From: Natribaculum luteum | GTDB taxonomy: Archaea; Halobacteriota; Halobacteria; Halobacteriales; Natrialbaceae | Assembly: GCF_023008545.1 (NCBI RefSeq) | Contig: NZ_CP095397.1 | Span: forward strand, 2,046,001 to 2,110,000 | Reading direction: 5' to 3' | DNA: 64,000 nt | Shown here: in pieces, positions 1 to 64,000 of the stretch | Layout: every line of letters begins with the position of its first letter | Numbering within the stretch: the stretch's first letter is position 1 | Position numbers and translations under genes: made by a program | Notes under the pieces: generated by a model | The model's input: the letters and a program-made list of their open reading frames with translations, nothing else | Databases searched by the model: none | What the model was told of the DNA's origin: nothing

Positions 1-218
1 TGTGGGCCTTTCCTGACGAGGTCGCCGACGAAGACGACGAGATCGTCGTCGCCGAGCTCGAGGACGGAAAACAGCGTCTCGAGGTCCTCGAGACAGCCGT
101 GGACGTCGCCGACGACGTAGACGTCGGCCCAGTTCTCGAGGTCGATCCGTCGGTGCTCGAACGATACTGCGGCGTCGAACGGTGGGTGGACGGTCGTCAC
201 TCGTCGAACACTGCTCAC
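1..218 (-). CDS. Metallophosphoesterase, N-terminal part (runs off the window start)
   Basis: Partial gene; only the first about 72 codons are inside the window. The reading frame starts at a GTG at 216-218 and contains GDVHG and, near the window edge, GDLVRKGP. These are the first two metal-binding blocks of calcineurin-like phosphoesterases of the PP2A/diadenosine-tetraphosphatase type (known for the family). Substrate cannot be told from the fragment. A TATA-like TATAAA on the minus strand (235-240) about 20 nt upstream supports a leaderless GTG start. It is divergent from map. Confidence 0.75.
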   Translation of the reverse strand, partial: MSSVRRVTTVHPPFDAAVSFEHRRIDLENWADVYVVGDVHGCLEDLETLFSVLELGDDDLVVFVGDLVRKGP

Positions 219-393
219 GACCGGTGATAAGTCGTTTATATGTTATTTCCCGCGATGTACAAAGCCGTCCGTAGCAGTATAGAGATCCAGATTCACGGGC
301 GACGTCGGCCGGCGGCAACGGGGCCTGTGTCTGCGACGACCAGGTTCGAACGGAGGCGCAACCTCTTTTTGTCGACCCGAACAACCCCGTTAC

Positions 394-1290
394 ATGGCCG
401 AAACCGAGGTCGACCTCGAGTCCGAGCAGTACGAAAAACACCGCGAGGCGGGACGAATCCTCTCGCAGGTTCGCGAGGAGGCCGCCGAACGCGTCGAGGT
501 CGGCACGACCCACCTCGAGGTAGCCGAGTTCGCCGAAGAGCGCATCCGGGAACTCGGTGGGAAACCGGCGTTTCCGGTCAACATCTCGATCGACGAGGAG
601 GCCGCACACGCCACGCCCGCCATCGACGACGAGACGACCTTCGGCGAGGAGATGGTCAACCTAGATATCGGTGTCCACGTCGACGGCTGGCTCGCCGACA
701 CGGCGATCACGGTCGACCTCTCCGGCAACCCGGAACTCGCCGAAGCCTCAGAGCAGGCCCTCGAAGCCGCACTCGAGGTCGTCGAACCCGGCGTCGAGAC
801 CGGCGAGATCGGTGCAGAGATCGAGGACGTCATCGACGGCTACGGCTTCAACCCCGTCGTCAACCTCACCGGCCACGGGCTGGGCCACTGGGAACAACAC
901 ACCAGCCCGAATATCCCGAACCGGGCCGTCTCGCAGGGGACGACCCTCGAGGTCGGCGACGTCGTCGCCATCGAACCGTTCGCGACCGACGGCGGCGGGA
1001 AAGTGACCGAAGGGTCGAAAGAGGAGATCTTCTCGCTGGAACAGGACCGGTCGGTCAGAAACCGCCAGGCTCGCGAGGCACTCGAGCAGATCACCGAGGA
1101 GTTTCGAACCTTGCCGTTCGCGACGCGCTGGCTCGAGACGGACCGGCCGGAGATGGCCCTCCGCCGGCTGAAATCTCGCGGCGTCGTCCACGGCTACCCG
1201 GTGCTCAAAGAAGACGACGGCTGTCTCGTCAGCCAGAAAGAACACACGGTCATCGTTACGGAGAGCGGCTGTGAGGTCACGACGAAGTAG
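394..1290 (+). CDS. map: Type II methionine aminopeptidase
   Basis: Removes the initiator methionine from nascent proteins in the cytoplasm. The 298-aa length is normal for archaeal type II enzymes, with the helical insertion of that class between about residues 205 and 275. The dinuclear metal ligands can be placed: D91 (NLDIG), D102 (LADTA), H161 (TGHGLG), E194 (AIEPF) and E283 (QKEHT); H72 (AAHATP) is the conserved substrate-side histidine. The ATG at 394 begins the acidic N-terminus directly, and a T-rich box (CTTTTTG, about 25 nt upstream) is a possible TATA element for a leaderless transcript. It stands alone, divergent from the phosphoesterase. High confidence. Confidence 0.95.
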   Translation: MAETEVDLESEQYEKHREAGRILSQVREEAAERVEVGTTHLEVAEFAEERIRELGGKPAFPVNISIDEEAAHATPAIDDETTFGEEMVNLDIGVHVDGWLADTAITVDLSGNPELAEASEQALEAALEVVEPGVETGEIGAEIEDVIDGYGFNPVVNLTGHGLGHWEQHTSPNIPNRAVSQGTTLEVGDVVAIEPFATDGGGKVTEGSKEEIFSLEQDRSVRNRQAREALEQITEEFRTLPFATRWLETDRPEMALRRLKSRGVVHGYPVLKEDDGCLVSQKEHTVIVTESGCEVTTK

Positions 1291-1328
1291 GGAGATTCCG
1301 ATCGCCCGACGGCAAAAATGGCGCGTAC

Positions 1329-1529
1329 TCAAGCGTTGTTCATCCGCTGGCTCTCGCGGTGCCCGCATCGTTGACACTCGGTGACGCGGTACGGTTCGCG
1401 GGAGAACTGTGCGTTCTCCTCTTTCAGACTCTCCGTGCGGATCTGGACGGAGACTTCGTGGATCGTGTCGAGTCCACACCGTTCGCAGTATTCGGTCATC
1501 CCGTTGAATGAGTTGTCTGTCGTTGCCAT
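1329..1529 (-). CDS. Small zinc-ribbon protein (DUF7835-like)
   Basis: A 66-aa protein with two CxxC knuckles, CERC near residue 16 and CQRC near residue 53, which would bind one zinc as a beta-ribbon. The spacing and the SFNGMTE start match a small family conserved across haloarchaea (recalled as DUF7835; not checked). Function is unknown. Zinc ribbons of this size may bind nucleic acid or protein partners, but nothing here shows which. It converges on map with a 38-nt gap and is followed upstream by an AT-rich stretch containing its promoter. Confidence 0.8.
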   Translation of the reverse strand: MATTDNSFNGMTEYCERCGLDTIHEVSVQIRTESLKEENAQFSREPYRVTECQRCGHRESQRMNNA

Positions 1530-1805
1530 TGGGTGATCACTCTATCTAGGTAGAATATAAATCCTCGTTTCATTTCATGCGTCAAGGGGTGGAAAACGCA
1601 AGCAGGCGTCGGGTTCTGGATCCAGCGGTTGAGAACGTTCTATATCGTTTAGAAGTCGATTTGAGCGGGTTTCGTTCGAAATACAAGAATAAATGATAGC
1701 GAATTAATATGATTTCATCGATGAATAGATGGTTGGAAATGTGCGCGCGCGTTGCGATCGCGCGCGGAATCAAGTAATATATGCACGGATCGACTCACGT
1801 CGGGC
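1530..1805. promoter_or_regulatory. AT-rich divergent promoter region with a GC-alternating hairpin
   Basis: The region separates the zinc-ribbon gene and the HIT gene. TAATATAT at 1775-1782 lies 24-31 nt before the HIT ATG and is the likely TATA box of a leaderless transcript. Just upstream, GCGCGCG (1743-1749) and CGCGCGC (1759-1765) can pair around a short loop; the alternating purine-pyrimidine run is also Z-DNA-prone. Low GC over 1540-1740 contrasts with the flanking genes. No further gene is seen. Confidence 0.55.
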
Positions 1806-2345
1806 ATGGAGCAGGTGTTTGCCCCGTGGCGGATCGAGTGGATCAAACGCGACGACAAGAACCCGGACGTCGACGACTGCGTTTTCTGTGAATTCCCCGA
1901 ACGGAGCGACGACCGGGCGAACCGGATCGTCGCCCGCAACGAACACGCCTTCGTTCTCCTGAACAACTACCCGTACAACCCCGGTCACGTGATGGTGATT
2001 CCCTACGCCCACACCGGCGAGTACGGCGCTCTCACCGACGAACAACTGCTCGACCACGCCCGCTTGAAACAGCGAACGTTCGACGCACTCGAGGCCGCAC
2101 TCGAGCCGGACGGGTTCAACGCCGGCTTGAACCTCGGTCAGTCCGCTGGCGGGTCCATCAAGGACCACTTGCACACCCACGTCGTCCCTCGCTGGGAGGG
2201 CGACACCAACTTCATGCCGGTCGTCGGCGATACGACGGTGATCGTCGAGGCACTCGAGGAGACCTACGACCACCTCCACGAGGCGTTCGCGGCCCAGGAG
2301 GGGGCGACAGTAGCGGGCGACGATCGGGCCGTCCTCTTCGAGTGA
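1806..2345 (+). CDS. HIT-family nucleotide hydrolase/transferase
   Basis: Histidine-triad protein, probably cleaving the alpha-phosphate of nucleotidyl substrates such as Ap4A or nucleoside phosphoramidates. The triad HLHTHVV is at residues 121-127 (H121, H123, H125), preceded by the conserved GLNLGQSAGGS segment. An N-terminal CVFC (25-28) could bind zinc as in Fhit/HINT-like relatives. The 179-aa length fits the archaeal Fhit-like branch. An upstream in-frame start at 1752 exists, but the start at 1806 is better: homologue-like MEQVFAPWRIEW and a TATA box 24-31 nt upstream. Substrate not determinable. Confidence 0.88.
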   Translation: MEQVFAPWRIEWIKRDDKNPDVDDCVFCEFPERSDDRANRIVARNEHAFVLLNNYPYNPGHVMVIPYAHTGEYGALTDEQLLDHARLKQRTFDALEAALEPDGFNAGLNLGQSAGGSIKDHLHTHVVPRWEGDTNFMPVVGDTTVIVEALEETYDHLHEAFAAQEGATVAGDDRAVLFE

Positions 2346-2464
2346 CACTGCCTGACACGATCGATCTATCGATCGCATCCGAGGTGCCCTCGCCAGCGGC
2401 GACACGCTCGAGTCGCGATCGATTGTCGGAACGTCCTTGGGTGTCCCCTGCGTAGAGAGAACTG

Positions 2465-3403
2465 ATGGACCGCGTGCGAGCGATGCGGCGAGTCGGACTG
2501 GTCGCCCTCGGCGTCAACCTCCTGTTGGTGCTGACCAAGGGGATCGTCTGGTACCAGTCCGGGAGCCTTGCAGTCGGGTCGGAGGCGGTCAACAGCCTCG
2601 CCGACGTCGGTTACAGTCTCGTCGTCGCCACCGGACTATACGTGACGACCCAGCCGCCGGACACCGAACACCCCCACGGCCACGAGCGAATCGAACCGTT
2701 CGTCTCGCTTTTCGTCGCGGTCGTCATCTTCGTCGTCGGTGGACTGATCCTCTGGCGGTCGGCGAACTCGCTTTTGACCGGCGAGATTGCCGTCGCGACC
2801 GGCCCCTGGGCGGTCGCCGTGCTCGCGTTCGCCGGTGGGACGAAGTTCCTGTTCTACCGGTACTGCCTCCGTCTCGGGCAGACGCACAACTCGCCCGCCG
2901 TCATCGCGACGGCGAAAGACAACCGCAACGACGTCCTCACGGCGGGCGCTGCCCTCGTCGGCGTCGCCGGTGCCCAGGCCGGGATGCCCGTCCTCGATCC
3001 CCTCGCGGCCGCCGTCGTCGCCGTCGGGATCGTCTACTCCGGTCTCGAAATCGTCTACGACAACCTCGACTATCTCGTCGGCGGCGCCCCGCCAGAAGAA
3101 CTGCGCTGTGACATCGTCCACCGGGCGATAACCCACCCCGACGTCGAGGGCGTCCACGACGTCGTCGCCCACTACGTCGGCCCCGAGATCGACGTCAGCC
3201 TCCACATCGAGGTCGAAGGCGACCACACCGTCCTCGAGGCACACGACATCGAGAGCGACGTCGTCGAACGGATCCGGGATATTCCCGAGGTCGACGACGT
3301 CTTCGTCCACGTCGACCCGCGAGAACTCGGCGAGTGGAAAGAAGACGACGAGGCGAGTCGGCTGGCGGAACTGAGCGACGAGTACACCGACGGCAGGTCC
3401 TAG
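2465..3403 (+). CDS. Cation diffusion facilitator (CDF) family metal exporter
   Basis: A 312-aa metal/H+ antiporter of the cytoplasmic membrane with about six transmembrane segments in the first 210 residues and a cytoplasmic ferredoxin-like C-terminal domain (about 215-285). The His-rich loop HPHGHER (69-75) and SEAVNSLADVG (39-49) identify the family. The transport-site residues read N43xxxD47 and D152xxxD156 instead of the DxxxD/HxxxD typical of Zn transporters. A DxxxD in the second position is known from Mn-type CDFs, so Mn(II) is the better guess. Its TAG stop overlaps the convergent neighbour's stop within a CTAG palindrome. Confidence 0.9.
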   Translation: MDRVRAMRRVGLVALGVNLLLVLTKGIVWYQSGSLAVGSEAVNSLADVGYSLVVATGLYVTTQPPDTEHPHGHERIEPFVSLFVAVVIFVVGGLILWRSANSLLTGEIAVATGPWAVAVLAFAGGTKFLFYRYCLRLGQTHNSPAVIATAKDNRNDVLTAGAALVGVAGAQAGMPVLDPLAAAVVAVGIVYSGLEIVYDNLDYLVGGAPPEELRCDIVHRAITHPDVEGVHDVVAHYVGPEIDVSLHIEVEGDHTVLEAHDIESDVVERIRDIPEVDDVFVHVDPRELGEWKEDDEASRLAELSDEYTDGRS

Positions 3404-4653
3404 AGCGGGCGACCGAACGCGTAGACCGTGTTGTGACCCGTCACCTCGAGGTCGACGAAGTCACCGGGCTCGAGGTCGTACTCGTCGGCGTCGCGGACGA
3501 TGATCTGCCTGTACGCCGAGTCTCGGCACTTCACGGAGTCTCCAGTGCCTTCCTCGACGACGAGTACGTCTTCTCGCGTCTCGCCGACCATCGCCTCGTA
3601 GGCTTCGCCGACGATCTCCATTTTCAGTTCGGACATCTCCCTCGAGCGTTCCTTCTTGATCGTACCGCCGAGTCCCTTCATTTCGGCTGCGTCCGTCCCG
3701 GGGCGCTTCGAGAAGCGGGTGACGTTGAGCTTCTCCGGGCGCGTCTCGCGCAACAGCGCCATCGACTGCTCGTGGTCGGCGTCGCTCTCCGTCGGGAAGC
3801 CGACGATGAAGTCCGTCGACAGCGTCCAGTACTCGAGGGCCTCGTCGAACGTCTCGACCACCTCGAGGTACTCTCCGACCTGGTGCTGGCGGCGCATGTC
3901 GCCCAGCACGTCGTTCGATCCCGACTGGACGGGTGCGTGTAGGAAGTCGTACAGCTTCTCGTTTTCCGCGAAGACTGCGGCGAGTTCTTCGCGGATGCCG
4001 TGGACGCCTTTCGGGTTAGCCATCCCGACGCGGACCCGGAACTCACCGTCGATCGCACAGATCCGCTCGAGCAGTTCGTGGAGTTTCCGTTCGCCCGTGT
4101 CCCAGCCGTAGACGCCGGTGTCCTGGCCCGTGATGCGGATCTCTTTCGCGCCGGCGTGGACGAGTGCGCGGGCTTTCTCGACGTTCTCCTCGATAGGCGG
4201 CGAGTCGATCTTGCCCGTCGCCTGCTTCGTGATGCAGTACGAACAGTCGGACATACAGCCGCGGGCGATCGGGAGGATGCCGACGACACCGTCGAGGACG
4301 GGCTCCGTGCCGGGCGTCGTCGTCGGACACTCGCCGTTCGTGACGGCTTCGGGGACCTCGTCCCAGTGGAGGATCTCGGCGTCAATACCCGCGTCCTCGA
4401 ACTCCTCGCCCTGTGCGAGCGCCATACAACCGGTGACGATGAGATCTGCCGTCTCGTCGGCGAGTTCCTCGGCCCGGCGGAGCATGTTTCGCTCGGTCTT
4501 CTCGACGACCGTACAGGAGTTCATGATTGCGACGTCCGCCTCGTCTGGGCCGTCGACCCGGTGGTGACCCGCGTCGCGGAGCCGTCGCTCGATCTCCCGG
4601 CTCTCGCCGCGGTTCGACGTACAGCCGTACGTCTCGATGTGGTACCGGGCCAT
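3400..4653 (-). CDS. tRNA t6A37 methylthiotransferase (MtaB/CDKAL1-type radical SAM)
   Basis: Inserts a methylthio group at C2 of N6-threonylcarbamoyladenosine-37 of tRNA, using two 4Fe-4S clusters. The 417-aa protein has the N-terminal UPF0004 domain with cysteines in ETYGCTSN, MNSCTVV and VTGCMAL, the radical-SAM motif CMSDCSYC, and a C-terminal TRAM-like segment ending in GHNTVYAFG. This three-domain order defines the MiaB/MtaB family, and the archaeal branch modifies t6A. The start at 4653 (MARYHIETYGC) is preferred over an upstream codon because the first cysteine then sits at residue 11. It converges with the CDF gene and both stops share CTAG. Confidence 0.9.
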   Translation of the reverse strand: MARYHIETYGCTSNRGESREIERRLRDAGHHRVDGPDEADVAIMNSCTVVEKTERNMLRRAEELADETADLIVTGCMALAQGEEFEDAGIDAEILHWDEVPEAVTNGECPTTTPGTEPVLDGVVGILPIARGCMSDCSYCITKQATGKIDSPPIEENVEKARALVHAGAKEIRITGQDTGVYGWDTGERKLHELLERICAIDGEFRVRVGMANPKGVHGIREELAAVFAENEKLYDFLHAPVQSGSNDVLGDMRRQHQVGEYLEVVETFDEALEYWTLSTDFIVGFPTESDADHEQSMALLRETRPEKLNVTRFSKRPGTDAAEMKGLGGTIKKERSREMSELKMEIVGEAYEAMVGETREDVLVVEEGTGDSVKCRDSAYRQIIVRDADEYDLEPGDFVDLEVTGHNTVYAFGRPL

Positions 4654-4821
4654 TCGCTCCGTTACTCGGGTCTCACGCGGCAAAAGCGCGACGGATTCCC
4701 GTCACCGTCGAGCGTCTCCCCGCGAATCGACGACCCGAGCCACGCACCATCCAAGACACCTCGGAGCGGGTGACTTTCAGTGATGGAAACTATTATAGCC
4801 CTCAGATGACGACCGTATCGT
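4654..4821. promoter_or_regulatory. Divergent promoter region
   Basis: The region lies between the methylthiotransferase start and the secreted-protein start. TATTATA at 4791-4797 is 25-31 nt upstream of the ATG at 4822 and is the likely TATA box of a leaderless transcript. No other feature is evident. Confidence 0.6.
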
Positions 4822-6786
4822 ATGTTTGGCAAGAAACAAATTTTTGCACTACTGCTCGCCCTCCTGCTCGTCACGAGCGCGGGGGTCGTCGCAGTCGGTG
4901 CAACTGCCGACCCGCTCGGTTCGTCGACGCAGGCCCAGACGGGCGAACAGACCGACGTCGACGACGTCGACGACGTCGACGAAGTGTACGTCGAAGAAAA
5001 CGGTGACGCGATTCTCGTCTACGAGGAAGCCCACGATGACGCCGACGACGCCGACGCGCTGGCTGGCGAGTTCGGACTCGAGACGCAGTCGGGGCTGATG
5101 CACGTCCTCTACTCCGGGACGTTCGACGAGTTCGAGGACGTAGACCAGGACGAACTCGGGGTGGCCGGCGACCTGTCGGTCAAGATGACCCCCGAGTCGA
5201 TCACGAGTTCCGGAGACCTGACGACGAACACGACCGACGACGTCGAGAATCTCGAGGCGACCGTCGAGAACACGCGCACGCGAACGACCGCCTCCTCGAG
5301 TGCTGACGTCACCGTGAGCGTCGCCACCGCCGAGAACGCACCGGCCGTCGGGTCGGCGACCGTCGACGCCGAGACGAAGACGACCGCCTCGACGTTTACG
5401 TCAGCAGGATCGGTGAGCGCTTCGCTCCCGGCAGATTCCGTGGCTGCACAGGGGGCCGGCGAACACCTCGAGGTGACGATCACCGAAACCGACGGTACCT
5501 ACGACCTCGAGGTCGTCGAGCAGACGACGGTCTTCGACTGGGAACGAGATAGCTGGGACACGCGTGCCGACGCCGAAGCCAGCCTCGAGAGCCGGTACGC
5601 CGGGGTCGCCATGGGGCTCGGCGGGACGGCCGACGTCTCGCTCGAAGAGTACGACTTCGAGGAAGGTGACAGCGAACACGCCGTCTCCCTCGAGTACACC
5701 GTCACGTTCCAGGACGTGAAAGACCAGCTTGCATCGCAACTGGCACAGCAGCTCGCGACCAACTCCGAGTTCGACCTCGACGAGCACGAGGCCCAGTCGA
5801 TCGCCGACCGCATCGCTGCACTGGAGGTCGACCGAATCCACTACTCGCTGGACGCGAGCGGAACCGACCTCTCCTCCGAGTGGGACGTCGCGATCGACAA
5901 CTACGACGAACTGGTCCTCGGCTTCGTCGAGATCGCCGAGTCGGTCGACGACCTCGACGACGACCTCGCCGACCAGTACGACGAGATCGGCGAGACGATC
6001 GACGCACAGAACGAGGCCGACCTCGTCCGGACCTCGTCGTGGAATCTGTCGATCGACGTCGAAGAGGATCGGACCACGTACGCGTTTACCGGCCAGTCCG
6101 ACGCCGACAACTGGGAGGCGTACGTGACCGAACTCGAGGATCGCGGCCTCGAGCAGTACGTCGGCGAGACAACCTACGAGTTCGACGCACAGACCGTCGA
6201 CGACGAACTCGAGATCAGCTACGACTACGAGTCCAGCCAGGACGAGATGCTCGACCGGGCGCTCGACCAGCTGATCCAGTCTGCCGAACAGGACGGTGAC
6301 GTCGACGAGGACGTCGTCGAAACCGTCGAGAACGTCCGTAACTCGGAGTTCGAGGTCGCGAAACTGTCCGCCTCGGTCGACGAGGAGTCGTTCGAGGTCC
6401 GTTCGGCTGCGATGTTCGACAACCTCGCTGCTCTCGAGGGCGTCCCGATCGAGACCGACGACAACCTGACGGTGACTGCCGTCCACGGTGAGACCGACGA
6501 CGGCACGACGACGACGTACGTGACCGTCGAGGAGTTCGTCGGCGAGGACGCCTCCGAATCGCAGATCCGCGAACACGACCGCGTCGGCGAGGAGACGGCG
6601 GTCCACGAACCCGGCGAGTGGGACCGCGAGTTCCCCTCGATCGACGACGAAGCGGTCCAGTCGTACCTCGGCGTCGCCGACGACGGCTCACTGCTGCCCG
6701 TCGATACACCAGTCGCCGTCGCGCTTTTGGCCGTGATCGCGCTCGTCGCGGCCGGCGCGGGCGTCTTCTACCGACGGCGGTCCTGA
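4822..6786 (+). CDS. Large secreted, C-terminally anchored acidic surface protein
   Basis: A 654-aa protein whose function I do not recognise. It has a Sec-type signal peptide (KK followed by a hydrophobic stretch to about residue 30), a DVDDVDDVDEV acidic linker, a long Asp/Glu/Thr-rich beta-like region with a central helical segment (about 300-390), and a C-terminal transmembrane helix (about 630-650) followed by YRRRS. The N-out topology and Arg-rich cytoplasmic tail suggest a cell-surface protein held by its C-terminal helix. No PGF motif is present, so archaeosortase processing is not indicated. It is monocistronic with its own TATA box. Convergent with the AI-2E gene. Confidence 0.75.
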   Translation: MFGKKQIFALLLALLLVTSAGVVAVGATADPLGSSTQAQTGEQTDVDDVDDVDEVYVEENGDAILVYEEAHDDADDADALAGEFGLETQSGLMHVLYSGTFDEFEDVDQDELGVAGDLSVKMTPESITSSGDLTTNTTDDVENLEATVENTRTRTTASSSADVTVSVATAENAPAVGSATVDAETKTTASTFTSAGSVSASLPADSVAAQGAGEHLEVTITETDGTYDLEVVEQTTVFDWERDSWDTRADAEASLESRYAGVAMGLGGTADVSLEEYDFEEGDSEHAVSLEYTVTFQDVKDQLASQLAQQLATNSEFDLDEHEAQSIADRIAALEVDRIHYSLDASGTDLSSEWDVAIDNYDELVLGFVEIAESVDDLDDDLADQYDEIGETIDAQNEADLVRTSSWNLSIDVEEDRTTYAFTGQSDADNWEAYVTELEDRGLEQYVGETTYEFDAQTVDDELEISYDYESSQDEMLDRALDQLIQSAEQDGDVDEDVVETVENVRNSEFEVAKLSASVDEESFEVRSAAMFDNLAALEGVPIETDDNLTVTAVHGETDDGTTTTYVTVEEFVGEDASESQIREHDRVGEETAVHEPGEWDREFPSIDDEAVQSYLGVADDGSLLPVDTPVAVALLAVIALVAAGAGVFYRRRS

Positions 6787-6828
6787 GGCCACTCTTTTTT
6801 CGTCTCGAGTCGAGACTCGAGCGGGCAG
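6787..6828. terminator. Probable bidirectional terminator
   Basis: The short gap between two convergent genes has a T6 run right after the surface-protein stop and an inverted repeat GTCTCGA-G-TCGAGAC (about 6804-6818). Archaeal terminators rely on T tracts, with hairpins as optional helpers, so this is a reasonable terminator at least for the plus strand. Confidence 0.45.
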
Positions 6829-7848
6829 TTAGCCGCTTGCCTGTTCTGCCTCGAGTCGGTGGTAGTGTTCGTTGACGACAGAGAGCGTCGCCGCGAACGC
6901 ACCGAGAATGACCGGTCCGAAGAACAGGCCCATGATGCCGAACGCGTATGCACCGCCGAGGACGCCGAGAATGATGATCGCAGGACTGAGTTCGGCGTAG
7001 CGGTCGACGACGATCGGTCGGAGGTAGTCGTCGGAGATGCTGACGACGATCGCGCTGTAGACGAACAGTGCGACCGCGAGAAACGGCTCGCCGGTCAACG
7101 CGAGGTAGACCACTGCGGGACCCCACACGAGGAACGCGCCGACCAGCGGAATCAACGCGAGCACGATCATCACGAACGTCCAGAAGATGCCGTTCGGGAC
7201 TCCGGTCGCGATCAGCCCTGCCCCGGCGATAACTCCCTGGACGATGGCGATCAGGACGTGACCGACGAGGACGGCCCACATAACGGCGTTCAGTTCGCGG
7301 TAAAAGTCGTCCTGGACGTCGGCAGGAAGCGGCGTCGTCTCCCGGACCCAGTCGACGAACGCACGCCCGTCTTTGAGGAGGTAGTAGACGAGAAAGATCG
7401 CCAGCCCGAGGCCGATCAGGGTGTGCGTGATCGTCGTGAACGCGTTCGGCGACTGCTGGAGGACGACCAGCCCGACCTCCTGGCCCGAGGTCGTAAGCTC
7501 CGACGTCAGGTCGACTTGCATTCCCGTCCGCTCCGCGATGATCCGCTCGAGTTCCGCCAACTGGACCGACTCGGGATCGAAGCCCTCGACGATTCGCGTC
7601 GCGCTGTCGACGACCACGCCGAGCATCAACACGAACGGGACCACGAACCCTGCGGTGGCGAGTAAAACGAGCGCGAGCGCCGAGACGGTCGGCGACGTGC
7701 GCGACTCGAGTCGCTCCTGCAACGGGTGGAGAATGTACGCGATGAGCACCGCGACGAGGACGTACTGGGCGAACGGCAAGACGAGCAGCAGCGAGAGGGC
7801 GCCGAAGGCGACGACGAGCGCGAGGAGATATCCCTTACTGAGATTCAC
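6829..7848 (-). CDS. AI-2E family (UPF0118) membrane permease
   Basis: Integral membrane protein of the PerM/UPF0118 family, with roughly eight hydrophobic segments and the conserved C-terminal block with P-I/V-G-FLVWGP and GPVILG. Bacterial members export autoinducer-2 or act in Na+/H+ exchange; the archaeal substrate is unknown. Two starts are possible: ATG at 7875 (adds nine polar residues) or GTG at 7848 (VNLSKGYLL). I chose 7848 because TTTTATGC on the minus strand lies about 25 nt upstream of it, as expected for a leaderless message. The long upstream reading frame beyond 7875 is a shadow of the divergent DUF547 gene. Confidence 0.85.
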   Translation of the reverse strand: MNLSKGYLLALVVAFGALSLLLVLPFAQYVLVAVLIAYILHPLQERLESRTSPTVSALALVLLATAGFVVPFVLMLGVVVDSATRIVEGFDPESVQLAELERIIAERTGMQVDLTSELTTSGQEVGLVVLQQSPNAFTTITHTLIGLGLAIFLVYYLLKDGRAFVDWVRETTPLPADVQDDFYRELNAVMWAVLVGHVLIAIVQGVIAGAGLIATGVPNGIFWTFVMIVLALIPLVGAFLVWGPAVVYLALTGEPFLAVALFVYSAIVVSISDDYLRPIVVDRYAELSPAIIILGVLGGAYAFGIMGLFFGPVILGAFAATLSVVNEHYHRLEAEQASG

Positions 7849-7998
7849 ACATGTCGATTCGACACGACTTTGCATAAAACCGAACCATGTTCGTGCCGTG
7901 ACGCCGTCTCGTGGACGACGGAGACGTGTCCGGGAATCCGACTGTCGACTTCGGTTGGAACACGGCTTCAAGGTGCTGGTACCCGAAATAACAACTGG

Positions 7999-8673
7999 AT
8001 GTCGACTCGGCTCGATCCGCTCACGATCTCGGCCGACCTGTTGTACGCAGTCAAGACCGGAGGTGACGTCGCCGGACTGCGTGATCGCCTCGCTACCCTC
8101 GAGCGCGAACGACTCTCGAGGGCGCTGGCCAGCCGTCGACAGCGACTGGTGTTCTGGCTCAACTGTTACAACGCCTACGTCCAGTTGCGCCTGGACGACG
8201 GGCCGTCTCTCGACGATGGACCTCTCTCCCGCTGGCGGTTCTTCGCTCGGGACTGGATCCCCATCGCCGGACGGTGGTTGAGTCTCGACGACGTCGAACA
8301 CGGTCTGCTCCGGAGTTCGAAGCACCCGTGGGGACTCGGCTACCTCCCGCGACCGTTCCCGTCGTCGTTCGAGCGCACGTATCGACTCGAGGAGGTCGAC
8401 CCGCGAATCCACTTCGTCCTCTCGAAGGGAACCGACAAGAGTCCGCCGGTCACCGTCTACTCGCCGGACGACTGCAACGAGGAACTCGACGTCGCGACCG
8501 AGTGGTTTCTCGACGAGAACGTGAGCTACGATCCGAACGAGAACGTCGTGACCGTGCCGCGACTGTTCCTGTGGTATCAGGGGGACTTCGGTGGGCGACG
8601 CGGCGTCCTCGAGTTCCTGCGGCGATACGACGCGGTTCCGCCCGACGCGACGCCGTCGCTCGCGTACGACTGA
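7999..8673 (+). CDS. DUF547 domain-containing protein
   Basis: A 224-aa cytoplasmic protein with the hallmarks of DUF547: RLVFWLNCYNAYV near residue 52, a central DDVEHGLLR, PRIHFVLSKGT, and a C-terminal FLWYQGDFGG. In this family a Cys-His pair in a transglutaminase-like fold has been suggested; C56 and H135 could fit, but no activity is established. The ATG at 7999 begins the conserved part; the longer in-frame extension overlaps the divergent permease. Its TGA stop is also the first triplet of a TGATAC palindrome (see repeat at 8671). Confidence 0.8.
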   Translation: MSTRLDPLTISADLLYAVKTGGDVAGLRDRLATLERERLSRALASRRQRLVFWLNCYNAYVQLRLDDGPSLDDGPLSRWRFFARDWIPIAGRWLSLDDVEHGLLRSSKHPWGLGYLPRPFPSSFERTYRLEEVDPRIHFVLSKGTDKSPPVTVYSPDDCNEELDVATEWFLDENVSYDPNENVVTVPRLFLWYQGDFGGRRGVLEFLRRYDAVPPDATPSLAYD

Positions 8674-8755
8674 TACTGATGGCGGCGACTGTGTACCGGG
8701 GCAACCGCGAGACGGGTTACGGTTGCTCGCCGTCGCGGCCGTCACACCGTCGACG
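8671..8755. repeat. Stop-anchored palindromic element, diverged copy
   Basis: Begins with TGATAC, the TGA being the stop of the DUF547 gene. The inner arms GCAACCG and CGGTTGC are intact, and an outer pair GGCGGCGAC / GTCGCGGCC is still largely complementary. The right-hand terminus (GTAT or TTAT) has been lost. It is the most degraded of nine related copies and lies between convergent genes. Confidence 0.6.
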
Positions 8756-8820
8756 GCTCTGCGTCCCGATACGCCCGTGACCATCGCGCGTGTGCCGGAA
8801 CCGACGGACGACCAGCGCTA

Positions 8821-8988
8821 TCAGACGCGGCCCCGTTCGAGTTCTTCGACGTGCGTGATGATCTCGTCGACGAGTTCCGTCTCGTCGTGGCCCTCGTGCA
8901 GGTGCGCTCGAAGGGCACGCTCGAACTCGAACGCCGCGTGACAGAGCGGGCACTCGATCGGTATCTTCGAGACGTTTTTCCCGGGCAT
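8821..8988 (-). CDS. Small C2H2-type zinc-finger protein
   Basis: A 55-aa protein with a single finger: CPLC at residues 13-16, hydrophobic/aromatic core (FEFERALRAHL) and H29/H34 in RAHLHEGH, giving a C-x2-C-x12-H-x4-H pattern. Acidic helical tail of about 20 residues follows. Single-finger proteins of this size are common in haloarchaea and are probably regulatory, but the target is unknown. The ATG at 8988 is the only good start. It converges with DUF547 across the diverged palindrome and is divergent from the HNH gene. Confidence 0.75.
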   Translation of the reverse strand: MPGKNVSKIPIECPLCHAAFEFERALRAHLHEGHDETELVDEIITHVEELERGRV

Positions 8989-9107
8989 GTAGATACTGTC
9001 CTCACTGCAGGGTCATATCGTTCGTGCGCGCACGCTCAAGCACACGATCGAACGAGCACGACCTCGTAGTCGGTGTACTTTTGGCACGCCCGCGTCTTCG
9101 ATGCGGC

Positions 9108-9890
9108 GTGGCTTCCCGAGCGCAGCGATCCGACGGGCGGGCGGTGTTCGAACGAGACGGCTACGAATGCCAGCACTGTCGGACGGACGGCGAATCCGCC
9201 GGTGACGACCTTCGGCTGTTCGCGGTCGGACGACGATCCGTCGACGCGGCCCACCCGCGTTCTCTCGTCACCCTCTGTGTGGACTGTTTCGAGCGGCTGG
9301 ACGACCCGACTGCGTCGACTGCCGAGTCTCGAGTCCTGACCGCCGATGGGCTCTTTCGGACGATCCGTGAGATCACGCGGACGCAGAGCGGCGCGGTCTC
9401 CGACGTCGCCGAGTTCGCCTCGCTCGCGACGTCGCTCCCGGCGACACTCGAGGCCGGCGACCGTCCGCCGTACGCCGCCAGTCGCCGACGGATCCTGCTC
9501 GCACTCGCGGTCGTCGACGCCCAGTTCGAGGCCGTCGACACGGCCGACCGATCACGGCTCGGCGGCGACGTACTCGAGGCGTTCGACGCCTTCGCCGACG
9601 CGTCGGCCCGACTTCGAACCCGGCTCTCGGCCGTCGTCGACCTGGTCGAGACGGTGACGTCGGCACTCGGCAGGTGTCACGTCTGTTTCGAATCGCTCGA
9701 GGCCGACCAATCCCAGTGCGCCGAGTGCGAGATCACTCGTCTCGACGTGACCGAGTGGCGAGACGCGAACGGGACCGTGCGGGTCGACGCGCTCTTCTCG
9801 ACGCTCAACCGCTCGCTCGAGCGGACGTCGGCGACGACCGAACGTGTGACCGACGGGGCGACAGCTCTCGCCGAGACGCTGGCCGACTAG
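9108..9890 (+). CDS. HNH-endonuclease-like protein with C-terminal zinc ribbon
   Basis: A 260-aa protein. The N-terminus (AVFERDGYECQHC) is the start of a haloarchaeal HNH fold, followed by VDAAHPRSLVTLCVDCF, where the Asp/His and second CxxC would complete the metal-bound core. The middle third is helical, and a second CHVC...CAEC ribbon lies near residues 190-210. Whether it cuts DNA is unknown; the strict HNH asparagine is not obvious. GTG at 9108 is chosen because the HNH core begins there and a box ACTTTTGG lies about 27 nt upstream; the upstream extension overlaps promoter sequence. Stop shares CTAG with the next gene. Confidence 0.7.
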   Translation: MASRAQRSDGRAVFERDGYECQHCRTDGESAGDDLRLFAVGRRSVDAAHPRSLVTLCVDCFERLDDPTASTAESRVLTADGLFRTIREITRTQSGAVSDVAEFASLATSLPATLEAGDRPPYAASRRRILLALAVVDAQFEAVDTADRSRLGGDVLEAFDAFADASARLRTRLSAVVDLVETVTSALGRCHVCFESLEADQSQCAECEITRLDVTEWRDANGTVRVDALFSTLNRSLERTSATTERVTDGATALAETLAD

Positions 9891-10615
9891 AGGGTCGTCG
9901 CGGCCTCGAGTGCGATGTCGATGGCGCGGGCGACGTTGTTCTTCGCCTTCTCGGGGAGTTCGTCGTCTTCGGTGTCGGTTCCTTTCTGTGTGCCTTCGAC
10001 GAGGTTGCCGTCGACGGTGCAGATCGCGCCGGCACGAAGGCCCTTGCGGCGTGCGAGTGAGAAGATCGCGGCGGCTTCCATCTCGACGGCGAGCAGGCCC
10101 GCGGCTTCCCAGTCGTCGACGGCCTCGTCGTTCTCGGCGTAGTAGGCGTCGTCGGTGGCGACGGGACCGACGTGGACGTCCTCGTCGTTGGCCTCGGCGG
10201 CGTCGACGAGCGCCGACAGCGCGTCGTAGTCGGGCACTGCGGGGTACTCGACGGTCTCGTACCGTCTGGTCGTCCCCTCGTTTTTCGCTGCGCCGCTTGC
10301 GACGACCATGTCGCCGATCTCGATTCCTTCCTGGAGCGCCCCGGTCGTGCCGACGCGGACGAACGCCTCGACGCCGACGGCGGCGAGTTCCTCGACGGCG
10401 ATCGCGGCGGAGGGACAGCCGATCCCCGTCGAACAGATCGTCAGCTCTCGGCCCTCGTAAGTCGCGTTTACTACCTTGTACTCGCGGTTCTGTGCGACCG
10501 TCTCCGCGTCGTCGCAGTGGTCTGCGATGCGGTCGACGCGGTCCGGATCGCCCGGCAGGAGCGCGACGTCGGCTACGTCTCCGTCGTCGATCAACAGGTG
10601 CGGCTGCGTTGCCAT
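9887..10615 (-). CDS. Nucleoside phosphorylase (uridine/guanosine phosphorylase family)
   Basis: A 242-aa member of the hexameric PNP/UDP superfamily. It phosphorolyses a nucleoside to base plus ribose-1-phosphate. Seen: LLPGDPDRV (phosphate-binding loop), STGIGCPSAAIAVEEL, RVGTTGALQ and VEMEAAAIFSLA, the ribose-binding Glu-Met-Glu block. Commonly named Udp, but specificity cannot be read from sequence; in halophiles a relative acts on guanosine. It precedes, by 0.5-4 kb, a PfkB kinase, ribose-1,5-bisphosphate isomerase and a DeoC-type aldolase, so ribose salvage is the likely role. Confidence 0.88.
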   Translation of the reverse strand: MATQPHLLIDDGDVADVALLPGDPDRVDRIADHCDDAETVAQNREYKVVNATYEGRELTICSTGIGCPSAAIAVEELAAVGVEAFVRVGTTGALQEGIEIGDMVVASGAAKNEGTTRRYETVEYPAVPDYDALSALVDAAEANDEDVHVGPVATDDAYYAENDEAVDDWEAAGLLAVEMEAAAIFSLARRKGLRAGAICTVDGNLVEGTQKGTDTEDDELPEKAKNNVARAIDIALEAATTL

Positions 10616-10697
10616 ATCCGCGCGTTCCGCCGGAGACGAGAAAAAACGTGCGTTCCCGGCGCGAGCGGCCGCGTCCTCGCCGTCACAACAGACACGA

Positions 10698-11006
10698 TCA
10701 CTCCCTGGGGTACACGCGCACGCTTTCGGAGCGGACGCTGATGGTCGCGTCGCCGACGTCGAACGTCACGTCCCCGGCCCGTCGGCCGCCGCCGTCGTAC
10801 CTGTCCGCGAAGAGGGCGTCGAGTGCTTCCGGGTCGATGTGGTCGTACAGCCGCGTGCTCGTCGTGGTGACATCGTCGCCGTGGTACGTCGCGAGTGCCG
10901 TCGCGACGGCGACGCTCGGTGGCTCGCCGTCGTCTCGATCGTATCGCACTTCTCGACCGCCGCCATCGTTTTCGTATGTAGACCCACCAGTAATCTGTTT
11001 ACTCAT
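10698..11006 (-). CDS. HalOD1 output-domain protein
   Basis: A 102-aa protein consisting almost entirely of one HalOD1 domain, recognised from the central S-TRLYDHIDPEALDALF and the C-terminal VTFDVGDATISV-VYPRE strands. HalOD1 domains are haloarchaeal output modules often fused to receivers, but stand-alone copies like this one are common and of unknown function. The start at 11006 follows a small inverted repeat TCACG-GAAT-CGTGA (about 11015-11029). A TATA-like GATATATG lies further upstream near 11070. Confidence 0.8.
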   Translation of the reverse strand: MSKQITGGSTYENDGGGREVRYDRDDGEPPSVAVATALATYHGDDVTTTSTRLYDHIDPEALDALFADRYDGGGRRAGDVTFDVGDATISVRSESVRVYPRE

Positions 11007-11138
11007 GCTCTCACTGTCACGATTCCGTGACCGTGTACTCGAGTGGGCAACGGCTCAGTCCATATATCTACCGTCAGACATCGGACGGTGAAAACGGACT
11101 GCGCTTGCCGTCGCTCGTGCTCCCGGCCGACAGGGGAG

Positions 11139-12020
11139 TCAAAATCGGTCATCGAGGAAGTCGGTCACCGCCGCCATCGTCGGTGCGCCCCGCGCGCCCG
11201 CTTGGCTCGCGGCCAGCGCACCGCAGGCGTTCGCGAATTCGAGCGCGCGTTCGACGTCCTCGGTCTCGAGGTGAGTCGCGATGAAACCGGCGGCGAATGC
11301 GTCGCCCGCACCGGTCGTGTCGACCGGGTCGACGTCGAACCCAGGGTGGTGGAACGATCCCTCGGGAGTGTGGACTTCGGCCCCGTCGCCGCCGTACGTG
11401 AGGACGACGGTTCGGTCGCCGAACGTCGATCCGGGGTACTCCGACTCGAGGATCGCCTCGGCCTCGCGGTCGGTCGCGAAAATCACGTCGGCGGCAGCGA
11501 GGGCGTCGCCGTAGTCCCGGTCGCCGAGTCGTCGGCCGGGATCGAAGCTGACCGTGACGCCAGCCTCGCTCGCGATCGAGGCGATGGCGGCGGCGGTTTC
11601 GGGATGTTGGCCCGTAAGGTGGACGTGATCTGCGTCGCGAATCCGGGCTGGGTCGACGTGTTCCGGCCGGACGGCCTCGTTGACGCCGTCGTTTCCCAGC
11701 ACCGCCACCTCGCCGTCGTCGTCGACGAGCAGGTACTTCACCGCCGTCTGCGCGTCGGAGACGACGCGAAGTCCCTCGAGATCGATTCCGTGTCGCTCGA
11801 GTTCGCGTCTGGCGAGCAGGCCGTTGTCGTCGTCGCCGACGCTCCCGATCAGCCCAGCGTCGACCTCGAGGCGGGTGAGGGCAGCGGCGACGTTGGCTGC
11901 GCTCCCGCCGCCGGACTGACGTTGCGAGCGGATCGACACTTCGCCGTCCGGTTCGGGCAACCTGTCGACGCGGAGCGTCACGTCCCAGTTGACGTGCCCC
12001 GCGGTGAGCACGGTGACCAT
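11139..12020 (-). CDS. PfkB-family sugar kinase, candidate ribose-1-phosphate kinase
   Basis: A 293-aa ribokinase-fold enzyme. It has the N-terminal GGGSAANVAAAL signature, the substrate loop, and the anion-hole/catalytic motif DTTGAGDAFAAGF near residues 245-257, whose Asp is the catalytic base. PfkB kinases act on ribose, fructose-1-P, nucleosides or ribose-1-phosphate. Neighbours (nucleoside phosphorylase and R15P isomerase) make ribose-1-phosphate the best guess, which would produce ribose-1,5-bisphosphate. That step is inference from context. Start ATG at 12020 (MVTVLTAGHVNWD) matches the family N-terminus; longer reading frames upstream run into the DUF63 gene's antisense. Confidence 0.85.
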   Translation of the reverse strand: MVTVLTAGHVNWDVTLRVDRLPEPDGEVSIRSQRQSGGGSAANVAAALTRLEVDAGLIGSVGDDDNGLLARRELERHGIDLEGLRVVSDAQTAVKYLLVDDDGEVAVLGNDGVNEAVRPEHVDPARIRDADHVHLTGQHPETAAAIASIASEAGVTVSFDPGRRLGDRDYGDALAAADVIFATDREAEAILESEYPGSTFGDRTVVLTYGGDGAEVHTPEGSFHHPGFDVDPVDTTGAGDAFAAGFIATHLETEDVERALEFANACGALAASQAGARGAPTMAAVTDFLDDRF

Positions 12021-12067
12021 TCTGGGATACGTCGAGGGGACGACCGCCGGGGGCAAAACGCTGACGT

Positions 12068-12889
12068 CTAGGCGACGACAAACAGGAGGACGTTGTGCGT
12101 GCCAGGACCCAGACCGATGGCGGCGATCAGTCCGAGCAGGATTCGTCCGCGCCGTGGCTCTTCGCGAACGAAGTCTGCGAACAGGCCGACGACGACGAGC
12201 GCGAGAACGACTTTCACCAGGACGAACAGCCAGCCGGCCCCGACGTACTCGTAGGTCGGCAGGGCTGCTCCGGCCTCGAGAATGAACTGCGAGGCGGGGA
12301 CGTCTTCGCCGGCCCCGAGGACGTCGTAGCCGACGGCGGTCGTGACGCCGTCGAGGGCCTGCGAGAAGACGACGAACGCGCCGCTTAGACCCGTAATGGC
12401 GGCGACGTCGGTAAACCAGAGGCTCAGTCCGAGCCACGCGAGCGCGGCGACGACGCCCGTGATGACGACCGAAAGGACCGGCCAGAACGGCTCGATCGTC
12501 CCTGCCATCCAGCCGTGATAGAGCGTGAATACTGCGAAGACGGTGAAGAAGGCGGTGCCGGAGACGCCGACGAATCGGGCGATCGAGCGCTGGAATCCCG
12601 CGGCGTAGAGGAAGCTCCCGAGCAGCCAGGCGCTGCCCGCGACGATCGCGGTCGTCAGGTAGACAGTGGGAGCGCTGAACAGCGGTTCGATAGACGTCGG
12701 AAACGCGTCGATCTTGTAGAGGACGTGTAACGTCGACCCGAACATCATCCACGGGGCGAAGGCGATGACCGTCTCGTCCGTCACGGGCGGCTCGAGTACC
12801 CACAGTAGCGCCACGACGGCTGCCAGCAACAGGACCAGCAAGGCGAGAACGTACCACGGCGGGAGGACGAATCCCTCTGGGATGGCCAT
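12068..12889 (-). CDS. DUF63 family integral membrane protein
   Basis: A 273-aa polytopic membrane protein with about seven to eight hydrophobic segments. The conserved FAPWMMFGSTLHVLYK block (about 65-80) and FSQALDGVTTAVGYD identify archaeal DUF63. Function is unknown; the Asp/Gln residues inside membrane segments suggest a transporter or membrane enzyme. Start at 12889 (MAIPEGF) is preferred; an ATG five codons earlier is also possible. It sits upstream of the PfkB gene, same strand, 47 nt gap, so co-transcription is possible, but no functional tie to sugar metabolism is visible. Confidence 0.8.
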   Translation of the reverse strand: MAIPEGFVLPPWYVLALLVLLLAAVVALLWVLEPPVTDETVIAFAPWMMFGSTLHVLYKIDAFPTSIEPLFSAPTVYLTTAIVAGSAWLLGSFLYAAGFQRSIARFVGVSGTAFFTVFAVFTLYHGWMAGTIEPFWPVLSVVITGVVAALAWLGLSLWFTDVAAITGLSGAFVVFSQALDGVTTAVGYDVLGAGEDVPASQFILEAGAALPTYEYVGAGWLFVLVKVVLALVVVGLFADFVREEPRRGRILLGLIAAIGLGPGTHNVLLFVVA

Positions 12890-12964
12890 ACTCTGAGTAG
12901 GCACATACCAGCGACTAACACTTTCCGATTGCCGACGATTCCGGGCCGAACGTCCGTCCGTCGA

Positions 12965-13942
12965 TCAGGATTCCCAGGGCTCGCCGGTCGTTTCGCCGAA
13001 CAGTTCGCGCATGAGCGTCACGATGCTCTCGGGAGGGAACTGTCCGCGTTCGGTCACGATCGCGTCGACGTGTCGCGGCGGCGTGACGTCGAACGCGGGG
13101 TTTTCGACGACCAATCCCTCGTCCGCGTCGTCGCCGGTGATCTCGGCCCGTTCGCCTTCCGAGAGTACCTCCGTCTCGTCGCGCATCTCGATCTCGACGG
13201 TGTGACCCGTCATCGTGTCCGGGTGGAGCTTGATCGTCTGGGCGGCGACCACCACCGGAATGCCGCGCTCGCGGGCGTTGACTGCGAGACCGCTCGTCCC
13301 GATCTTGTTGACGACGCTCCCGTCGGCCGCGATACTGTCCGCACCGACGAGGACGTGGTCCGCGTCGTCCAGGTATCGTCGGGTGGCGTTGTCGACGATC
13401 AGCGTGACGGGAACGTCCCACTCGCGCAACTGCGCCGCCGTGATATGTCCCTGCTTTCGGGGTCGGGTCTCTTTGACGATCGCCTCGACGTGTTTGCCCT
13501 CCTCGAGTGCCGCCTCGATGCAGGCCAGTACGTCCGTCGAGTGACAGTGGGTCATCACGACGTCGCCGTCGCGCAACCGGTTTGCGCCGATTTCGCCGAG
13601 CGTATCCTGGGCCTGCTCGAGGTCGGCCCGGAATCGCTCGGCGCGTGCGACGGCCGACGACTGCAGTTCCGCGACGGTCTCGCCGTCCATCCCGCGGAGG
13701 ACGTACCGGAGCGCGTTCGGCAGGCTGACGGCCGTCGGCCGCGTCTCGTACAACTCCCTGGCCGCGGCGCGAAGCTGCGCCCGGAACGCCGCAGGCGTGG
13801 CGGCGTCGGACTGTTCGGCCTGCGTCGCCAGCGCCGCCGCCGCCGCATCCGCGATAGTCGCCGCCCCGCGGATCTCCATCGCCGAGATGGACTCGGCGGT
13901 CTCCTCGACGGCGGGTGCGACGTCGGGCCGGTCGTCGCTCAT
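12965..13942 (-). CDS. Ribose-1,5-bisphosphate isomerase (e2b2-type)
   Basis: A 325-aa member of the eIF2B-alpha/MTNA family. It converts ribose-1,5-bisphosphate to ribulose-1,5-bisphosphate. The catalytic cysteine falls at C133 (MTHCHST) and the aspartate at D202 ([15 protein letters not shown]), the same pair used by the characterised archaeal enzyme; [11 protein letters not shown] near residue 25 is the R15P-isomerase N-terminal signature that separates it from methylthioribose-1-P isomerase. Start at 13942 (MSDDRPD) is chosen over one nine codons upstream. No Rubisco gene is visible nearby. It is divergent from the DeoC-type gene with about 100 nt between starts. Confidence 0.9.
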
Positions 13943-14045
13943 GACTCGAGGTAGGTCGCCGGCGACCAAAAGCAGCGGGGCACACCCGCTGGGTCGGCCA
14001 CCGGGAGCGGGCGTCTTTTTGCCCGTTCGACGAGTCGACCCGGTT

Positions 14046-14684
14046 ATGGATCGACGCGAACTCGCGCCGATGATCGATCACACCGTCCTCGGCCCCACGA
14101 CGACGCCCGCGGACGTCGAGCGCGTCCTCGAGGAAGCCGACCGGTACGGGATGAACGCCTGCGTGCCGCCCTGTTACCTCGAGGAGGCGGCGGCCGCTGC
14201 TCCCGACGTCACCCTCGCGACGGTCGTCGGATTCCCACACGGACAACACGATCACGACACGAAGCGCCACGAGAGCGTGGCCGCCTGGAAGGCCGGCGCT
14301 GACGAACTCGACGTCGTCCTCAACGTCGGTCGGCTGAAAGCCGGCGACGACGACGTCGTGACGGCCGAACTCGAGGAACTCGTCGCCGCCGTCCCAGTCC
14401 CGGTGAAGGTGATCCTCGAGACGGCGCTGCTCTCGGACGCGGAGAAGCGTCGGGCCTGCGAGGCGGCCGTCGACGCCGACGCCGCGATGGTAAAGACGTC
14501 GACGGGGTTCGCGTCCGGGGGTGCCACGGTCGCGGACGTCGAGCTCATGAGCGAGTACCTCCCCGTCAAGGCCAGCGGCGGCATCGGCAGCTACGACGAG
14601 GCGATGGCGATGATCGACGCAGGTGCCGAGCGCATCGGCGCCTCGAGTGGCGTGGCGATCGTCACCGAGGCGCCAGAACCGTAG
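14046..14684 (+). CDS. deoC: Deoxyribose-phosphate aldolase family (DeoC)
   Basis: A 212-aa class I aldolase. Catalytic residues match DERA: D89 in ELDVVLNVG, Schiff-base K150 in VKTSTGF, and K175 in VKASGGI. The canonical reaction is 2-deoxyribose-5-phosphate to acetaldehyde plus glyceraldehyde-3-phosphate, part of deoxynucleoside catabolism. Because it stands next to R15P isomerase, an alternative role on a pentulose-1-phosphate is worth testing, but the residues seen are those of ordinary DERA. The start at 14046 is followed immediately by the conserved N-terminus; an in-frame extension upstream overlaps the divergent gene. Confidence 0.88.
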
Positions 14685-14747
14685 AACCGCTGCGCTGGTC
14701 GTTCACGGACCAAAAACTTTCATTGGCGGCTGCCCATACGGTACGTC

Positions 14748-16247
14748 ATGCTCGAGGGTGTGCGGGCGCGGCTTGTCGCGCTCGCGAGGCGGCTCCGGCG
14801 GCTGGAGCGGCGCGAACTCGACGCGCTCTTGCGGTGGGTCGAACGGACGGGGAACCTCCAGCACGTATCGGTCATCGTGTTCGTTCCGCTGCTCATCGCC
14901 GCGGTGACGTGGTTGTCGAACGCGACCGACGTCATCTCGTTCCTGCTGTTCCCGCCGCTCGCCTCCGGGACGTACACCCTCTTTGCCGACCCCGAAGGAC
15001 GCTACTCCACGCCCTGGAAATTCGTCGGCGGGATGACCGCGGGCGCGCTCTGTGGCTGGTTCGCACTCGTCGTGGCGGCGTGGGTCGGACTCGAGGGAGG
15101 ACCCATCAGTGCGGTCGGCGCAGCGCTGGGCGTCTTCCTTACCGGCTCGGCCACCTGGGCGCTCGACCTCGAGGAACCGACGGCGTTCTCGACCGCGTTG
15201 CTCGTACTCGTCACCGGAAGCGCCCAGCTCGCGTACGTCGTCGGCATCGCCGCCTCGAGTACGTTCATCGCGATCGTGTTCGTCGTCTGGCGCAGTCGGT
15301 TCTACGAGGAACGGGCCCGCTATCTCTACCAGACGACGAGGGGTGACGACCACGTGCTCGTCCCCATGCAGAACGGCTCGGAGACGACCGCGCGCTTTGC
15401 TGCCTCGATCGCCAGCGCACACGAGGCCGGGAAAGTCGTCCTCTTCGGCGTCGTCGACGAGACGCCCGCCCGGCACGCCGCGGACGAACCTACGTCGCCC
15501 GAAGGCGAGTCGACGTCACGCGATGCAGTCGATTCGCGTGAGTCTCAGACCGACGGCGCAGGTGCCGACGCGGTACGTGCAGACGAACGGATCGCCGAAA
15601 CCGCGGAACGAGCCAGGACCGTGGCACAACACCTCGAGACTCTCGCAGACGACCTCGAGACGGAGTACGGCGTCCCCTGTGAGGTCGTCGTCGCGGTCGA
15701 CGGCCAGGCCTCGTCGAACCTCGTCCTTCAGACTGCCCGGCAGAACAACTGTGATCTCATCGTCACGCCCTACGAGGAACACGAGCGCGGTGGGCTCTCG
15801 TCGTTCATCATGGGCCTGTTCGAGGGCGAGATCGACGTCGTCGTGTTTCGGTCGTGCGACGGTCGCCATCGGTGGGAGAACGCACTCGTCGCGGTCCGGG
15901 GCGCGGGCGACACCGCTCGCGCGATGCTCGACTTCGCGATCCGCGTGGCCGGTTCCGGCGGAACGACCGGCGTCTGTACGTGTATCGACCGCGAGTCACG
16001 CCGTCGATCGGCCGAGAACACGCTTGCGGACCTCGTCGACGCCTTCACCGGCCGATTCGAGACCCACGTCGCTGCCGCCTCGGTCGAGACGTACCTCTCA
16101 CAGGTCGCGCCACGGTACGACGTCATCTTCGTCGGCTCGAGTACCGACCGCTCGACGGCATCGCGGTTCGTCTCTCCACCGACGTTTCGGAAGCTCCGCG
16201 GCCTCGATTCCGACGTCGCGATCGTCCACCGTGGACGTCGGCGGTAA
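14748..16247 (+). CDS. HPP-family membrane protein fused to universal-stress-like domains
   Basis: A 499-aa protein. The N-terminal half (about 40-185) has four to five hydrophobic segments with the HPP-like FLLFPPLASGTYTLF and P-rich loop. The cytoplasmic half holds two Usp-like alpha/beta domains (about 205-365 and 375-497), with HVLVPMQNG and NCDLIVTPYEE as strand-turn motifs, separated by an acidic, Ser-rich linker. HPP proteins are known as nitrite/anion channels in some organisms; fusion to Usp suggests nucleotide-controlled transport, which is inference. It converges on the K+ channel gene with a 15-nt gap. Confidence 0.8.
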   Translation: MLEGVRARLVALARRLRRLERRELDALLRWVERTGNLQHVSVIVFVPLLIAAVTWLSNATDVISFLLFPPLASGTYTLFADPEGRYSTPWKFVGGMTAGALCGWFALVVAAWVGLEGGPISAVGAALGVFLTGSATWALDLEEPTAFSTALLVLVTGSAQLAYVVGIAASSTFIAIVFVVWRSRFYEERARYLYQTTRGDDHVLVPMQNGSETTARFAASIASAHEAGKVVLFGVVDETPARHAADEPTSPEGESTSRDAVDSRESQTDGAGADAVRADERIAETAERARTVAQHLETLADDLETEYGVPCEVVVAVDGQASSNLVLQTARQNNCDLIVTPYEEHERGGLSSFIMGLFEGEIDVVVFRSCDGRHRWENALVAVRGAGDTARAMLDFAIRVAGSGGTTGVCTCIDRESRRRSAENTLADLVDAFTGRFETHVAAASVETYLSQVAPRYDVIFVGSSTDRSTASRFVSPPTFRKLRGLDSDVAIVHRGRRR

Positions 16248-16262
16248 GCCGCCCGCGGTTCG

Positions 16263-17444
16263 CTACTGTTCTTGCTCGAGGAGCCGTTCGACGACCGGCG
16301 ATTCGTCCGCGCCGAGTGCAGACCGGACGAGCAGGTGGCCGCCGAGTTCGGCCAGTGCGATGACGTCGTCCGCGCCGGCGCGTTTGAGCTTCTTGGTGTT
16401 CTCGCGGTCGGTCGCGGCGGTGACGATGCGAACGTTTGGCCGAAGCTGGCGCGCCGTCAGCACTGCGAGTGCGTCTTCCGCGTCGTGGTCGGTCGCCACG
16501 AGGATGGCCCGCGCGTCGTCGATCTTCGCCCGGCGAAGCGGCTCCTCGTCGCTCGGGTCGGCCGTCAGCACCTTGACGTCGCGGTCGATCAGTCGGGTCG
16601 CCACTGCCTCGTCTTCCGTGACGACGACAAACGGGACGTCGGCGGCGACGAGTTCGCTCACGATCGGTTCCGTCAGATCCCCGTACCCGAGCACGAGGAC
16701 GTGGTTGTCGAGGAGTTCGAGTTCTGATTCGGTCATCTTTCCGAGTGTCTTCGAGATGCGAGCCTGGATCGCCGGACCGACGAGCGCCCCGATGGCGATA
16801 CCGAAACTGGCGACGCCGAGGACGACGAGCGACATCGTAAACAGCATCGCCTCGGCGCTTTCGGGACCGATGTCGCCGTAGCCGACGGTGCTCGAGGTGA
16901 TCAGCGTGAAGTAGAAGGCGTCGAGGAGCGTGGCGACGCCGTCGAAGTCCTCCCGGAGCGCGTACGCGCCGAAGGTGCCGTACGCCTGCACGCCGACGAG
17001 CGCGCTCCCCGCGGCAATCTGCGTCGTCGTCAGCGCGAGCGATCTGTCGAATCGTTCACGGGTAAGAACCAGGATCGGTATGGTGAGAAGCGAGAGGGCG
17101 ACGAGCGGCAGCGAGTACTGACTCGCCTGCAAGAGCCCCTGCAGGGCCGTGATCGGCAAGAGGACGATCGTCGCGTACCAGCCCGCCCGAAGTCCGCGGC
17201 GGAGGGCGAGCGCGCTGGCGACCATCAGAAAGCCCGTCAGCGCGCCCGTGAAGCCGGCGGTGTCCCGGACGAGTTCCGGGACGTGAGACGCGAGCGGCCC
17301 GAAGACGACGTTCCGTTCGATGTTGACGATCCCGGTCGCGACCGACAGCAGGGCGACGGCAAGGGCGAGGCCGACGGCTACTCGCGTCGTCACGATCCGT
17401 GGCCAGTTTTCGGGTAGCCGATCCGCTCGTTGCTCGTCGGCCAT
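16263..17444 (-). CDS. Potassium channel with RCK/TrkA-N domain
   Basis: A 393-aa membrane protein: about six hydrophobic segments, the selectivity filter TVGYGD at residues 186-191, then a RCK domain starting at VLVLGYGDLTEP (about 249-260) with a Rossmann-like nucleotide-binding loop and a C-terminal VIALAELGGHLL helix. It should gate K+ flux in response to a bound nucleotide or Ca2+. Start at 17444 (MADEQRADRL) follows a promoter-like gap. Together with the next two genes and the HPP/Usp gene it forms an ion-transport neighbourhood, useful for a salt-in halophile. Confidence 0.9.
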   Translation of the reverse strand: MADEQRADRLPENWPRIVTTRVAVGLALAVALLSVATGIVNIERNVVFGPLASHVPELVRDTAGFTGALTGFLMVASALALRRGLRAGWYATIVLLPITALQGLLQASQYSLPLVALSLLTIPILVLTRERFDRSLALTTTQIAAGSALVGVQAYGTFGAYALREDFDGVATLLDAFYFTLITSSTVGYGDIGPESAEAMLFTMSLVVLGVASFGIAIGALVGPAIQARISKTLGKMTESELELLDNHVLVLGYGDLTEPIVSELVAADVPFVVVTEDEAVATRLIDRDVKVLTADPSDEEPLRRAKIDDARAILVATDHDAEDALAVLTARQLRPNVRIVTAATDRENTKKLKRAGADDVIALAELGGHLLVRSALGADESPVVERLLEQEQ

Positions 17445-17580
17445 ACACACTGATTGCTCCGAGGTCGGGTAAACGTCTTCGCCTTCGCCTCGTCTGTGTC
17501 TCGGCGTCGTCGCTTCGGATATCCGCTGTAAAGCGGGTGTGGGCGGTACTGGTTTCCCTCGAGAACGAGATCGTCTCTGT

Positions 17581-18816
17581 ATGCCTTCGCTCCCCGTCGA
17601 GGTGTTGCTCGGCATCTATCTCGGCTTGCTCGCCGGCATCGTCCCGGCGTTCGTCGCCGGCTCGCTCGGGTTCGTAGTGCGGTATTTCACCGGCGTCACG
17701 CTCCCGGGGTTCGGCGTCGTCGTCCTCGCGCTGGCGATCGCCAGCGTCAACGGCGGCCTCCTCGCGCTGGCCGACCCCGCAATCCTGCGGGCACCGCGGC
17801 TGCTCGTGGCGACACTCGTCGTCCTCATGCTCGCGCTGTACGCCCACAACGAGGGCGACAGGCTCGGGGCAGAACTCCCGCGGCGCGTCTCGTTTTCCTC
17901 GATTCGCAAGCGCACCCTCTCGGCCGACGTCGTCGAGTTCGTCGGCGAGTTCGGCCGCGTGACCGTCCGCCCGACCGGCGCGATCCGCGACGTCCAGGGC
18001 TACCCCCCGCTGTCTCCCGACCTCCGGACGACCATCGCGGAGGACTCCTGGCACCTGCCTGCCGATCTCCCGCTGTCGGAACTCGAGACCCGACTCGAGG
18101 ACCGCCTGCGGACCGAGTACGACCTCGCCGACGTCGCCGTCGAGATCGACGAACGCGGTCGGGCGACGATCGCCGCCGCGCCACCCTCGAGTGGCCTCTC
18201 CCGGCGAGTCCCCGACCGACACCGGGCGGTCTCGGTTGACGCGCTCGTCCCGACGGGTCTCGCTCGAGGCGACAGCGTCGTCGTCACGGCGGGCGAGGAG
18301 ACGGTCTCGGGGACCGTCCTGAGCGCCCGGACCGACGCCGATGACGAGGTTGCTCGGAGCGACGCGGGCGAATCGACGACCAACGACGGACTCCTCGAGT
18401 CGCCCCCCGCGTTCGGCGCTCGTCCGGGTGGAACGGCCACCGCGGGTGGCAGGGGCCGCGTGACCGTCGCCGTTCCCCGCCACTGCGCCGCGGCGCTGCT
18501 CGCGGCAGACCGCGTTCGGATGACGGTTCGATCGCGCGCGACGAGCCCCGAGTACGACGCGTTCTCGCTCCTGCGACGGGCCGGCTACGCCGTCAGACGG
18601 ATATCGGTGAGCTCGGGGGCGACCGGCGACGACCCGTCGTGGGCGACCGACGACGTGACGACGCTCGCCGTCCGACGGCGGGGGAGCGAGACGAACGGCC
18701 GTCGCCGCGGCTGGGTGTTCGCACCCGGCATCGAGCGGCCCCTCGTGCCAGGCGACGAGGCGTTCGTCGCGGGTCGCGAGTCGGCGCTCGATCGACTCGA
18801 GGAGGTGAGTCGATGA
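17581..18816 (+). CDS. Membrane protein with TrkA-C (RCK-C)-like domains, first of a pair
   Basis: A 411-aa protein with three hydrophobic segments in the first 85 residues and a soluble remainder built from repeated beta-rich units resembling TrkA-C domains (for example RALDALVPTGLARGDSVVV and the HCAAALLAADRVRMTV region). Commonly annotated as a TrkA-like potassium regulator in haloarchaea; that role is inferred from domain resemblance and the adjacent K+ channel. ATG at 17581 is preferred over one 14 codons upstream because the membrane segment begins directly after it. It overlaps the next gene by ATGA, indicating translational coupling. Confidence 0.7.
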   Translation: MPSLPVEVLLGIYLGLLAGIVPAFVAGSLGFVVRYFTGVTLPGFGVVVLALAIASVNGGLLALADPAILRAPRLLVATLVVLMLALYAHNEGDRLGAELPRRVSFSSIRKRTLSADVVEFVGEFGRVTVRPTGAIRDVQGYPPLSPDLRTTIAEDSWHLPADLPLSELETRLEDRLRTEYDLADVAVEIDERGRATIAAAPPSSGLSRRVPDRHRAVSVDALVPTGLARGDSVVVTAGEETVSGTVLSARTDADDEVARSDAGESTTNDGLLESPPAFGARPGGTATAGGRGRVTVAVPRHCAAALLAADRVRMTVRSRATSPEYDAFSLLRRAGYAVRRISVSSGATGDDPSWATDDVTTLAVRRRGSETNGRRRGWVFAPGIERPLVPGDEAFVAGRESALDRLEEVSR

Positions 18817-19946
18817 CCGCAGCGCTGGCACAGGCCATCGCGACCGACCTGCTCGTCGACGCGGCGGTTCGGATCCTCGGCTTCGCGGTGCTCGCGGGCG
18901 GGACGGCGGCGGGGACGGCGTTCGTCTACCGGTGGTACGCCGGCGAGGGAATCCCCGACGGCGTGGCGGTGCTCGCGGGCGTCACGGTCGTCGCCCTCTG
19001 GTTGAACACGAAGAGTGCACTGGGTGACGCCATCATCGGCGAGACGCCGCTGCTCGATCCGGAGACGGCGGGCTACACCGTCGTCACCTTCGCGGTGAGC
19101 GCGATAGCCGCCGACGGTGGCCGCCGAGTCGGCGACTCCGTCGCCGTCGACACCGTCGCCGCCGCGACTCCGCGGACGATCGACGAGGTGAGTCAACTCG
19201 TTCGCGCCGCCGGCCGCGTCGTCGCCGTCACGCTCCCCGAGACGATCGCGGACGCAGACGGCTACGATCCAGTCGACGAGGAGACGAAAGCCGAACTGGC
19301 CGGCGAGATGCTGTACCTGCCTCGCCGGCTCTCCCCCGACGAGCGCCGCGACCGTCTCGTGACCCGACTCGAGCGCGACTACGGCGTCGGCGGCGTCGAC
19401 GTCGACCTCGCCGACGACGGCACGGTCGAGCTCCTTGCCGTCGGCAGCCGTCCCTCCGGAATCGGCCCGACGCTCGCGCCGGGATCGGTCGCGGTCGCCC
19501 TCGATGCAGATCCCGCACCGGACGCGAGCCCCGGTGATGCGGTCGAGGTGTGGGTCTCCGATGACGGGGAGATGCGGTGGGTCACGACGGCAGAACTCAG
19601 GGCGACCGCCAGCGACGTCGCGACGCTCGCCGTCGACGAGGACGACGTCGACGACCTCCCGGCCGATCGCTCGTATCGCCTCGTCACGCTTCCCGGATCG
19701 GCCGACGCGGGACGACAGTTCGTCTCCTTGCTCCGGGCGGCCGACGAGACGATAACGGCAGTGACCGTCGACGCCGACGGACCGCTCGTCGGCGACCAGG
19801 TCGGAACGTTGCCAGTCGCCGTCGTCGCTATCGACCGAGACGGCGAGGTAGTGGCTCTCCCGGCCGCCGACGACCGACTCGAGGCCAGCGACGTCGCGTA
19901 CCTCCTCGGCCGACCGGCGGCCCTGCGGCGACTCGACGAGCGGTAG
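18813..19946 (+). CDS. Membrane protein with TrkA-C-like domain, second of a pair
   Basis: A 377-aa protein with the same plan as its upstream partner: three hydrophobic N-terminal segments (about 15-105), then a soluble acidic part with TrkA-C-like strands (LAPGSVAVALDADPAPDASPGDAVEVWV and similar). Two proteins with shared layout and a 4-nt overlap probably form a hetero-complex. Specific substrate unknown; potassium is suggested only by domain type and by the RCK channel across the divergent promoter. Start is fixed by the ATGA overlap. Confidence 0.7.
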   Translation: MTAALAQAIATDLLVDAAVRILGFAVLAGGTAAGTAFVYRWYAGEGIPDGVAVLAGVTVVALWLNTKSALGDAIIGETPLLDPETAGYTVVTFAVSAIAADGGRRVGDSVAVDTVAAATPRTIDEVSQLVRAAGRVVAVTLPETIADADGYDPVDEETKAELAGEMLYLPRRLSPDERRDRLVTRLERDYGVGGVDVDLADDGTVELLAVGSRPSGIGPTLAPGSVAVALDADPAPDASPGDAVEVWVSDDGEMRWVTTAELRATASDVATLAVDEDDVDDLPADRSYRLVTLPGSADAGRQFVSLLRAADETITAVTVDADGPLVGDQVGTLPVAVVAIDRDGEVVALPAADDRLEASDVAYLLGRPAALRRLDER

Positions 19947-19977
19947 CTACTTGCGTCCTGGAGCGAAAACGCCGTCT

Positions 19978-20253
19978 ATGGAGTGGAAACTGTTCGCCGA
20001 CCTCGCCGAATACGCGGGCGATCGACACGTGGCCGTCGACGCCGAACCGGGCGAGACGGTCGGTGACGCCCTCGAGGACTTGCTCGAGGACCGTCCCGCG
20101 CTCGCAGACCGGGTTCTCGAAGACGGAGAGCTACGCTCGCAGATCAACGTGCTTCGCAACGGCAAGGACGTACAGAGTCAGGAGAACGGACTCGAGACGG
20201 AACTCGAGGACGACGACGAACTGGCGCTGTTTCCCCCGGTCAGCGGCGGGTAG
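19978..20253 (+). CDS. samp1: Ubiquitin-like small archaeal modifier protein (SAMP1 type)
   Basis: A 91-aa beta-grasp protein ending in the diglycine PPVSGG, the residue pair adenylated by the E1 enzyme UbaA and joined to target lysines or used as a sulfur carrier for molybdopterin. The N-terminus MEWKLFADLAE and the block INVLRNGKDV closely resemble SAMP1/MoaD of Haloferax. ATG at 19978 is chosen over one nine codons upstream. It stands 31 nt after the TrkA-like pair and may be co-transcribed. A MoaB-like gene occurs at 38.5 kb but is not adjacent. Confidence 0.92.
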   Translation: MEWKLFADLAEYAGDRHVAVDAEPGETVGDALEDLLEDRPALADRVLEDGELRSQINVLRNGKDVQSQENGLETELEDDDELALFPPVSGG

Positions 20254-20279
20254 CGGCGTCGCCGCCCGTCGCGAGCCGA

Positions 20280-21194
20280 TCAGCGCACGGTGAGATCGAC
20301 GCCGAGGACGAAGTCGGGTTCCTCTGAAACTGCGCCACAGGCGTAGGCCGCATCGCTGACGTACGCGACCGTCTCGGGGATCAGTATACGCGTCTTCTCG
20401 GCCTCGAGTGTGGCCGCGTCGCGTGCGACGGCCGCGAGCAGCGAGCGGGCGGCGTCGACGTCGTCCCACGCGCCCACGCCGTACTCGGCCCACCGCTCCG
20501 TTTCGCCGTCGTCGGTCTCTCGCTCGTAGTCTCGGGTGCGATAGGCCATTCCAGCGACGCCGTCGTCGCCCTGGACCGCGAAGACGGCCGTCTCGTCGGC
20601 GAGTTGCGTCAAGTCCCCGCGAGTGAGTTCCCGAAGGGCCCACGACTCCGCTACGTCGAGGGCGAGCCCGCGGAGGTGTTCGCGGGCCTCGCTGTCGGTC
20701 CAGTAGCGCCACGCTGCGGCGGCGTCGCCCGTGACCTCGAGCGGCCCCGTCGCGTCGGCGTCTGGAGCTGGCTGGGCCCACCGGAACTCGGTGACGGGTT
20801 CGAATCCACCGGCGCGGGCCGCACCGAGTGCAGCGGCGTTCCACGAGAAGGTCATGAGCCGGCCGACGGTCGCGCCGCAGTCGCGAGCCCACTCGAAGCA
20901 GGCCTCGTTGAGCCGCTGGCTCACGCCCCGCCGGCGGAAGTCGGGGTTGACGCGCATCCCCTGGAACCACGCCTCGTCGGGCGAGAGCACGACTGCCTGC
21001 GAGAGCCCCGCGACCTCGCCGTCGGCCTCGGCCAGGAACGTCTTCCGGCGGTCGTCGTCTTCGTCCTCGAGCCAGTCGTGGTAGACCGACGGCAGGTAGT
21101 CGCCGCCGCGGTCGGCCCAGAGGTCGCTCGTGAACGCTGCGATGCCCTCGTAGTCGTCGTGGGTCGCACGGCGGATCTCGATCGCGTCGTCCAT
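20280..21194 (-). CDS. GNAT-family N-acetyltransferase
   Basis: A 304-aa protein with a clear acetyl-CoA site in the first half: QGMRVNPDFRRRGVSQRL (about 80-97), the motif-A R-x-x-G-x-A/S loop, followed by GAARAGGFEPV. The second half (about 165-300) looks like a divergent second GNAT fold without the loop. Substrate unknown. ATG at 21194 (MDDAIEIRRATHDD) is preferred over an upstream one. It is directly downstream of gatD on the same strand, separated by an 86-bp palindrome whose far end is about 14 nt before this start. Confidence 0.82.
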   Translation of the reverse strand: MDDAIEIRRATHDDYEGIAAFTSDLWADRGGDYLPSVYHDWLEDEDDDRRKTFLAEADGEVAGLSQAVVLSPDEAWFQGMRVNPDFRRRGVSQRLNEACFEWARDCGATVGRLMTFSWNAAALGAARAGGFEPVTEFRWAQPAPDADATGPLEVTGDAAAAWRYWTDSEAREHLRGLALDVAESWALRELTRGDLTQLADETAVFAVQGDDGVAGMAYRTRDYERETDDGETERWAEYGVGAWDDVDAARSLLAAVARDAATLEAEKTRILIPETVAYVSDAAYACGAVSEEPDFVLGVDLTVR

Positions 21195-21207
21195 TCTCGT
21201 CACCACC

Positions 21208-21293
21208 TCATAATGACGGCTGTGACTGGTTGCCGACGCAACCGCACGATGGTTCGCGGTTGCGGCGGTAACGACTCACAGCCATCGTTATCA
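21208..21293. repeat. Stop-anchored palindromic element (copy 2)
   Basis: An 86-bp imperfect palindrome. Read from the gatD side it begins TGATAACGATGGCTGTGA, the TGA being the gatD stop codon, and ends TCACAGCCGTCATTATGA. Outer arms pair over about 17 bp, inner arms contain CGCAACCGC / GCGGTTGCG. It separates two genes on the same strand. Subtype TGATAA...TTATNA. Confidence 0.85.
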
Positions 21294-22580
21294 CTCCCAC
21301 GGCACGGAGCGTCGCTGCAGTTCGCCCGCAAGCGACGTCGCCATCGCTTCCTCGACGTCGGCGGCGTTCGCGAGTGCCCACATCAACTTGACTTTCGCCG
21401 TCCCCGGAAGCGTGTCGCCGGCCTCGAGGACGCCCGCATCGAGCAAGTCGCGGCCGGTGTCGTAGACCCGGTCGCAGACCCTCCCCTCCAGACACTGGCT
21501 GGTCATGACGACCGTCGTCCCGTCGTCGATCAGCTCCTCGAGTCTGGGGATGAGGTCGGTGTGGACGTGGCCGAGACCGGTTCCCTCGAGGATCAGGCCC
21601 GATTTCCCCTCGACGACGTCGAGGAACGCGGGGTCCATCCCCGGCGTGAACTTGAGCAACTCGACGTTGCTCTCGAGGCCGGACTCGATCGCGAGGTCGG
21701 TCTCGCCTCGCTGCTCGTGGGCCCGTCGGAACGAGACCTCGCCGGTGTCGTAGTCCACCTCACCGAGCGGTTCCGCACCGACGGTCTCGAAGGCGTCCCG
21801 ACGGGAGGTGTGGCTCTTCCGGACGCGGGTGCCGCGGTGGAGGGCACACCGGTCGTCCGACTCGGAGGCGTGCATACAGACGAGCACCTCCGCGCAGTCG
21901 CTTTTCGCCGCCTCGACCGCGCAGACGGCGTTCATCACGTTGTCCGAGGACGGCCGGTCCGCCGACCGCTGCGAGCCGGTGAAGACGATCGGAACGGGCG
22001 TCTCGAGCATGAACGCGAGCGCACTCGCGGTAAACTGCATCGTGTCGGTGCCGTGCATGACGACGACGCCGTCCGCGCCAGCTTCGATCTCCTCGACGAC
22101 GGCCTCGGCGAGTTCCTGCCAGACCTCGGGGGTCATGTTCTCCGAGAGGATGTTGGCGACGACGCGTCCCCGGTAGTTCGCCCGGCCGGCGAGGTCGGGA
22201 ACCGCACGCAGGACGTCCTCGGCGTCGAACTGGGCCGTCACCGCACCGGTACGGTAGTCGACGGTCGAGGCGATCGTCCCGCCGGTCGAGATGAGCGAGA
22301 TCGTCGGCAGATCGTCGTCGAACTCGATCTCCGACTCGCCGTCGCCGTCCTGTGCACCTGCGACATCGTGATCTGACAGATCACGGCCCGTCGAGGTCTC
22401 CTCGACGACGTCGTAGACGCCCTCCTCGATGACTTCCGCGTCTGCGTGCTCGCGGTCGATGCCGACGTTGTAGCCGCCCTCGAGTTTGACGACGAGGTGC
22501 TCGTCGGTGCTCGAGGGGAGCAACACGCCCTCGTAGGTGTGGCCCGCACGTTCGACGCGGACGCGATCGCCTGGATTCAT
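21291..22580 (-). CDS. gatD: Glutamyl-tRNA(Gln) amidotransferase subunit D
   Basis: A 429-aa archaeal GatD, the asparaginase-like half of GatDE that supplies ammonia to convert Glu-tRNA(Gln) to Gln-tRNA(Gln). The N-terminal barrel (1-85) carries MNPGDRVRVERAGHTYEGV; the amidase domain has the two threonine motifs STGGTIAS (98-105) and VMHGTDTMQ (about 182), and the conserved IVFTGSQRSAD. gatE is not in the window. Its TGA stop is the first triplet of a palindromic element. Start at 22580 is the first codon of the conserved domain. Confidence 0.95.
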   Translation of the reverse strand: MNPGDRVRVERAGHTYEGVLLPSSTDEHLVVKLEGGYNVGIDREHADAEVIEEGVYDVVEETSTGRDLSDHDVAGAQDGDGESEIEFDDDLPTISLISTGGTIASTVDYRTGAVTAQFDAEDVLRAVPDLAGRANYRGRVVANILSENMTPEVWQELAEAVVEEIEAGADGVVVMHGTDTMQFTASALAFMLETPVPIVFTGSQRSADRPSSDNVMNAVCAVEAAKSDCAEVLVCMHASESDDRCALHRGTRVRKSHTSRRDAFETVGAEPLGEVDYDTGEVSFRRAHEQRGETDLAIESGLESNVELLKFTPGMDPAFLDVVEGKSGLILEGTGLGHVHTDLIPRLEELIDDGTTVVMTSQCLEGRVCDRVYDTGRDLLDAGVLEAGDTLPGTAKVKLMWALANAADVEEAMATSLAGELQRRSVPWE

Positions 22581-22631
22581 ACGTCCCGATTGCGTGCCGG
22601 CGGACTTGAAGGCACCTTTCCTCGACGACGC

Positions 22632-22832
22632 TCACCCACCGACGAACCCCAGCGCGACGACGACGAGTCCGAACGTGATCAGCCCGCCGGCGATGACGGC
22701 GGTCGTGATCCGCAACAACTCGAGTGACTCGTCGGCGATCCCCAGGCGCGGATAGACGTTTCTGGCGAGGTAGAGGAACACGACGCCGACAGCAGCGACG
22801 ATGACGCCGAGCGCGATCGTATCTGCCCCCAT
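22632..22832 (-). CDS. Small two-helix membrane protein
   Basis: A 66-aa hydrophobic protein with two predicted membrane helices: about residues 5-24 and 40-62, joined by an ARNVYPRLGIADESLELLRI loop. I do not recognise the family. The start at 22832 (MGADTIALGV) is preferred over a GTG three codons upstream. It lies 51 nt upstream of gatD on the same strand, so it may share its transcript. Function unknown. Confidence 0.65.
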   Translation of the reverse strand: MGADTIALGVIVAAVGVVFLYLARNVYPRLGIADESLELLRITTAVIAGGLITFGLVVVALGFVGG

Positions 22833-22946
22833 TCTGTTCACGTACGACCGTCAGACGGAAAAGCGGGGGTGCCTACCACGCCTGTTCGCCGGGGGAGTGT
22901 CATCGACGGGGAAAGGTCCATGATTCCGGACGCCCTCGAGTCGACC

Positions 22947-23543
22947 ATGGGTGACCGCTCCGACGACGTGACGACGAGCCGGGATTCGCGCTCGACCGAC
23001 GAGTTACTCGAGGAGACAGAACGGCTCCTCTCGGGCGAGCATGGGTCCGACGCGTCGCAGTTCGACGGGGCGACGAGCCACTCGCCCGAAGAGCCCGACG
23101 CGACCGCCGACGAGTCGGACACGTGGCGGCGGTCGTCCTCGAGCGACGCGTCGGCGACCGACTCGCGGCTCGGTTCGATCCGCTCGCGACTTTCGATCTC
23201 GCGGTACTTCTCGCCGAAGGCGTTTCTCGCGCTCGTGCTCGCGATCGGGATCGGACTGCTCGTCGGTGGCTTCGCCGTCCCGATCGCCGGCCGGATCGCC
23301 GGCATGTTCGCCGTCGCGTTCGCCCTCGGTCTCGCGAGCTCGCGAGGTCGGTACCTCGAGGTCGCCGTCGCTGGCGTCTCGGTCGGCGGCGTCGCCGCCG
23401 TGCTCAATCACCTGGTGCTCGCGGTCGCCGGCTCCGGCCGCGCCGTCGTCGCCGTCGGCGCGAGCGTCGGGCTGGTCACGTGTCTTCTGGGGTACTACTT
23501 CGGACGCGACCTCCGTGCCGGCCTGGTCCGCGACGTGGAGTAA
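22947..23543 (+). CDS. Membrane protein with acidic N-terminus (DUF456-like)
   Basis: A 198-aa protein: acidic, Ser/Thr-rich cytoplasmic N-terminal third (TDELLEETERLLSGE), then three to four Gly/Ala-rich hydrophobic segments from about residue 95. The glycine-rich helices recall DUF456/Glycine-zipper membrane proteins, but the assignment is tentative. ATG at 22947 (MGDRSDDV) is chosen; two further in-frame ATGs lie upstream. Divergent from the small membrane gene and convergent with the regulator that follows. Confidence 0.6.
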   Translation: MGDRSDDVTTSRDSRSTDELLEETERLLSGEHGSDASQFDGATSHSPEEPDATADESDTWRRSSSSDASATDSRLGSIRSRLSISRYFSPKAFLALVLAIGIGLLVGGFAVPIAGRIAGMFAVAFALGLASSRGRYLEVAVAGVSVGGVAAVLNHLVLAVAGSGRAVVAVGASVGLVTCLLGYYFGRDLRAGLVRDVE

Positions 23544-23563
23544 CTCGTCGACGGCCGACGGAA

Positions 23564-24223
23564 TCACTCCTCTGGCGCGAGTTCCCAGCCACGTTTCGTC
23601 CTGCGGACGATCCCGTCGTCGGCCATCGACTCGAGGAGTCCGGCGACGACCTCCCTGGGTGCATCGACGTCGTGGCTGAGTTCCCCGACGCTTTTGGGCT
23701 CCTCACGGACGCTCGCCAGCAGATCCGCGTGAATCCGACTCTCGGGTTCTGCCCCGACTGTCTCGGAGATCTGCTCGAGGACGTCACACAGCCGCCCTTG
23801 GACCCACCGCTGGGCGAGCGACAGTTCGCTCTCGAGTTGTTCCAGGTTCTCGAGGACGCCCAGCAGTTCGTCTATATCGCTTTCCTCGTCGTAGTCGACG
23901 TCGAGCGAGAGGTGCCGACAGCGCGCGATGTCGAAACTGTTGTTCGCCGGGTAGGCGCTCTTGCTCGCGAATCCGTACGGCGAGACGTTGACCTCGAGGC
24001 GGACGTTCCGGGCGATATGAAAGTACTTGCGTCGCTGGTCGTCGATCCGACTTTCGACCAGTCCGGCCTCCTCGAGTTTCCGCAGGTGCTCGATGACCGC
24101 TTTCGGACTCACGCCGAGGTACTCGGAGATTTCGGTGACGTAGCAGGGCTTGCGCGCCAGCAGTCGGAGGATCCGTCGTCGATTTTCGTTTCCGAGCAGA
24201 TCCAACAACGCGGCTGAGTCCAT
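23564..24223 (-). CDS. ArsR-family winged-helix transcriptional regulator
   Basis: A 219-aa regulator. The winged HTH occupies about residues 1-90: LLGNENRRRILRLLARKPCYVTEISEYLGVSPKAVIEHLRKLEEAGLVE; a long C-terminal part has a second, weaker winged-helix-like unit (about 150-215). The family is well conserved in haloarchaea next to a secreted coiled-coil protein, as here (the next gene upstream). No metal-binding CxC is seen near the recognition helix, so metal sensing is not indicated. ATG at 24223 (MDSAALLDLLG) is chosen because the upstream extension is low-complexity. Confidence 0.85.
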   Translation of the reverse strand: MDSAALLDLLGNENRRRILRLLARKPCYVTEISEYLGVSPKAVIEHLRKLEEAGLVESRIDDQRRKYFHIARNVRLEVNVSPYGFASKSAYPANNSFDIARCRHLSLDVDYDEESDIDELLGVLENLEQLESELSLAQRWVQGRLCDVLEQISETVGAEPESRIHADLLASVREEPKSVGELSHDVDAPREVVAGLLESMADDGIVRRTKRGWELAPEE

Positions 24224-24320
24224 CAACTCGACGTTAGCGACGGGCGCTGAAAAGGGTGTCTGCTCGCCGGGTATACCGTCCAGCGAGACGTCCGCTCGGT
24301 AGCGATCTGGGTCGTCATCG

Positions 24321-25088
24321 TCACTGCTTGTCGTCAGGAGCGGGGTCAGGCTGCGTACTGGTGTCGTCGGTGTCGTCAGTGTCGCCGGTGTCGTCGCCGT
24401 CGTTTTGCGGTCCGCCTCCGCGCTCGCTCGGACCCTGTGTCTGATCGGGGCTCTGTTGTTCGTCTCCGCGTTCAGGCGGGCCCTGGTCGGGACTCTGTGG
24501 CCCGCTCCCCTGGGCTGGCGTTCCCTCGGGCGGTCCTCGTGGCGGTTCGACCCCTGCGAGGCCGCTCGCAACTGCGGCAATTTCTGGCCCGCTGAGGTTT
24601 GCGGCGTCCGTGCGCAATCGCTCCAGTTTCGCCGTCTCGACCCCGGTCTCCTGTGCTTTGACCACAGTATCGTTGATCGCCCGCTCCAGGTTGCCGATCC
24701 GGACGGCGAGGCTGGCCATACGGGCCTCGTATCTGGCGGAGTGTTCGTCTCCGTTCTCCCTGAGCGCCTCGCGTTCGGCTTTCAGCGACTCGAGTTTCTG
24801 CTCAAGTCTGTTCGTCCGGTCGGCGACGGCGTCAGCACGACGCTTCTCGCCTGCGTTCCTGTACTCGGCCTCGAACATCCCTGCGTCGACAGATTCGGTC
24901 GTGTCCGCCGCGCTCGATTGCATGAACGTGGACACCTCCGCACCCATCGGCTGGGAGCCGCCGTCCGTGTCACTCACGTCGTTCGCGGTGAAGATCCCCC
25001 CCACGACTGCCGCGCTCGCAAGCGGGGCGATCGTCAGCCCGCAGACGGCAACCAGTGTGGCGAGCACCACAGCACGAGTCGTAGTCAT
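24321..25088 (-). CDS. Secreted protein with coiled coil and Pro/Gln/Asp-rich tail
   Basis: A 255-aa protein. Signal peptide of about 26 residues (ending ASA-A), a coiled-coil region of about 70-170 with heptad Leu/Ala positions, and a disordered tail (about 180-255) of PRGPPEGTP, SPDQ and TDDTDDT repeats. No enzyme motif is visible; a surface-layer associated or extracellular scaffold role is conceivable but not shown. A TATA-like TTTTTAAG about 20-25 nt upstream supports the start at 25088. Neighbour of the ArsR gene, probably expressed together. Confidence 0.7.
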   Translation of the reverse strand: MTTTRAVVLATLVAVCGLTIAPLASAAVVGGIFTANDVSDTDGGSQPMGAEVSTFMQSSAADTTESVDAGMFEAEYRNAGEKRRADAVADRTNRLEQKLESLKAEREALRENGDEHSARYEARMASLAVRIGNLERAINDTVVKAQETGVETAKLERLRTDAANLSGPEIAAVASGLAGVEPPRGPPEGTPAQGSGPQSPDQGPPERGDEQQSPDQTQGPSERGGGPQNDGDDTGDTDDTDDTSTQPDPAPDDKQ

Positions 25089-25525
25089 TATCTCTCCGTC
25101 TGAGGTAACATCTTAAAAAGGCGGACCTTCGTTCGAACCGTTTAATCGGTCTGATCGACCGTTTAGATCCGTTTTTTGCGTTCAAGACGTCCGTACTCGC
25201 CGCGTTCGATCGGGGGCGTCGGCGTCGGTTTGCGACCGCTCGTCGATGGTCTGGTTCGCCTGCGACGTGATCGAAACGGTCCCGAATCGATCAAACAGTC
25301 GGTTAAAGACAGTGGTGTCGGCCAGAACCGTCGTCTCGAACGCCCGATCGAGTCCGGCGACGACGTGCCCGCGCGTTCGACCGGTCGACGCCGACGAACG
25401 TCGACCTCGGCACCGCTGTGAGCGGCCGTGCGACGACGTTCCGGGCTGGGACAACACTGATAGCGCTCGTATTTAACCATGTCAGCAGAATAGTTATGGC
25501 ACTCCGACCCTTGGTTCGTGGTACC
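25089..25525. other. 437-bp intergenic region, no convincing gene
   Basis: Contains the divergent promoters of the coiled-coil gene (TTTTTAAG near 25110) and of the DUF5802 gene (TATTTAAC near 25471; AATAGTTAT near 25489). A 91-codon minus-strand frame at 25182-25457 has moderate coding character in its last 60 codons (LDRAFETTVLADTTVFNRLFD) but no recognisable domain; it could be a gene remnant. I leave it unannotated. Confidence 0.4.
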
Positions 25526-25894
25526 ATGTTCGAGGTGTTCTCTCGCGGTTACTATCTCGGACGCCTCTACGTGACCCCGTCCGATGGGGACCACGCCCGT
25601 ATGCAACGCCACCAGCACGAGCAGGTCAACGAACAGCTCTACGCGACGGGGGAGGGAATCGAGCGCCTCGACGTCCCGCTCGTGATGAAACTCGAGTCCA
25701 AGCACTTCCCCGTCCTCGGCGACGAGGACGTCCCTGCGGACACGCTCGCCGTCCCCGAGGACGTCCTCGACGATACCCGAATCCGCAATCCGCCGACGCT
25801 GCGAGAGGTCTTCCTCGCTCGCCGGGAACGCGCCCAGCAGCTACTCGAACTCACGGGCGGCTGGCCCGACGAGTACCGGAACGTCGGAACCTAG
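25526..25894 (+). CDS. DUF5802 family protein
   Basis: A 122-aa soluble protein conserved in haloarchaea; MFEVFSRGYYLGRLYVTP at the N-terminus and VMKLESKHFPVLGDEDVP in the middle match what I recall of DUF5802. Function unknown. ATG at 25526 starts the conserved region; two longer in-frame starts exist. It is 28 nt upstream of the Vms1-like gene on the same strand, so the two probably form an operon, hinting at a link to ribosome rescue. Confidence 0.78.
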   Translation: MFEVFSRGYYLGRLYVTPSDGDHARMQRHQHEQVNEQLYATGEGIERLDVPLVMKLESKHFPVLGDEDVPADTLAVPEDVLDDTRIRNPPTLREVFLARRERAQQLLELTGGWPDEYRNVGT

Positions 25895-25922
25895 AAGTGT
25901 CCCGGCTTCGCGTCTTCGCTCG

Positions 25923-26816
25923 ATGATCGACGAGTTGCTCGGCCGCGCTTCGCTCAAGGAGCGAATCGACGACCTCGAAGACGAGAACGAGCGACTGCGT
26001 CGCCGACTCGAGGCCGAATCAGACCGCCGAGCCGAGGCCGTCACCGCCCGACAGACGGCCGAGGAACGACAGAATCGCTTAGAAGACCGTATTGCACAGC
26101 TCGAGGGCGAACTCGAGCGACTCGAGGGGGCCGACTCGTCACTCGAGGTCCGCCGCCGGGAACGGCTTCGTGGCGACCGCCTCTCGGAGCTACTCGATCG
26201 GCTCGAATCCGTCCGCACGGGCTCCGAGGGGGCGCTGACGGCGACGGTCGCGGAGACGGTTCCCGATCCTGTCGCCGACGTCCTGGGCGAGCGATCCGCG
26301 CTCGTCGACGAGGCCGCGCCGTGTCTCGTCTGCGTCGACGACGCGGCCCTCGTCTCGGTCACACTCGACCCGCCGCTCGCACCGTCGGTCGACCCGACCT
26401 GGAGTGACCGGTTCGAACTCGAGCGGGAGTGGTTCGTTCCGTCGGGTCGGTACGCCCTCGCGCTCGTGCGCGCCGACCTGTTCGCGCTCGGGGTCTACGA
26501 GGCCGACGAGCGCGTCGACTACCGTGGCTTCGAGAGCGACGTGAAAGGAGCCCACTCCAAGGGCGGTTTCTCGCAGGCGCGCTTCGAGCGCATCCGCGAC
26601 GATCAGATCGATTCGCACGTCGCGCGCGCTCGAGAAACGATCGAAACCTACGAGGACGATCCGCTCTACCTCGTCGGCCAGCGCGGCGTCGTCGACGCCG
26701 TCGCCGACGACGTGACGGCTGACGCGACTGCCGCCGTCGACGCGACCGGCGATCCGGAGTCCGCACTCGAGGACGCGTTTCGGTCGTTCTGGACGACGGA
26801 CCTGCGGGTCGTCTGA
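25923..26816 (+). CDS. Vms1/Ankzf1-like (VLRF1) peptidyl-tRNA hydrolase/release factor
   Basis: A 297-aa protein. An N-terminal coiled coil (about 5-75) is followed by an eRF1-like fold; the signature H211-SKGGFSQARFER (211-223) corresponds to the Vms1 catalytic loop, with Q218 in the position of the glutamine that releases nascent chains from stalled ribosomes. Family knowledge: yeast Vms1 cleaves peptidyl-tRNA on 60S subunits; archaeal members are presumed to do the same. The TGA stop at 26814-26816 is the first triplet of a palindromic element. Upstream partner: DUF5802. Confidence 0.85.
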   Translation: MIDELLGRASLKERIDDLEDENERLRRRLEAESDRRAEAVTARQTAEERQNRLEDRIAQLEGELERLEGADSSLEVRRRERLRGDRLSELLDRLESVRTGSEGALTATVAETVPDPVADVLGERSALVDEAAPCLVCVDDAALVSVTLDPPLAPSVDPTWSDRFELEREWFVPSGRYALALVRADLFALGVYEADERVDYRGFESDVKGAHSKGGFSQARFERIRDDQIDSHVARARETIETYEDDPLYLVGQRGVVDAVADDVTADATAAVDATGDPESALEDAFRSFWTTDLRVV

Positions 26817-26899
26817 TAATGCCTGCTGTAACTGTTTCCCGGAGCAACCGCCGGGACGCTCGCGGTTGCTCCGGGAATGACTTACAGCAGACGTTATAA
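26814..26899. repeat. Stop-anchored palindromic element (copy 3)
   Basis: 86 bp, beginning TGATAATGCCTGCTGTAA (TGA is the stop of the Vms1-like gene) and ending TTACAGCAGACGTTATAA. Inner arms CCCGGAGCAACCGC / GCGGTTGCTCCGGG pair over 14 bp without mismatch; outer arms over about 16 bp with two mismatches. It is the best-preserved copy and separates two genes on the same strand, upstream of the dgcN promoter. Subtype TGATAA. Confidence 0.88.
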
Positions 26900-26936
26900 C
26901 GACGCACGGACACCTCTCGAGGCGATCCGTTGAGGG

Positions 26937-26944
26937 TTAAGTAC
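26937..26944 (+). promoter_or_regulatory. TATA box of the dgcN-dgcA operon
   Basis: TTAAGTAC lies 22-29 nt before the ATG at 26966, the spacing of a leaderless haloarchaeal promoter. It is outside the palindromic element. Confidence 0.5.
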
Positions 26945-26965
26945 TGGCTGTGTTATGATCACCGT

Positions 26966-27979
26966 ATGCGCGTTGCAATTCTCGCCCACGAGAAGTTCCC
27001 GGACCGAGCGAAGACCGCCCTCGGCGTGCTCCGGTACGCCGACTACGACGTCGTCGCCGTCCTCGACCGCGACAACCACGGGACGCGGGTAAACGACTTC
27101 GTCTCCGACGTCCAGGACGCCCCCGTGGTAGCCAGCATGGACGACGTCGACGAGTCCGTCGACGCCCTGCTGATCGGGATCGCGCCGATCGGCGGCGGCT
27201 TCGACGACAGCTGGCGACCGGACGTCCGGACCGCCCTCGAGCGCGGCTGTGACGTCATCTCCGGTCTGCACTACTTCCTGGCCGACGACGAGGAGTTCGC
27301 CGCCCTCGCCGACGAAAACGACTGCGACCTCTGGGACGTTCGCAGTCCGCCCGAGGACCTGACGGTGAGCCAGGGCGTCGCAGGCGAGGTCGACGCCGAG
27401 GTGATCCTCACCGTCGGGACGGACTGTTCGGTCGGCAAGATGACCGTCTCGATGGAACTCGCCCGCGACGCCCGCGAGGCCGGCTACGACGCGGCCGTGA
27501 TCCCGACGGGCCAGACAGGCATCATGATCGAGGGCTGGGGCAACCCGATCGACCGCGTCGTCAGCGACTTCACCGCGGGGGCGGTCGAGGAGATGATCAC
27601 AGAGAAGGGTGACGACCACGACTACCTCTTCGTCGAGGGACAGGGCAGCATCGTCCATCCCGCCTACTCCGCCGTGACCTGTGGCATCTTCCACGGAGCG
27701 ATGCCGGACAAACTGGTGCTCTGTCACGACGCCGGGCGGGAGGCGATCCACGGCTACGAGTCGTTCGCACTGCCGTCGATTCCGACCTACGTCGACCTCT
27801 ACGAGCAACTGGCCGAACCCGTCAACCCCGCCCGGGTCTTCGCCGGGGCACTCAACACGCAGGGGCTCTCCGACGACGAGGCTCGCCGCGCCCTCGAGGA
27901 GTACGAGTCCCAGCTCGGCGCGCCGGCCACCGACGTCATCCGCTTCGGCACCGACGAGGTGCTCGACGCGCTCCTATGA
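26966..27979 (+). CDS. dgcN: DgcN-type N-acetyltransferase (DUF1611, P-loop)
   Basis: A 337-aa protein with an N-terminal Rossmann-like part (1-135) and a P-loop domain beginning at GTDCSVGKMT (151-160), both diagnostic of DUF1611. In marine bacteria the DUF1611 protein DgcN acetylates D-glutamate and works with the epimerase DgcA to feed D-Glu into L-Glu. Here the next gene, overlapping by ATGA, is the matching enolase-family epimerase, so the same pathway is likely. ATG at 26966 is chosen over an upstream codon because the conserved MRVAILAHEKF starts there and a TATA box fits. Confidence 0.85.
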   Translation: MRVAILAHEKFPDRAKTALGVLRYADYDVVAVLDRDNHGTRVNDFVSDVQDAPVVASMDDVDESVDALLIGIAPIGGGFDDSWRPDVRTALERGCDVISGLHYFLADDEEFAALADENDCDLWDVRSPPEDLTVSQGVAGEVDAEVILTVGTDCSVGKMTVSMELARDAREAGYDAAVIPTGQTGIMIEGWGNPIDRVVSDFTAGAVEEMITEKGDDHDYLFVEGQGSIVHPAYSAVTCGIFHGAMPDKLVLCHDAGREAIHGYESFALPSIPTYVDLYEQLAEPVNPARVFAGALNTQGLSDDEARRALEEYESQLGAPATDVIRFGTDEVLDALL

Positions 27980-29016
27980 GCCTCGAGACGTCGTTCGAGC
28001 GGGTCGAGTTACCACTCGAGTACCCCTTTACCATCGCCCGCGGGACCCAGACCCACGCGGAGAACGTGCTCGTCAGGATCGAAGACGAGGATGGCACCGT
28101 CGGCGTCGGCGGTGGGGCCCCCTCAGCACACTACGGCGAGACGGCCGCGACGGTCGAGGCTGTCTTGCCCGACCTCCTCGAGGTCGTCGAGGACGTGGGC
28201 GACCCCCACGAACTCGGCCGGATCGAACGCCGGATGCGCGAGACGATCGAGCGCAACCCCGCAGCCAGGTGTGCGGTGAGCATCGCCCTCCACGACCTCG
28301 TCGCGAAGCGACTCGACGTCCCGCTCTACCGCTACTGGGGGCTCGACCCGACCGAGACCGTCGAATCGTCGTACACGATCGGGATCGACGACACGGAGAC
28401 GATGCGCGAGAAGACCGAAACGGCCGTCGAGCGCGGGTACGGCACGCTGAAGGTCAAACTCGGCACCGATCGTGACGAGGAGATCGTCCGGACGATCCGC
28501 GAGGCGGCTCCCGACGTCCGAATCCGCGTCGACGCCAACGAGGCGTGGTCGCCCCGCGAGGCGGTGACGAAGATCGAAACTCTCGCCGAGTACGACCTCG
28601 AGTTCGTCGAACAACCAGTCGCCGCCGAAGATCCCGAGGGATTGCGCTACGTCTACGAGCGCTCGCCGCTGCCGATCGCCGCCGACGAGTCCTGTATAAC
28701 CCTCGAGGACGTCCCCCGGATCGCCGACCGCTGTGACGTCGCGAACCTCAAACTGATGAAGTGCGGCGGTCTCCGCGAGGCCGTGCGAATAATCCACGCC
28801 GCGCGGGCGCACGGACTCGAGATGATGTGTGGCTGTATGATCGAGTCGAACGCCTCGATCGCGCCGGCCTGTCACCTCGCGCCGCTGCTCGACTACGTCG
28901 ACCTCGACGGGGCGCTCCTCCTCGCCGACGACGAGTACGACGGCGTCCCGATGCCGGGCGGGCGGCCGGACCTCGAGTCGCTCGACCGGCCCGGAACCGG
29001 TGTGTCGTCACGGTAG
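27976..29016 (+). CDS. dgcA: Enolase-superfamily dipeptide/N-acetyl-Glu epimerase (DgcA-like)
   Basis: A 346-aa muconate-lactonizing subgroup enzyme. Catalytic K159xK161 (LKVKLG), metal ligands D186 (VDANEAW), E212 (VEQP) and D237 (ADES), and the second base K262 (KLMKCGG) are all in place. Such enzymes epimerise L-Ala-D/L-Glu or N-acetyl-glutamate; pairing with dgcN favours N-acetyl-D-Glu racemisation. Start fixed by the ATGA overlap with dgcN. The gene ends 15 nt before an 86-bp palindrome. Confidence 0.88.
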   Translation: MSLETSFERVELPLEYPFTIARGTQTHAENVLVRIEDEDGTVGVGGGAPSAHYGETAATVEAVLPDLLEVVEDVGDPHELGRIERRMRETIERNPAARCAVSIALHDLVAKRLDVPLYRYWGLDPTETVESSYTIGIDDTETMREKTETAVERGYGTLKVKLGTDRDEEIVRTIREAAPDVRIRVDANEAWSPREAVTKIETLAEYDLEFVEQPVAAEDPEGLRYVYERSPLPIAADESCITLEDVPRIADRCDVANLKLMKCGGLREAVRIIHAARAHGLEMMCGCMIESNASIAPACHLAPLLDYVDLDGALLLADDEYDGVPMPGGRPDLESLDRPGTGVSSR

Positions 29017-29031
29017 CACCTCGCCCATCGC

Positions 29032-29117
29032 TGATAACGATGGCTGTGAGTCTGTCCCGCCGCAACCGCGAACCATCTCGCGGTTGCGTCGGCAACCAGT
29101 CACAGCCACCATTATCA
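29032..29117. repeat. Stop-anchored palindromic element (copy 4)
   Basis: 86 bp with TGATAA at both ends. Read from the right, TGATAATGGTGGCTGTGA starts at the stop codon of the convergent kinase gene; the left end TGATAACGATGGCTGTGA lies 16 nt after the dgcA stop. Inner arms contain CGCAACCGCG / CGCGGTTGCG. It sits exactly between convergent genes. Closely related to copy 2. Confidence 0.88.
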
Positions 29118-29570
29118 CTCCTCGCGCCACCGACAGATCGCCTCGAGCACCCGCTCGACGGCCTCGTCGGCGGCCAGCTCGTCGGTGTCGATCGTGAGAT
29201 TCGCGTCCGGGTCGTCGAACTCACGGTAGATCACGTGGACACCTTTCTCGTCGATCGGGTCCTCGCGCGTTCGATTTCGCTCGAGGCAGGTCTCGAGACT
29301 CGCCGTCACGTGGACGAACCGGACGTCCTCGAGCGTACGAAACTGCACCTGCCACTCGCGCTTGTAGAACGTTCCGTCGACGAGTCCGATCGCGGCCGTC
29401 GGCCAGCCTGTGGCCCGCTCGTACAGCCGCTCGTACGTTCGACTCGAGAACTCGTCGGAGTGGACGATTCGAACCGGTCGGGACCGCGACTCGAGGCGGT
29501 GGTACACGCGGGTGGCGACGGTCGTCTTTCCCGCTCCCGGTGGCCCACAGATGACGACGATCACGGCCAC
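29115..29570 (-). CDS. Small P-loop kinase (AAA_33/adenylylsulfate-kinase-like)
   Basis: A 151-aa nucleoside-monophosphate-kinase fold. Walker A GPPGAGKTT is near residue 8-16, a HSDEF lid/acceptor motif follows (about 38), and VHVTASLETCLERNRTR resembles the Walker-B/LID region of predicted kinases. Substrate unknown. GTG at 29570 (VAVIVVICGPPG) is preferred; a TTG seven codons upstream is also open. Its stop TGA is embedded in the terminal TGATAA of the palindromic element. Confidence 0.75.
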   Translation of the reverse strand: MAVIVVICGPPGAGKTTVATRVYHRLESRSRPVRIVHSDEFSSRTYERLYERATGWPTAAIGLVDGTFYKREWQVQFRTLEDVRFVHVTASLETCLERNRTREDPIDEKGVHVIYREFDDPDANLTIDTDELAADEAVERVLEAICRWREE

Positions 29571-29615
29571 AGGTACGCGTTCGGTCGGCAAACGCGCTCC
29601 GATCGACGCCTCGGA

Positions 29616-30104
29616 TCAGTAGCCGCCGGGAAGCGCGAGCACGAGACTCACCGCCACGAGTGGGACCGCAAACAGCGTCGCGTACCAGGCGCTCCCGACG
29701 ACGAGCAGCGCCCACGTCGACCAGCCGTAGCCGGTCGGGTCCCAGTCGAATCCGACTCGAGGGAGACCGAGAATGCAGACGACGGGGAGTCCGACGACGT
29801 ACAGCACCGACACGAACAGGGTGACGGTGAGAAAGGCGTTGCTCCAGGCGACGACAGCCGGATCGACGAACGCGAGTACCGCAAGGAACCCGGCGACGTA
29901 CGGAACTGACACTCCGATCGCGACGGCGACGTACGTCGGCGAGAGCCTTCCGGTCGGTGGAAGCGTCGCAAAGAGCGATCGAATACGGTTCACGGCCAGA
30001 AACGGTGCCCACAACACGGTTGCGACGACGCCCGGCACGAGCACCGCGACGACGAGCGCGATCCAGCCGACGGCTCGAGTCCCGGCCGACTGCACGAGAG
30101 TCAT
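29616..30104 (-). CDS. Four-helix membrane protein of unknown function
   Basis: A 162-aa hydrophobic protein with about four transmembrane helices and a conserved-looking LPRVGFDWDPTGYGWSTWAL loop between the third and fourth. I do not recognise the family. ATG at 30104 (MTLVQSAG) is preferred over one three codons earlier. It is followed, same strand, by the kinase gene (45-nt gap). Nothing indicates a specific role. Confidence 0.65.
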   Translation of the reverse strand: MTLVQSAGTRAVGWIALVVAVLVPGVVATVLWAPFLAVNRIRSLFATLPPTGRLSPTYVAVAIGVSVPYVAGFLAVLAFVDPAVVAWSNAFLTVTLFVSVLYVVGLPVVCILGLPRVGFDWDPTGYGWSTWALLVVGSAWYATLFAVPLVAVSLVLALPGGY

Positions 30105-30190
30105 ACGCGACAATTCGTCAACAGTAGCAAGTGTCTTCTGTCGTTCGGTTCAGTCTCAGCTGCCGAGTCCGCGAACGCGTGCCGAGGCCG

Positions 30191-31222
30191 TCACTCCCAG
30201 TCGATCTCCTCGCCGCGACTCGACTCTCGGAGGATGAACGGACCGATCGCGAGCGTTCGCTTTGCGATCGTCGCGATTCGCAGGACGAACGCGATCAGGA
30301 TCAGGAAGGGCGTGGCCGCGATCGTTACGGCCAGTGCGACGATCCACACCAGCACGTCGATCCCCAGCAGCGTGCCGGAAGCCACGGTCGTGTCGAAAAA
30401 GAGGATCATCGACGTCGTGACGACGAGCGCCGGGACGGCGACGTACATCATCGCCCGCGAGAGGTTGATCAGCTCCCACTGAAAGTACAGCGTCTTGAAG
30501 TGCTCTCGAGCGAGACCGAAAAGCTCGAGCGCGTCGACGAGTTCGTCGTAGGCTTCACGCGCCTCGTCGGTAACGGAGTCGGCGTGAGCGTTCACGATCC
30601 GTCGCGCTCGAAAGATCTTCCAGGAGTAGTTGTAGTCGAGTGCCGACTTGACGACGGTGTAGGTACCGAACTGGGCGTCCTCGAGGTCCGCACAGATCGT
30701 GTCGGCGTGTGTCGTCAGGTTGTCGACGAAGTCGTCGACCTGTTCCCGAAACTCCTCGTCGCGACTGTCGGCGACAGCGTCGCGAAAGTCGGTAGCGCGG
30801 TCTCCGGTGGCGGCGACGATCGCCTGCAGGAACGACGCCGGTTCCGGCGGGCTGATCGGCGCGTCGATCACGTCTTCGGCGTCCGACCGGAACTCCATCG
30901 AACCCGAAAATCGCTCGCGCTGATCCGAGACGGCCCCGAGTTCCTGTGAGAGCACCAGCTGATTGATCGTCACGACCAGCGTCACGCCGGTGATGAGCGC
31001 CGTCGTGAGCGCCTGGAAGAGCGTTTCGACGGGGTCCTGGCTGTTCATGAGGCTGCGAAGCGACACCGGACTGAATCCGCCGACGAGCACTACTCCCGCG
31101 AAGACGAACGCCATCAACACGGCTGCGACGACCCAGCGGTTCGCGTTCAACAACAGCCACAGCTTCCACGTCGCGTCTTCGCTCCGCTCGGCCATCGTAT
31201 CGCTCGGCTGTGAGCCGCCCAT
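30191..31222 (-). CDS. Haloarchaeal membrane protein, function unknown
   Basis: A 343-aa protein with two N-terminal membrane helices (about 30-50 and 70-90), a large charged helical cytoplasmic middle (about 95-255) and two C-terminal helices (about 258-280 and 290-315). The layout with a big soluble insert suggests a sensor or membrane scaffold; no catalytic motif is seen. The start at 31222 or an internal ATG at residue 10 (MAERSEDATWK) are both possible. Codon use is ordinary for the window. Confidence 0.68.
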   Translation of the reverse strand: MGGSQPSDTMAERSEDATWKLWLLLNANRWVVAAVLMAFVFAGVVLVGGFSPVSLRSLMNSQDPVETLFQALTTALITGVTLVVTINQLVLSQELGAVSDQRERFSGSMEFRSDAEDVIDAPISPPEPASFLQAIVAATGDRATDFRDAVADSRDEEFREQVDDFVDNLTTHADTICADLEDAQFGTYTVVKSALDYNYSWKIFRARRIVNAHADSVTDEAREAYDELVDALELFGLAREHFKTLYFQWELINLSRAMMYVAVPALVVTTSMILFFDTTVASGTLLGIDVLVWIVALAVTIAATPFLILIAFVLRIATIAKRTLAIGPFILRESSRGEEIDWE

Positions 31223-31287
31223 CGCGTCGAACCGGTACCACGACGACGATCAAATAGCTACGCCCGGCTCTTGCCCCGCTGTCCGCG

Positions 31288-31653
31288 TTAGGACTCCCGT
31301 AACTCGTCGACGACGTCCTCGAGCGGTGACTGGTCGTCGACGGCCTCGAGGATCGATTCAGTCTCGATGGCCAGCGAATAGTACGGCCGTCCCTTTCCGG
31401 TCGGCGACGTCGTATCGGGCGTCTCCTCGGCGACGAGGTCGTTCGCCTCGAGCTGGTACAGCGAGCGCATGACGTCCGCCTCGGAGACGCTCCCGACGAC
31501 GCCGTCACCGTCGCTCGGCAACTGTGTACAGCACGTCTTGCGCAGTTCGTGGGGCTGGGCGGGCGTTCGACCACGGTGGTTCAACTCGACGAGTCCGAGG
31601 AGAACGAGCTGTTCGGTCAGCGACGCCGACTCGAGCGTGGAACTCTCGTCCAT
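31288..31653 (-). CDS. Predicted winged-helix regulator
   Basis: A 121-aa protein. Helical N-terminal half (LTEQLVLLGLVELN), a SVSEADVMRSLYQLEANDLVAEE helix-turn-helix-like unit (about 55-78) and a beta-wing (KGRPYYSLAIE) suggest a PadR/ArsR-like winged helix. Two adjacent cysteines (CCTQL, about 41) could be redox- or metal-sensing. No family name is recognised with confidence. It lies upstream of the membrane-protein gene on the same strand and could control it. Confidence 0.65.
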   Translation of the reverse strand: MDESSTLESASLTEQLVLLGLVELNHRGRTPAQPHELRKTCCTQLPSDGDGVVGSVSEADVMRSLYQLEANDLVAEETPDTTSPTGKGRPYYSLAIETESILEAVDDQSPLEDVVDELRES

Positions 31654-31746
31654 AGATGATTATTCGTGAACGAATGCAATAGCTGTTCTCCCGACTGCTC
31701 GAATCGGCGCTCGCGCCTCGAGAAAACGTCACGTCAGAACGTCGGT

Positions 31747-31797
31747 CGTACCCGGCTCCCGGTGCAACCGCAGAACGTTGCGGTCGTGCCGGGTACG
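31747..31797. repeat. Long hairpin, possibly related to the palindromic element
   Basis: A 51-bp inverted repeat between the regulator and pspA. Outer arms CGTACCCGGC / GCCGGGTACG pair perfectly over 10 bp; inner CAACCGCA / TGCGGT resembles the CAACCGC / GCGGTTG core of the stop-anchored elements, but TGATAA/TGATAC ends are missing. It may be a truncated or independent derivative. Located downstream of pspA. Confidence 0.55.
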
Positions 31798-31813
31798 TCT
31801 GCCAACCGACTAC

Positions 31814-32617
31814 CTAGCCTTCCTCTTCCTGGAGTTCGGTGAGTTCCGACTCGACGTCTTCGTCGACGTCCTCGAGGTCGACCTCCTCGTCCGCCTCGCT
31901 CGCCTCGCTCGCCGGTTCCTCCTCGCCCATCTCGGATTTGAGCGTCTCGAGTTCGGCCTCGACGCCGCTGTCGGTCGACAGCGCCTCGAGTTCGCGGTCG
32001 ATCTGGTCTTTGTCGGAGAGGACGTCCTCGAACGCGCCCGACTCGTGGAGTTCGTCGAGCGCCGCCGACCGGGCCTCCATATCCTGTGTGCGCTCTTCGG
32101 CCCGTTCGATGGCGCGCCCGACGTCCTCGAACTCCTCGCCGGTCGCCGTCATCGCCTCCGAGACAGTCGAACTCGCTTCCGCGGCCTCGTAGCGGGCTTT
32201 CATCGTCTCCTTTTTCGTGCGGAACTCCTCGATGCGCGACTGGAGTTCGTTTTTCTGCTCGATCAGCTGATCTTGCTGATTCTGCAGGTCGGAGATCTGG
32301 CGCTCCAGATCCTCGATCTGGTTCATCTTCGCCTTCTTTTTCTCCAGGGCCTGTCGCGCCAGGTCCTCCCGGTCCTGTTTGACCGCTCTCCGCGCCTGAT
32401 CGTTGTGCTTCTCGACGTTCTCCTCGAGTCGGCGTTTCTGCATCTCGAGGCGCTTTTTCTGCGTGGTGAGGTCGGCGATACCCCGTTTGACCTGCTGGAG
32501 CTGGTCTCGCATCTGCTCGTAGGAGTAGTCGAGCGTTTCGGTCGGGTCCTCGGCTCGATTGAGCAGCGAGTTGATCTTCGACCGGATGACGTACGAAGTC
32601 CGAGAGAGGATGCCCAT
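31814..32617 (-). CDS. pspA: PspA/IM30 family membrane-stress protein
   Basis: A 267-aa almost fully coiled-coil protein (about 20-200) with an amphipathic N-terminus (MGILSRTSYVIRSKINSLLNR) and acidic tail rich in EEE and DVDED. This is the ESCRT-III-like PspA/Vipp1 fold that assembles on stressed membranes. In haloarchaea it responds to salt or membrane stress (family knowledge). ATG at 32617 is chosen; a GTG 25 codons upstream is less likely. Monocistronic. Confidence 0.9.
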   Translation of the reverse strand: MGILSRTSYVIRSKINSLLNRAEDPTETLDYSYEQMRDQLQQVKRGIADLTTQKKRLEMQKRRLEENVEKHNDQARRAVKQDREDLARQALEKKKAKMNQIEDLERQISDLQNQQDQLIEQKNELQSRIEEFRTKKETMKARYEAAEASSTVSEAMTATGEEFEDVGRAIERAEERTQDMEARSAALDELHESGAFEDVLSDKDQIDRELEALSTDSGVEAELETLKSEMGEEEPASEASEADEEVDLEDVDEDVESELTELQEEEG

Positions 32618-32776
32618 AGTATCTACATTTCGCCCGTCAGCCTTAAAAATCTCACTTCGGCAACAGTCCCGGCAGATCGCCTCCAGACCCACGACCGTGA
32701 GCGCACGTGGCCCGTCGACGGCGGGCCTGCCGGCCGGTCGAATCGCACTCGAGTGCGTTCTCGACCGCTACCCGAC

Positions 32777-32785
32777 AATATAAAC
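32777..32785 (+). promoter_or_regulatory. TATA box of the alpha/beta-hydrolase gene
   Basis: AATATAAAC lies 25-33 nt upstream of the ATG at 32810, in the right place for a leaderless transcript. Confidence 0.55.
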
Positions 32786-32809
32786 GTTCCAGCACCGCAA
32801 CGTCGGCCC

Positions 32810-33409
32810 ATGACCGACGTCGTGATTCCCGGCGGCCGAGACGTCCGGGCGACGCTCGACGAGCCCGAACCCGAGACCGATGCAATCGTCGTGGCGTGTC
32901 CGCCCCATCCCCAGCACGGCGGCCACCGCGGCGACCGACGACTCGTCGCCGTCAGCGACGACCTCCTCGAGCGAGGCGTCGCCTGTCTCCGCCTCGATTA
33001 CGGCGAGTGGGACGAGGGGGTCGGCGAGCGAGCGGACGTCCGGAACGCGATCCGCTGGGCGGCCGACAGGTACGACCGGGTCGGCATCTTCGGGTTCAGC
33101 TTCGGAGCCGCCGAGGCGATACTCGCGAGTTCGACCGTCGACCGCGAGGTCCGTGCCGTCTCCGTGCTCGCGCCGCCGGTGGGGCTAGCCCCCGACCTCG
33201 AGGTCGTCCCCGCACTCGCCGACATCGCGTGTCCGGTCCAGATCTGTTACGGCGAACGGGACACGACCGTCGACTGGGAACCCGTCGTCGAATGCGCTGA
33301 CGAACTCGGTCACGACGCCGTCGCGTTCTCCGCGGATCACTTCTTCGTCGGCCAACACGAGACGGTGGCACGAACGATCGGGGCGTTTCTCGAGGCGCAA
33401 GTGGCGTAA
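32810..33409 (+). CDS. Alpha/beta hydrolase (dienelactone-hydrolase-like)
   Basis: A 199-aa hydrolase. The nucleophile elbow G-F-S-F-G (residues about 96-100, FGFSFGAAEA), an acid in CYGERDTTVDW (about 150-160) and a final histidine in SADHFFVG (about 173-180) form the Ser-Asp-His triad. N-terminal PPHPQHGGHRGDRR is typical of the archaeal YcjY/DLH-like group. Substrate unknown. Start fixed by TATA spacing. Convergent with the next gene after a 200-nt gap that holds nothing recognisable. Confidence 0.83.
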   Translation: MTDVVIPGGRDVRATLDEPEPETDAIVVACPPHPQHGGHRGDRRLVAVSDDLLERGVACLRLDYGEWDEGVGERADVRNAIRWAADRYDRVGIFGFSFGAAEAILASSTVDREVRAVSVLAPPVGLAPDLEVVPALADIACPVQICYGERDTTVDWEPVVECADELGHDAVAFSADHFFVGQHETVARTIGAFLEAQVA

Positions 33410-33609
33410 GCCGCAGCGAGCGAGTCGAACGCGGCTTCGAACCGGCGACCGCACGGTGAGCGCTCGAGGAGGCGGAAACGCCGTCGCGCTCGTTTCACTC
33501 GCACCGCCTGTCGTGGTCGATTCGGCACCGCTCGAAAGACGAGTTCGGCGCGACGGCGGCGGGCGCCGCAACGGCGACGGACGGCTCGAATGGCGACTGG
33601 CGGCGCAGC

Positions 33610-34041
33610 CTACGGCTCGTCGTCCATCGGTATTTTACCCTGGGGTTCGTCCTCCTTGGAAACCTTTCCCTCGGCTGCTGGCTCTGCAGGCTCTTCGTCC
33701 TGCACTTCGACGATTTTGGCCTGCTCGAGGTACTCTATGCCGCCGCCCATGCGGAACTGGATCGTCTTCCCGGGGAGGTTGGGGTCGTCTTCGTCGGTCG
33801 GTTGCTTGGGAACGGAGACGGCGGTGACTCCCCTGATCGTGACGTCGCGGCGCTGGATCGGATCGCCGTCGTGTTCGATCGTTTCCCACGTGACGACGTC
33901 GAACCGATCGATGTTCTCGCCGAAGTACTCCTCGGAGTCTTTGTCGAGCGTGTCCTCGGTCTGTGACTCGCCGGTCGTTCTGTTGTCGTCGAACTGGACT
34001 TCCTCGTGTTTGTACTGCTGGAGATGTACGAGCATACTCAT
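33610..34041 (-). CDS. Uncharacterised acidic haloarchaeal protein
   Basis: A 143-aa protein, strongly acidic in both termini, with a beta-rich centre (RFDVVTWETIEHDGDPIQRRDVTIRGVTAVSVP and FRMGGGIEYLE). No known family is recognised and no membrane segment or catalytic motif is seen. Start at 34041 fits a CTTTAGTC box about 25 nt upstream; ATG two codons later is equally good. Divergent from pyrG. Confidence 0.6.
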   Translation of the reverse strand: MSMLVHLQQYKHEEVQFDDNRTTGESQTEDTLDKDSEEYFGENIDRFDVVTWETIEHDGDPIQRRDVTIRGVTAVSVPKQPTDEDDPNLPGKTIQFRMGGGIEYLEQAKIVEVQDEEPAEPAAEGKVSKEDEPQGKIPMDDEP

Positions 34042-34243
34042 CTACGCCGACGCCGGCGATCGACTAAAGTACGCATCCGGATAGTGCAAGATGGCGCCCC
34101 GTCCAGTGATCGGGGCGAAATACACGCCCGTTACTCGACTGTGCGACGGGAAGGCGGTTGTGCTCGAGACCCACGAGTGTCACGACCTGTCGAAGCCGGG
34201 CGCTTCCCGAAATCGTTTTCAATCGCTCCCGCGGACACTCGGT

Positions 34244-35902
34244 ATGCCGACGGAACCGGAAACTAACTACGACCCGTCCCTCGGGAGCAAGTTCATTTTC
34301 GTAACCGGGGGCGTCATGTCCGGACTCGGAAAGGGGATCACAGCCGCAAGCACCGGCCGACTCCTGAAAAACGCCGGGTTCGACGTGACCGCAGTGAAGA
34401 TCGACCCGTATCTGAACGTCGACGCCGGGACGATGAACCCCTACCAGCACGGGGAGGTGTACGTCCTCGAGGACGGCGGCGAGGTCGACCTCGACCTGGG
34501 GAACTACGAGCGATTCCTCGACGAGGAGATGACCTCCGAACACAACATCACGACGGGCAAGACCTACCAGCACGTTATCGAGAAAGAGCGCGCGGGCGAC
34601 TACCTCGGCAAGACCGTCCAGATCATCCCGCACATCACCGACGACATCAAGCGTCGCATTCGGGAGGCCGCCGAGGGGACCGACGTCTGTATCGTTGAGG
34701 TCGGCGGCACGGTCGGCGACATCGAGGGCATGCCCTACCTCGAGGCGCTGCGCCAGTTCGCCCACGAGGAACCCGAGGAGAACGTCCTGTTCGTCCACGT
34801 CACGCTCGTCCCGTACTCGAAAAACGGCGAGCAGAAGACGAAACCGACCCAGCACTCGGTAAAGGAGGTCCGCTCGATCGGGCTCCAGCCCGACGTCATC
34901 GTCGGCCGGTGTGAGGACAAACTCGAGCCAAGCACCAAAGAGAAGATCGCCCTGTTCTGTGACATTCCGACCGATGCGGTGTTCTCGAACCCCGACGTCG
35001 AGGACGTCTACCACGTCCCGCTGATGGTCGAAGAGGAAGGGCTCGACCAGTACGTCCTGGAGCACTTCGGGCTCGCCGAGGAGGCGCTGCCGGAAGGCGA
35101 GCGAGCCAACGAGTGGCGCGACGTCGTCACGACCGAGAAAGACGGCGAGGTCGACGTCGCGCTGGTCGGCAAGTACGACTTGGAAGACGCGTACATGTCG
35201 ATCCGCGAGTCGCTCAAACACGCTGGCTTCGAACTCGGCGTCGACGTGAACGTCCACTGGGTGGCGGCCGACGAGATGGCAGACCACCACACCGAGCGCC
35301 TGCAGGAATCGGACGCGGTCATCGTCCCCGGCGGCTTCGGGATGCGCGGCACCGAGGGCAAGATCGAGGCCGTCAGGTACGCCCGCGAGAACGACGTCCC
35401 CTTCCTCGGGCTCTGTCTTGGCTTCCAGATGGCCGTCGTCGAGTACGCTCGCAACGCGCTGGGACTCGAGGGTGCACACTCGGCGGAGATGGACGAAGAC
35501 ACGCCCCACCCGGTCATCGACATTCTGCCCGAGCAGTACGAGGTCGAGAACATGGGCGGGACGATGCGGCTGGGCGAGCACACGACGGTAATCGAGCCCG
35601 AAACGCTCGCCTACGAACTCTACGGCGACACCTCCTGTTCCGAGCGCCACCGCCACCGCTACGAGGTCAACCCCGAGTACTTCGAGCACTTCGAGGACGA
35701 ACCGCTCGTCTTCTCCGGCACGGCTGGCAACCGCATGGAGATCCTCGAACTCGAGGACCACCCGTATTTCCTCGGCACGCAGTTCCACCCCGAGTACAAG
35801 TCCCGGCCCGGACGGCCGAGCCCGCCGTTTCTCGGCCTGATCGAGGCCGTCCTCGCCGGCGAACGAGACGAAATCGAGTACGACGAAGAGGTGACTCACT
35901 GA
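34244..35902 (+). CDS. pyrG: CTP synthase
   Basis: A 552-aa bifunctional enzyme making CTP from UTP, ATP and glutamine. Synthetase domain (1-275): [18 protein letters not shown]-loop, [24 protein letters not shown]. Class I amidotransferase domain (about 300-545): [11 protein letters not shown], nucleophile in GLCLGFQ, and [12 protein letters not shown] at 34244 is taken because it gives the usual N-terminus; an in-frame extension of 51 codons has no homologue-like content. Overlaps guaAb by one base (TGATG) and heads a nucleotide-biosynthesis operon. Confidence 0.96.
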
Positions 35903-36819
35903 TGGTAGATACGGAGACGTTCGTTCCAGACGCAATCGCAGAGATCGAAGACGAAATTGGCGACGAAAACGCCGTCATCGCGCTCTCGGGCGGGGTTGAC
36001 TCGTCCGTGGCGGCGGCACTGGCCTACGAGGCGATCGGCGACCGGCTCACCCCCGTGTACGTCGACACCGGCCTCATGCGGAAAGGCGAGACGGCCCAGA
36101 TCCGCGAGACGTTCGACTACATGGAGAGCCTGCGGGTCGTCGACGCGAAAGACCGGTTCCTCGAGGCTCTCTCGGGCGTCACGGACCCCGAGGAGAAACG
36201 CGAGGTCATCGGCGAGCAGTTCATCCGAGAGTTCGAGCGTGAAGCGAAAGACGCCGACGCCGACTACCTCGTCCAGGGGACGATCTACCCAGACCGGATC
36301 GAGTCGGAAGGCGGGATCAAGTCCCACCACAACGTCGGCGGTCTCCCCGACGTCGTCGACTTCGAGGGGATCGTCGAACCCGTCCGCGACCTCTACAAAG
36401 ACGAGGTCCGCGAGGTCGCCCGACATCTCGGATTAGAGGAGATCGTCGCCGAGCGGATGCCGTTCCCCGGCCCCGGGCTCGCGGTCCGCGTCATCGGCGA
36501 GGTCACCGAGGAGAAACTCGAGGTCGCCCGCGAGGCCTGCCACGTCGTCGAGGAGGAACTCGAGGAGTACGACCCCTGGCAGGCGCTCGCGGCAGTGATC
36601 GGCAAGGCGACGGGGGTCAAAGGCGACAACCGCGTCCACGGCTGGGTCGTCGCCGTCCGCTCGGTCGACTCCCGCGACGGCATGACCGCCCGCGCCCAGG
36701 AGATCGACTGGGAGACGCTCCAGCGCATCCAGTCCCGTATTACGGGTGAAAACGAGAACGTCGCTCGCGTCGTCTACGACGTCACGCACAAACCGCCTGC
36801 GACCATCGAGTACGAATGA
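35902..36819 (+). CDS. guaAb: GMP synthase, ATP-pyrophosphatase subunit
   Basis: A 305-aa archaeal two-subunit-type GMP synthase subunit B, which aminates XMP with ammonia from the separate amidotransferase subunit GuaAa (not in the window). The PP-loop [13 protein letters not shown] (about 29-41), [19 protein letters not shown] and the C-terminal dimer domain with [10 protein letters not shown] and KPPATIEYE are complete. Start is fixed by the one-base overlap with pyrG. Its own stop overlaps the next gene by ATGA. Confidence 0.96.
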
Positions 36820-37142
36820 GCATGCACGCGATCGTCGCCGGGTCCGACGACGACGGGATCGCCGACGCACTTGAGGCCGAAGGCGTCGACGTCGAACGAC
36901 TCGAGGGCGTCGTCTCCCGGCCCGCACTCGAGGACGCCGGGATCGTCGAGGCCGACCTGTACGTCCTCACGGACGTCGGACAGGCGACGACGATTCCGAT
37001 CGCGATCGACCTGAACGACGACCTACGAACAGTCGTTTACTCCCGGGATACGATCCCGGAGTTCGTCAAGGGGCAACTCGACCTCTCGGTCGATCCGCGG
37101 CTCGTCGAACCGGCGGTCGCCGCAGAGGAACTGACCGACTGA
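36816..37142 (+). CDS. Small Rossmann-like protein of the pyrG-guaAb operon (DUF7126-like)
   Basis: A 108-aa acidic protein with a TrkA-N/CoA-binding-like strand-loop-helix start ([28 protein letters not shown]) and [21 protein letters not shown]. Conserved downstream of guaAb in haloarchaea and sometimes mislabelled CTP synthetase. It lacks a full nucleotide-binding domain; a regulatory nucleotide- or partner-binding role is possible but unproven. ATGA overlap with guaAb shows translational coupling. Confidence 0.7.
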
Positions 37143-37732
37143 CCGACGCCGGAACCGCCGGCGACGGGTCGCCGGACGATCCTGTTTTGCTGCCGTCCCG
37201 GTCGAGAGGGACTCGACCGATCGCCGGGACGGATCTTCGAGATCCGTTCTGCCGGTAGTGTCTGCTTACGATCACTCGAGTACCACTGTTTTCGCTGATC
37301 GGGCAGTATCAACTGTCTCGACCGGTTTTCTGGACGATTGAACGCGACTTAACTATCAGGCAATCCGGAACAAGCGTCCTATACCGTCGCCTCCGTTCAA
37401 GTACCCTCGCCCGGTAGCGACGAGTGGAGGTCGACGGGTACCTGCGGAGGCACCCCCCACCCCCACGCCTCGTCGATCCCGCGACTTCCAACGACCCCAC
37501 CATAGCACCCTTCCCCCACCATTGCCACACCCAGGCAATACCCGATTTTCCCGTTTGCCGATCTGGGCCGTCGTCCGACGGCCCACCCACCCTGCGTTCC
37601 CACTGACGAGCGCCCTCGAGCGGCCGCGCTGACTCGCCGATCGCGTCTGCTGTCGTCGGAGTCGGCGACGTCAGACGTCCTTATCGATCGCGTTTCGAGT
37701 GTGATCGGTGTGAACCGTGTCGGCCGGACGTA
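37143..37732. other. 590-bp gene-free region with stem-loops and a minus-strand G-tract block
   Basis: Right after the operon, GGTCGAG-AGGGA-CTCGACC (37200-37218) and CGGATCT-TCG-AGATCCG (37230-37246) are two consecutive perfect stem-loops, possibly the operon terminator or mRNA 3' end. From about 37440 to 37590 the minus strand is a series of G runs (GGGTGGGTGGG, GGGGGTGGGGGG), with a perfect 9-bp hairpin GGGCCGTCG/CGACGGCCC (about 37567-37586). All three minus frames stay open because of composition, not coding. CTTAACTA near 37350 is a possible plus-strand TATA box. Could encode an ncRNA; I do not recognise one. Confidence 0.45.
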
Positions 37733-38431
37733 TCAGCGCAAGCGTTTCAGTACCGGAATCTCCTCGAGTCGATCTGCCTCGAGTCGGTCCCAGTGGATGC
37801 CCGCCGGCTTCTCGCCCGTCTCGGGGCGGAGAACACGGTCGGGCGTGACGAGTAGATCTATCGGCACGTCGTGGGAGTCGACGGCGACGTCGGCCTCGAG
37901 AAGCTGTCGGTCGTGGACCGTCGTCGCGACGGTGGTCTCGTCGTCGACGAACCCGAACTCGCGGAGGATCGCGTACTCGAGGTCGCTGTATCCCTCTCCC
38001 TTGCCGACGCGAGCGCCGCGCTCGGTGACTGCCACGCTCCCCGAGACGATCAGGTCGATCTCCTCGAGTTCGTCGGGGCCGACCTGGACGCCGTGTTTCG
38101 ACGAGCCGGAGACGGTCGTCGCGGCGTCGTAGTCCTCGAGGTCGGTCGGATCGAGCCGGAGGAAACACTCCTCGTCGCGCAGTCGGGGAACGGCCATGTA
38201 GACGGTCTTTCCCTCGCGGAGCGCCCGCCGGCGGACGGGAAGCTGCGGTGCGTCCGGGTTGGCCTTGATCGTCTCGGCGGCCTGCCACTCCGATTGCGAG
38301 GCCAGTCGATCGGCCGCCTCGTCCGCCCCGGCGAAGTTCGGGATGCGGCCGTGTGGCGGATACGGAAACCGCGCCACCCCGGACTCCTCGAGGTCGTCCC
38401 ACACCTGCTCGCGGAGCTGTCGTTTGTCCAT
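37733..38431 (-). CDS. 5-formyltetrahydrofolate cyclo-ligase family protein
   Basis: A 232-aa protein of the MTHFS family, which makes 5,10-methenyl-THF from 5-formyl-THF with ATP. Seen: N-terminal KRQLREQVWDDLE, the substrate loop, VGKGEGYSDLEYA (the conserved G-x-G-x-G-Y-x-D near residue 150) and TTVHDRQLLE. Archaeal members are sometimes only MTHFS-like, so activity is probable rather than certain. ATG at 38431 begins the conserved helix. Not clearly in an operon; moaB is upstream on the same strand after 83 nt. Confidence 0.82.
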   Translation of the reverse strand: MDKRQLREQVWDDLEESGVARFPYPPHGRIPNFAGADEAADRLASQSEWQAAETIKANPDAPQLPVRRRALREGKTVYMAVPRLRDEECFLRLDPTDLEDYDAATTVSGSSKHGVQVGPDELEEIDLIVSGSVAVTERGARVGKGEGYSDLEYAILREFGFVDDETTVATTVHDRQLLEADVAVDSHDVPIDLLVTPDRVLRPETGEKPAGIHWDRLEADRLEEIPVLKRLR

Positions 38432-38514
38432 CGTATCCGACGGTTTCTCGCGCGGCGAGTTCAGCGTTCGCTCTCGCTGGCGAACCGAGCGTCCTCACGG
38501 TACGACCGACGGCG

Positions 38515-39042
38515 TCACTCCTCGTCCGTCTCGTCGTCCGCGAGCGTCGCCAGCCGCGGCGCTTCGGGGACGATGATCTCTTCGCACGCGATTCGGACCG
38601 TCGCCCGGTCGTTCGGCAGGCAGAAGACGGGGACGCCGTCGGCGATGCCGCCGAGCGCTCTGCTCGAGACGACGCTGATGCCGATCTCGTCGTACGCGAG
38701 CGCGTGAAACAGGTCGACGAAGGCGGGGAGGTCCTTGTCGATCAGCGGTCCGACGGCCTCGAGCGTGGCGTCGCTCGGCTCGACGCCCGTCCCGCCCGTG
38801 GTGACGACGATGTCGACGTCGCCGCGATCGATCAGCCGGGAGACTTTCGCCTGCACGTTGTCGTAGTTTCGTTCGATGAGCTCTCGCGTCGTGATTCCGT
38901 GGCCCGCGTCCTCGAACGCCGCGACGATCGCGTCGCCCGCGACGTCGTCCTCGAGCGACAGCGTCGAGGTGATCGTGACGACGGCCGCACCGATCCGATC
39001 CGCGTCGTCCGCCGCAGCGTCGCGTTCCGACTGTTCGCTCAT
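38515..39042 (-). CDS. moaB: Molybdopterin adenylyltransferase-like MoaB
   Basis: A 175-aa MogA/MoaB-fold protein acting in molybdopterin activation. The MPT-binding signature VTTGGTGVEPSDATLEAV (about 80-97), LFHALAYDEIGISVVSSRALGG and FCLPNDRATVRIACEEII are typical of MoaB. ATG at 39042 (MSEQSERD) is chosen because the preceding in-frame 42 codons look like antisense of upstream DNA. SAMP1, which can serve as MoaD in Haloferax, is encoded at 20 kb. Confidence 0.9.
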   Translation of the reverse strand: MSEQSERDAAADDADRIGAAVVTITSTLSLEDDVAGDAIVAAFEDAGHGITTRELIERNYDNVQAKVSRLIDRGDVDIVVTTGGTGVEPSDATLEAVGPLIDKDLPAFVDLFHALAYDEIGISVVSSRALGGIADGVPVFCLPNDRATVRIACEEIIVPEAPRLATLADDETDEE

Positions 39043-39215
39043 ACTGGAACGGTTCACCTCCGGGAGCAAAAGCGATCGCCACTCGTCTGCCCGCCGCAGA
39101 CCCGGTTTCCCGGGGGGCCGTCTCACGCACTCACGGATTACGACAAATGCCGAACAGAGGTTCGACAAATTCCGCTATCACCATCGTTTTGTACTGGATC
39201 GCCGTTGCCAGGGAT

Positions 39216-40244
39216 ATGAAGGCCGTCAAGATCACCGAACACGGAGACACGGACGTCATCGAGTACGGCGAGTACCCCGACCCGGAAGTCGGCCGGGACG
39301 AGGTACTGGTCGACGTCAAATCGGCGGCACTCAACCATCTGGACGTCTGGACCCGACGCGGACTTCCGACGCTCGACCTCGAGATGCCTCACATCCCGGG
39401 CAGCGACGGTGCGGGCGTCGTCGCCGAGATCGGCGAGGACGTCACTCGATTCGAGGAGGGCGACCGCGTGGCACTGTCGGCCGGCGTCGGCGACCTCCGG
39501 ATGGACGACCCGACGCTCGATCCGAAGTTCCACATCATCGGCGAACACGTCCCCGGCATCCACGCCGAGTACGCCGCCATTCCCGAGGACAACCTGATCC
39601 CCGTCCCCGAGGGCGTCGACTGGGAGGTCGCCGGCTCGAGTTCACTCGTCTTCCAGACCGCCTGGCGGATGTTGATCGAACGGGCAGAGCTCGATCCCGG
39701 CGAGAAAGTACTCGTGCTCGGAGCCAGCGGCGGGGTCGGCCACGCCGCCCTCCAGATCGCCGACTACGCGGGCGCGGAGGTGTACGCGACCGGCAGCACC
39801 GAGGAGAAACTCCAGTACGCCGAAGACCACGGCGCGGACTACGTCTGTAACTACGAGGAGGAAAACTTCGCCGACTGGGTCCGCTCGGAGACGGGTGGAC
39901 GCGGCGTCGACGTCGTCGTCGAACACGTCGGCGCGCCGACCTGGCGGGACTCGATCAAGAGCCTCACCAAGGGCGGCCGACTCGTCACCTGCGGCGGCAC
40001 TGGCGGTGGAAACCCCGAGACCGACATCCCGCGGATCTTCTGGAACCAACTCGAGATCATCGGTTCGACGATGGCCACGCCCGAACAGGTCGACGCCGTG
40101 ATGGAACTCGTCTGGGACGGCACGTTCGAGCCCGCGATCCGCGACGTGTTTCCGATGAGTGAGACGCCCCGTGCCCACGAGATGCTCGAAGAGCGCGAAG
40201 GGTTCGGCAAGGTCGTCGTCCGACCCGACAGCGAACTCGAGTGA
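39216..40244 (+). CDS. Zinc-independent MDR oxidoreductase (quinone-reductase-like)
   Basis: A 342-aa medium-chain dehydrogenase/reductase. The NAD(P) loop LVLGASGGVGHAALQIA (about 166-182) and the GroES-like catalytic domain are complete. The catalytic zinc cysteine (normally C-x-x-D near residue 40) reads NHLDVW, and GHE is replaced by GSD, so the enzyme is probably zinc-free and closer to quinone oxidoreductases than to alcohol dehydrogenases. It could reduce an aldehyde or enone; substrate unknown. ATG at 39216 begins MKAVKITEHG, the usual start. Confidence 0.85.
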   Translation: MKAVKITEHGDTDVIEYGEYPDPEVGRDEVLVDVKSAALNHLDVWTRRGLPTLDLEMPHIPGSDGAGVVAEIGEDVTRFEEGDRVALSAGVGDLRMDDPTLDPKFHIIGEHVPGIHAEYAAIPEDNLIPVPEGVDWEVAGSSSLVFQTAWRMLIERAELDPGEKVLVLGASGGVGHAALQIADYAGAEVYATGSTEEKLQYAEDHGADYVCNYEEENFADWVRSETGGRGVDVVVEHVGAPTWRDSIKSLTKGGRLVTCGGTGGGNPETDIPRIFWNQLEIIGSTMATPEQVDAVMELVWDGTFEPAIRDVFPMSETPRAHEMLEEREGFGKVVVRPDSELE

Positions 40245-40303
40245 GCCCGCCTGAGGACGCGGTTCTCGAGGACGATTCGACGGTTCGAGCCGGCGAGTGA
40301 ACC

Positions 40304-40681
40304 GTGAGGGCTTTGGCTACGGAGTCGAAAGCTCCGATCGTGACCTCGAGCGACGACGGCGGCTACGTCCACGATCCTTCGACGTTCGACGCCGACGGTT
40401 CGGTGAGCGATACCGACGACGGTTCGGGAGGCCGCCGTCCGCGGGACGGCGAGCAGGCCGACTGGGTCGCCGACCCGTCTCACCCCGAGTCGGCGGACCG
40501 CGAGTTCGACTGGCGGGGCTGGGTGCTCGTCGGCGTCATCCTCTTCTCGTTTATCGTCAGCCCGCTCGCGATCGTGCTATGGCCGCCCGACTTCAACTAC
40601 CTCTTTGCGCTGTTGATCCTCCCGCTCGCGCCGGCAATTCTGCTGGCGATCACTGCGGTGTGGGCGACGACGCGACCCTAG
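40304..40681 (+). CDS. Small membrane protein with acidic N-terminal domain
   Basis: A 125-aa protein: disordered acidic N-terminal 70 residues (GGYVHDPSTFDADGSVSDTDDG), then two hydrophobic helices (about 72-92 and 98-120). A family with DPSTFDADG is found in other haloarchaea, function unknown. Start ATG at 40304 or GTG at 40340 (VTSSDDGGYVHDP) are both possible; the second starts at the conserved part. Downstream of the MDR gene by 59 nt. Confidence 0.6.
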   Translation: MRALATESKAPIVTSSDDGGYVHDPSTFDADGSVSDTDDGSGGRRPRDGEQADWVADPSHPESADREFDWRGWVLVGVILFSFIVSPLAIVLWPPDFNYLFALLILPLAPAILLAITAVWATTRP

Positions 40682-40716
40682 CCCTTCCCACGCACCGACG
40701 ACGGCTCGAGACGTCA

Positions 40717-41019
40717 CTAGTCGTCGAGGTCGGCGAGTCTGTCGACGACCGCGTGTGCGATCGGCACGTCGCGCCGAGGGGTTTCCGCCGCGTTCGTATA
40801 CGCTGCCAGCACGTCGTGGAGTTTCGACGTTTGATACGCCGTGAACGTTTCGTCGCCCGATTCGATCGTCTCGAGTGACTCGAGCATCCACGCTGGCGGT
40901 GCGTCTCGGTCTTCGAGCGCGTCGTCTGCCCGTGTCACCAGCACGTCGTGGACGACCCACCGTTCCTCTCGAGAGAGCTCGACGTCGTGCGTCTCGGTTT
41001 CCTGGGGAGGCGAACTCAT
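40717..41019 (-). CDS. Small acidic helical protein
   Basis: A 100-aa all-helical acidic protein with VELSREERWVVHDVLVTRADD and SKLHDVLAAYTNA as conserved-looking helices. A haloarchaeal family of unknown function; no metal or nucleotide site is visible. Convergent with the previous membrane protein (35-nt gap). Start ATG at 41019 is the only candidate. Confidence 0.65.
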   Translation of the reverse strand: MSSPPQETETHDVELSREERWVVHDVLVTRADDALEDRDAPPAWMLESLETIESGDETFTAYQTSKLHDVLAAYTNAAETPRRDVPIAHAVVDRLADLDD

Positions 41020-41146
41020 TGTCAGCGGGACCGATCTGTTGGTCCTCGGGCGACAGTACGGAGCGGCCCCTCATAATACTGTTGTTTGTTACCATCCAAC
41101 ATTGGGGGCTGGTGGACCGCCATCCTCACCACCTCGCCGAACGGAG

Positions 41147-41704
41147 TCACCGGACGTCGCGACGCGTGGCGATCTCGAACCAGGGACAGAGCCGGAGCTG
41201 TCGGTACCACTCCGGGTGCGTGTACAGTCGCTCGTAGGGAACCCACATCACGCCCGCGACCTCCTGCTCGTTCGGCTCGAGTGAGCGCTCGTGGAGGGTC
41301 AGTTGCAACACGGTACAGACCTCGTGTTCGACGCCTTCGTTCTCGAAGTAGCGTTTGTACTCGAACTTGTCCGTCACGCGCAGGCCGTCGTACTGGTCGG
41401 GGGTGATCCCGAGTTCCTCCTCGAGGCGTTCTCGCGTCGCCTCTTTCTGGCTCTGTCCGTCGATGGGGTGGGAGGCGACGGTTCCGTCCCAGTAAGTCCC
41501 CCAGAGGCGCTTGCTCGGTGCCCGCTGGGCGAGCAAAATGTTGTCGTCGTGATCGAAGACGAGCGACGTGAACGCTCGGTGTCGAATGCCGTCACCGGTG
41601 TGAGCCTCGAGTCGGTCGACGACGCCGAGTGCTTCGTCGTCCGCGTCGACGGCGACGACGTCTTCCGTGGCGTTCTCGTGTGGGTGTTCCCGCGTGGCAA
41701 CCAT
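41147..41704 (-). CDS. Idi-like NUDIX protein lacking the isomerase cysteine
   Basis: A 185-aa NUDIX-fold protein whose best match is type I isopentenyl-diphosphate isomerase: LAQRAPSKRLWGTYWDG, the NUDIX-like EATRERLEEELG helix, and EHEVCTVLQ carrying the conserved glutamate. However, the position of the catalytic cysteine (C67 in E. coli WTNSVCGHP) reads WDGTVASHP, so Ala replaces Cys. It may therefore be a hydrolase or use another acid. ATG at 41704 is chosen. An 84-bp palindrome lies just upstream, between it and the lipid-kinase gene. Confidence 0.8.
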   Translation of the reverse strand: MVATREHPHENATEDVVAVDADDEALGVVDRLEAHTGDGIRHRAFTSLVFDHDDNILLAQRAPSKRLWGTYWDGTVASHPIDGQSQKEATRERLEEELGITPDQYDGLRVTDKFEYKRYFENEGVEHEVCTVLQLTLHERSLEPNEQEVAGVMWVPYERLYTHPEWYRQLRLCPWFEIATRRDVR

Positions 41705-41758
41705 ACCGCCACCATCGGACAGGACCCTCAAACCAGTATCGACTGTTTGCACCCGCAG

Positions 41759-41842
41759 TCATACTATCGGACGTAACTGTGTGAAGATTCTCGCTACCCC
41801 GGGACGGCGAGAATCTTTCACGACTTACGTCCGGCAGTATCA
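41759..41842. repeat. Palindromic element with same outer stem but a different inner stem (copy 9)
   Basis: 84 bp. Read from the lipid-kinase side: TGATACTGCCGGACGTAA ... TTACGTCCGATAGTATGA. Outer ends match the TGATAC...GTATGA class, but the inner arms are GTGAAAGATTCTCGC / GCGAGAATCTTCAC, unrelated to CAACCGC. The kinase stop is TAG at 41844-41846, with the TGA starting 1 nt later, so here the element is next to, not overlapping, the stop. Confidence 0.75.
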
Positions 41843-41843
41843 C

Positions 41844-42779
41844 CTACCAGCCGGACGCGTCCGGATCCGGCTGGTAGCGGTCGCCGACGGCGACCTCGAG
41901 ACGCTCCGCGCTCGTCTCGAGGGTCAGTCGCTCCGCCTCGAGTGACTCCCCGTCGAGACTGTACTCGACCGGTTCGTCGTGCAGGCTCTCGAGGGTCACC
42001 CTCGACGCTCGTCGCGTGACGATGCGCGTCGTCTCTCGGTCGAACAGCCGCTCGAGGGCAGCCTGACCGACGAGGTCGGTCGGTGGGGCTTCCTCGACGA
42101 TAGTGACTTCGAACAGTCCGTCTTCGACGTCCGCTTGCGTCCGACGGACGCCCGCGAACCGTCGACAGTTACCCACGAGGACGAAAAGCGCCTCACCCTC
42201 CCACCGTTCCGCGTCCGACGATCCGTCGAGACCCTCGAGCGTGACTCGAAGTGGGAGCGAGTCGAACGAGGAGATCGTCTCGAGCGTCCGGAGGACGTAC
42301 GCGAGGACGCCGTACTCCCGCTTTCCGTTGGGCGTCGTCGCGGCGCTCGCCTCGGCTGTGACGCCCCCGATACAGGAGTTGACGAACGCACGTCCGTTCG
42401 CGATCCCGAGGTCGATCCGTCGCCGCTCGCCGTCCTCGATCACGTCGAAGGCCTCGGCGATGCTCTCGACGCCGACGTTCGACGCGAAGTTGTTTCCCGT
42501 CCCCGCGGGGACGACGGCGACGGTCGTCTCCGCCAGCCCGTCGGTCGCGAGGACGCCGTCGACGACCTCGTTTACCGTCCCGTCGCCGCCTGCTGTGGCC
42601 ACCAGGTCGGCCCCCTCGTTCGACGCCGCTCGCGCCAGCTGCCGTGCGTCGCCTTCTCCCTCGCTCTTTCGAACCTCGAAACCGTGCTCGTGAGCGAGTG
42701 TCTCGACGTGCGCGACGTGGTCTTCGCTTCCACTGACGGGATTGAGCACGAGCACGCGTTCGGGATCGCTTCGACTCAT
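41844..42779 (-). CDS. Diacylglycerol/lipid kinase family protein
   Basis: A 311-aa DagK/YegS-type kinase transferring phosphate from ATP to a lipid. The catalytic-domain signatures ATAGGDGTVNEVVDG (about 58-72) and PAGTGNNFASNVG (about 90-102) are intact; the beta-sandwich C-terminal domain ends with GDRYQPDPD. In haloarchaea the lipid may be an archaeol derivative or dolichol/undecaprenol-like, which cannot be told here. ATG at 42779 is supported by MSRSDPERVLVLNP, the family start. Next to a PHP gene on the opposite strand. Confidence 0.9.
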   Translation of the reverse strand: MSRSDPERVLVLNPVSGSEDHVAHVETLAHEHGFEVRKSEGEGDARQLARAASNEGADLVATAGGDGTVNEVVDGVLATDGLAETTVAVVPAGTGNNFASNVGVESIAEAFDVIEDGERRRIDLGIANGRAFVNSCIGGVTAEASAATTPNGKREYGVLAYVLRTLETISSFDSLPLRVTLEGLDGSSDAERWEGEALFVLVGNCRRFAGVRRTQADVEDGLFEVTIVEEAPPTDLVGQAALERLFDRETTRIVTRRASRVTLESLHDEPVEYSLDGESLEAERLTLETSAERLEVAVGDRYQPDPDASGW

Positions 42780-42863
42780 GGTTCCCCGTACCCGGGCAAG
42801 ACGGAAATTCCTCGCCCCCGTCTGTGCAGACACAGCTATGTTCGCCGTCGACCTGCACGCACA

Positions 42864-42871
42864 TACGCGCT
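42864..42871. repeat. Target-site duplication, left copy (TACGCGCT)
   Basis: Eight bases identical to 43816-43823, flanking the IS element. An 8-bp duplication is the size known for IS1595-family elements. Removing the element plus one copy restores the PHP reading frame. Confidence 0.9.
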
Positions 42872-42928
42872 CGCTCATCTCGATAAGTCGTAACATCAAT
42901 TTTCCTTACTCTCCAAGTGTCTTCCAAG

Positions 42929-43438
42929 ATGGACGAGAAGTCTGCGCAAGTGTTCCTTCCACCACGTGAGCGGTGCTTTGAACGTCTCCGTCTCGCCCGC
43001 TTCGGCGAGACGGTGACGTGTGTCCATTGCGAGAGTGACGACGTTGTCAAGCGCGGAACAACCGGAAAAGACGCCCAGCAGTACTGGTGCAAGGGGTGTG
43101 AGACGTACTTCAACGACCTCACAAACACGATCTTCGGCCAACATCGCTTCGAACTGGAAGAGATGTTCTATATCGTCAAGGAGATGCGATCTGAGCCGAC
43201 CGCTCAGATCGCTCGTGACCTTGGCCGAGACTACGAAGCTGTTCTCAACTTCGTTCACAAAGTCCAGGATGTGAGCGGGGAGATCGATGAATTTGAGCTG
43301 TACGATGTCTGTGAAGCTGACGAGATCTACGTAACAGCTGGTGAGAAAGGGATCGAAGACGAGGATCAGAGTCCGCGCAAGCGCGGACTCAAAAAAAGGG
43401 ACGAGGACGATTCGAATCAGACAAACCACCGGTGTTGA
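42929..43438 (+). CDS. IS1595 transposase, N-terminal reading frame
   Basis: First part of the transposase: zinc ribbon CVHCESDD...YWCKGC (about 30-55), helix-turn-helix-like EPTAQIARDLGRDYEAV, and the first catalytic acidic block CEADEIYVTAGEKG (about 128-140). It then reads through KRGLKKR at an A7 run (43391-43397) and stops after a short out-of-frame tail (SNQTNHRC). ATG at 42929 is preferred; 42917 is a weaker alternative. One extra A in the transcript would join it to the second frame. Confidence 0.85.
   Translation: MDEKSAQVFLPPRERCFERLRLARFGETVTCVHCESDDVVKRGTTGKDAQQYWCKGCETYFNDLTNTIFGQHRFELEEMFYIVKEMRSEPTAQIARDLGRDYEAVLNFVHKVQDVSGEIDEFELYDVCEADEIYVTAGEKGIEDEDQSPRKRGLKKRDEDDSNQTNHRC
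43369..43397 (+). promoter_or_regulatory. Stem-loop plus A7 run at the transposase frame change
   Basis: GAGTCCGCGC (43369-43378) and GCGCGGACTC (43381-43390) form a perfect 10-bp stem around AA, directly followed by A7 (43391-43397). This is the exact point at which the transposase frame shifts: CTC AAA AAA AGG... versus CTC AAA AAA AAG GGA with one inserted A. A stem-loop immediately 5' of a homopolymer run is a known arrangement for transcriptional slippage in some IS elements. Confidence 0.55.
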
Positions 43439-43812
43439 CACTCGTCCGTCGGGATGACGGACGAGTTCGGTTTCTCGTCTGCAAGGATCTCCAAGACGCC
43501 GACGAAGACATCGCTGAATACGGTGATGGAAGCGTCATCCTCTGTACCGATGATTACACAATCTACGACGAGATCGAGGAGAAGGAGGGGGTGGACGGCC
43601 ATCTGGCCGTCACCCACTCCGACACCTACGTCATCGGCGATGCCCACACGAACACCTGTGAGAACCGCCACAGCTTCCTTCGCCAGTGGCTGGCGAAGTT
43701 CAGAGGTGTCTCAAAACATCATCTCCAACGGTATCTCAATTTCCTTGAACTGAAACTCAACGAACCAGATAGCTGGTTCGAGAAACTCCTATGTTACAAT
43801 GTATCGGGATGA
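43432..43812 (+). CDS. IS1595 transposase, C-terminal reading frame
   Basis: Second part of the transposase in the -1 frame relative to the first. It contains VILCTDDYTIYDEIEE (second catalytic acid), THSDTYVIGDAHTNTCENRHSFLRQW (Asn/Glu block ending the DDE-type core) and KFRGVSKHHLQRYLNFLE, typical of ISXO2/ISH4-like transposases. The start at 43432 is nominal; the true product is most likely the fused 294-aa protein made by slippage at the A7 run. Stop TGA is inside the right terminal repeat. Confidence 0.8.
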   Translation: MLTLVRRDDGRVRFLVCKDLQDADEDIAEYGDGSVILCTDDYTIYDEIEEKEGVDGHLAVTHSDTYVIGDAHTNTCENRHSFLRQWLAKFRGVSKHHLQRYLNFLELKLNEPDSWFEKLLCYNVSG

Positions 43813-44512
43813 GCGTACGCGCTTTTTCCACGGCCGTCGCGGTCTGGGCGATCGGTTCGACCCGTACGGGTTTCGGCTGCTCGCGTGGGCCGTCGACCGG
43901 CGCGGTCTCGACGGCGTCGCGACGACGAACCACGACTACTACACGCCGTTTTCCGCCTCGCGCGTCGTCGCGATTCCCGGCATCGAGGTTTCGACGACCC
44001 GCGGCCACGTGCTCGTGATCGGCCCGAATCCGCCGGCGGAGACGGTCGCCCTCGAGTACACGCCCCTCGAGACGGTCGAACTCGCACACGATCGCGGCTG
44101 CGTGGCGATCGTCGCCCACCCCTTTCGCAACAGCACGGTCGCCGAACTCGAGGACGTCCCGTTCGACGCGATCGAGATCAACGGGAAACATCCCCGTACC
44201 CGGCCGCTGGTCGAGGAACTCGCCGCCCGGCGCGACCTCCCGCTGGTCGGCGGCAGCGACGCCCACTACCCGTTCGAAGCGGGTCGTGCGTACACCGTGA
44301 TCGACGCCGACGTCCTTACGCCCGAGTCGGTCGTCGAGGCGATCCGGGACGGGCACGTCGAGGCTCGCGTGGACGAGGGACGGTTCGACCGACTGCTCAG
44401 GCGTGGCTACCGGGCGGTTCACCGACGGAAACACCCCGACGACGCGCTCGTGAGCCCGACTCCCGGTCTCGGCGCTCCACCCGGCGACGACGCAGACGAG
44501 ACCGACCGGTAG
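43799..44512 (+). CDS. 3' remnant of the PHP protein with an IS-derived start
   Basis: A 237-aa open frame. The ATG at 43799 lies in the right terminal repeat of the IS and reads MYRDERTRFFHGRRG, i.e. five new residues then native sequence. It retains TTNHDYYTPF, PGIEVSTTRG, VAHPFRNS, DAIEINGKHPRTR and GGSDAHYPFEAG but lacks the N-terminal DLHAHT metal site, so it is unlikely to be an active phosphoesterase even if translated. The original C-terminal tail is intact to the TAG at 44510-44512. Confidence 0.7.
   Translation: MYRDERTRFFHGRRGLGDRFDPYGFRLLAWAVDRRGLDGVATTNHDYYTPFSASRVVAIPGIEVSTTRGHVLVIGPNPPAETVALEYTPLETVELAHDRGCVAIVAHPFRNSTVAELEDVPFDAIEINGKHPRTRPLVEELAARRDLPLVGGSDAHYPFEAGRAYTVIDADVLTPESVVEAIRDGHVEARVDEGRFDRLLRRGYRAVHRRKHPDDALVSPTPGLGAPPGDDADETDR
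43816..43823. repeat. Target-site duplication, right copy (TACGCGCT)
   Basis: Matches 42864-42871 exactly. See the mobile element. Confidence 0.9.
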
Positions 44513-44517
44513 AGGCC

Positions 44518-44931
44518 CTAACCCAGGTGCTCGTCCAGGATCAGCCGCGTCTTCGTGCTCACGACCTCGTCCTGTTCGCGCGCCTGCGTGATGAGTTCGT
44601 TCACGCCGCGCGTGTCGGCCGCGTCGACGACGAGGACGATGTCCTGCTCGCCCGAGACCATCCAGACGAAGTCGACTTCCTCCCACTCGGCCATCCGCTC
44701 GGAGACTTCGCCCGTCTCGACGTCGACTGCGACGCCGACCTCGATCATCGCCTTCACGTTCCCGGTTCGCGTCGTCACCGTAAAGCGTTCGATGACGCCG
44801 TCTTCGTTCATTCGTTCGACGCGATTTCGGACGGTCCCCTCGCTCGTCCCGACCTCGTCTGCGATCTCGGTGTACGGCGTTCGGGCGTCTCGCCGGAGGA
44901 TGTCCAGAATTCGCCGGTCCAGCTCGTCCAT
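44518..44931 (-). CDS. lrp: Lrp/AsnC-family transcriptional regulator
   Basis: A 137-aa regulator. Winged HTH in the first 60 residues (DELDRRILDILRRDARTPYTEIADEVGTSEGTVRNRVERM) and an RAM/AsnC ligand-binding domain after it (IVLVVDAADTRGVNELI). Family members bind amino acids such as Leu, Lys or Gln. It is divergent from carA, with a 15-bp palindrome between them, so regulation of glutamine-dependent carbamoyl-phosphate synthesis and of itself is likely. Start is the only ATG. Confidence 0.92.
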   Translation of the reverse strand: MDELDRRILDILRRDARTPYTEIADEVGTSEGTVRNRVERMNEDGVIERFTVTTRTGNVKAMIEVGVAVDVETGEVSERMAEWEEVDFVWMVSGEQDIVLVVDAADTRGVNELITQAREQDEVVSTKTRLILDEHLG

Positions 44932-44967
44932 AGAGATACGTGAGTTGGCGTGACTCGCACTTGACGA

Positions 44968-44982
44968 TTACGAATTTCGTAA
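44968..44982. promoter_or_regulatory. Candidate Lrp operator between lrp and carA
   Basis: TTACGAA-T-TTCGTAA, a perfect 7+1+7 palindrome. It is 36 nt upstream of the lrp start and 51 nt upstream of the carA start; CTTATG at 45002-45007 is the likely carA TATA box. AT-rich palindromes with TTCG half-sites suit Lrp-type dimers. Binding is inferred, not shown. Confidence 0.6.
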
Positions 44983-45033
44983 CTTAGCTTCGAAGACAAC
45001 ACTTATGCCGGTGGGAACGATACGCATCTCGTA

Positions 45034-46110
45034 ATGACAGCGGCCTACGTAGCACTGGAAGGCGGCCACGTACTCGAGGGGCGTGGTCGTGCTCCGGGAA
45101 CGGCTCGTGGGGAACTGGTTTTCACGACAGCGTACACGGGATACGAGGAGAGTCTGACCGACCCCTCCTACGAGGAGCAGGTCCTGACGTTCTCGTACCC
45201 GCTGATCGGTAACTACGGCGTCCGCGAGGAGCGCTTCGAGTCCGACCGGGTTCACCCCCGGGCCGTGCTCGCTCGCGAACTGACCGGCGACGTCGCCGAG
45301 TGGCTCGCCGAGGAGGGCGTCCCCGCGGTCGACCACCTCGACACCCGCGAGGTCGTCACCGACATCCGGGACGGCGGCGCGATGAAGTGTGGCATCGCCG
45401 TCGGCGAGGACGTCACCGAGGAGGACGCACTGGCCGAACTCGAGGCCTGCAAAGCGATGAGCGACCACACCGAGATCGGCGAGCAGGTCAGCGTCGCCGA
45501 ACCGACCGTCCACGGCGAAGGAGGCGACGGCCAGACGGTCGCACTGATCGACTGTGGCGTCAAGGGCTCGATCGTCGATTCGCTGGTCGCACGCGACGCG
45601 ACCGTCCACGTCCTGCCACACGACGCGACGCCCGCCGACGTCGACGCGGTCGACCCCGACGTGCTGTTCATCTCGAACGGTCCCGGCGACCCCGAGAACT
45701 ACGAGGCAGCCGTCTCGCTCGTCGAGGAGTACGTCGACGACCTCCCCGTCGCCGGCATCTGTCTGGGCCAGCAGATCGTCTCGCTCGCGCTCGGTGGCAC
45801 CACCGAGAAGATGGCCTTCGGCCACCGCGGCGTCAACCAGCCCGTACTCGACCTCGAGTCCGGCCAGGTCGTCATGACCACCCAGAACCACGGCTACACC
45901 GTCGCCGACCCCGGCGACAACCTCGAGGTCTCGCAGATCAACGTCAACGACGACACTCCCGAGGGACTCGTCGGCAGTGACTGTCCGGTCATCACCCGCC
46001 AGTACCACCCCGAGGCCAACCCCGGTCCCCACGACACTCTCGACTTCTTCGACGACGTGCTCGCGATGGCCGAACCCGAGTCGACGCGAGCCGTTCCCGC
46101 CGACGACTGA
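45034..46110 (+). CDS. carA: Carbamoyl-phosphate synthase small (glutaminase) subunit
   Basis: A 358-aa class I amidotransferase that supplies ammonia for carbamoyl phosphate in pyrimidine and arginine synthesis. The catalytic triad is C243 (GICLGQQ), H325 and E327 (YHPEANPGP); GNYGVREERFES and ISNGPGDPENY are further CarA signatures. carB is not downstream, although it is often adjacent. The divergent Lrp gene and the palindromic operator suggest control by an amino acid. ATG at 45034 fits the TATA spacing. Confidence 0.95.
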   Translation: MTAAYVALEGGHVLEGRGRAPGTARGELVFTTAYTGYEESLTDPSYEEQVLTFSYPLIGNYGVREERFESDRVHPRAVLARELTGDVAEWLAEEGVPAVDHLDTREVVTDIRDGGAMKCGIAVGEDVTEEDALAELEACKAMSDHTEIGEQVSVAEPTVHGEGGDGQTVALIDCGVKGSIVDSLVARDATVHVLPHDATPADVDAVDPDVLFISNGPGDPENYEAAVSLVEEYVDDLPVAGICLGQQIVSLALGGTTEKMAFGHRGVNQPVLDLESGQVVMTTQNHGYTVADPGDNLEVSQINVNDDTPEGLVGSDCPVITRQYHPEANPGPHDTLDFFDDVLAMAEPESTRAVPADD

Positions 46111-46210
46111 CCGACGTCTCGTCGTTCTCGCGTTTCGGCTTCCGACCTCGAGCGGCGGCGCTATCCTGCTCCCGAAATCGCCCGACGGACGGCTCGCGTC
46201 CGCCGGTGTC

Positions 46211-46984
46211 CTATCCGGTGACGTCGTAGACGACCCGCACCGTCGCCGTCACGGTGACGGGGCCGGAGTCGACGGCGGTGCTCGAGCCCGTCGCGGCTCC
46301 GTCGCTCGCCATCTCGTGGGCCATCTCGTACCGAACCGGCTGGAGGTGGACGTCGCGCGTCGAGACCGACCGCGTCCCGGCGAGGTCGACGCCGCGGTTG
46401 TCGGCGACGTGTGCGGCCTCGGCGTCGGCGTTCGCCAGGGCGTCGTCGATCGCGTCGTTTCGCAACTCGTCGCGCGTCTCTTCTTGCAGCGTGAAGCTCA
46501 CCCGTCCGACGTCGTCGGCACCCGCCTCGACCGCCGCGTCGATGACCTCGCCGACGCGGCCGACGTCGTCGATTTCGACCTCGAAGGAGTGTCTGCCCCG
46601 GAAGATTACGTCCTCGGGTGCGTCCCGCTCGCGGGGACGATCGCGGATCGAGTACCGGTCCGTCTGTACCTTCTCTTCGGGAACGTCGAGTTCGTCGAAC
46701 GTCTCGCGCAACGCCGCCGCGCCGTCTGCGAGTTCGTCTCGCACCGCGTCGGCGGACTCGGCAGTCGCCTCGACGCCGACGGTGGCGATCGCCCTGTCCG
46801 GTTCCGTCTCGGCGTCTCCGCTCGCGCTCACCTCGATGAACCGGTCGCTCGAGCCGTCGCCGCTCGAGTCGTCGCCGTCCTCGTTCGCCGACGGGTCGTC
46901 GTCCTCGAGTGCGCTCCCGACACAGCCTGCCATCGCCGCTACGACGCCGACGCCCGACGCCGCCATGAACTGTCGTCTGTCCAT
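46211..46984 (-). CDS. SIMPL-domain (DUF541) lipoprotein
   Basis: A 257-aa exported protein. DRRQFMAASGVGVVAAMAGC shows a twin-arginine start and a lipobox with Cys-20 to be lipid-modified, as is common for haloarchaeal Tat lipoproteins. After a Ser/Asp-rich linker, the SIMPL domain begins at FIEVSASGDAETEPDRA and ends with TVTATVRVVYDV. SIMPL proteins are oligomeric periplasmic/outer-face proteins of poorly known role. A TATTTATA-like box lies upstream. Same strand as TauE, separated by a palindrome. Confidence 0.85.
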   Translation of the reverse strand: MDRRQFMAASGVGVVAAMAGCVGSALEDDDPSANEDGDDSSGDGSSDRFIEVSASGDAETEPDRAIATVGVEATAESADAVRDELADGAAALRETFDELDVPEEKVQTDRYSIRDRPRERDAPEDVIFRGRHSFEVEIDDVGRVGEVIDAAVEAGADDVGRVSFTLQEETRDELRNDAIDDALANADAEAAHVADNRGVDLAGTRSVSTRDVHLQPVRYEMAHEMASDGAATGSSTAVDSGPVTVTATVRVVYDVTG

Positions 46985-47054
46985 ACGGCTTCGTTCACAC
47001 GCACTATAAATACCACCTCGCCAAGGTAAAATAGCCGTTTGAGTTACCGATGGG

Positions 47055-47140
47055 TCATAACGACTGTTGTGAGTCAGTGCCGATGCAACCGCGAACCGTC
47101 GTGCGGTTTCATCGGGAACCAGTCACAACAGACATTATCA
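47055..47140. repeat. Stop-anchored palindromic element (copy 5)
   Basis: 86 bp between TauE and SIMPL genes, same strand. Read from TauE: TGATAATGTCTGTTGTGA ... TCACAACAGTCGTTATGA, the TGA being the TauE stop. The outer pair GTTGT / ACAAC differs from GCTGT / ACAGC in other copies on both arms, so pairing is kept. Inner arms GAAACCGC / GCGGTTGC show one non-compensated change. Confidence 0.86.
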
Positions 47141-48166
47141 GTCCCCGCTCGCGATCGGCGTCACGTCGCGATTTCTGATCGCCGCGACGCTCGTATAGAG
47201 GACGATCGCACAGACGACGAACGCGGAGACGAGGATGAGCGCGAAGCTGATCGTCTCGAGCACCGCGATCGCAAAGATCGTGCCGAGTTCACTCAGAGCG
47301 ACGGCGACGCTGGCGACGAGCAACAGCAGTCCGAAGTAGATCTTGAGTTCTTCGTCGTCGACGAGCATCGTCGCCGTCGAGCCGATTCGCGCGCCCAGCG
47401 CGCTCCCGACGAGCATCGGGGCGACGATCGAGAGGTCGATGCCGCCGCTCTGGGCGTAGAGGAACGAGCCGACGCCGCCCGAGATGAGCCCGCCGAACAG
47501 GTTCGTCCCGACCGCGACGGGGAGTGGCAGCCCGATCAGGTAGAAGATCGCTGGCAGGCGGATGAAGCCGCCGCCGATCCCGAGAAAGCCGGAGACGAGG
47601 CCGACGGCGAGTGCGACGGCGAAGATCGTCCACAGCGACACCCGAATGCCGCCGCTGAGCGTGACCATCGGGGGGACGTGGTACGACTGGATCGTCTGCG
47701 CGATGTCGGGGATCGCGTCCGGGTCGACGTCGTGGTCGACGTCTTCCGTCTCGTCTGTGTCCTCCTCGTCTCGCAGGGCGTTTCGCGTGAAGAGCAGGCC
47801 GATCCCACCGAGCAACAGCACGTAGGTGGTGCCGACGACCAGCTCTGCTTTGCCCAGTGTCTCGAGGTAGAACACGAGTGCGCGACCGCCCTCGATGCCC
47901 ACGCTCAACCCGACGAACATCAACCCGCCGAGTTTGTAGTCGACCTGACCGAGGCCGTGGTGTTTCATCGTTGCGATGACGGCCGTCCCGAAGACGAACG
48001 CCATCCCGCTGCCGATCGCCACTCGTGCGGGATAGCCCATCACCAGCAGTGCAGGCGTCACGAGAAACGATCCACCCATTCCGAAGAAGCCGAAGAACAC
48101 GCCGACCATGAAGCCGAAGGCGACGAACAGGGCCAGCAGGCCCACGCCCAGTCCGAGTACCTCCAT
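47138..48166 (-). CDS. TauE/SafE-family anion (sulfite/sulfoacetate) exporter
   Basis: A 342-aa protein with about eight to nine membrane segments arranged as two repeats, each with a Gly-rich FGMGGSFLVTPALLVMG or FLGIGGGFIRLPAIFYL motif. The loop between repeats (about 150-190) is acidic. Family substrates include sulfite and organosulfonates; the substrate here is unknown. ATG at 48166 is 2 nt after the stop of a 51-aa upstream ORF. Its stop lies in a palindrome (TGATAA). Confidence 0.88.
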   Translation of the reverse strand: MEVLGLGVGLLALFVAFGFMVGVFFGFFGMGGSFLVTPALLVMGYPARVAIGSGMAFVFGTAVIATMKHHGLGQVDYKLGGLMFVGLSVGIEGGRALVFYLETLGKAELVVGTTYVLLLGGIGLLFTRNALRDEEDTDETEDVDHDVDPDAIPDIAQTIQSYHVPPMVTLSGGIRVSLWTIFAVALAVGLVSGFLGIGGGFIRLPAIFYLIGLPLPVAVGTNLFGGLISGGVGSFLYAQSGGIDLSIVAPMLVGSALGARIGSTATMLVDDEELKIYFGLLLLVASVAVALSELGTIFAIAVLETISFALILVSAFVVCAIVLYTSVAAIRNRDVTPIASGD

Positions 48167-48168
48167 CG

Positions 48169-48324
48169 TTAGCCCCCCGCGACCGGCGGCGGCGTCGCGC
48201 CTCGCTCTCGCAGCATCTCGACCGTCCGTCGATCCGTGAGCCTCGCCGCCGACCGACGATCCGCCGGGATGCAGCTGCCGTCACAGTCCAGTTCGCCGGC
48301 TGCACTGACGATTGCTCTAGCCAT
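48169..48324 (-). CDS. Small ORF upstream of TauE (51 aa, CxxxC)
   Basis: A 51-codon frame with ATG at 48324, ending TAA 2 nt before the TauE start. It has DCDGSC (residues 13-18), an Arg-rich helix (RRSAARLTDRRTVEMLRERG) and a Pro-rich end. A TTATTA box about 25 nt upstream gives a plausible leaderless promoter for the pair. The tight spacing suggests translational coupling. I do not recognise homologues, so a non-coding leader is also possible. Confidence 0.5.
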   Translation of the reverse strand: MARAIVSAAGELDCDGSCIPADRRSAARLTDRRTVEMLRERGATPPPVAGG

Positions 48325-48459
48325 CACCCGGCTGTTGCCGCTTTGCAGTAATAAGGGCTCGATTCCTGTTCCGGCGTGTTATCGGTTCTGTACCGCCTGT
48401 GTAGCGCTCACACAGAACGCAACCGACCGCGGCTCGATGGACGAGCAGGAAACCCGGTC

Positions 48460-48541
48460 TCATACGGTGCTGTGTGTCAGTTCCGGGCAACCGCGAACCG
48501 TCTTGCGGGTGCCCGGGACACGGCTACAGCAAACCGTATCA
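48460..48541. repeat. Stop-anchored palindromic element (copy 6)
   Basis: 82 bp. Read from PurH: TGATACGGTTTGCTGTAG ... ACACAGCACCGTATGA; the TGA is the purH stop. Inner arms GGGCACCCGC / GCGGTTGCCC. Subtype TGATAC...GTATGA. Lies between co-directional purH and the small ORF/TauE pair, with a small extra hairpin (CTGTGT/ACACAG) 50 nt away. Confidence 0.83.
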
Positions 48542-50161
48542 GTCGTGTCTGAACGATCGCTGGCCGGTAAAGGCCATCGCGACGTCGTGTTCGTCTGCAG
48601 CCTCGATGACGTCCTCGTCGTTGACCGACCCGCCGGGCTGGACGACCGCCTCGATTCCCGCCTTCGCGGCCTCTTCGATGCCGTCCGGGAACGGGAAGAA
48701 CGCGTCCGAGGCCATGACCGCGCCCTCGGCGTCTTTGCCTTCGGCGTGCTCGTCGGCTTTCATCGCTGCCAGCCGGACGGCGTCGACGCGGGAGACCTGT
48801 CCCATGCCGATACCGACCGTCTCCGTGCCTGTCGCAAAGAGGATGCCGTTCGACTTGACGTGTTTCAGCGTCTGCCAGGCGAAGACCATCGACTCGAGTT
48901 GTTCTTCGGTGGGCTCGCGTTCAGTGACGACCTCTAGGTCGTCGACCGAGATGGACTGATCGTCTCGTTCCTGGACGAGTCGGCCGCCGACGATGGGTTT
49001 CTCGGTGAACCGCTCCGTCGCCTCACCCAGCTCACCGACGTCGAGCACGCGCAGGTTGTCCTTCTCGAAGAGCACGTCGAGTGCCTCGTCGGTGTAGCCG
49101 GGGGCGACGACGACCTCCTTGAACGAGTCGGTGATCTGTTCGGCCGTTGCGGCGTCACACTCGCGGTTGAGCGCGACGATGCCGCCGAAGGCGCTCATCG
49201 GGTCCGTCGAGAGCGCACGATCGTAGGCCTCGGCGACCGAATCTGCGGTGGCACAGCCCGCGGGGTTCGTGTGCTTGATGACCGCGGCGGCGGGCTCGTC
49301 GAACTCCTTGATGAGGTTCAACGCGCCGTCGGCGTCGTTGTAGTTGTTGTAGCTGAGTGCCTTCGCGCCCTCGTTCAACTGCTCGGCGTGGACGACGCTC
49401 GCCTCGTCGCAGGTGTAGTCGGCGTAGACGGCCGCGTCCTGGTGGGGGTTCTCGCCGTACCGGAGGGTATCGACGCGGTCGCTCGAGACGAGACGCCGCG
49501 TCGGGAGACCGCCTTCATCTGCGGCGTCCACCGCCACCGTGACTTCGCCGGCATCCTCGTCGACCTCGAGTGCGCCCTCGGCGAACCACTTCACTGCACG
49601 CGGGTACGCGCGGAACTCGCCCTCGTAGAGCACGCGCTCTTTGAGCGTCTCTTTCGTGTCGCCCTCGTAGATCGGGATCGGCTCCTGGGTGACGATCGGT
49701 CCCATGTCGACTTCCTGGTCGATCACCTCGCCGTCGTCGTCCGTCGCGTCGGTCACGACGTGGACCGTACACCCCGTCACGGAGACGCCGGCCTCGAGTG
49801 CGTCGCCCCAGGCGTCCATCCCGGGGAACGACGGGAGCAGCGACGGGTGGACGTTCAGCGTCGTCGGCTGTGCGTCGAGGAACGTGTCCGAGAGGACCCG
49901 CATGTAGCCGTCCAGACAGACGAGGTCGAACTCGTACTCCGCCAGCGCCTCGTTGACGGCCTCCTCGTGCTCGCGACGACTCATGTCCTCGGCGAGCGGG
50001 ACGACCTCGGTCGGAATCCCGCGCTCTTCGGCGGCCTCGAGCACCGGCGCGTCCTCCGCGTTCGTCAGGACGACGGCAAGTTCCGCGCCGCCCGGCGCGC
50101 GGTCGTCGATGTTCAGCAGGTTGCGCCCTCGGTTGCCGGCCATCCCGGCGATTCGCGTCAT
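48539..50161 (-). CDS. purH: PurN-PurH fusion: GAR formyltransferase + AICAR formyltransferase
   Basis: A 540-aa fusion. N-terminal domain (about 1-190) is a formyltransferase (TLNVHPSLLPSFPGMDAW, with the N/H/D core), as in PurN/GART. The C-terminal domain (about 200-540) is AICAR transformylase (SYNNYNDADGAL, VIKHTNPAGC, KSNGILFATG). The usual IMP cyclohydrolase domain of bacterial PurH is absent; archaea use a separate PurO. Both one-carbon steps of purine synthesis are thus in one chain, as known in haloarchaea. Divergent from purB; ATG at 50161 (MTRIAGM). Confidence 0.9.
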   Translation of the reverse strand: MTRIAGMAGNRGRNLLNIDDRAPGGAELAVVLTNAEDAPVLEAAEERGIPTEVVPLAEDMSRREHEEAVNEALAEYEFDLVCLDGYMRVLSDTFLDAQPTTLNVHPSLLPSFPGMDAWGDALEAGVSVTGCTVHVVTDATDDDGEVIDQEVDMGPIVTQEPIPIYEGDTKETLKERVLYEGEFRAYPRAVKWFAEGALEVDEDAGEVTVAVDAADEGGLPTRRLVSSDRVDTLRYGENPHQDAAVYADYTCDEASVVHAEQLNEGAKALSYNNYNDADGALNLIKEFDEPAAAVIKHTNPAGCATADSVAEAYDRALSTDPMSAFGGIVALNRECDAATAEQITDSFKEVVVAPGYTDEALDVLFEKDNLRVLDVGELGEATERFTEKPIVGGRLVQERDDQSISVDDLEVVTEREPTEEQLESMVFAWQTLKHVKSNGILFATGTETVGIGMGQVSRVDAVRLAAMKADEHAEGKDAEGAVMASDAFFPFPDGIEEAAKAGIEAVVQPGGSVNDEDVIEAADEHDVAMAFTGQRSFRHD

Positions 50162-50212
50162 ACGCTGATTCGCGCTCGCGAGCGGCAAAGTGGTTGCGGT
50201 CTCGAACGCCGA

Positions 50213-50234
50213 AATATTCACGATCGTGTATATT
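50213..50234. promoter_or_regulatory. Candidate purine operator between purH and purB
   Basis: A 22-bp palindrome centred on CACGATCGTG with AATAT / ATATT flanks; 10 of 11 base pairs match. It lies in the 168-bp divergent region, 51 nt from purH and 95 nt from purB. Its symmetry suggests a dimeric regulator of both purine genes. No regulator gene is adjacent. Confidence 0.5.
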
Positions 50235-50329
50235 CTTGGCGGAGATTTCCCGATCGAACGTAGAAGATATGCACGCCCGTGGCACCGCGTTTCGACACGC
50301 TTTTGCACCGCGACCGGGCACGGACGACC

Positions 50330-51721
50330 ATGACAGAAACCGACGCCCTGTACGCCGTCTCGCCGCTGGACGGCCGGTACGGGACGCGAACCGCACCGCT
50401 GTCGCCGTACGCCAGCGAGGCTGCGCTCATGCGCGCCCGCGTTCGCGTCGAAGTCGAGTACCTCGTCGCGCTGGCCGACCTCGAGGCCACGCCGCTTGCC
50501 ATCGACGACGACGAACGCGAGCAGCTCCGGAGTCTCTACCGGCACTTCGCGGAGGAAGACGCCCAGCTCATCAAGAAACTCGAGGTCGAGGGCCACGGCG
50601 AGTTCGAGGCGACCAACCACGACGTGAAGGCCGTCGAGTACTTCGTTCGCCACCGCCTCCCGGAGGACAGCGACGCCTCGGCCTGGATTCACTTCGGGCT
50701 GACAAGCGAGGACGTCAACAACCTCGCCCACCGCCTGCTCGTCCGCGACGCCGTCGACGAGGTACTCTTGCCCGCGCTGTACGACGTCCGCGACGCGCTG
50801 GCCGAGATGGCCCGCGAGTACCGCGACCTGCCGATGCTCGCACGCACCCACGGCCAGCCCGCCACGCCGACGACGTTCGGCAAGGAGATGGCCGTCTACG
50901 CGGCCCGCCTCGGGCGCGCTACGGGGCGGATCCGCGAGGCGACCGACGCCCTCCGGGGGAAACTCGGCGGGGCCTCGGGCACCTACGCGGCCCACGTCGC
51001 CGCCTACCCCGACGTCGACTGGCCGGCGTTCGCTCGTGAGTTCGTCACGGAGCTCGGCCTCGAGTTCGAACCACTCACGACGCAGGTCAACCCCTGTGAC
51101 GACCTGGCGGCGCTGTTCGACGCCGTCCGCGGCGCGAACGACGTCCTGCTCGACCTCGACCTGGACATCTGGCTGTACGTCTCCGATCGCTACCTCGGCC
51201 AGGAAGCCGTCGAGGGCGAGACCGGATCGTCGACGATGCCCCACAAGGTCAACCCCATCGACTTCGAGAACAGCGAGGGCAACCTCTCGAAGGCCAACTC
51301 GGACCTCGAGTTCCTCGCCGACTACGTCACCACCTCACGGCTCCAGCGGGACCTCTCCGATTCGACGGTCAAGCGCAACATCGGAGCCGCGTTCGCCCAC
51401 TGCCTGATCGGCTACACCAAGACGACGGCGGGTCTCGAGAAGGTCGTCCCGAACGAGCAGGTGATGGTCGACGACCTCGAGGACACGCCCGAGATCATCG
51501 GCGAGGCGGTCCAGACGATCCTTCGCCGGGAGGGCACCGAAGACGCCTACGAGCGCGTCAAGGACCTCACCCGCGGCCAGCGGGTCACGCTCGAGGACTT
51601 CCAGGACCTGTTCGACGACCTCGAGGTCGACGACCGGACTCGCGAGCAACTTCTCGCGTTGACGCCCACGGACTACGTCGGCGTCGCGAGCGATCTGGTC
51701 GACGAACTCGACGACCAGTAA
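50330..51721 (+). CDS. purB: Adenylosuccinate lyase
   Basis: A 463-aa fumarase/aspartase-superfamily enzyme acting twice in purine synthesis (SAICAR to AICAR; adenylosuccinate to AMP). Signature SSTMPHKVNPIDFEN (about 302-316) with the catalytic serine loop, HFGLTSEDVNNLA and ARTHGQPATPTTFGKE are all present. ATG at 50330 (MTETDALYAVSPLDGRY) is the normal N-terminus; a CTTTTGC box about 28 nt upstream could be its TATA element. Divergent from purH. Confidence 0.95.
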   Translation: MTETDALYAVSPLDGRYGTRTAPLSPYASEAALMRARVRVEVEYLVALADLEATPLAIDDDEREQLRSLYRHFAEEDAQLIKKLEVEGHGEFEATNHDVKAVEYFVRHRLPEDSDASAWIHFGLTSEDVNNLAHRLLVRDAVDEVLLPALYDVRDALAEMAREYRDLPMLARTHGQPATPTTFGKEMAVYAARLGRATGRIREATDALRGKLGGASGTYAAHVAAYPDVDWPAFAREFVTELGLEFEPLTTQVNPCDDLAALFDAVRGANDVLLDLDLDIWLYVSDRYLGQEAVEGETGSSTMPHKVNPIDFENSEGNLSKANSDLEFLADYVTTSRLQRDLSDSTVKRNIGAAFAHCLIGYTKTTAGLEKVVPNEQVMVDDLEDTPEIIGEAVQTILRREGTEDAYERVKDLTRGQRVTLEDFQDLFDDLEVDDRTREQLLALTPTDYVGVASDLVDELDDQ

Positions 51722-51760
51722 CGGGAAAGCAGCGCTGGCCGGACTATTTCTCGAGTCTTT

Positions 51761-52897
51761 TCACTCCCGACGTTCGCTCGTCAGTCGCCACAGCGTCTCC
51801 TCGAGCGCGTCGGCCGCCGCCCGCACGTCGTCGACGCGGACGTACTCTCTGGGCGCGTGGGCGACCGCACCCTCGTCGTCGGCGAGTACGCCGGGTCCGA
51901 AGACGACCGTCGGCGCGTGCGCCGCGAAGTACGACGCCTCCGTCGCCGCGGTGAACGGCCGGACGTCGCCACCGGAAGCGTCGGCGAGCGTGCGAACGAC
52001 CGCCGCCTCGGGGTCGGTCTCCCAGGCCTCGAGAAACGGCGTCGGCCGTTCGGTAAAGGAGAAGTCGACGTCGACGGCGTCAGGGACGGCCGCCTCGAGG
52101 TGCTCGAGCAGGCGTGTTCGAAACGCCTCGGCCGTCTCCGGCGGGACGCTCCGGCGGTCGATCGTGAGCCGACAGTCCGCGGGCACCTGGTTCGTCGCCT
52201 CGCCGCCGTCGACGACGGTCGGTGTGAGCGTCGCCGCGCCCAGCTGGGGGTGCTCGGGCGGGGCGTCGTCGCGCTCGTCGAACGTCTCGAGCGCCGCGAG
52301 GACCGACTCGAGTGCCGCGACAGCGTTGACGCCGCTGTCGGGTTCGGCGGCGTGGGCGTTCGCGCCCGAGAGGGCGATCGTCCCCTCGAAGCGTCCTTTT
52401 GCGGCGGTACAGACGTCGAGGTCCGTCGGCTCGCCGACGATCACGGCGTCGGCGTCGCGAACCGGCGAGTCCTCGCGGGAGACGAGCGCGTCCGCGCCGG
52501 TCGAGAGCAGTTCCTCGTCGGGCGTGATCGCGAGCGTGAGTCGCCCGTCGCCGGGATCGACGGCGAGGAAGGCCGCAAGCAGTGCGGCGAGTGGCCCCTT
52601 CGCGTCGCACGAGCCGCGACCGCGGATCGCGTCCGCCTCGTCGTCCCGTTCGAACGAGACGTGTGGCGACACCGTGTCGATGTGCGTGTTCAGGAGGACG
52701 TGCGTCCCGGTTCGCTCGTCGGGGCCACGGGTCGCGAGGACGTTTCCCGCCTCGTCGACGCGTGGGGAGACGCCGCAGTCCTCGAGTGTCTCCACGAGGA
52801 AGTCACGCATCGCGGTGACGTCCTCGTGGGACTGGATCGGGACTGCCGCCTCGAGGAAGGTGATCGGGTCGAACGGGGGAGCCGAGTCGTCCGTCAC
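51761..52897 (-). CDS. dapE: Succinyl-diaminopimelate desuccinylase (M20)
   Basis: A 378-aa M20 metallohydrolase. Metal/catalytic motifs: NTHIDTV (H72 region), GRGSCDAKGPLAA (bridging Asp) and TPDEELLSTGA (Glu base and ligand). It lacks any ArgE-specific mark that can be read by eye, but as the last gene of the dap operon it most likely removes succinate from N-succinyl-LL-DAP. ATG at 52897 overlaps the dapF stop by ATGA. Downstream lies purB, convergent. Confidence 0.9.
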   Translation of the reverse strand: MTDDSAPPFDPITFLEAAVPIQSHEDVTAMRDFLVETLEDCGVSPRVDEAGNVLATRGPDERTGTHVLLNTHIDTVSPHVSFERDDEADAIRGRGSCDAKGPLAALLAAFLAVDPGDGRLTLAITPDEELLSTGADALVSREDSPVRDADAVIVGEPTDLDVCTAAKGRFEGTIALSGANAHAAEPDSGVNAVAALESVLAALETFDERDDAPPEHPQLGAATLTPTVVDGGEATNQVPADCRLTIDRRSVPPETAEAFRTRLLEHLEAAVPDAVDVDFSFTERPTPFLEAWETDPEAAVVRTLADASGGDVRPFTAATEASYFAAHAPTVVFGPGVLADDEGAVAHAPREYVRVDDVRAAADALEETLWRLTSERRE

Positions 52898-53724
52898 TGT
52901 TCGGCCGCTCGCACGTCGACGTCGACCTCGCCGTCGAACTCGTGTTCGACGGGGCCGGCGAGGAGCACCTCGCCGTCGCCGAACGTGATCTGGAGGTCGC
53001 CACCCGGCGGCCGGACGTCGATCGCGTTCGCGTCGGTGTGACCGAGTCGTCTAGCGACCGCCGCGATGGCGACCGCGCCGGTCCCACAGGAGTCGGTCTC
53101 GCCCTCGACGCCGCGTTCGTACGTGCGCTGGCGGAAACCGCCGTCGCCGTCGGGACTGGCGACGGTCACGTTCGTCCCGCGCGGGAAGACGTCCGCGTGA
53201 CGGACCGGTGGCGCGACCGACTCGAGGTCGACCGCGTCGACGTCGTCGACGAACGAGACGGCGTGGGGAACGCCGGTGTTGACGGCCGTCACCTCGAGGC
53301 CTTCGATCTCCTCCTCGACGACCGGTTCGTCGGCCTCGACGGGGATCTCCTCGGGGTCGAACGTCGGTTCGCCCATGTCGACGGCGACGCCGCCGTCGGT
53401 CCGTTCCGCCCGGCGGGTGCCAGCCTGGGTGTCGATCATCACGCTGTCGGTTCCCGTCTGGCGCATCGCCCACTCGGCGGCACAGCGGGCCCCGTTCCCA
53501 CACATCGGAGCCGGCCGTCCGTCGGGCTGGACGAGGGTCATCACGACCCGCGGCGGGGAGAACTCCGGCTCGAGGGCCAGAAAGAGGACGCCGTCCGCGC
53601 CGACGCCCTCCTCGCGGTCACACTCGCGGATCGCGAGTTCGCCCCGATCGGGAACGCGCTCGGCGGCGTCGATGATCAGAAAGTCGTTACCGGTGCCGTG
53701 GTACTTTTCGAAAGGTACGTTCAT
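52894..53724 (-). CDS. dapF: Diaminopimelate epimerase
   Basis: A 276-aa two-cysteine racemase converting LL- to meso-DAP. Cysteines: C75 in MCGNGARC and C217 region in DSCGTGAVA, plus the GTGNDFLIID N-terminal block. ATG at 53724 starts MNVPFEKYHGTGND. It lies 28 nt downstream of lysA, the widest gap inside the operon, and overlaps dapE. Confidence 0.95.
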   Translation of the reverse strand: MNVPFEKYHGTGNDFLIIDAAERVPDRGELAIRECDREEGVGADGVLFLALEPEFSPPRVVMTLVQPDGRPAPMCGNGARCAAEWAMRQTGTDSVMIDTQAGTRRAERTDGGVAVDMGEPTFDPEEIPVEADEPVVEEEIEGLEVTAVNTGVPHAVSFVDDVDAVDLESVAPPVRHADVFPRGTNVTVASPDGDGGFRQRTYERGVEGETDSCGTGAVAIAAVARRLGHTDANAIDVRPPGGDLQITFGDGEVLLAGPVEHEFDGEVDVDVRAAEQ

Positions 53725-53752
53725 CGAATTCTCCGGGATTGTCCGTGGTCGC

Positions 53753-55084
53753 TCACTCGCCGCGCTCCGGTTTATCCTCCACGGTTTCCCGCGCCGTCCG
53801 CTCGGGGCGGGTGACGTCCGCGACCGTCTCCCGACGCCGAGATAGTCGCACGTCGTCACCCTCGAGGACGACGGACGCGGGCCGCGGTCGGGAGTTGTAG
53901 TTGCTCGCCATCTCGTAGCCGTACGCCCCCGTGTTCCCAATCGCGAGGGTGTCCCCGCGTTCGCTCGCCGGCAGTTCGCGGTCTGCACAGAAAACGTCGC
54001 CGCTCTCGCAGATCGGTCCGGCGACGGTCTGGGGGATCGTCTCGCGCTCGTCGGCGGTCGCGTCGGCCGTCAGATTCCGGATCGGATGGTAGGCGTCGTA
54101 CATCGCCGGTCGAATCAGCGTCGTCATCCCCGCGTCGACGCCGACGACGGCCGTCTCCGGGGCCTCCTTGACGGTGTTGACCCGCGTCAGCAGCACGCCC
54201 GCGTCCGCGACGAAATAGCGGCCAGGTTCGATCGCCAGTTGCGCGTCGACCTCGCCCAGCGCGTCCCTGGTCGCCTCCGCCACCGACTCGAGGTCCAGTG
54301 GCTGCTCGTCCTCGCGGTACGGCACGCCGAAGCCGCCGCCGACGTCGACGAACTCGAGTTCGCCGACGGTCGCAACCGCGTCCCGTGCGAGGTCGCCCAC
54401 GCGCGCGACGAACTTGCGGTGGGATTCGAGGGCGTCCCCGGAGACGCCGGATCCGACGTGGGCGTGGATCCCGACGACGTCGAATCCGCGGTCGGCGGCG
54501 TCGGCGAGGACGTCCACGGCGCGGTCGGCGGGGACGCCGAACTTCGCGTCCGATCCCGTCCGAACTTTCTCGTGGTGGCCCGCGCCGATGCCGGGGTTGA
54601 CGCGTAGGCCGAGTCTGCCGTCGTAACCCCGCTCTGCGAGGCGATCGATCGTGTCCCGTGCTCCGGCGACGATCGTCAGCCCCGGGTGTTCGTCGGCCGC
54701 CTCGACGGCGTAATCGAGGTCCGCCGCCGGCGGATTGACGGCGGTGTAGTGGACTTCGCTGCCGGCAGCGCCCGCTGCCAGCGCCCGCTCGAGTTCGCCC
54801 GCGGAGGCACACTCGATTCCTGCGCCCGCGTCGAGCAGCGTCTCGAGGACGTCCCCGAGGGCGTTGGCCTTCGCGGCGTAACTGATCTCGGCGTCTGGAA
54901 ACGCCGCCTCGAGTCGCCGGTGGTTCTCCCGGACGCGATCGAGGTCGAGGACGTACAGCGGCGTGTCGTACGTCGCGGCGAGGTCCGAGAGTGCGTCGGC
55001 GTCCCACCCGTCGAGTCGACGAATCGGCGGGTTTCCAGCCTCGGGATCGGTCGCGGACGATGCCCCCTCGCGGCGGCCGCTCAC
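53753..55084 (-). CDS. lysA: Diaminopimelate decarboxylase
   Basis: A 443-aa PLP enzyme producing lysine from meso-DAP. PLP lysine K72 in YAAKANAL; HVGSGVSG, DVGGGFGVPY, EPGRYFVADAG and GPICESGDVF (with the active-site cysteine) are in place. GTG at 55084 overlaps the dapD stop by GTGA. The C-terminal tail after RRRETVADV is charged and not conserved. Confidence 0.95.
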   Translation of the reverse strand: MSGRREGASSATDPEAGNPPIRRLDGWDADALSDLAATYDTPLYVLDLDRVRENHRRLEAAFPDAEISYAAKANALGDVLETLLDAGAGIECASAGELERALAAGAAGSEVHYTAVNPPAADLDYAVEAADEHPGLTIVAGARDTIDRLAERGYDGRLGLRVNPGIGAGHHEKVRTGSDAKFGVPADRAVDVLADAADRGFDVVGIHAHVGSGVSGDALESHRKFVARVGDLARDAVATVGELEFVDVGGGFGVPYREDEQPLDLESVAEATRDALGEVDAQLAIEPGRYFVADAGVLLTRVNTVKEAPETAVVGVDAGMTTLIRPAMYDAYHPIRNLTADATADERETIPQTVAGPICESGDVFCADRELPASERGDTLAIGNTGAYGYEMASNYNSRPRPASVVLEGDDVRLSRRRETVADVTRPERTARETVEDKPERGE

Positions 55085-55914
55085 TCCCGCAGCACCTCCT
55101 CGCGCTCGGTCGCCTCGAGAGTGCGGTCCTCGAGGTCGGTGGCGACGACGGCGGGCTTGTACGCGCCGCCGTCGAACAGGTCGTGGTCGCCGATCGACGA
55201 CTCGACGAAGCGTGTGAAAGCGCGACGCTCGGCCGGCAGTTCGCCGTACAGCACCTCCTCCTCGACGAGGTCGTAGACCGGGATTCGTGGGGTGAGCAGC
55301 GTGTTCTCGCCGACGACCGAGTTCTCGCCGACGACGAATCCCGACGTGACGCGACAGCCAGCACCGAGCGAGACGCCGTCTTCGACGACGACCGGGGCGT
55401 CTTCGACCGGTTCGAGCACGCCGCCGATCAGCGTGTTCGCGCCGAGTTTCACGTTCGCGCCGATCTGGGCACAGGAGCCGACGGTGTCACAGGAGTCGAC
55501 GAGGGTGCCGTCGCCGACGTGGGCACCGACGTTGACGAACGCGGGACTCATCAGGATGCAGTCGGTGCCGACGTGTGCGCCCCGGCGGACGACGGTGCCG
55601 TCCGGCGTGTTTCGGGAGCCGCGGTCGCCGTAGTTCGCGGTGTCAGCAAGCGGGAGGACGTCGTTGTAGGTGACGCCACCGTACTCGCGGGCTTCGGTGT
55701 GTCGCAGGCCGAAGTTCAGCAGGATGCCCTGCTTTACCCACTCGTTTGCTTCCCACTCGCCGTCGCGCTTCTCGGCGGCGCGGATGTCGCCCGCCTCGAG
55801 CGCGTCGAGGAACGCCTCGAGGGTCGCGCGGTCGTCCTCGCTCGCCGAGTCGGCGTCGACGTCGTCGGTCTCGTATCGCTGCCAGAGATCGGAAATGTCT
55901 CGTTCGAGGCTCAT
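55081..55914 (-). CDS. dapD: Tetrahydrodipicolinate N-succinyltransferase
   Basis: A 277-aa left-handed beta-helix acyltransferase with hexapeptide repeats (AHVGTDCILMSPAFVNVGAHVGDGTLVDSC) and conserved EWEANEWVKQGILLNF N-terminal domain. It succinylates tetrahydrodipicolinate, so the succinylase branch of lysine biosynthesis is used, consistent with dapE. ATG at 55914 overlaps dapB by ATGA. Confidence 0.95.
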   Translation of the reverse strand: MSLERDISDLWQRYETDDVDADSASEDDRATLEAFLDALEAGDIRAAEKRDGEWEANEWVKQGILLNFGLRHTEAREYGGVTYNDVLPLADTANYGDRGSRNTPDGTVVRRGAHVGTDCILMSPAFVNVGAHVGDGTLVDSCDTVGSCAQIGANVKLGANTLIGGVLEPVEDAPVVVEDGVSLGAGCRVTSGFVVGENSVVGENTLLTPRIPVYDLVEEEVLYGELPAERRAFTRFVESSIGDHDLFDGGAYKPAVVATDLEDRTLEATEREEVLRE

Positions 55915-56678
55915 TCGTCGATCACGTCCGCGAAGTCGTACCAGCCAGCCTTCCGTCCTGCGATCCAGGTCGCCGCGTCGACCGCGCCAGCGGCGAAGAC
56001 GCCCCGGTCCTCGGCGCGGTGAGTGAGTCGGACTTCCTCGTGGTTGCCCGCGATGACGATCTCGTGTTCGCCGGTGACGTCACCTGCGCGCAGCGCGTGG
56101 ACGCCGATCTCACCCTCCTGACGCGGGGCCTCGCCCTCGCGTCCGTGGGTGCGACCGCCGAACTCGCCGTTTGCCTCGATTTCGGAGAGCAGGCGGTTTG
56201 CGGTTCCGCTCGGAGCGTCGCGTTTGCCGTTGTGGTGGGTCTCGACGAGTTCGACGTCGTAGCCCGGGAGGTTCCGGACGGCCTCGCCGACGACGTTCAC
56301 GAGTGCCTGGACGCCGCGGGCGAAGTTCGGCGCGTGCAAGACGGGAACCGACTCGCTCGCCTCGCGGAGGCTCTCGCGGTCTGTGTCGTCGAATCCCGTC
56401 GTGCCGGTGACGAAGGCGACGCCCGCGTCGGCACAGGCGCTCGCGTACTCGAGTGCCGACTCGGGGCCGGTGAAGTCGACGACGACGGCCGGTTCGCGCT
56501 CGGCAACGAGCGCGCCGAACTCGCCGGCTGGTTCGACTGCGACGCCCTCGATCTCGCCGTCGATCGGCGTTCGGTTGACCGCGAAGACGGTCTCGCACTC
56601 GTCGCTGTCGGCGACGGCGGCCAGGACCTCACGGCCCATGCGGCCGGCCGCCCCGGTGACGCCGACCCGGACCGTCAT
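55911..56678 (-). CDS. dapB: 4-hydroxy-tetrahydrodipicolinate reductase
   Basis: A 255-aa NAD(P)H-dependent reductase. NAD-binding GVTGAAGRMGREV at the N-terminus, FTGPESAL, ATNFARGVQALVNVV-like, and the catalytic VETHHNGKRDAPSGTA (His pair, Lys) identify DapB. Start at 56678 overlaps the dapA stop. No fusion or truncation. Confidence 0.95.
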   Translation of the reverse strand: MTVRVGVTGAAGRMGREVLAAVADSDECETVFAVNRTPIDGEIEGVAVEPAGEFGALVAEREPAVVVDFTGPESALEYASACADAGVAFVTGTTGFDDTDRESLREASESVPVLHAPNFARGVQALVNVVGEAVRNLPGYDVELVETHHNGKRDAPSGTANRLLSEIEANGEFGGRTHGREGEAPRQEGEIGVHALRAGDVTGEHEIVIAGNHEEVRLTHRAEDRGVFAAGAVDAATWIAGRKAGWYDFADVIDE

Positions 56679-57598
56679 CGATCACCCTCCGCGTCGGCTA
56701 CCTCGACCGAGCTCTCCTCCAGGTCGGCGAGGATCGACTCGAGTTCCTCGCGGTGTTCGTCCGAGAGGCGGGAAAGCGGCGGGCGCATCCGCGCGGGGCC
56801 GTAGCCGCGGATCTCCATCGCTTCGTTGACCGGGATGGGGTTGGTCTCGACGAACAGCTGGCGCATCAGCGGGCCGAGTTCGTGGTGCAACCGACGGGCG
56901 CGGTCGTAGTCGCCCTCGAGTGCCGCACCGACCATGGCACAGGTCCGCTCGGGTTCGATATTCGCGACGACGCTGATCGTCCCCGTGCCGCCGATCGACA
57001 GCAGCGGGAGGGTGAGCGCGTCGTCACCGGAGAGCACCGAAAACTCCTCGCCGACGGTGCGTTCGACGATCTCGCCGATCGCCCAGAGGTCTCCCTCCGC
57101 GGCCTTGTAGCCGGCGATGTTCGGGTGAGAGGCGAGGTCGACGACGGTGTCGGGCTCGATCGTCTGCCCCGTCCGCGAGGGGACGTTGTAGACGATCTGT
57201 GGGACGTCGACGGCGTCGGCGATCGTCCGGTAGTGTTCGTAGAGGCCGCGCTGTTCGGGCTTGTTGTAGTACGGCGAGATGAGCAACAGGCCGTCCGCAC
57301 CGGCGTCTGCGGCACGCTCGGAGAGCTCGAGCGCCTCGCGGGTGTTGTTCGAGCCGGTGCCCGCGATCACGGGCACGTCGTCGACGGCGTCGATGACTTC
57401 CTCGACGACGCGGACGTGTTCGTCGTGGGTCAGGGTGGCGGACTCGCCCGTCGACCCGACGGGGACGAGGCCGTCGACGCCGGCCGCCTCGAGGCGCTGG
57501 GCGTCGGTTCGGAGCTGGTCGTAGTCGATGCGTTCGTCGGCGTCGAACGGCGTGGTCATCGCCGGGAAGACGCCAGTGAGGTCGATGTCGTGTGTCAT
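56675..57598 (-). CDS. dapA: 4-hydroxy-tetrahydrodipicolinate synthase
   Basis: A 307-aa class I aldolase condensing pyruvate with aspartate semialdehyde. GSTGESATL, ISPYYNKPEQRGLYEHY, Y137 in VYNVPSRTGQ and Schiff-base K165 in IAGYKAAEGD are all seen. First gene of the six-gene lysine operon. The ATG at 57598 is preceded by a 362-bp leader that has no obvious TATA box close to it, so the transcript may carry a 5' leader. Confidence 0.95.
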   Translation of the reverse strand: MTHDIDLTGVFPAMTTPFDADERIDYDQLRTDAQRLEAAGVDGLVPVGSTGESATLTHDEHVRVVEEVIDAVDDVPVIAGTGSNNTREALELSERAADAGADGLLLISPYYNKPEQRGLYEHYRTIADAVDVPQIVYNVPSRTGQTIEPDTVVDLASHPNIAGYKAAEGDLWAIGEIVERTVGEEFSVLSGDDALTLPLLSIGGTGTISVVANIEPERTCAMVGAALEGDYDRARRLHHELGPLMRQLFVETNPIPVNEAMEIRGYGPARMRPPLSRLSDEHREELESILADLEESSVEVADAEGDR

Positions 57599-57960
57599 GA
57601 TCTATGGATCTGGATGGTCCGTTGGTCCGGTGGGGTATTGAGTCGGATGGTTCGTGCGATCCGGAACGCGCCCAAGACGAGTGTGCCACGCTCGCCTCGA
57701 GCACTCTTCACGCACGTTTTTTAGGAAAAGGCTCGCGAACGGCGTCGCTCCCGACGGATCGGACGGCGCGGTGAGCGACGCAGCGCATGGTCGTGAAAGC
57801 GAGGTCGAGTAACTTATCCGTTGTGGAATCGTCCCGTACCCACGACCGCTCGAGTCGATTTTCCAGCGTCGGAGTCGTTCCGAAATCGCTTCAGGGGTCG
57901 GTTTTCTTCGGTGGTTCCCGAGGAGTTTATACTTCGTGATTCCTTACACGGGGAGTAGAG
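57599..57960. promoter_or_regulatory. Divergent 362-bp region between dapA and htpX
   Basis: TTTATACT at 57926-57933 sits 28-35 nt before the htpX ATG and is its likely TATA box. On the minus strand there is no clear box within 40 nt of dapA. TTTTTTAG at 57717-57724 is a T-tract. No riboswitch or small gene could be recognised. AT content is moderately raised over 57900-57960. Confidence 0.45.
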
Positions 57961-58785
57961 ATGACTACTCGAGGCTTGCAGCTACGCATGGCGATCGTGG
58001 GGTCGATCCTGTTCGCCTTCTATCTCCTTGCGGCGACGGTGATCGCAGCAGCGTTCGGCCTTCCGCTACTTCCGGCGCTCGTCGCTGGTATCGTCCTGTT
58101 GCCGGCGTTCCAGTACAAACTCGGCAAGTGGCTGGCGCTCAGGGGAGCCAAAGAGATGCCCGAGGAGGGGCGATACAGGGAAGTCCACCAGATGACCGAG
58201 TCGCTCTCGCGGGACATGGGGATCAAAAAGCCCAAACTGATGGTGATGGACATGGGGACGCCGAACGCGTTCGCCGTCGGACGCAAGGGCGCAGGCGTCG
58301 TCTGCGTCTCGACGGAACTCATGCAGATCCTCGAGCGCGACGAACTCGAGGGCGTCATCGCCCACGAACTCGCCCACATCAAGAATCGTGACGTCGTTAC
58401 GATGGTGCTTGGCCAGTCGATCGCGACGATCGTCGGCTACGCCGTCTTCTTCCTCGTCCAGATGCTCGGCGAGGACAACCCCGGGAGCTTCATCCTCGCG
58501 TGGGTCGCCTCCTCGGTCGCGAACATGCTGGTGATGCTGTTCGTCTTCGCCATCTCGCGCTACCGCGAGTACGTCGCCGACGACGATGCCCGCCAGTACA
58601 TCGGCAGCGGCGATCCCCTCGCTCGCGCGCTCGAGAAGATCTCCCGGAGCGCCCAGGCCCGCGATACGCAGGTCGACGACAACGTGAGCGCGCTCTGTAT
58701 CTTCAACGACGAGCGAGGCCTGCTCCAGTCGCTCTTTGCGACCCACCCGCCGACCGAAAAGCGCATCGAGAAACTCCGCAGCTAG
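57961..58785 (+). CDS. htpX: HtpX-type membrane zinc metalloprotease (M48)
   Basis: A 274-aa membrane protease. Two N-terminal helices (about 10-48), zinc motif HELAH at residues 135-139, further helices at about 145-195, and the third ligand in YREYVADDDA (E about 200). HtpX degrades misfolded membrane proteins from the cytoplasmic face. Leaderless start from the TATA at 57926. Downstream NYN gene after 64 nt on the same strand. Confidence 0.92.
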   Translation: MTTRGLQLRMAIVGSILFAFYLLAATVIAAAFGLPLLPALVAGIVLLPAFQYKLGKWLALRGAKEMPEEGRYREVHQMTESLSRDMGIKKPKLMVMDMGTPNAFAVGRKGAGVVCVSTELMQILERDELEGVIAHELAHIKNRDVVTMVLGQSIATIVGYAVFFLVQMLGEDNPGSFILAWVASSVANMLVMLFVFAISRYREYVADDDARQYIGSGDPLARALEKISRSAQARDTQVDDNVSALCIFNDERGLLQSLFATHPPTEKRIEKLRS

Positions 58786-58849
58786 CGGCGATCGGCTGCC
58801 CCCGTCGGTCGAAGGAAGCGTTTTGGCGCTCGCGCTCACAGATCCGTTT

Positions 58850-59347
58850 ATGACAAACGTCCATCCGGGCCAGCGGGTCGCCGTCCTCGTCGACGCACAG
58901 AATCTCTACCATACCGCCCAGAGCATCTATAGTCGCAACATCGACTACTCCGAACTGCTCGAGGAAGCCGTCGAGGACCGCCAGCTCACGCGTGCGATCG
59001 CGTACGTCATCCGCGCGGACGCCCCCGAGGAGGAGAGTTTCTTCGAGGCGTTAGTCGACATTGGGTTCGAGACGAAGATCAAAGACATCAAGCGATTCGC
59101 CGACGGGACGAAGAAAGCAGACTGGGACGTCGGGATGAGCCTAGACGCCGTGACGCTCGCGAATCACGTCGACACGATCGTCCTCTGTACGGGCGACGGC
59201 GACTTCTCGCGGCTCTGTTCGCACCTGCGCCACGAGGGGGTCCGCGTCGAGGTGATGGCGTTCGAGGCATCGACTGCCGACGAACTCGTTGAGGAAGCCG
59301 ACGATTTCCTCGACCTCGGCGGTCGCCACGAGACTTTCCTGCTCTAG
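58850..59347 (+). CDS. NYN-domain (LabA/DUF88-like) putative ribonuclease
   Basis: A 165-aa PIN-like fold protein. Acidic metal-site residues: D15 (VLVDAQNLY), D93 (ADWDVGM), D116 and D118 (CTGDGDFSRLC). NYN proteins are thought to be RNases for RNA processing or decay. ATG at 58850 is supported by the preceding TTTATG context. Its TAG stop shares CTAG (59344-59347) with a convergent small gene. Confidence 0.87.
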   Translation: MTNVHPGQRVAVLVDAQNLYHTAQSIYSRNIDYSELLEEAVEDRQLTRAIAYVIRADAPEEESFFEALVDIGFETKIKDIKRFADGTKKADWDVGMSLDAVTLANHVDTIVLCTGDGDFSRLCSHLRHEGVRVEVMAFEASTADELVEEADDFLDLGGRHETFLL

Positions 59348-59520
59348 TCGAGCCGACCCTCGCGGACGGTTCCGACCAGGAACGCACTGCTGGCGATCGC
59401 GACCGTCGTAATCGCGAAAAGCGAGACGAGACGGCTTGAGTCGACCATCGTCGGGGTGACGAACGTAAGCGCGCCAACACCGAGGAGGGCGAGACCGAGG
59501 GCGACCTGCTTACTATCCAT
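59344..59520 (-). CDS. Small two-helix membrane protein
   Basis: A 58-aa hydrophobic protein, MDSKQVALGLALLGVGALTF then a second helix SLFAITTVAIASSAFLVG, ending in a charged REGRLD. Two membrane helices with a short loop. No recognised family. An AT-rich promoter (TATTATCTAA, about 59530) precedes it. Stop CTA overlaps the NYN stop in CTAG. Confidence 0.65.
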   Translation of the reverse strand: MDSKQVALGLALLGVGALTFVTPTMVDSSRLVSLFAITTVAIASSAFLVGTVREGRLD

Positions 59521-59702
59521 GTACCCCGTTATTATCTAACTCCCACCTATAGTTTTCTTTATCGCTGGAATCATTGTATTTGTGTGATGGGTTACAAAAT
59601 GGGGTCACAGGACGGCAACCGTCCACCGCGGCGGACGCCTCCGCCGCCGGACGCTTCCTCGAGGTCGAAGGGCTTTCGACCCGTCGGATCCAACGGTGGA
59701 CG

Positions 59703-60191
59703 ATGAGCGAGTCAGTCGACGAGAACGAGGATCTCCCTGGCCTGCGGACGATCGCGGACTACCAGTTCGGTGCCGGTGCGGGCGAGGCGCTGTTTCCACC
59801 GACCGAGACGCTGACGATCAAACGGACCTCGTCGGGTCGACCCCAGCAGATTCACGCCGACGGCGACAGGATCGTCTCCTTCGGCACCGACGGCCGATTC
59901 ACGCTCGGACTCGAGGGTGGCTACCGGCTGGCCGACGCCCTCGAGTCGCCGGCCTATCGCGTGATCGTCGACGACGAGAGCGAGCCGTTCGTCCGCGACG
60001 AGAAGAACGTCTTCGCGAAGTTCGTCGTCGACGCCGGCCCCGAGATCAGGCCGGGCGACGAGGTGCTCGTCGTCCACGAACGCGGCGAGGTACTCGCCGT
60101 CGGGCGGGCGGAACTCGACGCCGACTCGATCGCGGATTTCGAGACCGGGATGGCAGTCGCGGTTCGCGAGGGTGCTCCTGGCGACGCTTGA
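59703..60191 (+). CDS. PUA-domain RNA-binding protein
   Basis: A 162-aa protein with an N-terminal alpha/beta part ([19 protein letters not shown]) and a C-terminal PUA domain (about 75-150: [36 protein letters not shown]), as in archaeosine transglycosylase and pseudouridine synthase accessory proteins. Stand-alone archaeal PUA proteins probably bind tRNA or rRNA. ATG at 59703 follows an in-frame extension of low complexity. Next to NAC and trmI, same strand. Confidence 0.82.
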
Positions 60192-60282
60192 ACGTGCGTC
60201 CGGACTTTTTTGCGAGCGGCTGGTCGACGACGACAGACCGTCGTTCGGTAGCCTTTTTGCCGCGGATGGCAACGTACCGGGT

Positions 60283-60669
60283 ATGTTTGGAGGAGGCGGC
60301 GGTGGACTCAATCCACGCAAGATGGAACAGATGATGAAACAGATGGGAATCGACGTCGACGAACTCGACGCCGAAGAGGTCATCATTCGTACCGCAGAGA
60401 CGGAACTGGTCTTTACGAACCCCGACGTGACGAAGATGGACGCCCGCGGCCAGGAGACCTACCAGGTCATCGGGTCGCCGGAAGAGCGCGAACGCGGTGC
60501 GGGCGACGCTGACGCCGACGCCGACGCCGAAGCGGCCGCCGGCGCAGAGATCCCCGACGACGACGTCGAGATCGTCGCGATGCGAACCGGTGCGAGCGAA
60601 GACGAAGCACGCGAGGCCCTCGAGGCGAACGACGGCGACCTCGCGGCGGCGGTCGAGGAACTCGAGTGA
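60283..60669 (+). CDS. nac: Archaeal nascent polypeptide-associated complex subunit
   Basis: A 128-aa homodimeric NAC. Gly-rich N-terminus ([22 protein letters not shown]), the NAC beta-barrel ([34 protein letters not shown]) and a C-terminal UBA helix bundle ([24 protein letters not shown]). It binds nascent chains at the ribosome exit. The acidic [13 protein letters not shown] linker is an expanded halophilic version. Overlaps trmI by GTGA. Confidence 0.93.
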
Positions 60670-61400
60670 CGAGGGTCCTGCTCGTTCGCGACGACCGCGA
60701 GTACCTCGTCGAACCCGGCGAAGAACTGGGAACCGACCTCGGCGTCCTCGAGGTACCAGACGACGTCGAACCCGGCGAGAGCGTCGAGACACATCTCGGC
60801 AACGAGTTCCAGGTGCGCAGACTCCGTGGTCCGGACCTCTTTCACCACTTCGAACGGACGGGCGCGCCGATGGTCCCCCGCGACGTCGGCCTCGTGATCG
60901 GCGAGACCGGCGTCTCGACGGGCGACCGTGTGCTCGACGCTGGAACCGGGACCGGCGTGCTCGCCGCGTCGATGGCGCGGGCGGGGGCGTCCGTGACCAC
61001 CTACGAACGCGACCCGGAGTTCGCGGACGTCGCACGCGAGAACGTGGCACTGGCGGGCGTCGCCGACGCCGTCGAGGTCCGCACCGGCGACGTCGTCGAC
61101 GACCTCGAGGAACTGACCTCGAGCGAACCGTTCGACGTCCTCACGCTCGATACGGGCGACGCGGCGTCGGTCGTCGCGCGCGCGCCGTCGTTGCTCGTCG
61201 ACGGCGGCTTCGTCGCGGTCTACAGCCCGTTCGTCGAGACCAGCCGTGAAGTCGTCGAGACGGCCCGCGAGGCCGGACTCGCGGCGGTTCGAACCCGCGA
61301 GACGATCCAGCGCGAGATGGACTTCGACGAGCGTGGCTCCCGGCCGTCGACGGCACCCGTCGGTCACACGGGCTATCTGACGATCGCCCGAAACGACTGA
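60666..61400 (+). CDS. trmI: tRNA (adenine-N1)-methyltransferase TrmI
   Basis: A 244-aa SAM enzyme methylating A57/A58 in archaeal tRNA T-loops. SAM motif [14 protein letters not shown] (about 92-105), [14 protein letters not shown] and a C-terminal [11 protein letters not shown]. The N-terminal 80 residues form the small beta-barrel with [19 protein letters not shown] start at 60666 fixed by overlap with NAC. Its TGA stop begins a TGATAC palindrome. Confidence 0.93.
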
Positions 61401-61482
61401 TACGGACTGCTGTACGCAGTACCGGGACAACCGCGAACCGCCATGCGGTCGTCCCGGGATACAGTTACAGCAGCCCGTATGA
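61398..61482. repeat. Stop-anchored palindromic element (copy 7)
   Basis: 85 bp beginning with TGATACGGACTGCTGTA (TGA is the trmI stop) and ending TACAGCAGCCCGTATGA. Outer arms pair over 15 bp with two mismatches, inner GGGACAACCGC / GCGGTCGTCCC. Subtype TGATAC. It precedes a 364-bp gene-free stretch. Confidence 0.87.
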
Positions 61483-61846
61483 CACCATCCCTTCTGTGTC
61501 GACCCACTCGTTGGCCTACCCTGGTAGGGAGTGACGCTATGTCGCTCCCGCCGGTACAACGTCTCGTCGGAAACGTGCTGGGACGGCTCTACCGACTCCG
61601 AAGCCACACCACCCGTCTTCCGACAGCACACGACGAGAGAGCACCGCACGTCATCGATCACCCACCAGGCAGCCACAACGCGACTCGCTCCCTCGAGTCG
61701 ATTCGGCCGGAGAACGCGGGAGCCGCGTCTGCATCGTCGAAGCACCCTCCCACTCTTCGCCGCGACACGGCCGTCCCGTCTCCGTTTTTCCGTCTTCCGT
61801 CCGCGAGACGCCCCGCTGGTCAGTCAGCGGTTGAGTCCGCTCGCGG
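61483..61846. other. Gene-free region after trmI
   Basis: 364 bp between the palindrome and the convergent TFS gene. One plus-strand frame from ATG 61537 (MSLPPVQRLV...) lacks any codon-usage or motif support. A perfect hairpin CCTACC-CT-GGTAGG lies near 61515. Pyrimidine-rich toward the right. I see no RNA gene. Confidence 0.4.
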
Positions 61847-62155
61847 TTAGTTGTCGTCTTCGCGCCACTTGTACTCGCACTCGGTGCAGATAAAAAAGCG
61901 CGTCTCGGATTCGTCCGCAGAGCGGATCTGTTGCATGTACCAGTACGCGCGGTCGTTGCCACATTCGGGACAGTGTGCCTCGGTCTCGGGCAGCGACGTC
62001 TCCTCGGAGGACTCGATCACCTCGCTCACTTCCTGGTCTTCGGTGACCGTGTACTGATCGGCGTCTCCTTTCGGCTTCGTGAATCCACAGCTTCCACAGA
62101 CCCACGTGCCGTCTTCGGCTTTCATCATCGAACCGCATTCGTCGCAGAACTCCAT
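61847..62155 (-). CDS. tfs: Transcription factor S (TFIIS/RPA12-like)
   Basis: A 102-aa RNA polymerase cleavage factor. Two zinc ribbons: C4/C7/C20/C23 and C62/C65/C90/C93. The DE dipeptide (D81-E82 in RSADESETRFF) at the tip of the second ribbon is the catalytic acid pair reaching the polymerase active site. The linker is acidic. Start at 62155 directly gives the first ribbon. Confidence 0.95.
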   Translation of the reverse strand: MEFCDECGSMMKAEDGTWVCGSCGFTKPKGDADQYTVTEDQEVSEVIESSEETSLPETEAHCPECGNDRAYWYMQQIRSADESETRFFICTECEYKWREDDN

Positions 62156-62219
62156 CGTTGTCCAGGCTACGCAGTCGAGGAAACTTAAGGGACGCGTTTA
62201 CCCCGCTCGACGGCGTCGA

Positions 62220-62477
62220 CTAGCCTTCGCCTTCGGACTGGTACGGCTCGCCGACGGCCCGTCGTGGCAGGACGTTGTAGAGTTCGTCCTCGAGGTCGTC
62301 TCTCGACTCGAACGAATCACCTTCGCTCCTGGCGATGGTCCCGCCGAGGTTGGCTTCACCGTCGGCGAGCAACAGCGTGACGTCGCCAAGTTCGTCCGCT
62401 GCTGCCTCGCGGGAGATCGGGTACTCGAGTTCCTCGAGGACGCTGTCGACGCGACTAAGTTTGACGTCTCGACTCAT
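62220..62477 (-). CDS. DUF5789 family small protein
   Basis: An 85-aa acidic protein conserved in haloarchaea, with VDSVLEELEYPISREAAADELGDVTLLLADG and the C-terminal VGEPYQSEGEG. The helix-turn-helix-like part resembles DUF2795/DUF5789 proteins. Function unknown. Single ATG start. Same strand as TFS after 64 nt. Confidence 0.75.
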   Translation of the reverse strand: MSRDVKLSRVDSVLEELEYPISREAAADELGDVTLLLADGEANLGGTIARSEGDSFESRDDLEDELYNVLPRRAVGEPYQSEGEG

Positions 62478-62592
62478 ACGCTACGGTTCGCGGTCAGATC
62501 ACTTGTAATTCGCCGCTACTCGTCGTGACTGTTTCCGCCGAGTACATTTCGGTTCGAAATGATGATTGTGCTCTGTGACGCATACGGGCATA

Positions 62593-63891
62593 GTGAACCG
62601 TGAGATCGTTCGACGGGTACTCGCGCCCTTTGCCGTCGATCGGCGAGTGCTCGCGCTCGCGTTCGCGCGGATGGCCGACGGCGTCGGCAACTCGTTTCTG
62701 ATCGTCGTTATCCCGCTGTACGTGGCGAGTGGCGTGGTCGGTGGCGTCTCCTTTGGACTCGCGGAGTCGATGATCATCGGCGTCATCCTCTCGCTGTACG
62801 GGTTCCTGAACAGCGTCTTCCAGCCGTTTACGGGGCGGTTTTCCGACAGGACGGGCAAGCGAAAGGCGTTCATCCTCGTCGGTCTCGGCGGGCTCGCCGT
62901 GACGAACCTGGCTTACGTCTTTGCCGAGGCGTACCTCGAGCTCGTCGTCATCCGCGGGTTACAGGGCGTCAGCGTCGCGTTCATCGTCCCGACGTCGATC
63001 GCGCTCGTGAACGAACTCGCGACCACGACCGACCGCGGCGGGAACATGGGCGTCTACAACACGTTTCGACTGGTCGGCTTCGGTGCCGGTCCGGTCGCTG
63101 CTGGCGCGGTGGTCAACGCCGGCCCCTACGTGCTCCCGGTCGTCGACGGCGTGACGGTCAGCGGCTTCGACGCCGCGTTCTACGTCGCAGCGACGACGGC
63201 CGTGATCAGCTACGCCATGGTCACGGTTTTGATCACCGACCCGGAGGCGACGCAAGCCAGTGCGGGTGACGACCTCGCGATCGCCGTCCGCGACCGGACG
63301 GGATCGAACCTGCTCGATCCGGTGTTCACCCTCGGCGTCGCCACGCTGTTTATGGCGACCGCGATCGCGCTGTTCGCGACGATCCAGCCCCAGATCAACG
63401 CCAGACTCGAGCAGGGGGCGACGTGGTTCGGGTTGCAGTTCGCGGCGTTCGTCATCGCCCAGGTGCTCTTGCAGACGCCGATCGGGCGAGCGAGCGACCG
63501 GTACGGACGACGGCCGTTCATCGTCGTCGGCATGGTCCTCCTGATTCCGACGACGCTCGCACAGGGGTTCGTCACGACCTCCGCGGCGATGTTCGCCGCG
63601 CGCCTGGCACAGGGAGTGGCGGGAGCGATGGTGTTCGCGCCGTCGCTCGCGCTGGCAGGCGACCTTGCGGGCGAGGGCGAGTCGGGAACGAAACTGTCGG
63701 TTCTCACGATGGCCTTCGGGTTCGGCATCGCGTTCGGGCCGCTCACCTCGGGGGCGCTCGTCGGCTACGGCTTCGCGGTCCCGTTCGCGTTCGGTGCCGT
63801 TCTCGCCGTCCTCGGCTCCGTACTCGTCTACACACAGGTCGAAGAGACCCTCGACGTGGCTTCGAGCGCGCCGTCCCCCGGCGACGACTGA
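62593..63891 (+). CDS. MFS transporter
   Basis: A 432-aa permease with twelve predicted membrane helices in two halves, and the MFS loop GRFSDRTGKRKAF (about 77-89) between helices 2 and 3, repeated as GRASDRYGRRPF (about 298-310) in the second half. This fits drug/H+ antiporters, but the substrate is unknown. Start is uncertain: GTG at 62593 (VNREIVRRV) is chosen; TTG 62566 and GTG 62575 are alternatives. The TGA stop begins a palindromic element. Confidence 0.83.
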   Translation: MNREIVRRVLAPFAVDRRVLALAFARMADGVGNSFLIVVIPLYVASGVVGGVSFGLAESMIIGVILSLYGFLNSVFQPFTGRFSDRTGKRKAFILVGLGGLAVTNLAYVFAEAYLELVVIRGLQGVSVAFIVPTSIALVNELATTTDRGGNMGVYNTFRLVGFGAGPVAAGAVVNAGPYVLPVVDGVTVSGFDAAFYVAATTAVISYAMVTVLITDPEATQASAGDDLAIAVRDRTGSNLLDPVFTLGVATLFMATAIALFATIQPQINARLEQGATWFGLQFAAFVIAQVLLQTPIGRASDRYGRRPFIVVGMVLLIPTTLAQGFVTTSAAMFAARLAQGVAGAMVFAPSLALAGDLAGEGESGTKLSVLTMAFGFGIAFGPLTSGALVGYGFAVPFAFGAVLAVLGSVLVYTQVEETLDVASSAPSPGDD

Positions 63892-63974
63892 TACGAACCG
63901 CTGTCCGTCCGTCCCGCAGCGACCACGTCCCGTCGGGCGGTCGCTGCGGAAAAGCGGGACAGCAGACCGTATGG
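63889..63974. repeat. Stop-anchored palindromic element (copy 8)
   Basis: 86 bp beginning TGATACGAACCGCTGTCC (TGA is the MFS stop) and ending GGACAGCAGACCGTATGG. Inner arms CCGCAGCGACC / GGTCGCTGCGG differ from CAACCGC in sequence but keep pairing. At the edge of the window. Confidence 0.83.
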
Positions 63975-64000
63975 TACCAGGCGGCCGCGAGCGTGCCGTG

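Follow-up and report, generated by a model that had tools for sequence, protein, structure and literature searches.

An 84-bp mobile palindrome of Natribaculum luteum, probably moved by an IS630-type transposase, has ends in common with palindromes of different inner stems

The 84-bp palindrome at positions 41759-41842 of the window (the whole stretch of Natribaculum luteum DNA that was analysed, 64,000 nucleotides of contig NZ_CP095397.1) was confirmed to be one copy of a mobile family. The element is short, has no transposase coding capacity, and carries terminal inverted repeats. It passes the sequence tests for a MITE, and is best read as such. The element is most probably moved in trans by an IS630-type transposase, and the different palindrome families would share their ends through related transposases.

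The full sequence of the element is TCA-TACTATCGGACGTAACTGTGTGAAGATTCTCGCTACCCCGGGACGGCGAGAATCTTTCACGACTTACGTCCGGCAGTA-TCA. On the minus strand it reads TGATACTGCCGGACGTAAGTC-GTGAAAGATTCTCGC-...-GCGAGAATCTTCAC-...-GTATGA, with a length of 84 bp. The preliminary description, made from the sequence alone, had given this length and the family-type ends correctly. It had also rightly placed the element one base past the TAG stop of the lipid-kinase gene, with an inner stem unlike CAACCGC. The element occupies nearly all of the gap between the stop of the lipid-kinase gene and the start of the NUDIX gene. Its parts and neighbours are listed below.

41759..41842, plus strand: palindromic mobile element, 84 bp, both 3-bp target duplications included
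78 bp (TACTATC...GGCAGTA), plus strand: core of the element
41759..41761, no strand: left target-site duplicate TCA, forming a direct TCA/TCA pair; TCA is single at the empty sites of the sister copies
41840..41842, no strand: right target-site duplicate TCA
41762..41781, plus strand: left arm, bearing the ACTG version of the asymmetric box
41822..41839, minus strand: right arm, bearing the AGTC version of the box
41786..41794, plus strand: inner stem, left strand GATTCTCGC
41807..41815, plus strand: inner stem, right strand GCGAGAATC
41795..41806, no strand: hairpin loop, 12 bases
41844..42896, minus strand: DAGK_cat/YegS-type lipid kinase gene, TAG stop at 41844-41846, 1 nt from the element
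41147..41752, minus strand: NUDIX hydrolase gene, downstream

The element was predicted to form a near-perfect hairpin (-40.6 kcal/mol, z=-7.1), and no T-run follows the hairpin in the sequence. The Rfam search with the element found no curated RNA family up to E=1, and the phage and viral collections gave no match. On its other side, the lipid-kinase gene is bordered by an IS1595-type transposase remnant in two overlapping frames (42917-43812; PF12760 weak, PF12762).

Copies of the element were searched by BLAST. The preliminary description had named a genome-unique inner sequence as an argument against a family; instead, five copies with 98-100% identity and one with 71% were found in its own genome. 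The flanks of the five copies are unrelated, and each copy is bordered by direct TCA/TCA or TGA/TGA. The sister species Natribaculum breve (CP095391/CP095392) has undergone a burst of about 100 copies, at least 68 of them with exact left ends, and the inspected copies are practically identical. Further copies of the family were found in three other relatives and on several plasmids. Where the window's genome lacks an N. breve copy, its undisturbed site is shorter by exactly 81 bp and contains TCA once (four clean cases). Thus the core is 78 bp, and 3 bp are duplicated on insertion. Two readings of the N. breve copies were rejected. Apparently unpaired ends of the family, considered as IS ends, all belonged to complete 80-bp cores; an orientation bias relative to TCA in the first N. 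breve set was an artefact of best BLAST hits, since the query carried TC/CA.

The window's copy is present at the orthologous place in N. breve (L147). The element is 100% identical there, the region 94%, and a private T in the loop is common to both. Gene conversion, selection or chance could account for this difference. The kinase and NUDIX genes are also adjacent in several other relatives, with no element match between them and usually a shorter spacer.

The target duplication was also examined in 140 elements from named haloarchaeal genomes. The two duplicates have the same N of TNA in 132 of them. TNA fits most copies, whereas a minority fit a TA duplication; a one-base duplication (N only) was also considered, which by sequence alone looks the same as TNA. 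Among the 114-bp elements, a minority (L032, L043, L024, L073) have TAA...TAC flanks, which fit neither TNA nor TA cleanly. In the window's own genome, palindromes are nested in 114-bp palindromes at two loci, L075 998-1194 (C1:186997-187193) and L055 2602-2796. The nested CAACCGC element and the nested GTACCCGC element are independent insertions into the same TGA of the 114-bp elements, where other 114-bp copies read GATGTCTGAACCG. The TGA duplication therefore also holds for other stem families.

The ends of these palindromes are shared far beyond the 84-bp family. With one mismatch allowed, the genome contains 173 matches to the end pattern TNATACTRYCGGAC and 3 to its reversed control. Most of the matches belong to the 114-bp palindrome family with stem GATCGC; the remainder are 84-bp forms. 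The CAACCGC palindromes gave 109 half-hits in the genome, and 0 in the control. Several inner-stem families with common ends, which the preliminary description had proposed to look for, were found: CAACCGC, CGACCGC, GTACCCGC, GATTCTCGC, GATCGC (the 114-bp form), ATAGCGCCGA, and ATGTCGCCGA. These families share the 3-bp TNA duplication and, except for the 114-bp form, the length. The likeness of TGATAC...GTATGA ends claimed earlier is real, but the exact hexamer pair is found in only one other element of the window. The truly common ends are TNATA...TATNA, together with a box (GTAA-CTG / GTAA-GTC) whose distance from them is fixed. In an alignment of 24 elements, most have TNATA and GT at columns 15-16 irrespective of the stem, and most have the ACTG box on one arm and the AGTC box on the other at fixed positions.

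A covariance model (R1) was built from the CAACCGC and CGACCGC palindromes only. It detects the 84-bp element at E=1.4e-8. As R1 was built without the 84-bp family, this match shows that the ends and architecture are common despite the unrelated inner stem. Since palindromes alone raise the model scores, the arms were also scored singly beyond TNATA; each arm alone ranks in the top 0.03-0.06% of window positions. A short hairpin with accidentally similar ends might be proposed, as the ends by themselves are short. However, the 173 matches against 3, the E-value from an independent model, and the dozens of near-identical copies leave practically no room for chance, which the preliminary description had set as the level that the end likeness should exceed. 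R1 matches were found in 51 of the 146 sampled Halobacteriales genomes (27/57 genera). One arm variant was found in, among others, Natrialba, Natrinema, Natronococcus, Natronorubrum, Natrarchaeobius, Salinadaptatus, Halobiforma, and Halostella. The related palindromes in the window are as follows.

8671..8746, plus strand: degraded related palindrome, overlapping a called reading frame
21208..21293, plus strand: related palindrome, CAACCGC stem; right TCA (TGA on the minus strand) is the neighbour's stop
26814..26899, plus strand: related palindrome, CAACCGC stem; left TGA is the stop of the gene to the left
29032..29117, minus strand: related palindrome, CAACCGC stem; right end on a TGA stop
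31734..31817, plus strand: diverged related palindrome (E=1e-4); end overlaps the neighbour's TAG stop
47055..47140, minus strand: related palindrome, CAACCGC-type stem; on a TGA stop
48460..48541, minus strand: related palindrome, CACCCGC/CAACCGC stem; on a TGA stop
61398..61482, minus strand: related palindrome, CGACCGC/CAACCGC stem; on a TGA stop
63889..63974, minus strand: related palindrome, GCGACCGC stem; on a TGA stop

Two explanations of the different stems had been offered in the preliminary description. One, that only the ends and overall shape are needed for spread, is supported by at least half a dozen inner stems with the same ends and TNA duplication. The other, that the stems are exchangeable modules, was borne out in part. 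The inner stem GATTCTCGC is found behind GGACGTAA arms (Natribaculum, G015) and behind GGCTGTAA arms (G004); a close variant of the GATTCTCGC and GGCTGTAA arrangement is found in Haloarcula hispanica, and a single outer arm may have up to 15 inner variants. True modular exchange, in which gene conversion or homologous recombination within the common arms would swap the stems, is a minority possibility here. The common arms are short (15-25 bp), and the inner variation is mostly stepwise, by single compensated base-pair changes. No single genome was found to contain two recent elements that have the same outer arms but entirely different stems.

Compensated changes were counted in two families. 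In the 84-bp family there were 36 double-changed cells, compared with 11.7 in shuffles; in the other palindrome family there were 51, compared with 20.7. These counts are inflated by the kinship of the copies, but with slid controls they are 0-9. Most of the stem variation can be put down to drift of a stem that is free to change but stays paired, and recombinational swapping may also play a part. The compensation may be due to selection for the hairpin or to template-switch correction of palindromes, and the data are compatible with both.

A search with PF13358 identified a candidate mover. It is an IS630-type IS of 1,076 bp with both duplications, present in N. breve, the window's genome, and G015. 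Its transposase (NF033545 E=1.6e-43, PF13358 E=1.5e-32) lies in two overlapping reading frames (L447 1006-2081 and relatives). The ends of the IS are TNA-TACTGTCAGCC... and ...CCGTGAGTA-TNA. Most IS copies in the three genomes have TNA duplications, and the flanks read by eye showed a matching duplication in 17 of the 20 inspected copies. The right end of the IS resembles the right arm and adjoining stem of the palindrome (19/26 bases, p=1.3e-6). The likeness of the IS left ends to the Natribaculum left arm is moderate (15/26, p about 1e-3). The left arms of the G004 and H. hispanica palindromes match the IS left ends at 15-20/26, those of H. hispanica at 18-20/26. One end of this IS (L208) had already turned up in a blind scan as an isolated palindrome-like end, when the IS itself had yet to be identified. 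Apart from L208, the isolated-end scans, which covered the loci in hand and 120 loci of named genomes, returned mostly degenerate copies. The IS has recently multiplied in N. breve, where 13 copies have a 100% identical protein.

Close relatives of the IS, with about 82-90% protein identity, were found in Haloarcula, Halorubrum, Halovenus, and Natrinema plasmids. Plasmids of Natrialba and Natrinema have annotated transposases related to it at about 42% identity (ISNma7, ISNpe3). By NF033545 and PF13358, the candidate partner belongs to the same IS630 family as these haloarchaeal elements. Any IS630 elements of Natrialba and Natrinema with TNATACGG ends would be candidate partners for the CAACCGC family. 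A second IS630 group (L434, L437, L482; about 1.13 kb) has TAGTG ends and a TNA duplication, and up to 18-19 of 26 bases at its ends agree with TAGTG palindromes found in other genera. A further IS630 group, in G015, is consistent with an ordinary TA duplication. No IS was found with TACGG or TAATG ends, the type of the commonest palindromes. Co-occurrence of the IS and the palindromes is partial: close IS relatives are present without the 84-bp family in G003, G013, G014, and G040, and palindromes are present without a close IS in G004 (70% complete) and G021. Transposases of the PF01609 (IS4/IS5) type were rejected as the mover, as no TNA with TA-type ends was found for them.

The target duplication of textbook IS630 elements is TA, whereas the subgroup of the candidate partner duplicates TNA. 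As the palindrome differs from the textbook elements in this way, it is described as probably moved by an IS630-type IS, and not as a canonical IS630 MITE. A different mover might be a Y1 (IS200/RAYT-type) single-strand transposase that recognizes the hairpin, as in REP/REPIN-like palindromes. The near-perfect hairpins with conserved internal mismatches, the high copy number, and the intergenic placement would suit such a mover, and Y1 transposase genes are present in 6 of 6 genomes tested. However, Y1 enzymes leave no target duplication, and the 3-bp TNA duplication is seen at the empty sites; the target duplications largely refute this reading. The GTAG/CGTC tag is absent from the ends, no palindromes flank the Y1 genes except for one weak score, and the palindrome ends match the IS630-type IS instead. 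Movement by Y1 enzymes is thus highly improbable.

Movement by an IS630-type transposase would proceed as follows. The DDE enzyme would cut at TNA, duplicate these three bases, and move the 84-bp element in trans. Related enzymes would recognize the terminal TAC/TAA/TAG together with the sub-terminal asymmetric box (GTAA-CTG on the left, GTAA-GTC on the right), and it is proposed that the palindrome families share their ends for this reason. The inner stem would lie outside the recognition signal, and could differ freely as long as it still forms a hairpin. We infer that the IS630-type IS acts in trans, that its transposase binds the box, and that the stem is irrelevant to transposition. Related IS630 transposases probably drive the families, each of which has its characteristic type of ends. 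Insertions would be widespread; those exactly on a TGA stop would leave the gene intact and survive longest. As such insertions would be harmless and the longest-lived, old copies would become concentrated at gene ends.

The palindromes are enriched at stop codons. Of the 10 palindromes in the window, 7 supply the neighbour's stop through the TGA duplicate, compared with about 12.5% of non-coding TCA/TGA sites (p=4e-5). Among 123 elements, 56 (46%) are at stops, compared with 4.8% of nearby TCA/TGA sites; coding sites are part of this control, which makes 12.5% the fairer standard of comparison. The gene calls were based on reading frame and GC3, and were not curated. A distant copy on the Haloarcula hispanica plasmid pHH400 (L296 1501-1584) gives an annotated CPBP intramembrane protease gene its stop codon. 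Recent N. breve copies are at stops in 11 of 41 cases (p=0.01 against 12.5%), and inside frames in 5 of 41; older or other-stem copies outside N. breve are at stops in 42 of 73 (p=0.002 against the recent copies). No long target motif accounting for the placement was found. We conclude that the survival of harmless insertions is behind the excess at stop codons, perhaps with a mild initial preference.

The placement might also suggest that the hairpin works as an RNA structure or terminator and is retained by selection at the ends of genes, besides or instead of being a selfish element. The very stable fold, the compensatory stem changes, the concentration at stops in the window, and the complete identity between two species amid 94% surroundings are in keeping with this function. 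However, the hairpin lacks a T-run and an Rfam match, and template-switch repair can also keep palindromes perfect. Near-identical copies at non-orthologous sites, empty sites, and the recent copies inside frames indicate recent transposition. Selection for a functional hairpin is considered unlikely. A bolder reading, which we regard as speculative and rather doubtful, is a haloarchaeal IS630-driven hairpin superfamily specialized on stop codons, in which a selfish element would at the same time serve, throughout the order, as a mobile regulatory module for 3' ends. Insertion into TGA would leave the protein whole, and would add a new, replaceable 3' hairpin to the gene.

As a MITE probably moved by an IS630-type IS, the element can be compared with known palindromic repeats. 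The bacterial MITEs RUP (Streptococcus pneumoniae), Correia/NEMIS (Neisseria), and ERIC are palindromic and mostly intergenic, with terminal TA and target duplications (PMC2229807). The 84-bp element is likewise short, protein-less and palindromic, with inverted repeats and target duplications. Unlike them, it has a 3-bp TNA duplication and, apart from a 12-base loop, consists almost entirely of arm; many inner stems occur in a single superfamily that extends across an archaeal order, and about half of the examined copies use the duplicate as a stop codon. The short mobile repeats (SMRs) of Haloquadratum walsbyi are about 110 bp (SMR-A) and 80 bp (SMR-B), and are reported to leave the target unduplicated and to have no related transposons (PMC3119063). 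Their lengths are similar to those of the present palindromes (here 114 and 84 bp), and both kinds have inverted repeats and a high copy number and insert into other mobile elements; target duplications and an IS with related ends distinguish the present families from the SMRs (HqIRS41/42/43/55), which were compared by description only. The PATEs of Haloquadratum have no terminal inverted repeats or duplications and belong with IS605 (PMC3119063). They are also palindromic, transposase-free haloarchaeal repeats, but the present elements have target duplications and an IS with related ends. In the main REP superfamilies the repeats are 20-40 bp long and carry GTAG/CGTC tags (PMC3733652), and YPAL duplications are variable, from 3 to 26 bp (PMC2229807). 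REP/REPIN and YPAL are likewise palindromic intergenic repeats; unlike REPINs, the present elements have target duplications and an IS with related ends. Literature searches, with most subscription journals outside their coverage, found no description of these palindromes.

In summary, a likely autonomous partner is proposed for one family of the abundant haloarchaeal palindromes. Transposition is suggested to need the ends, the asymmetric box, and the TNA target, with the inner stem left free. The results also point to a strong association of stop codons with transposable elements in compact genomes. Should the hairpins influence transcript 3' ends, a single transposon lineage would have remodelled the ends of genes throughout an order.
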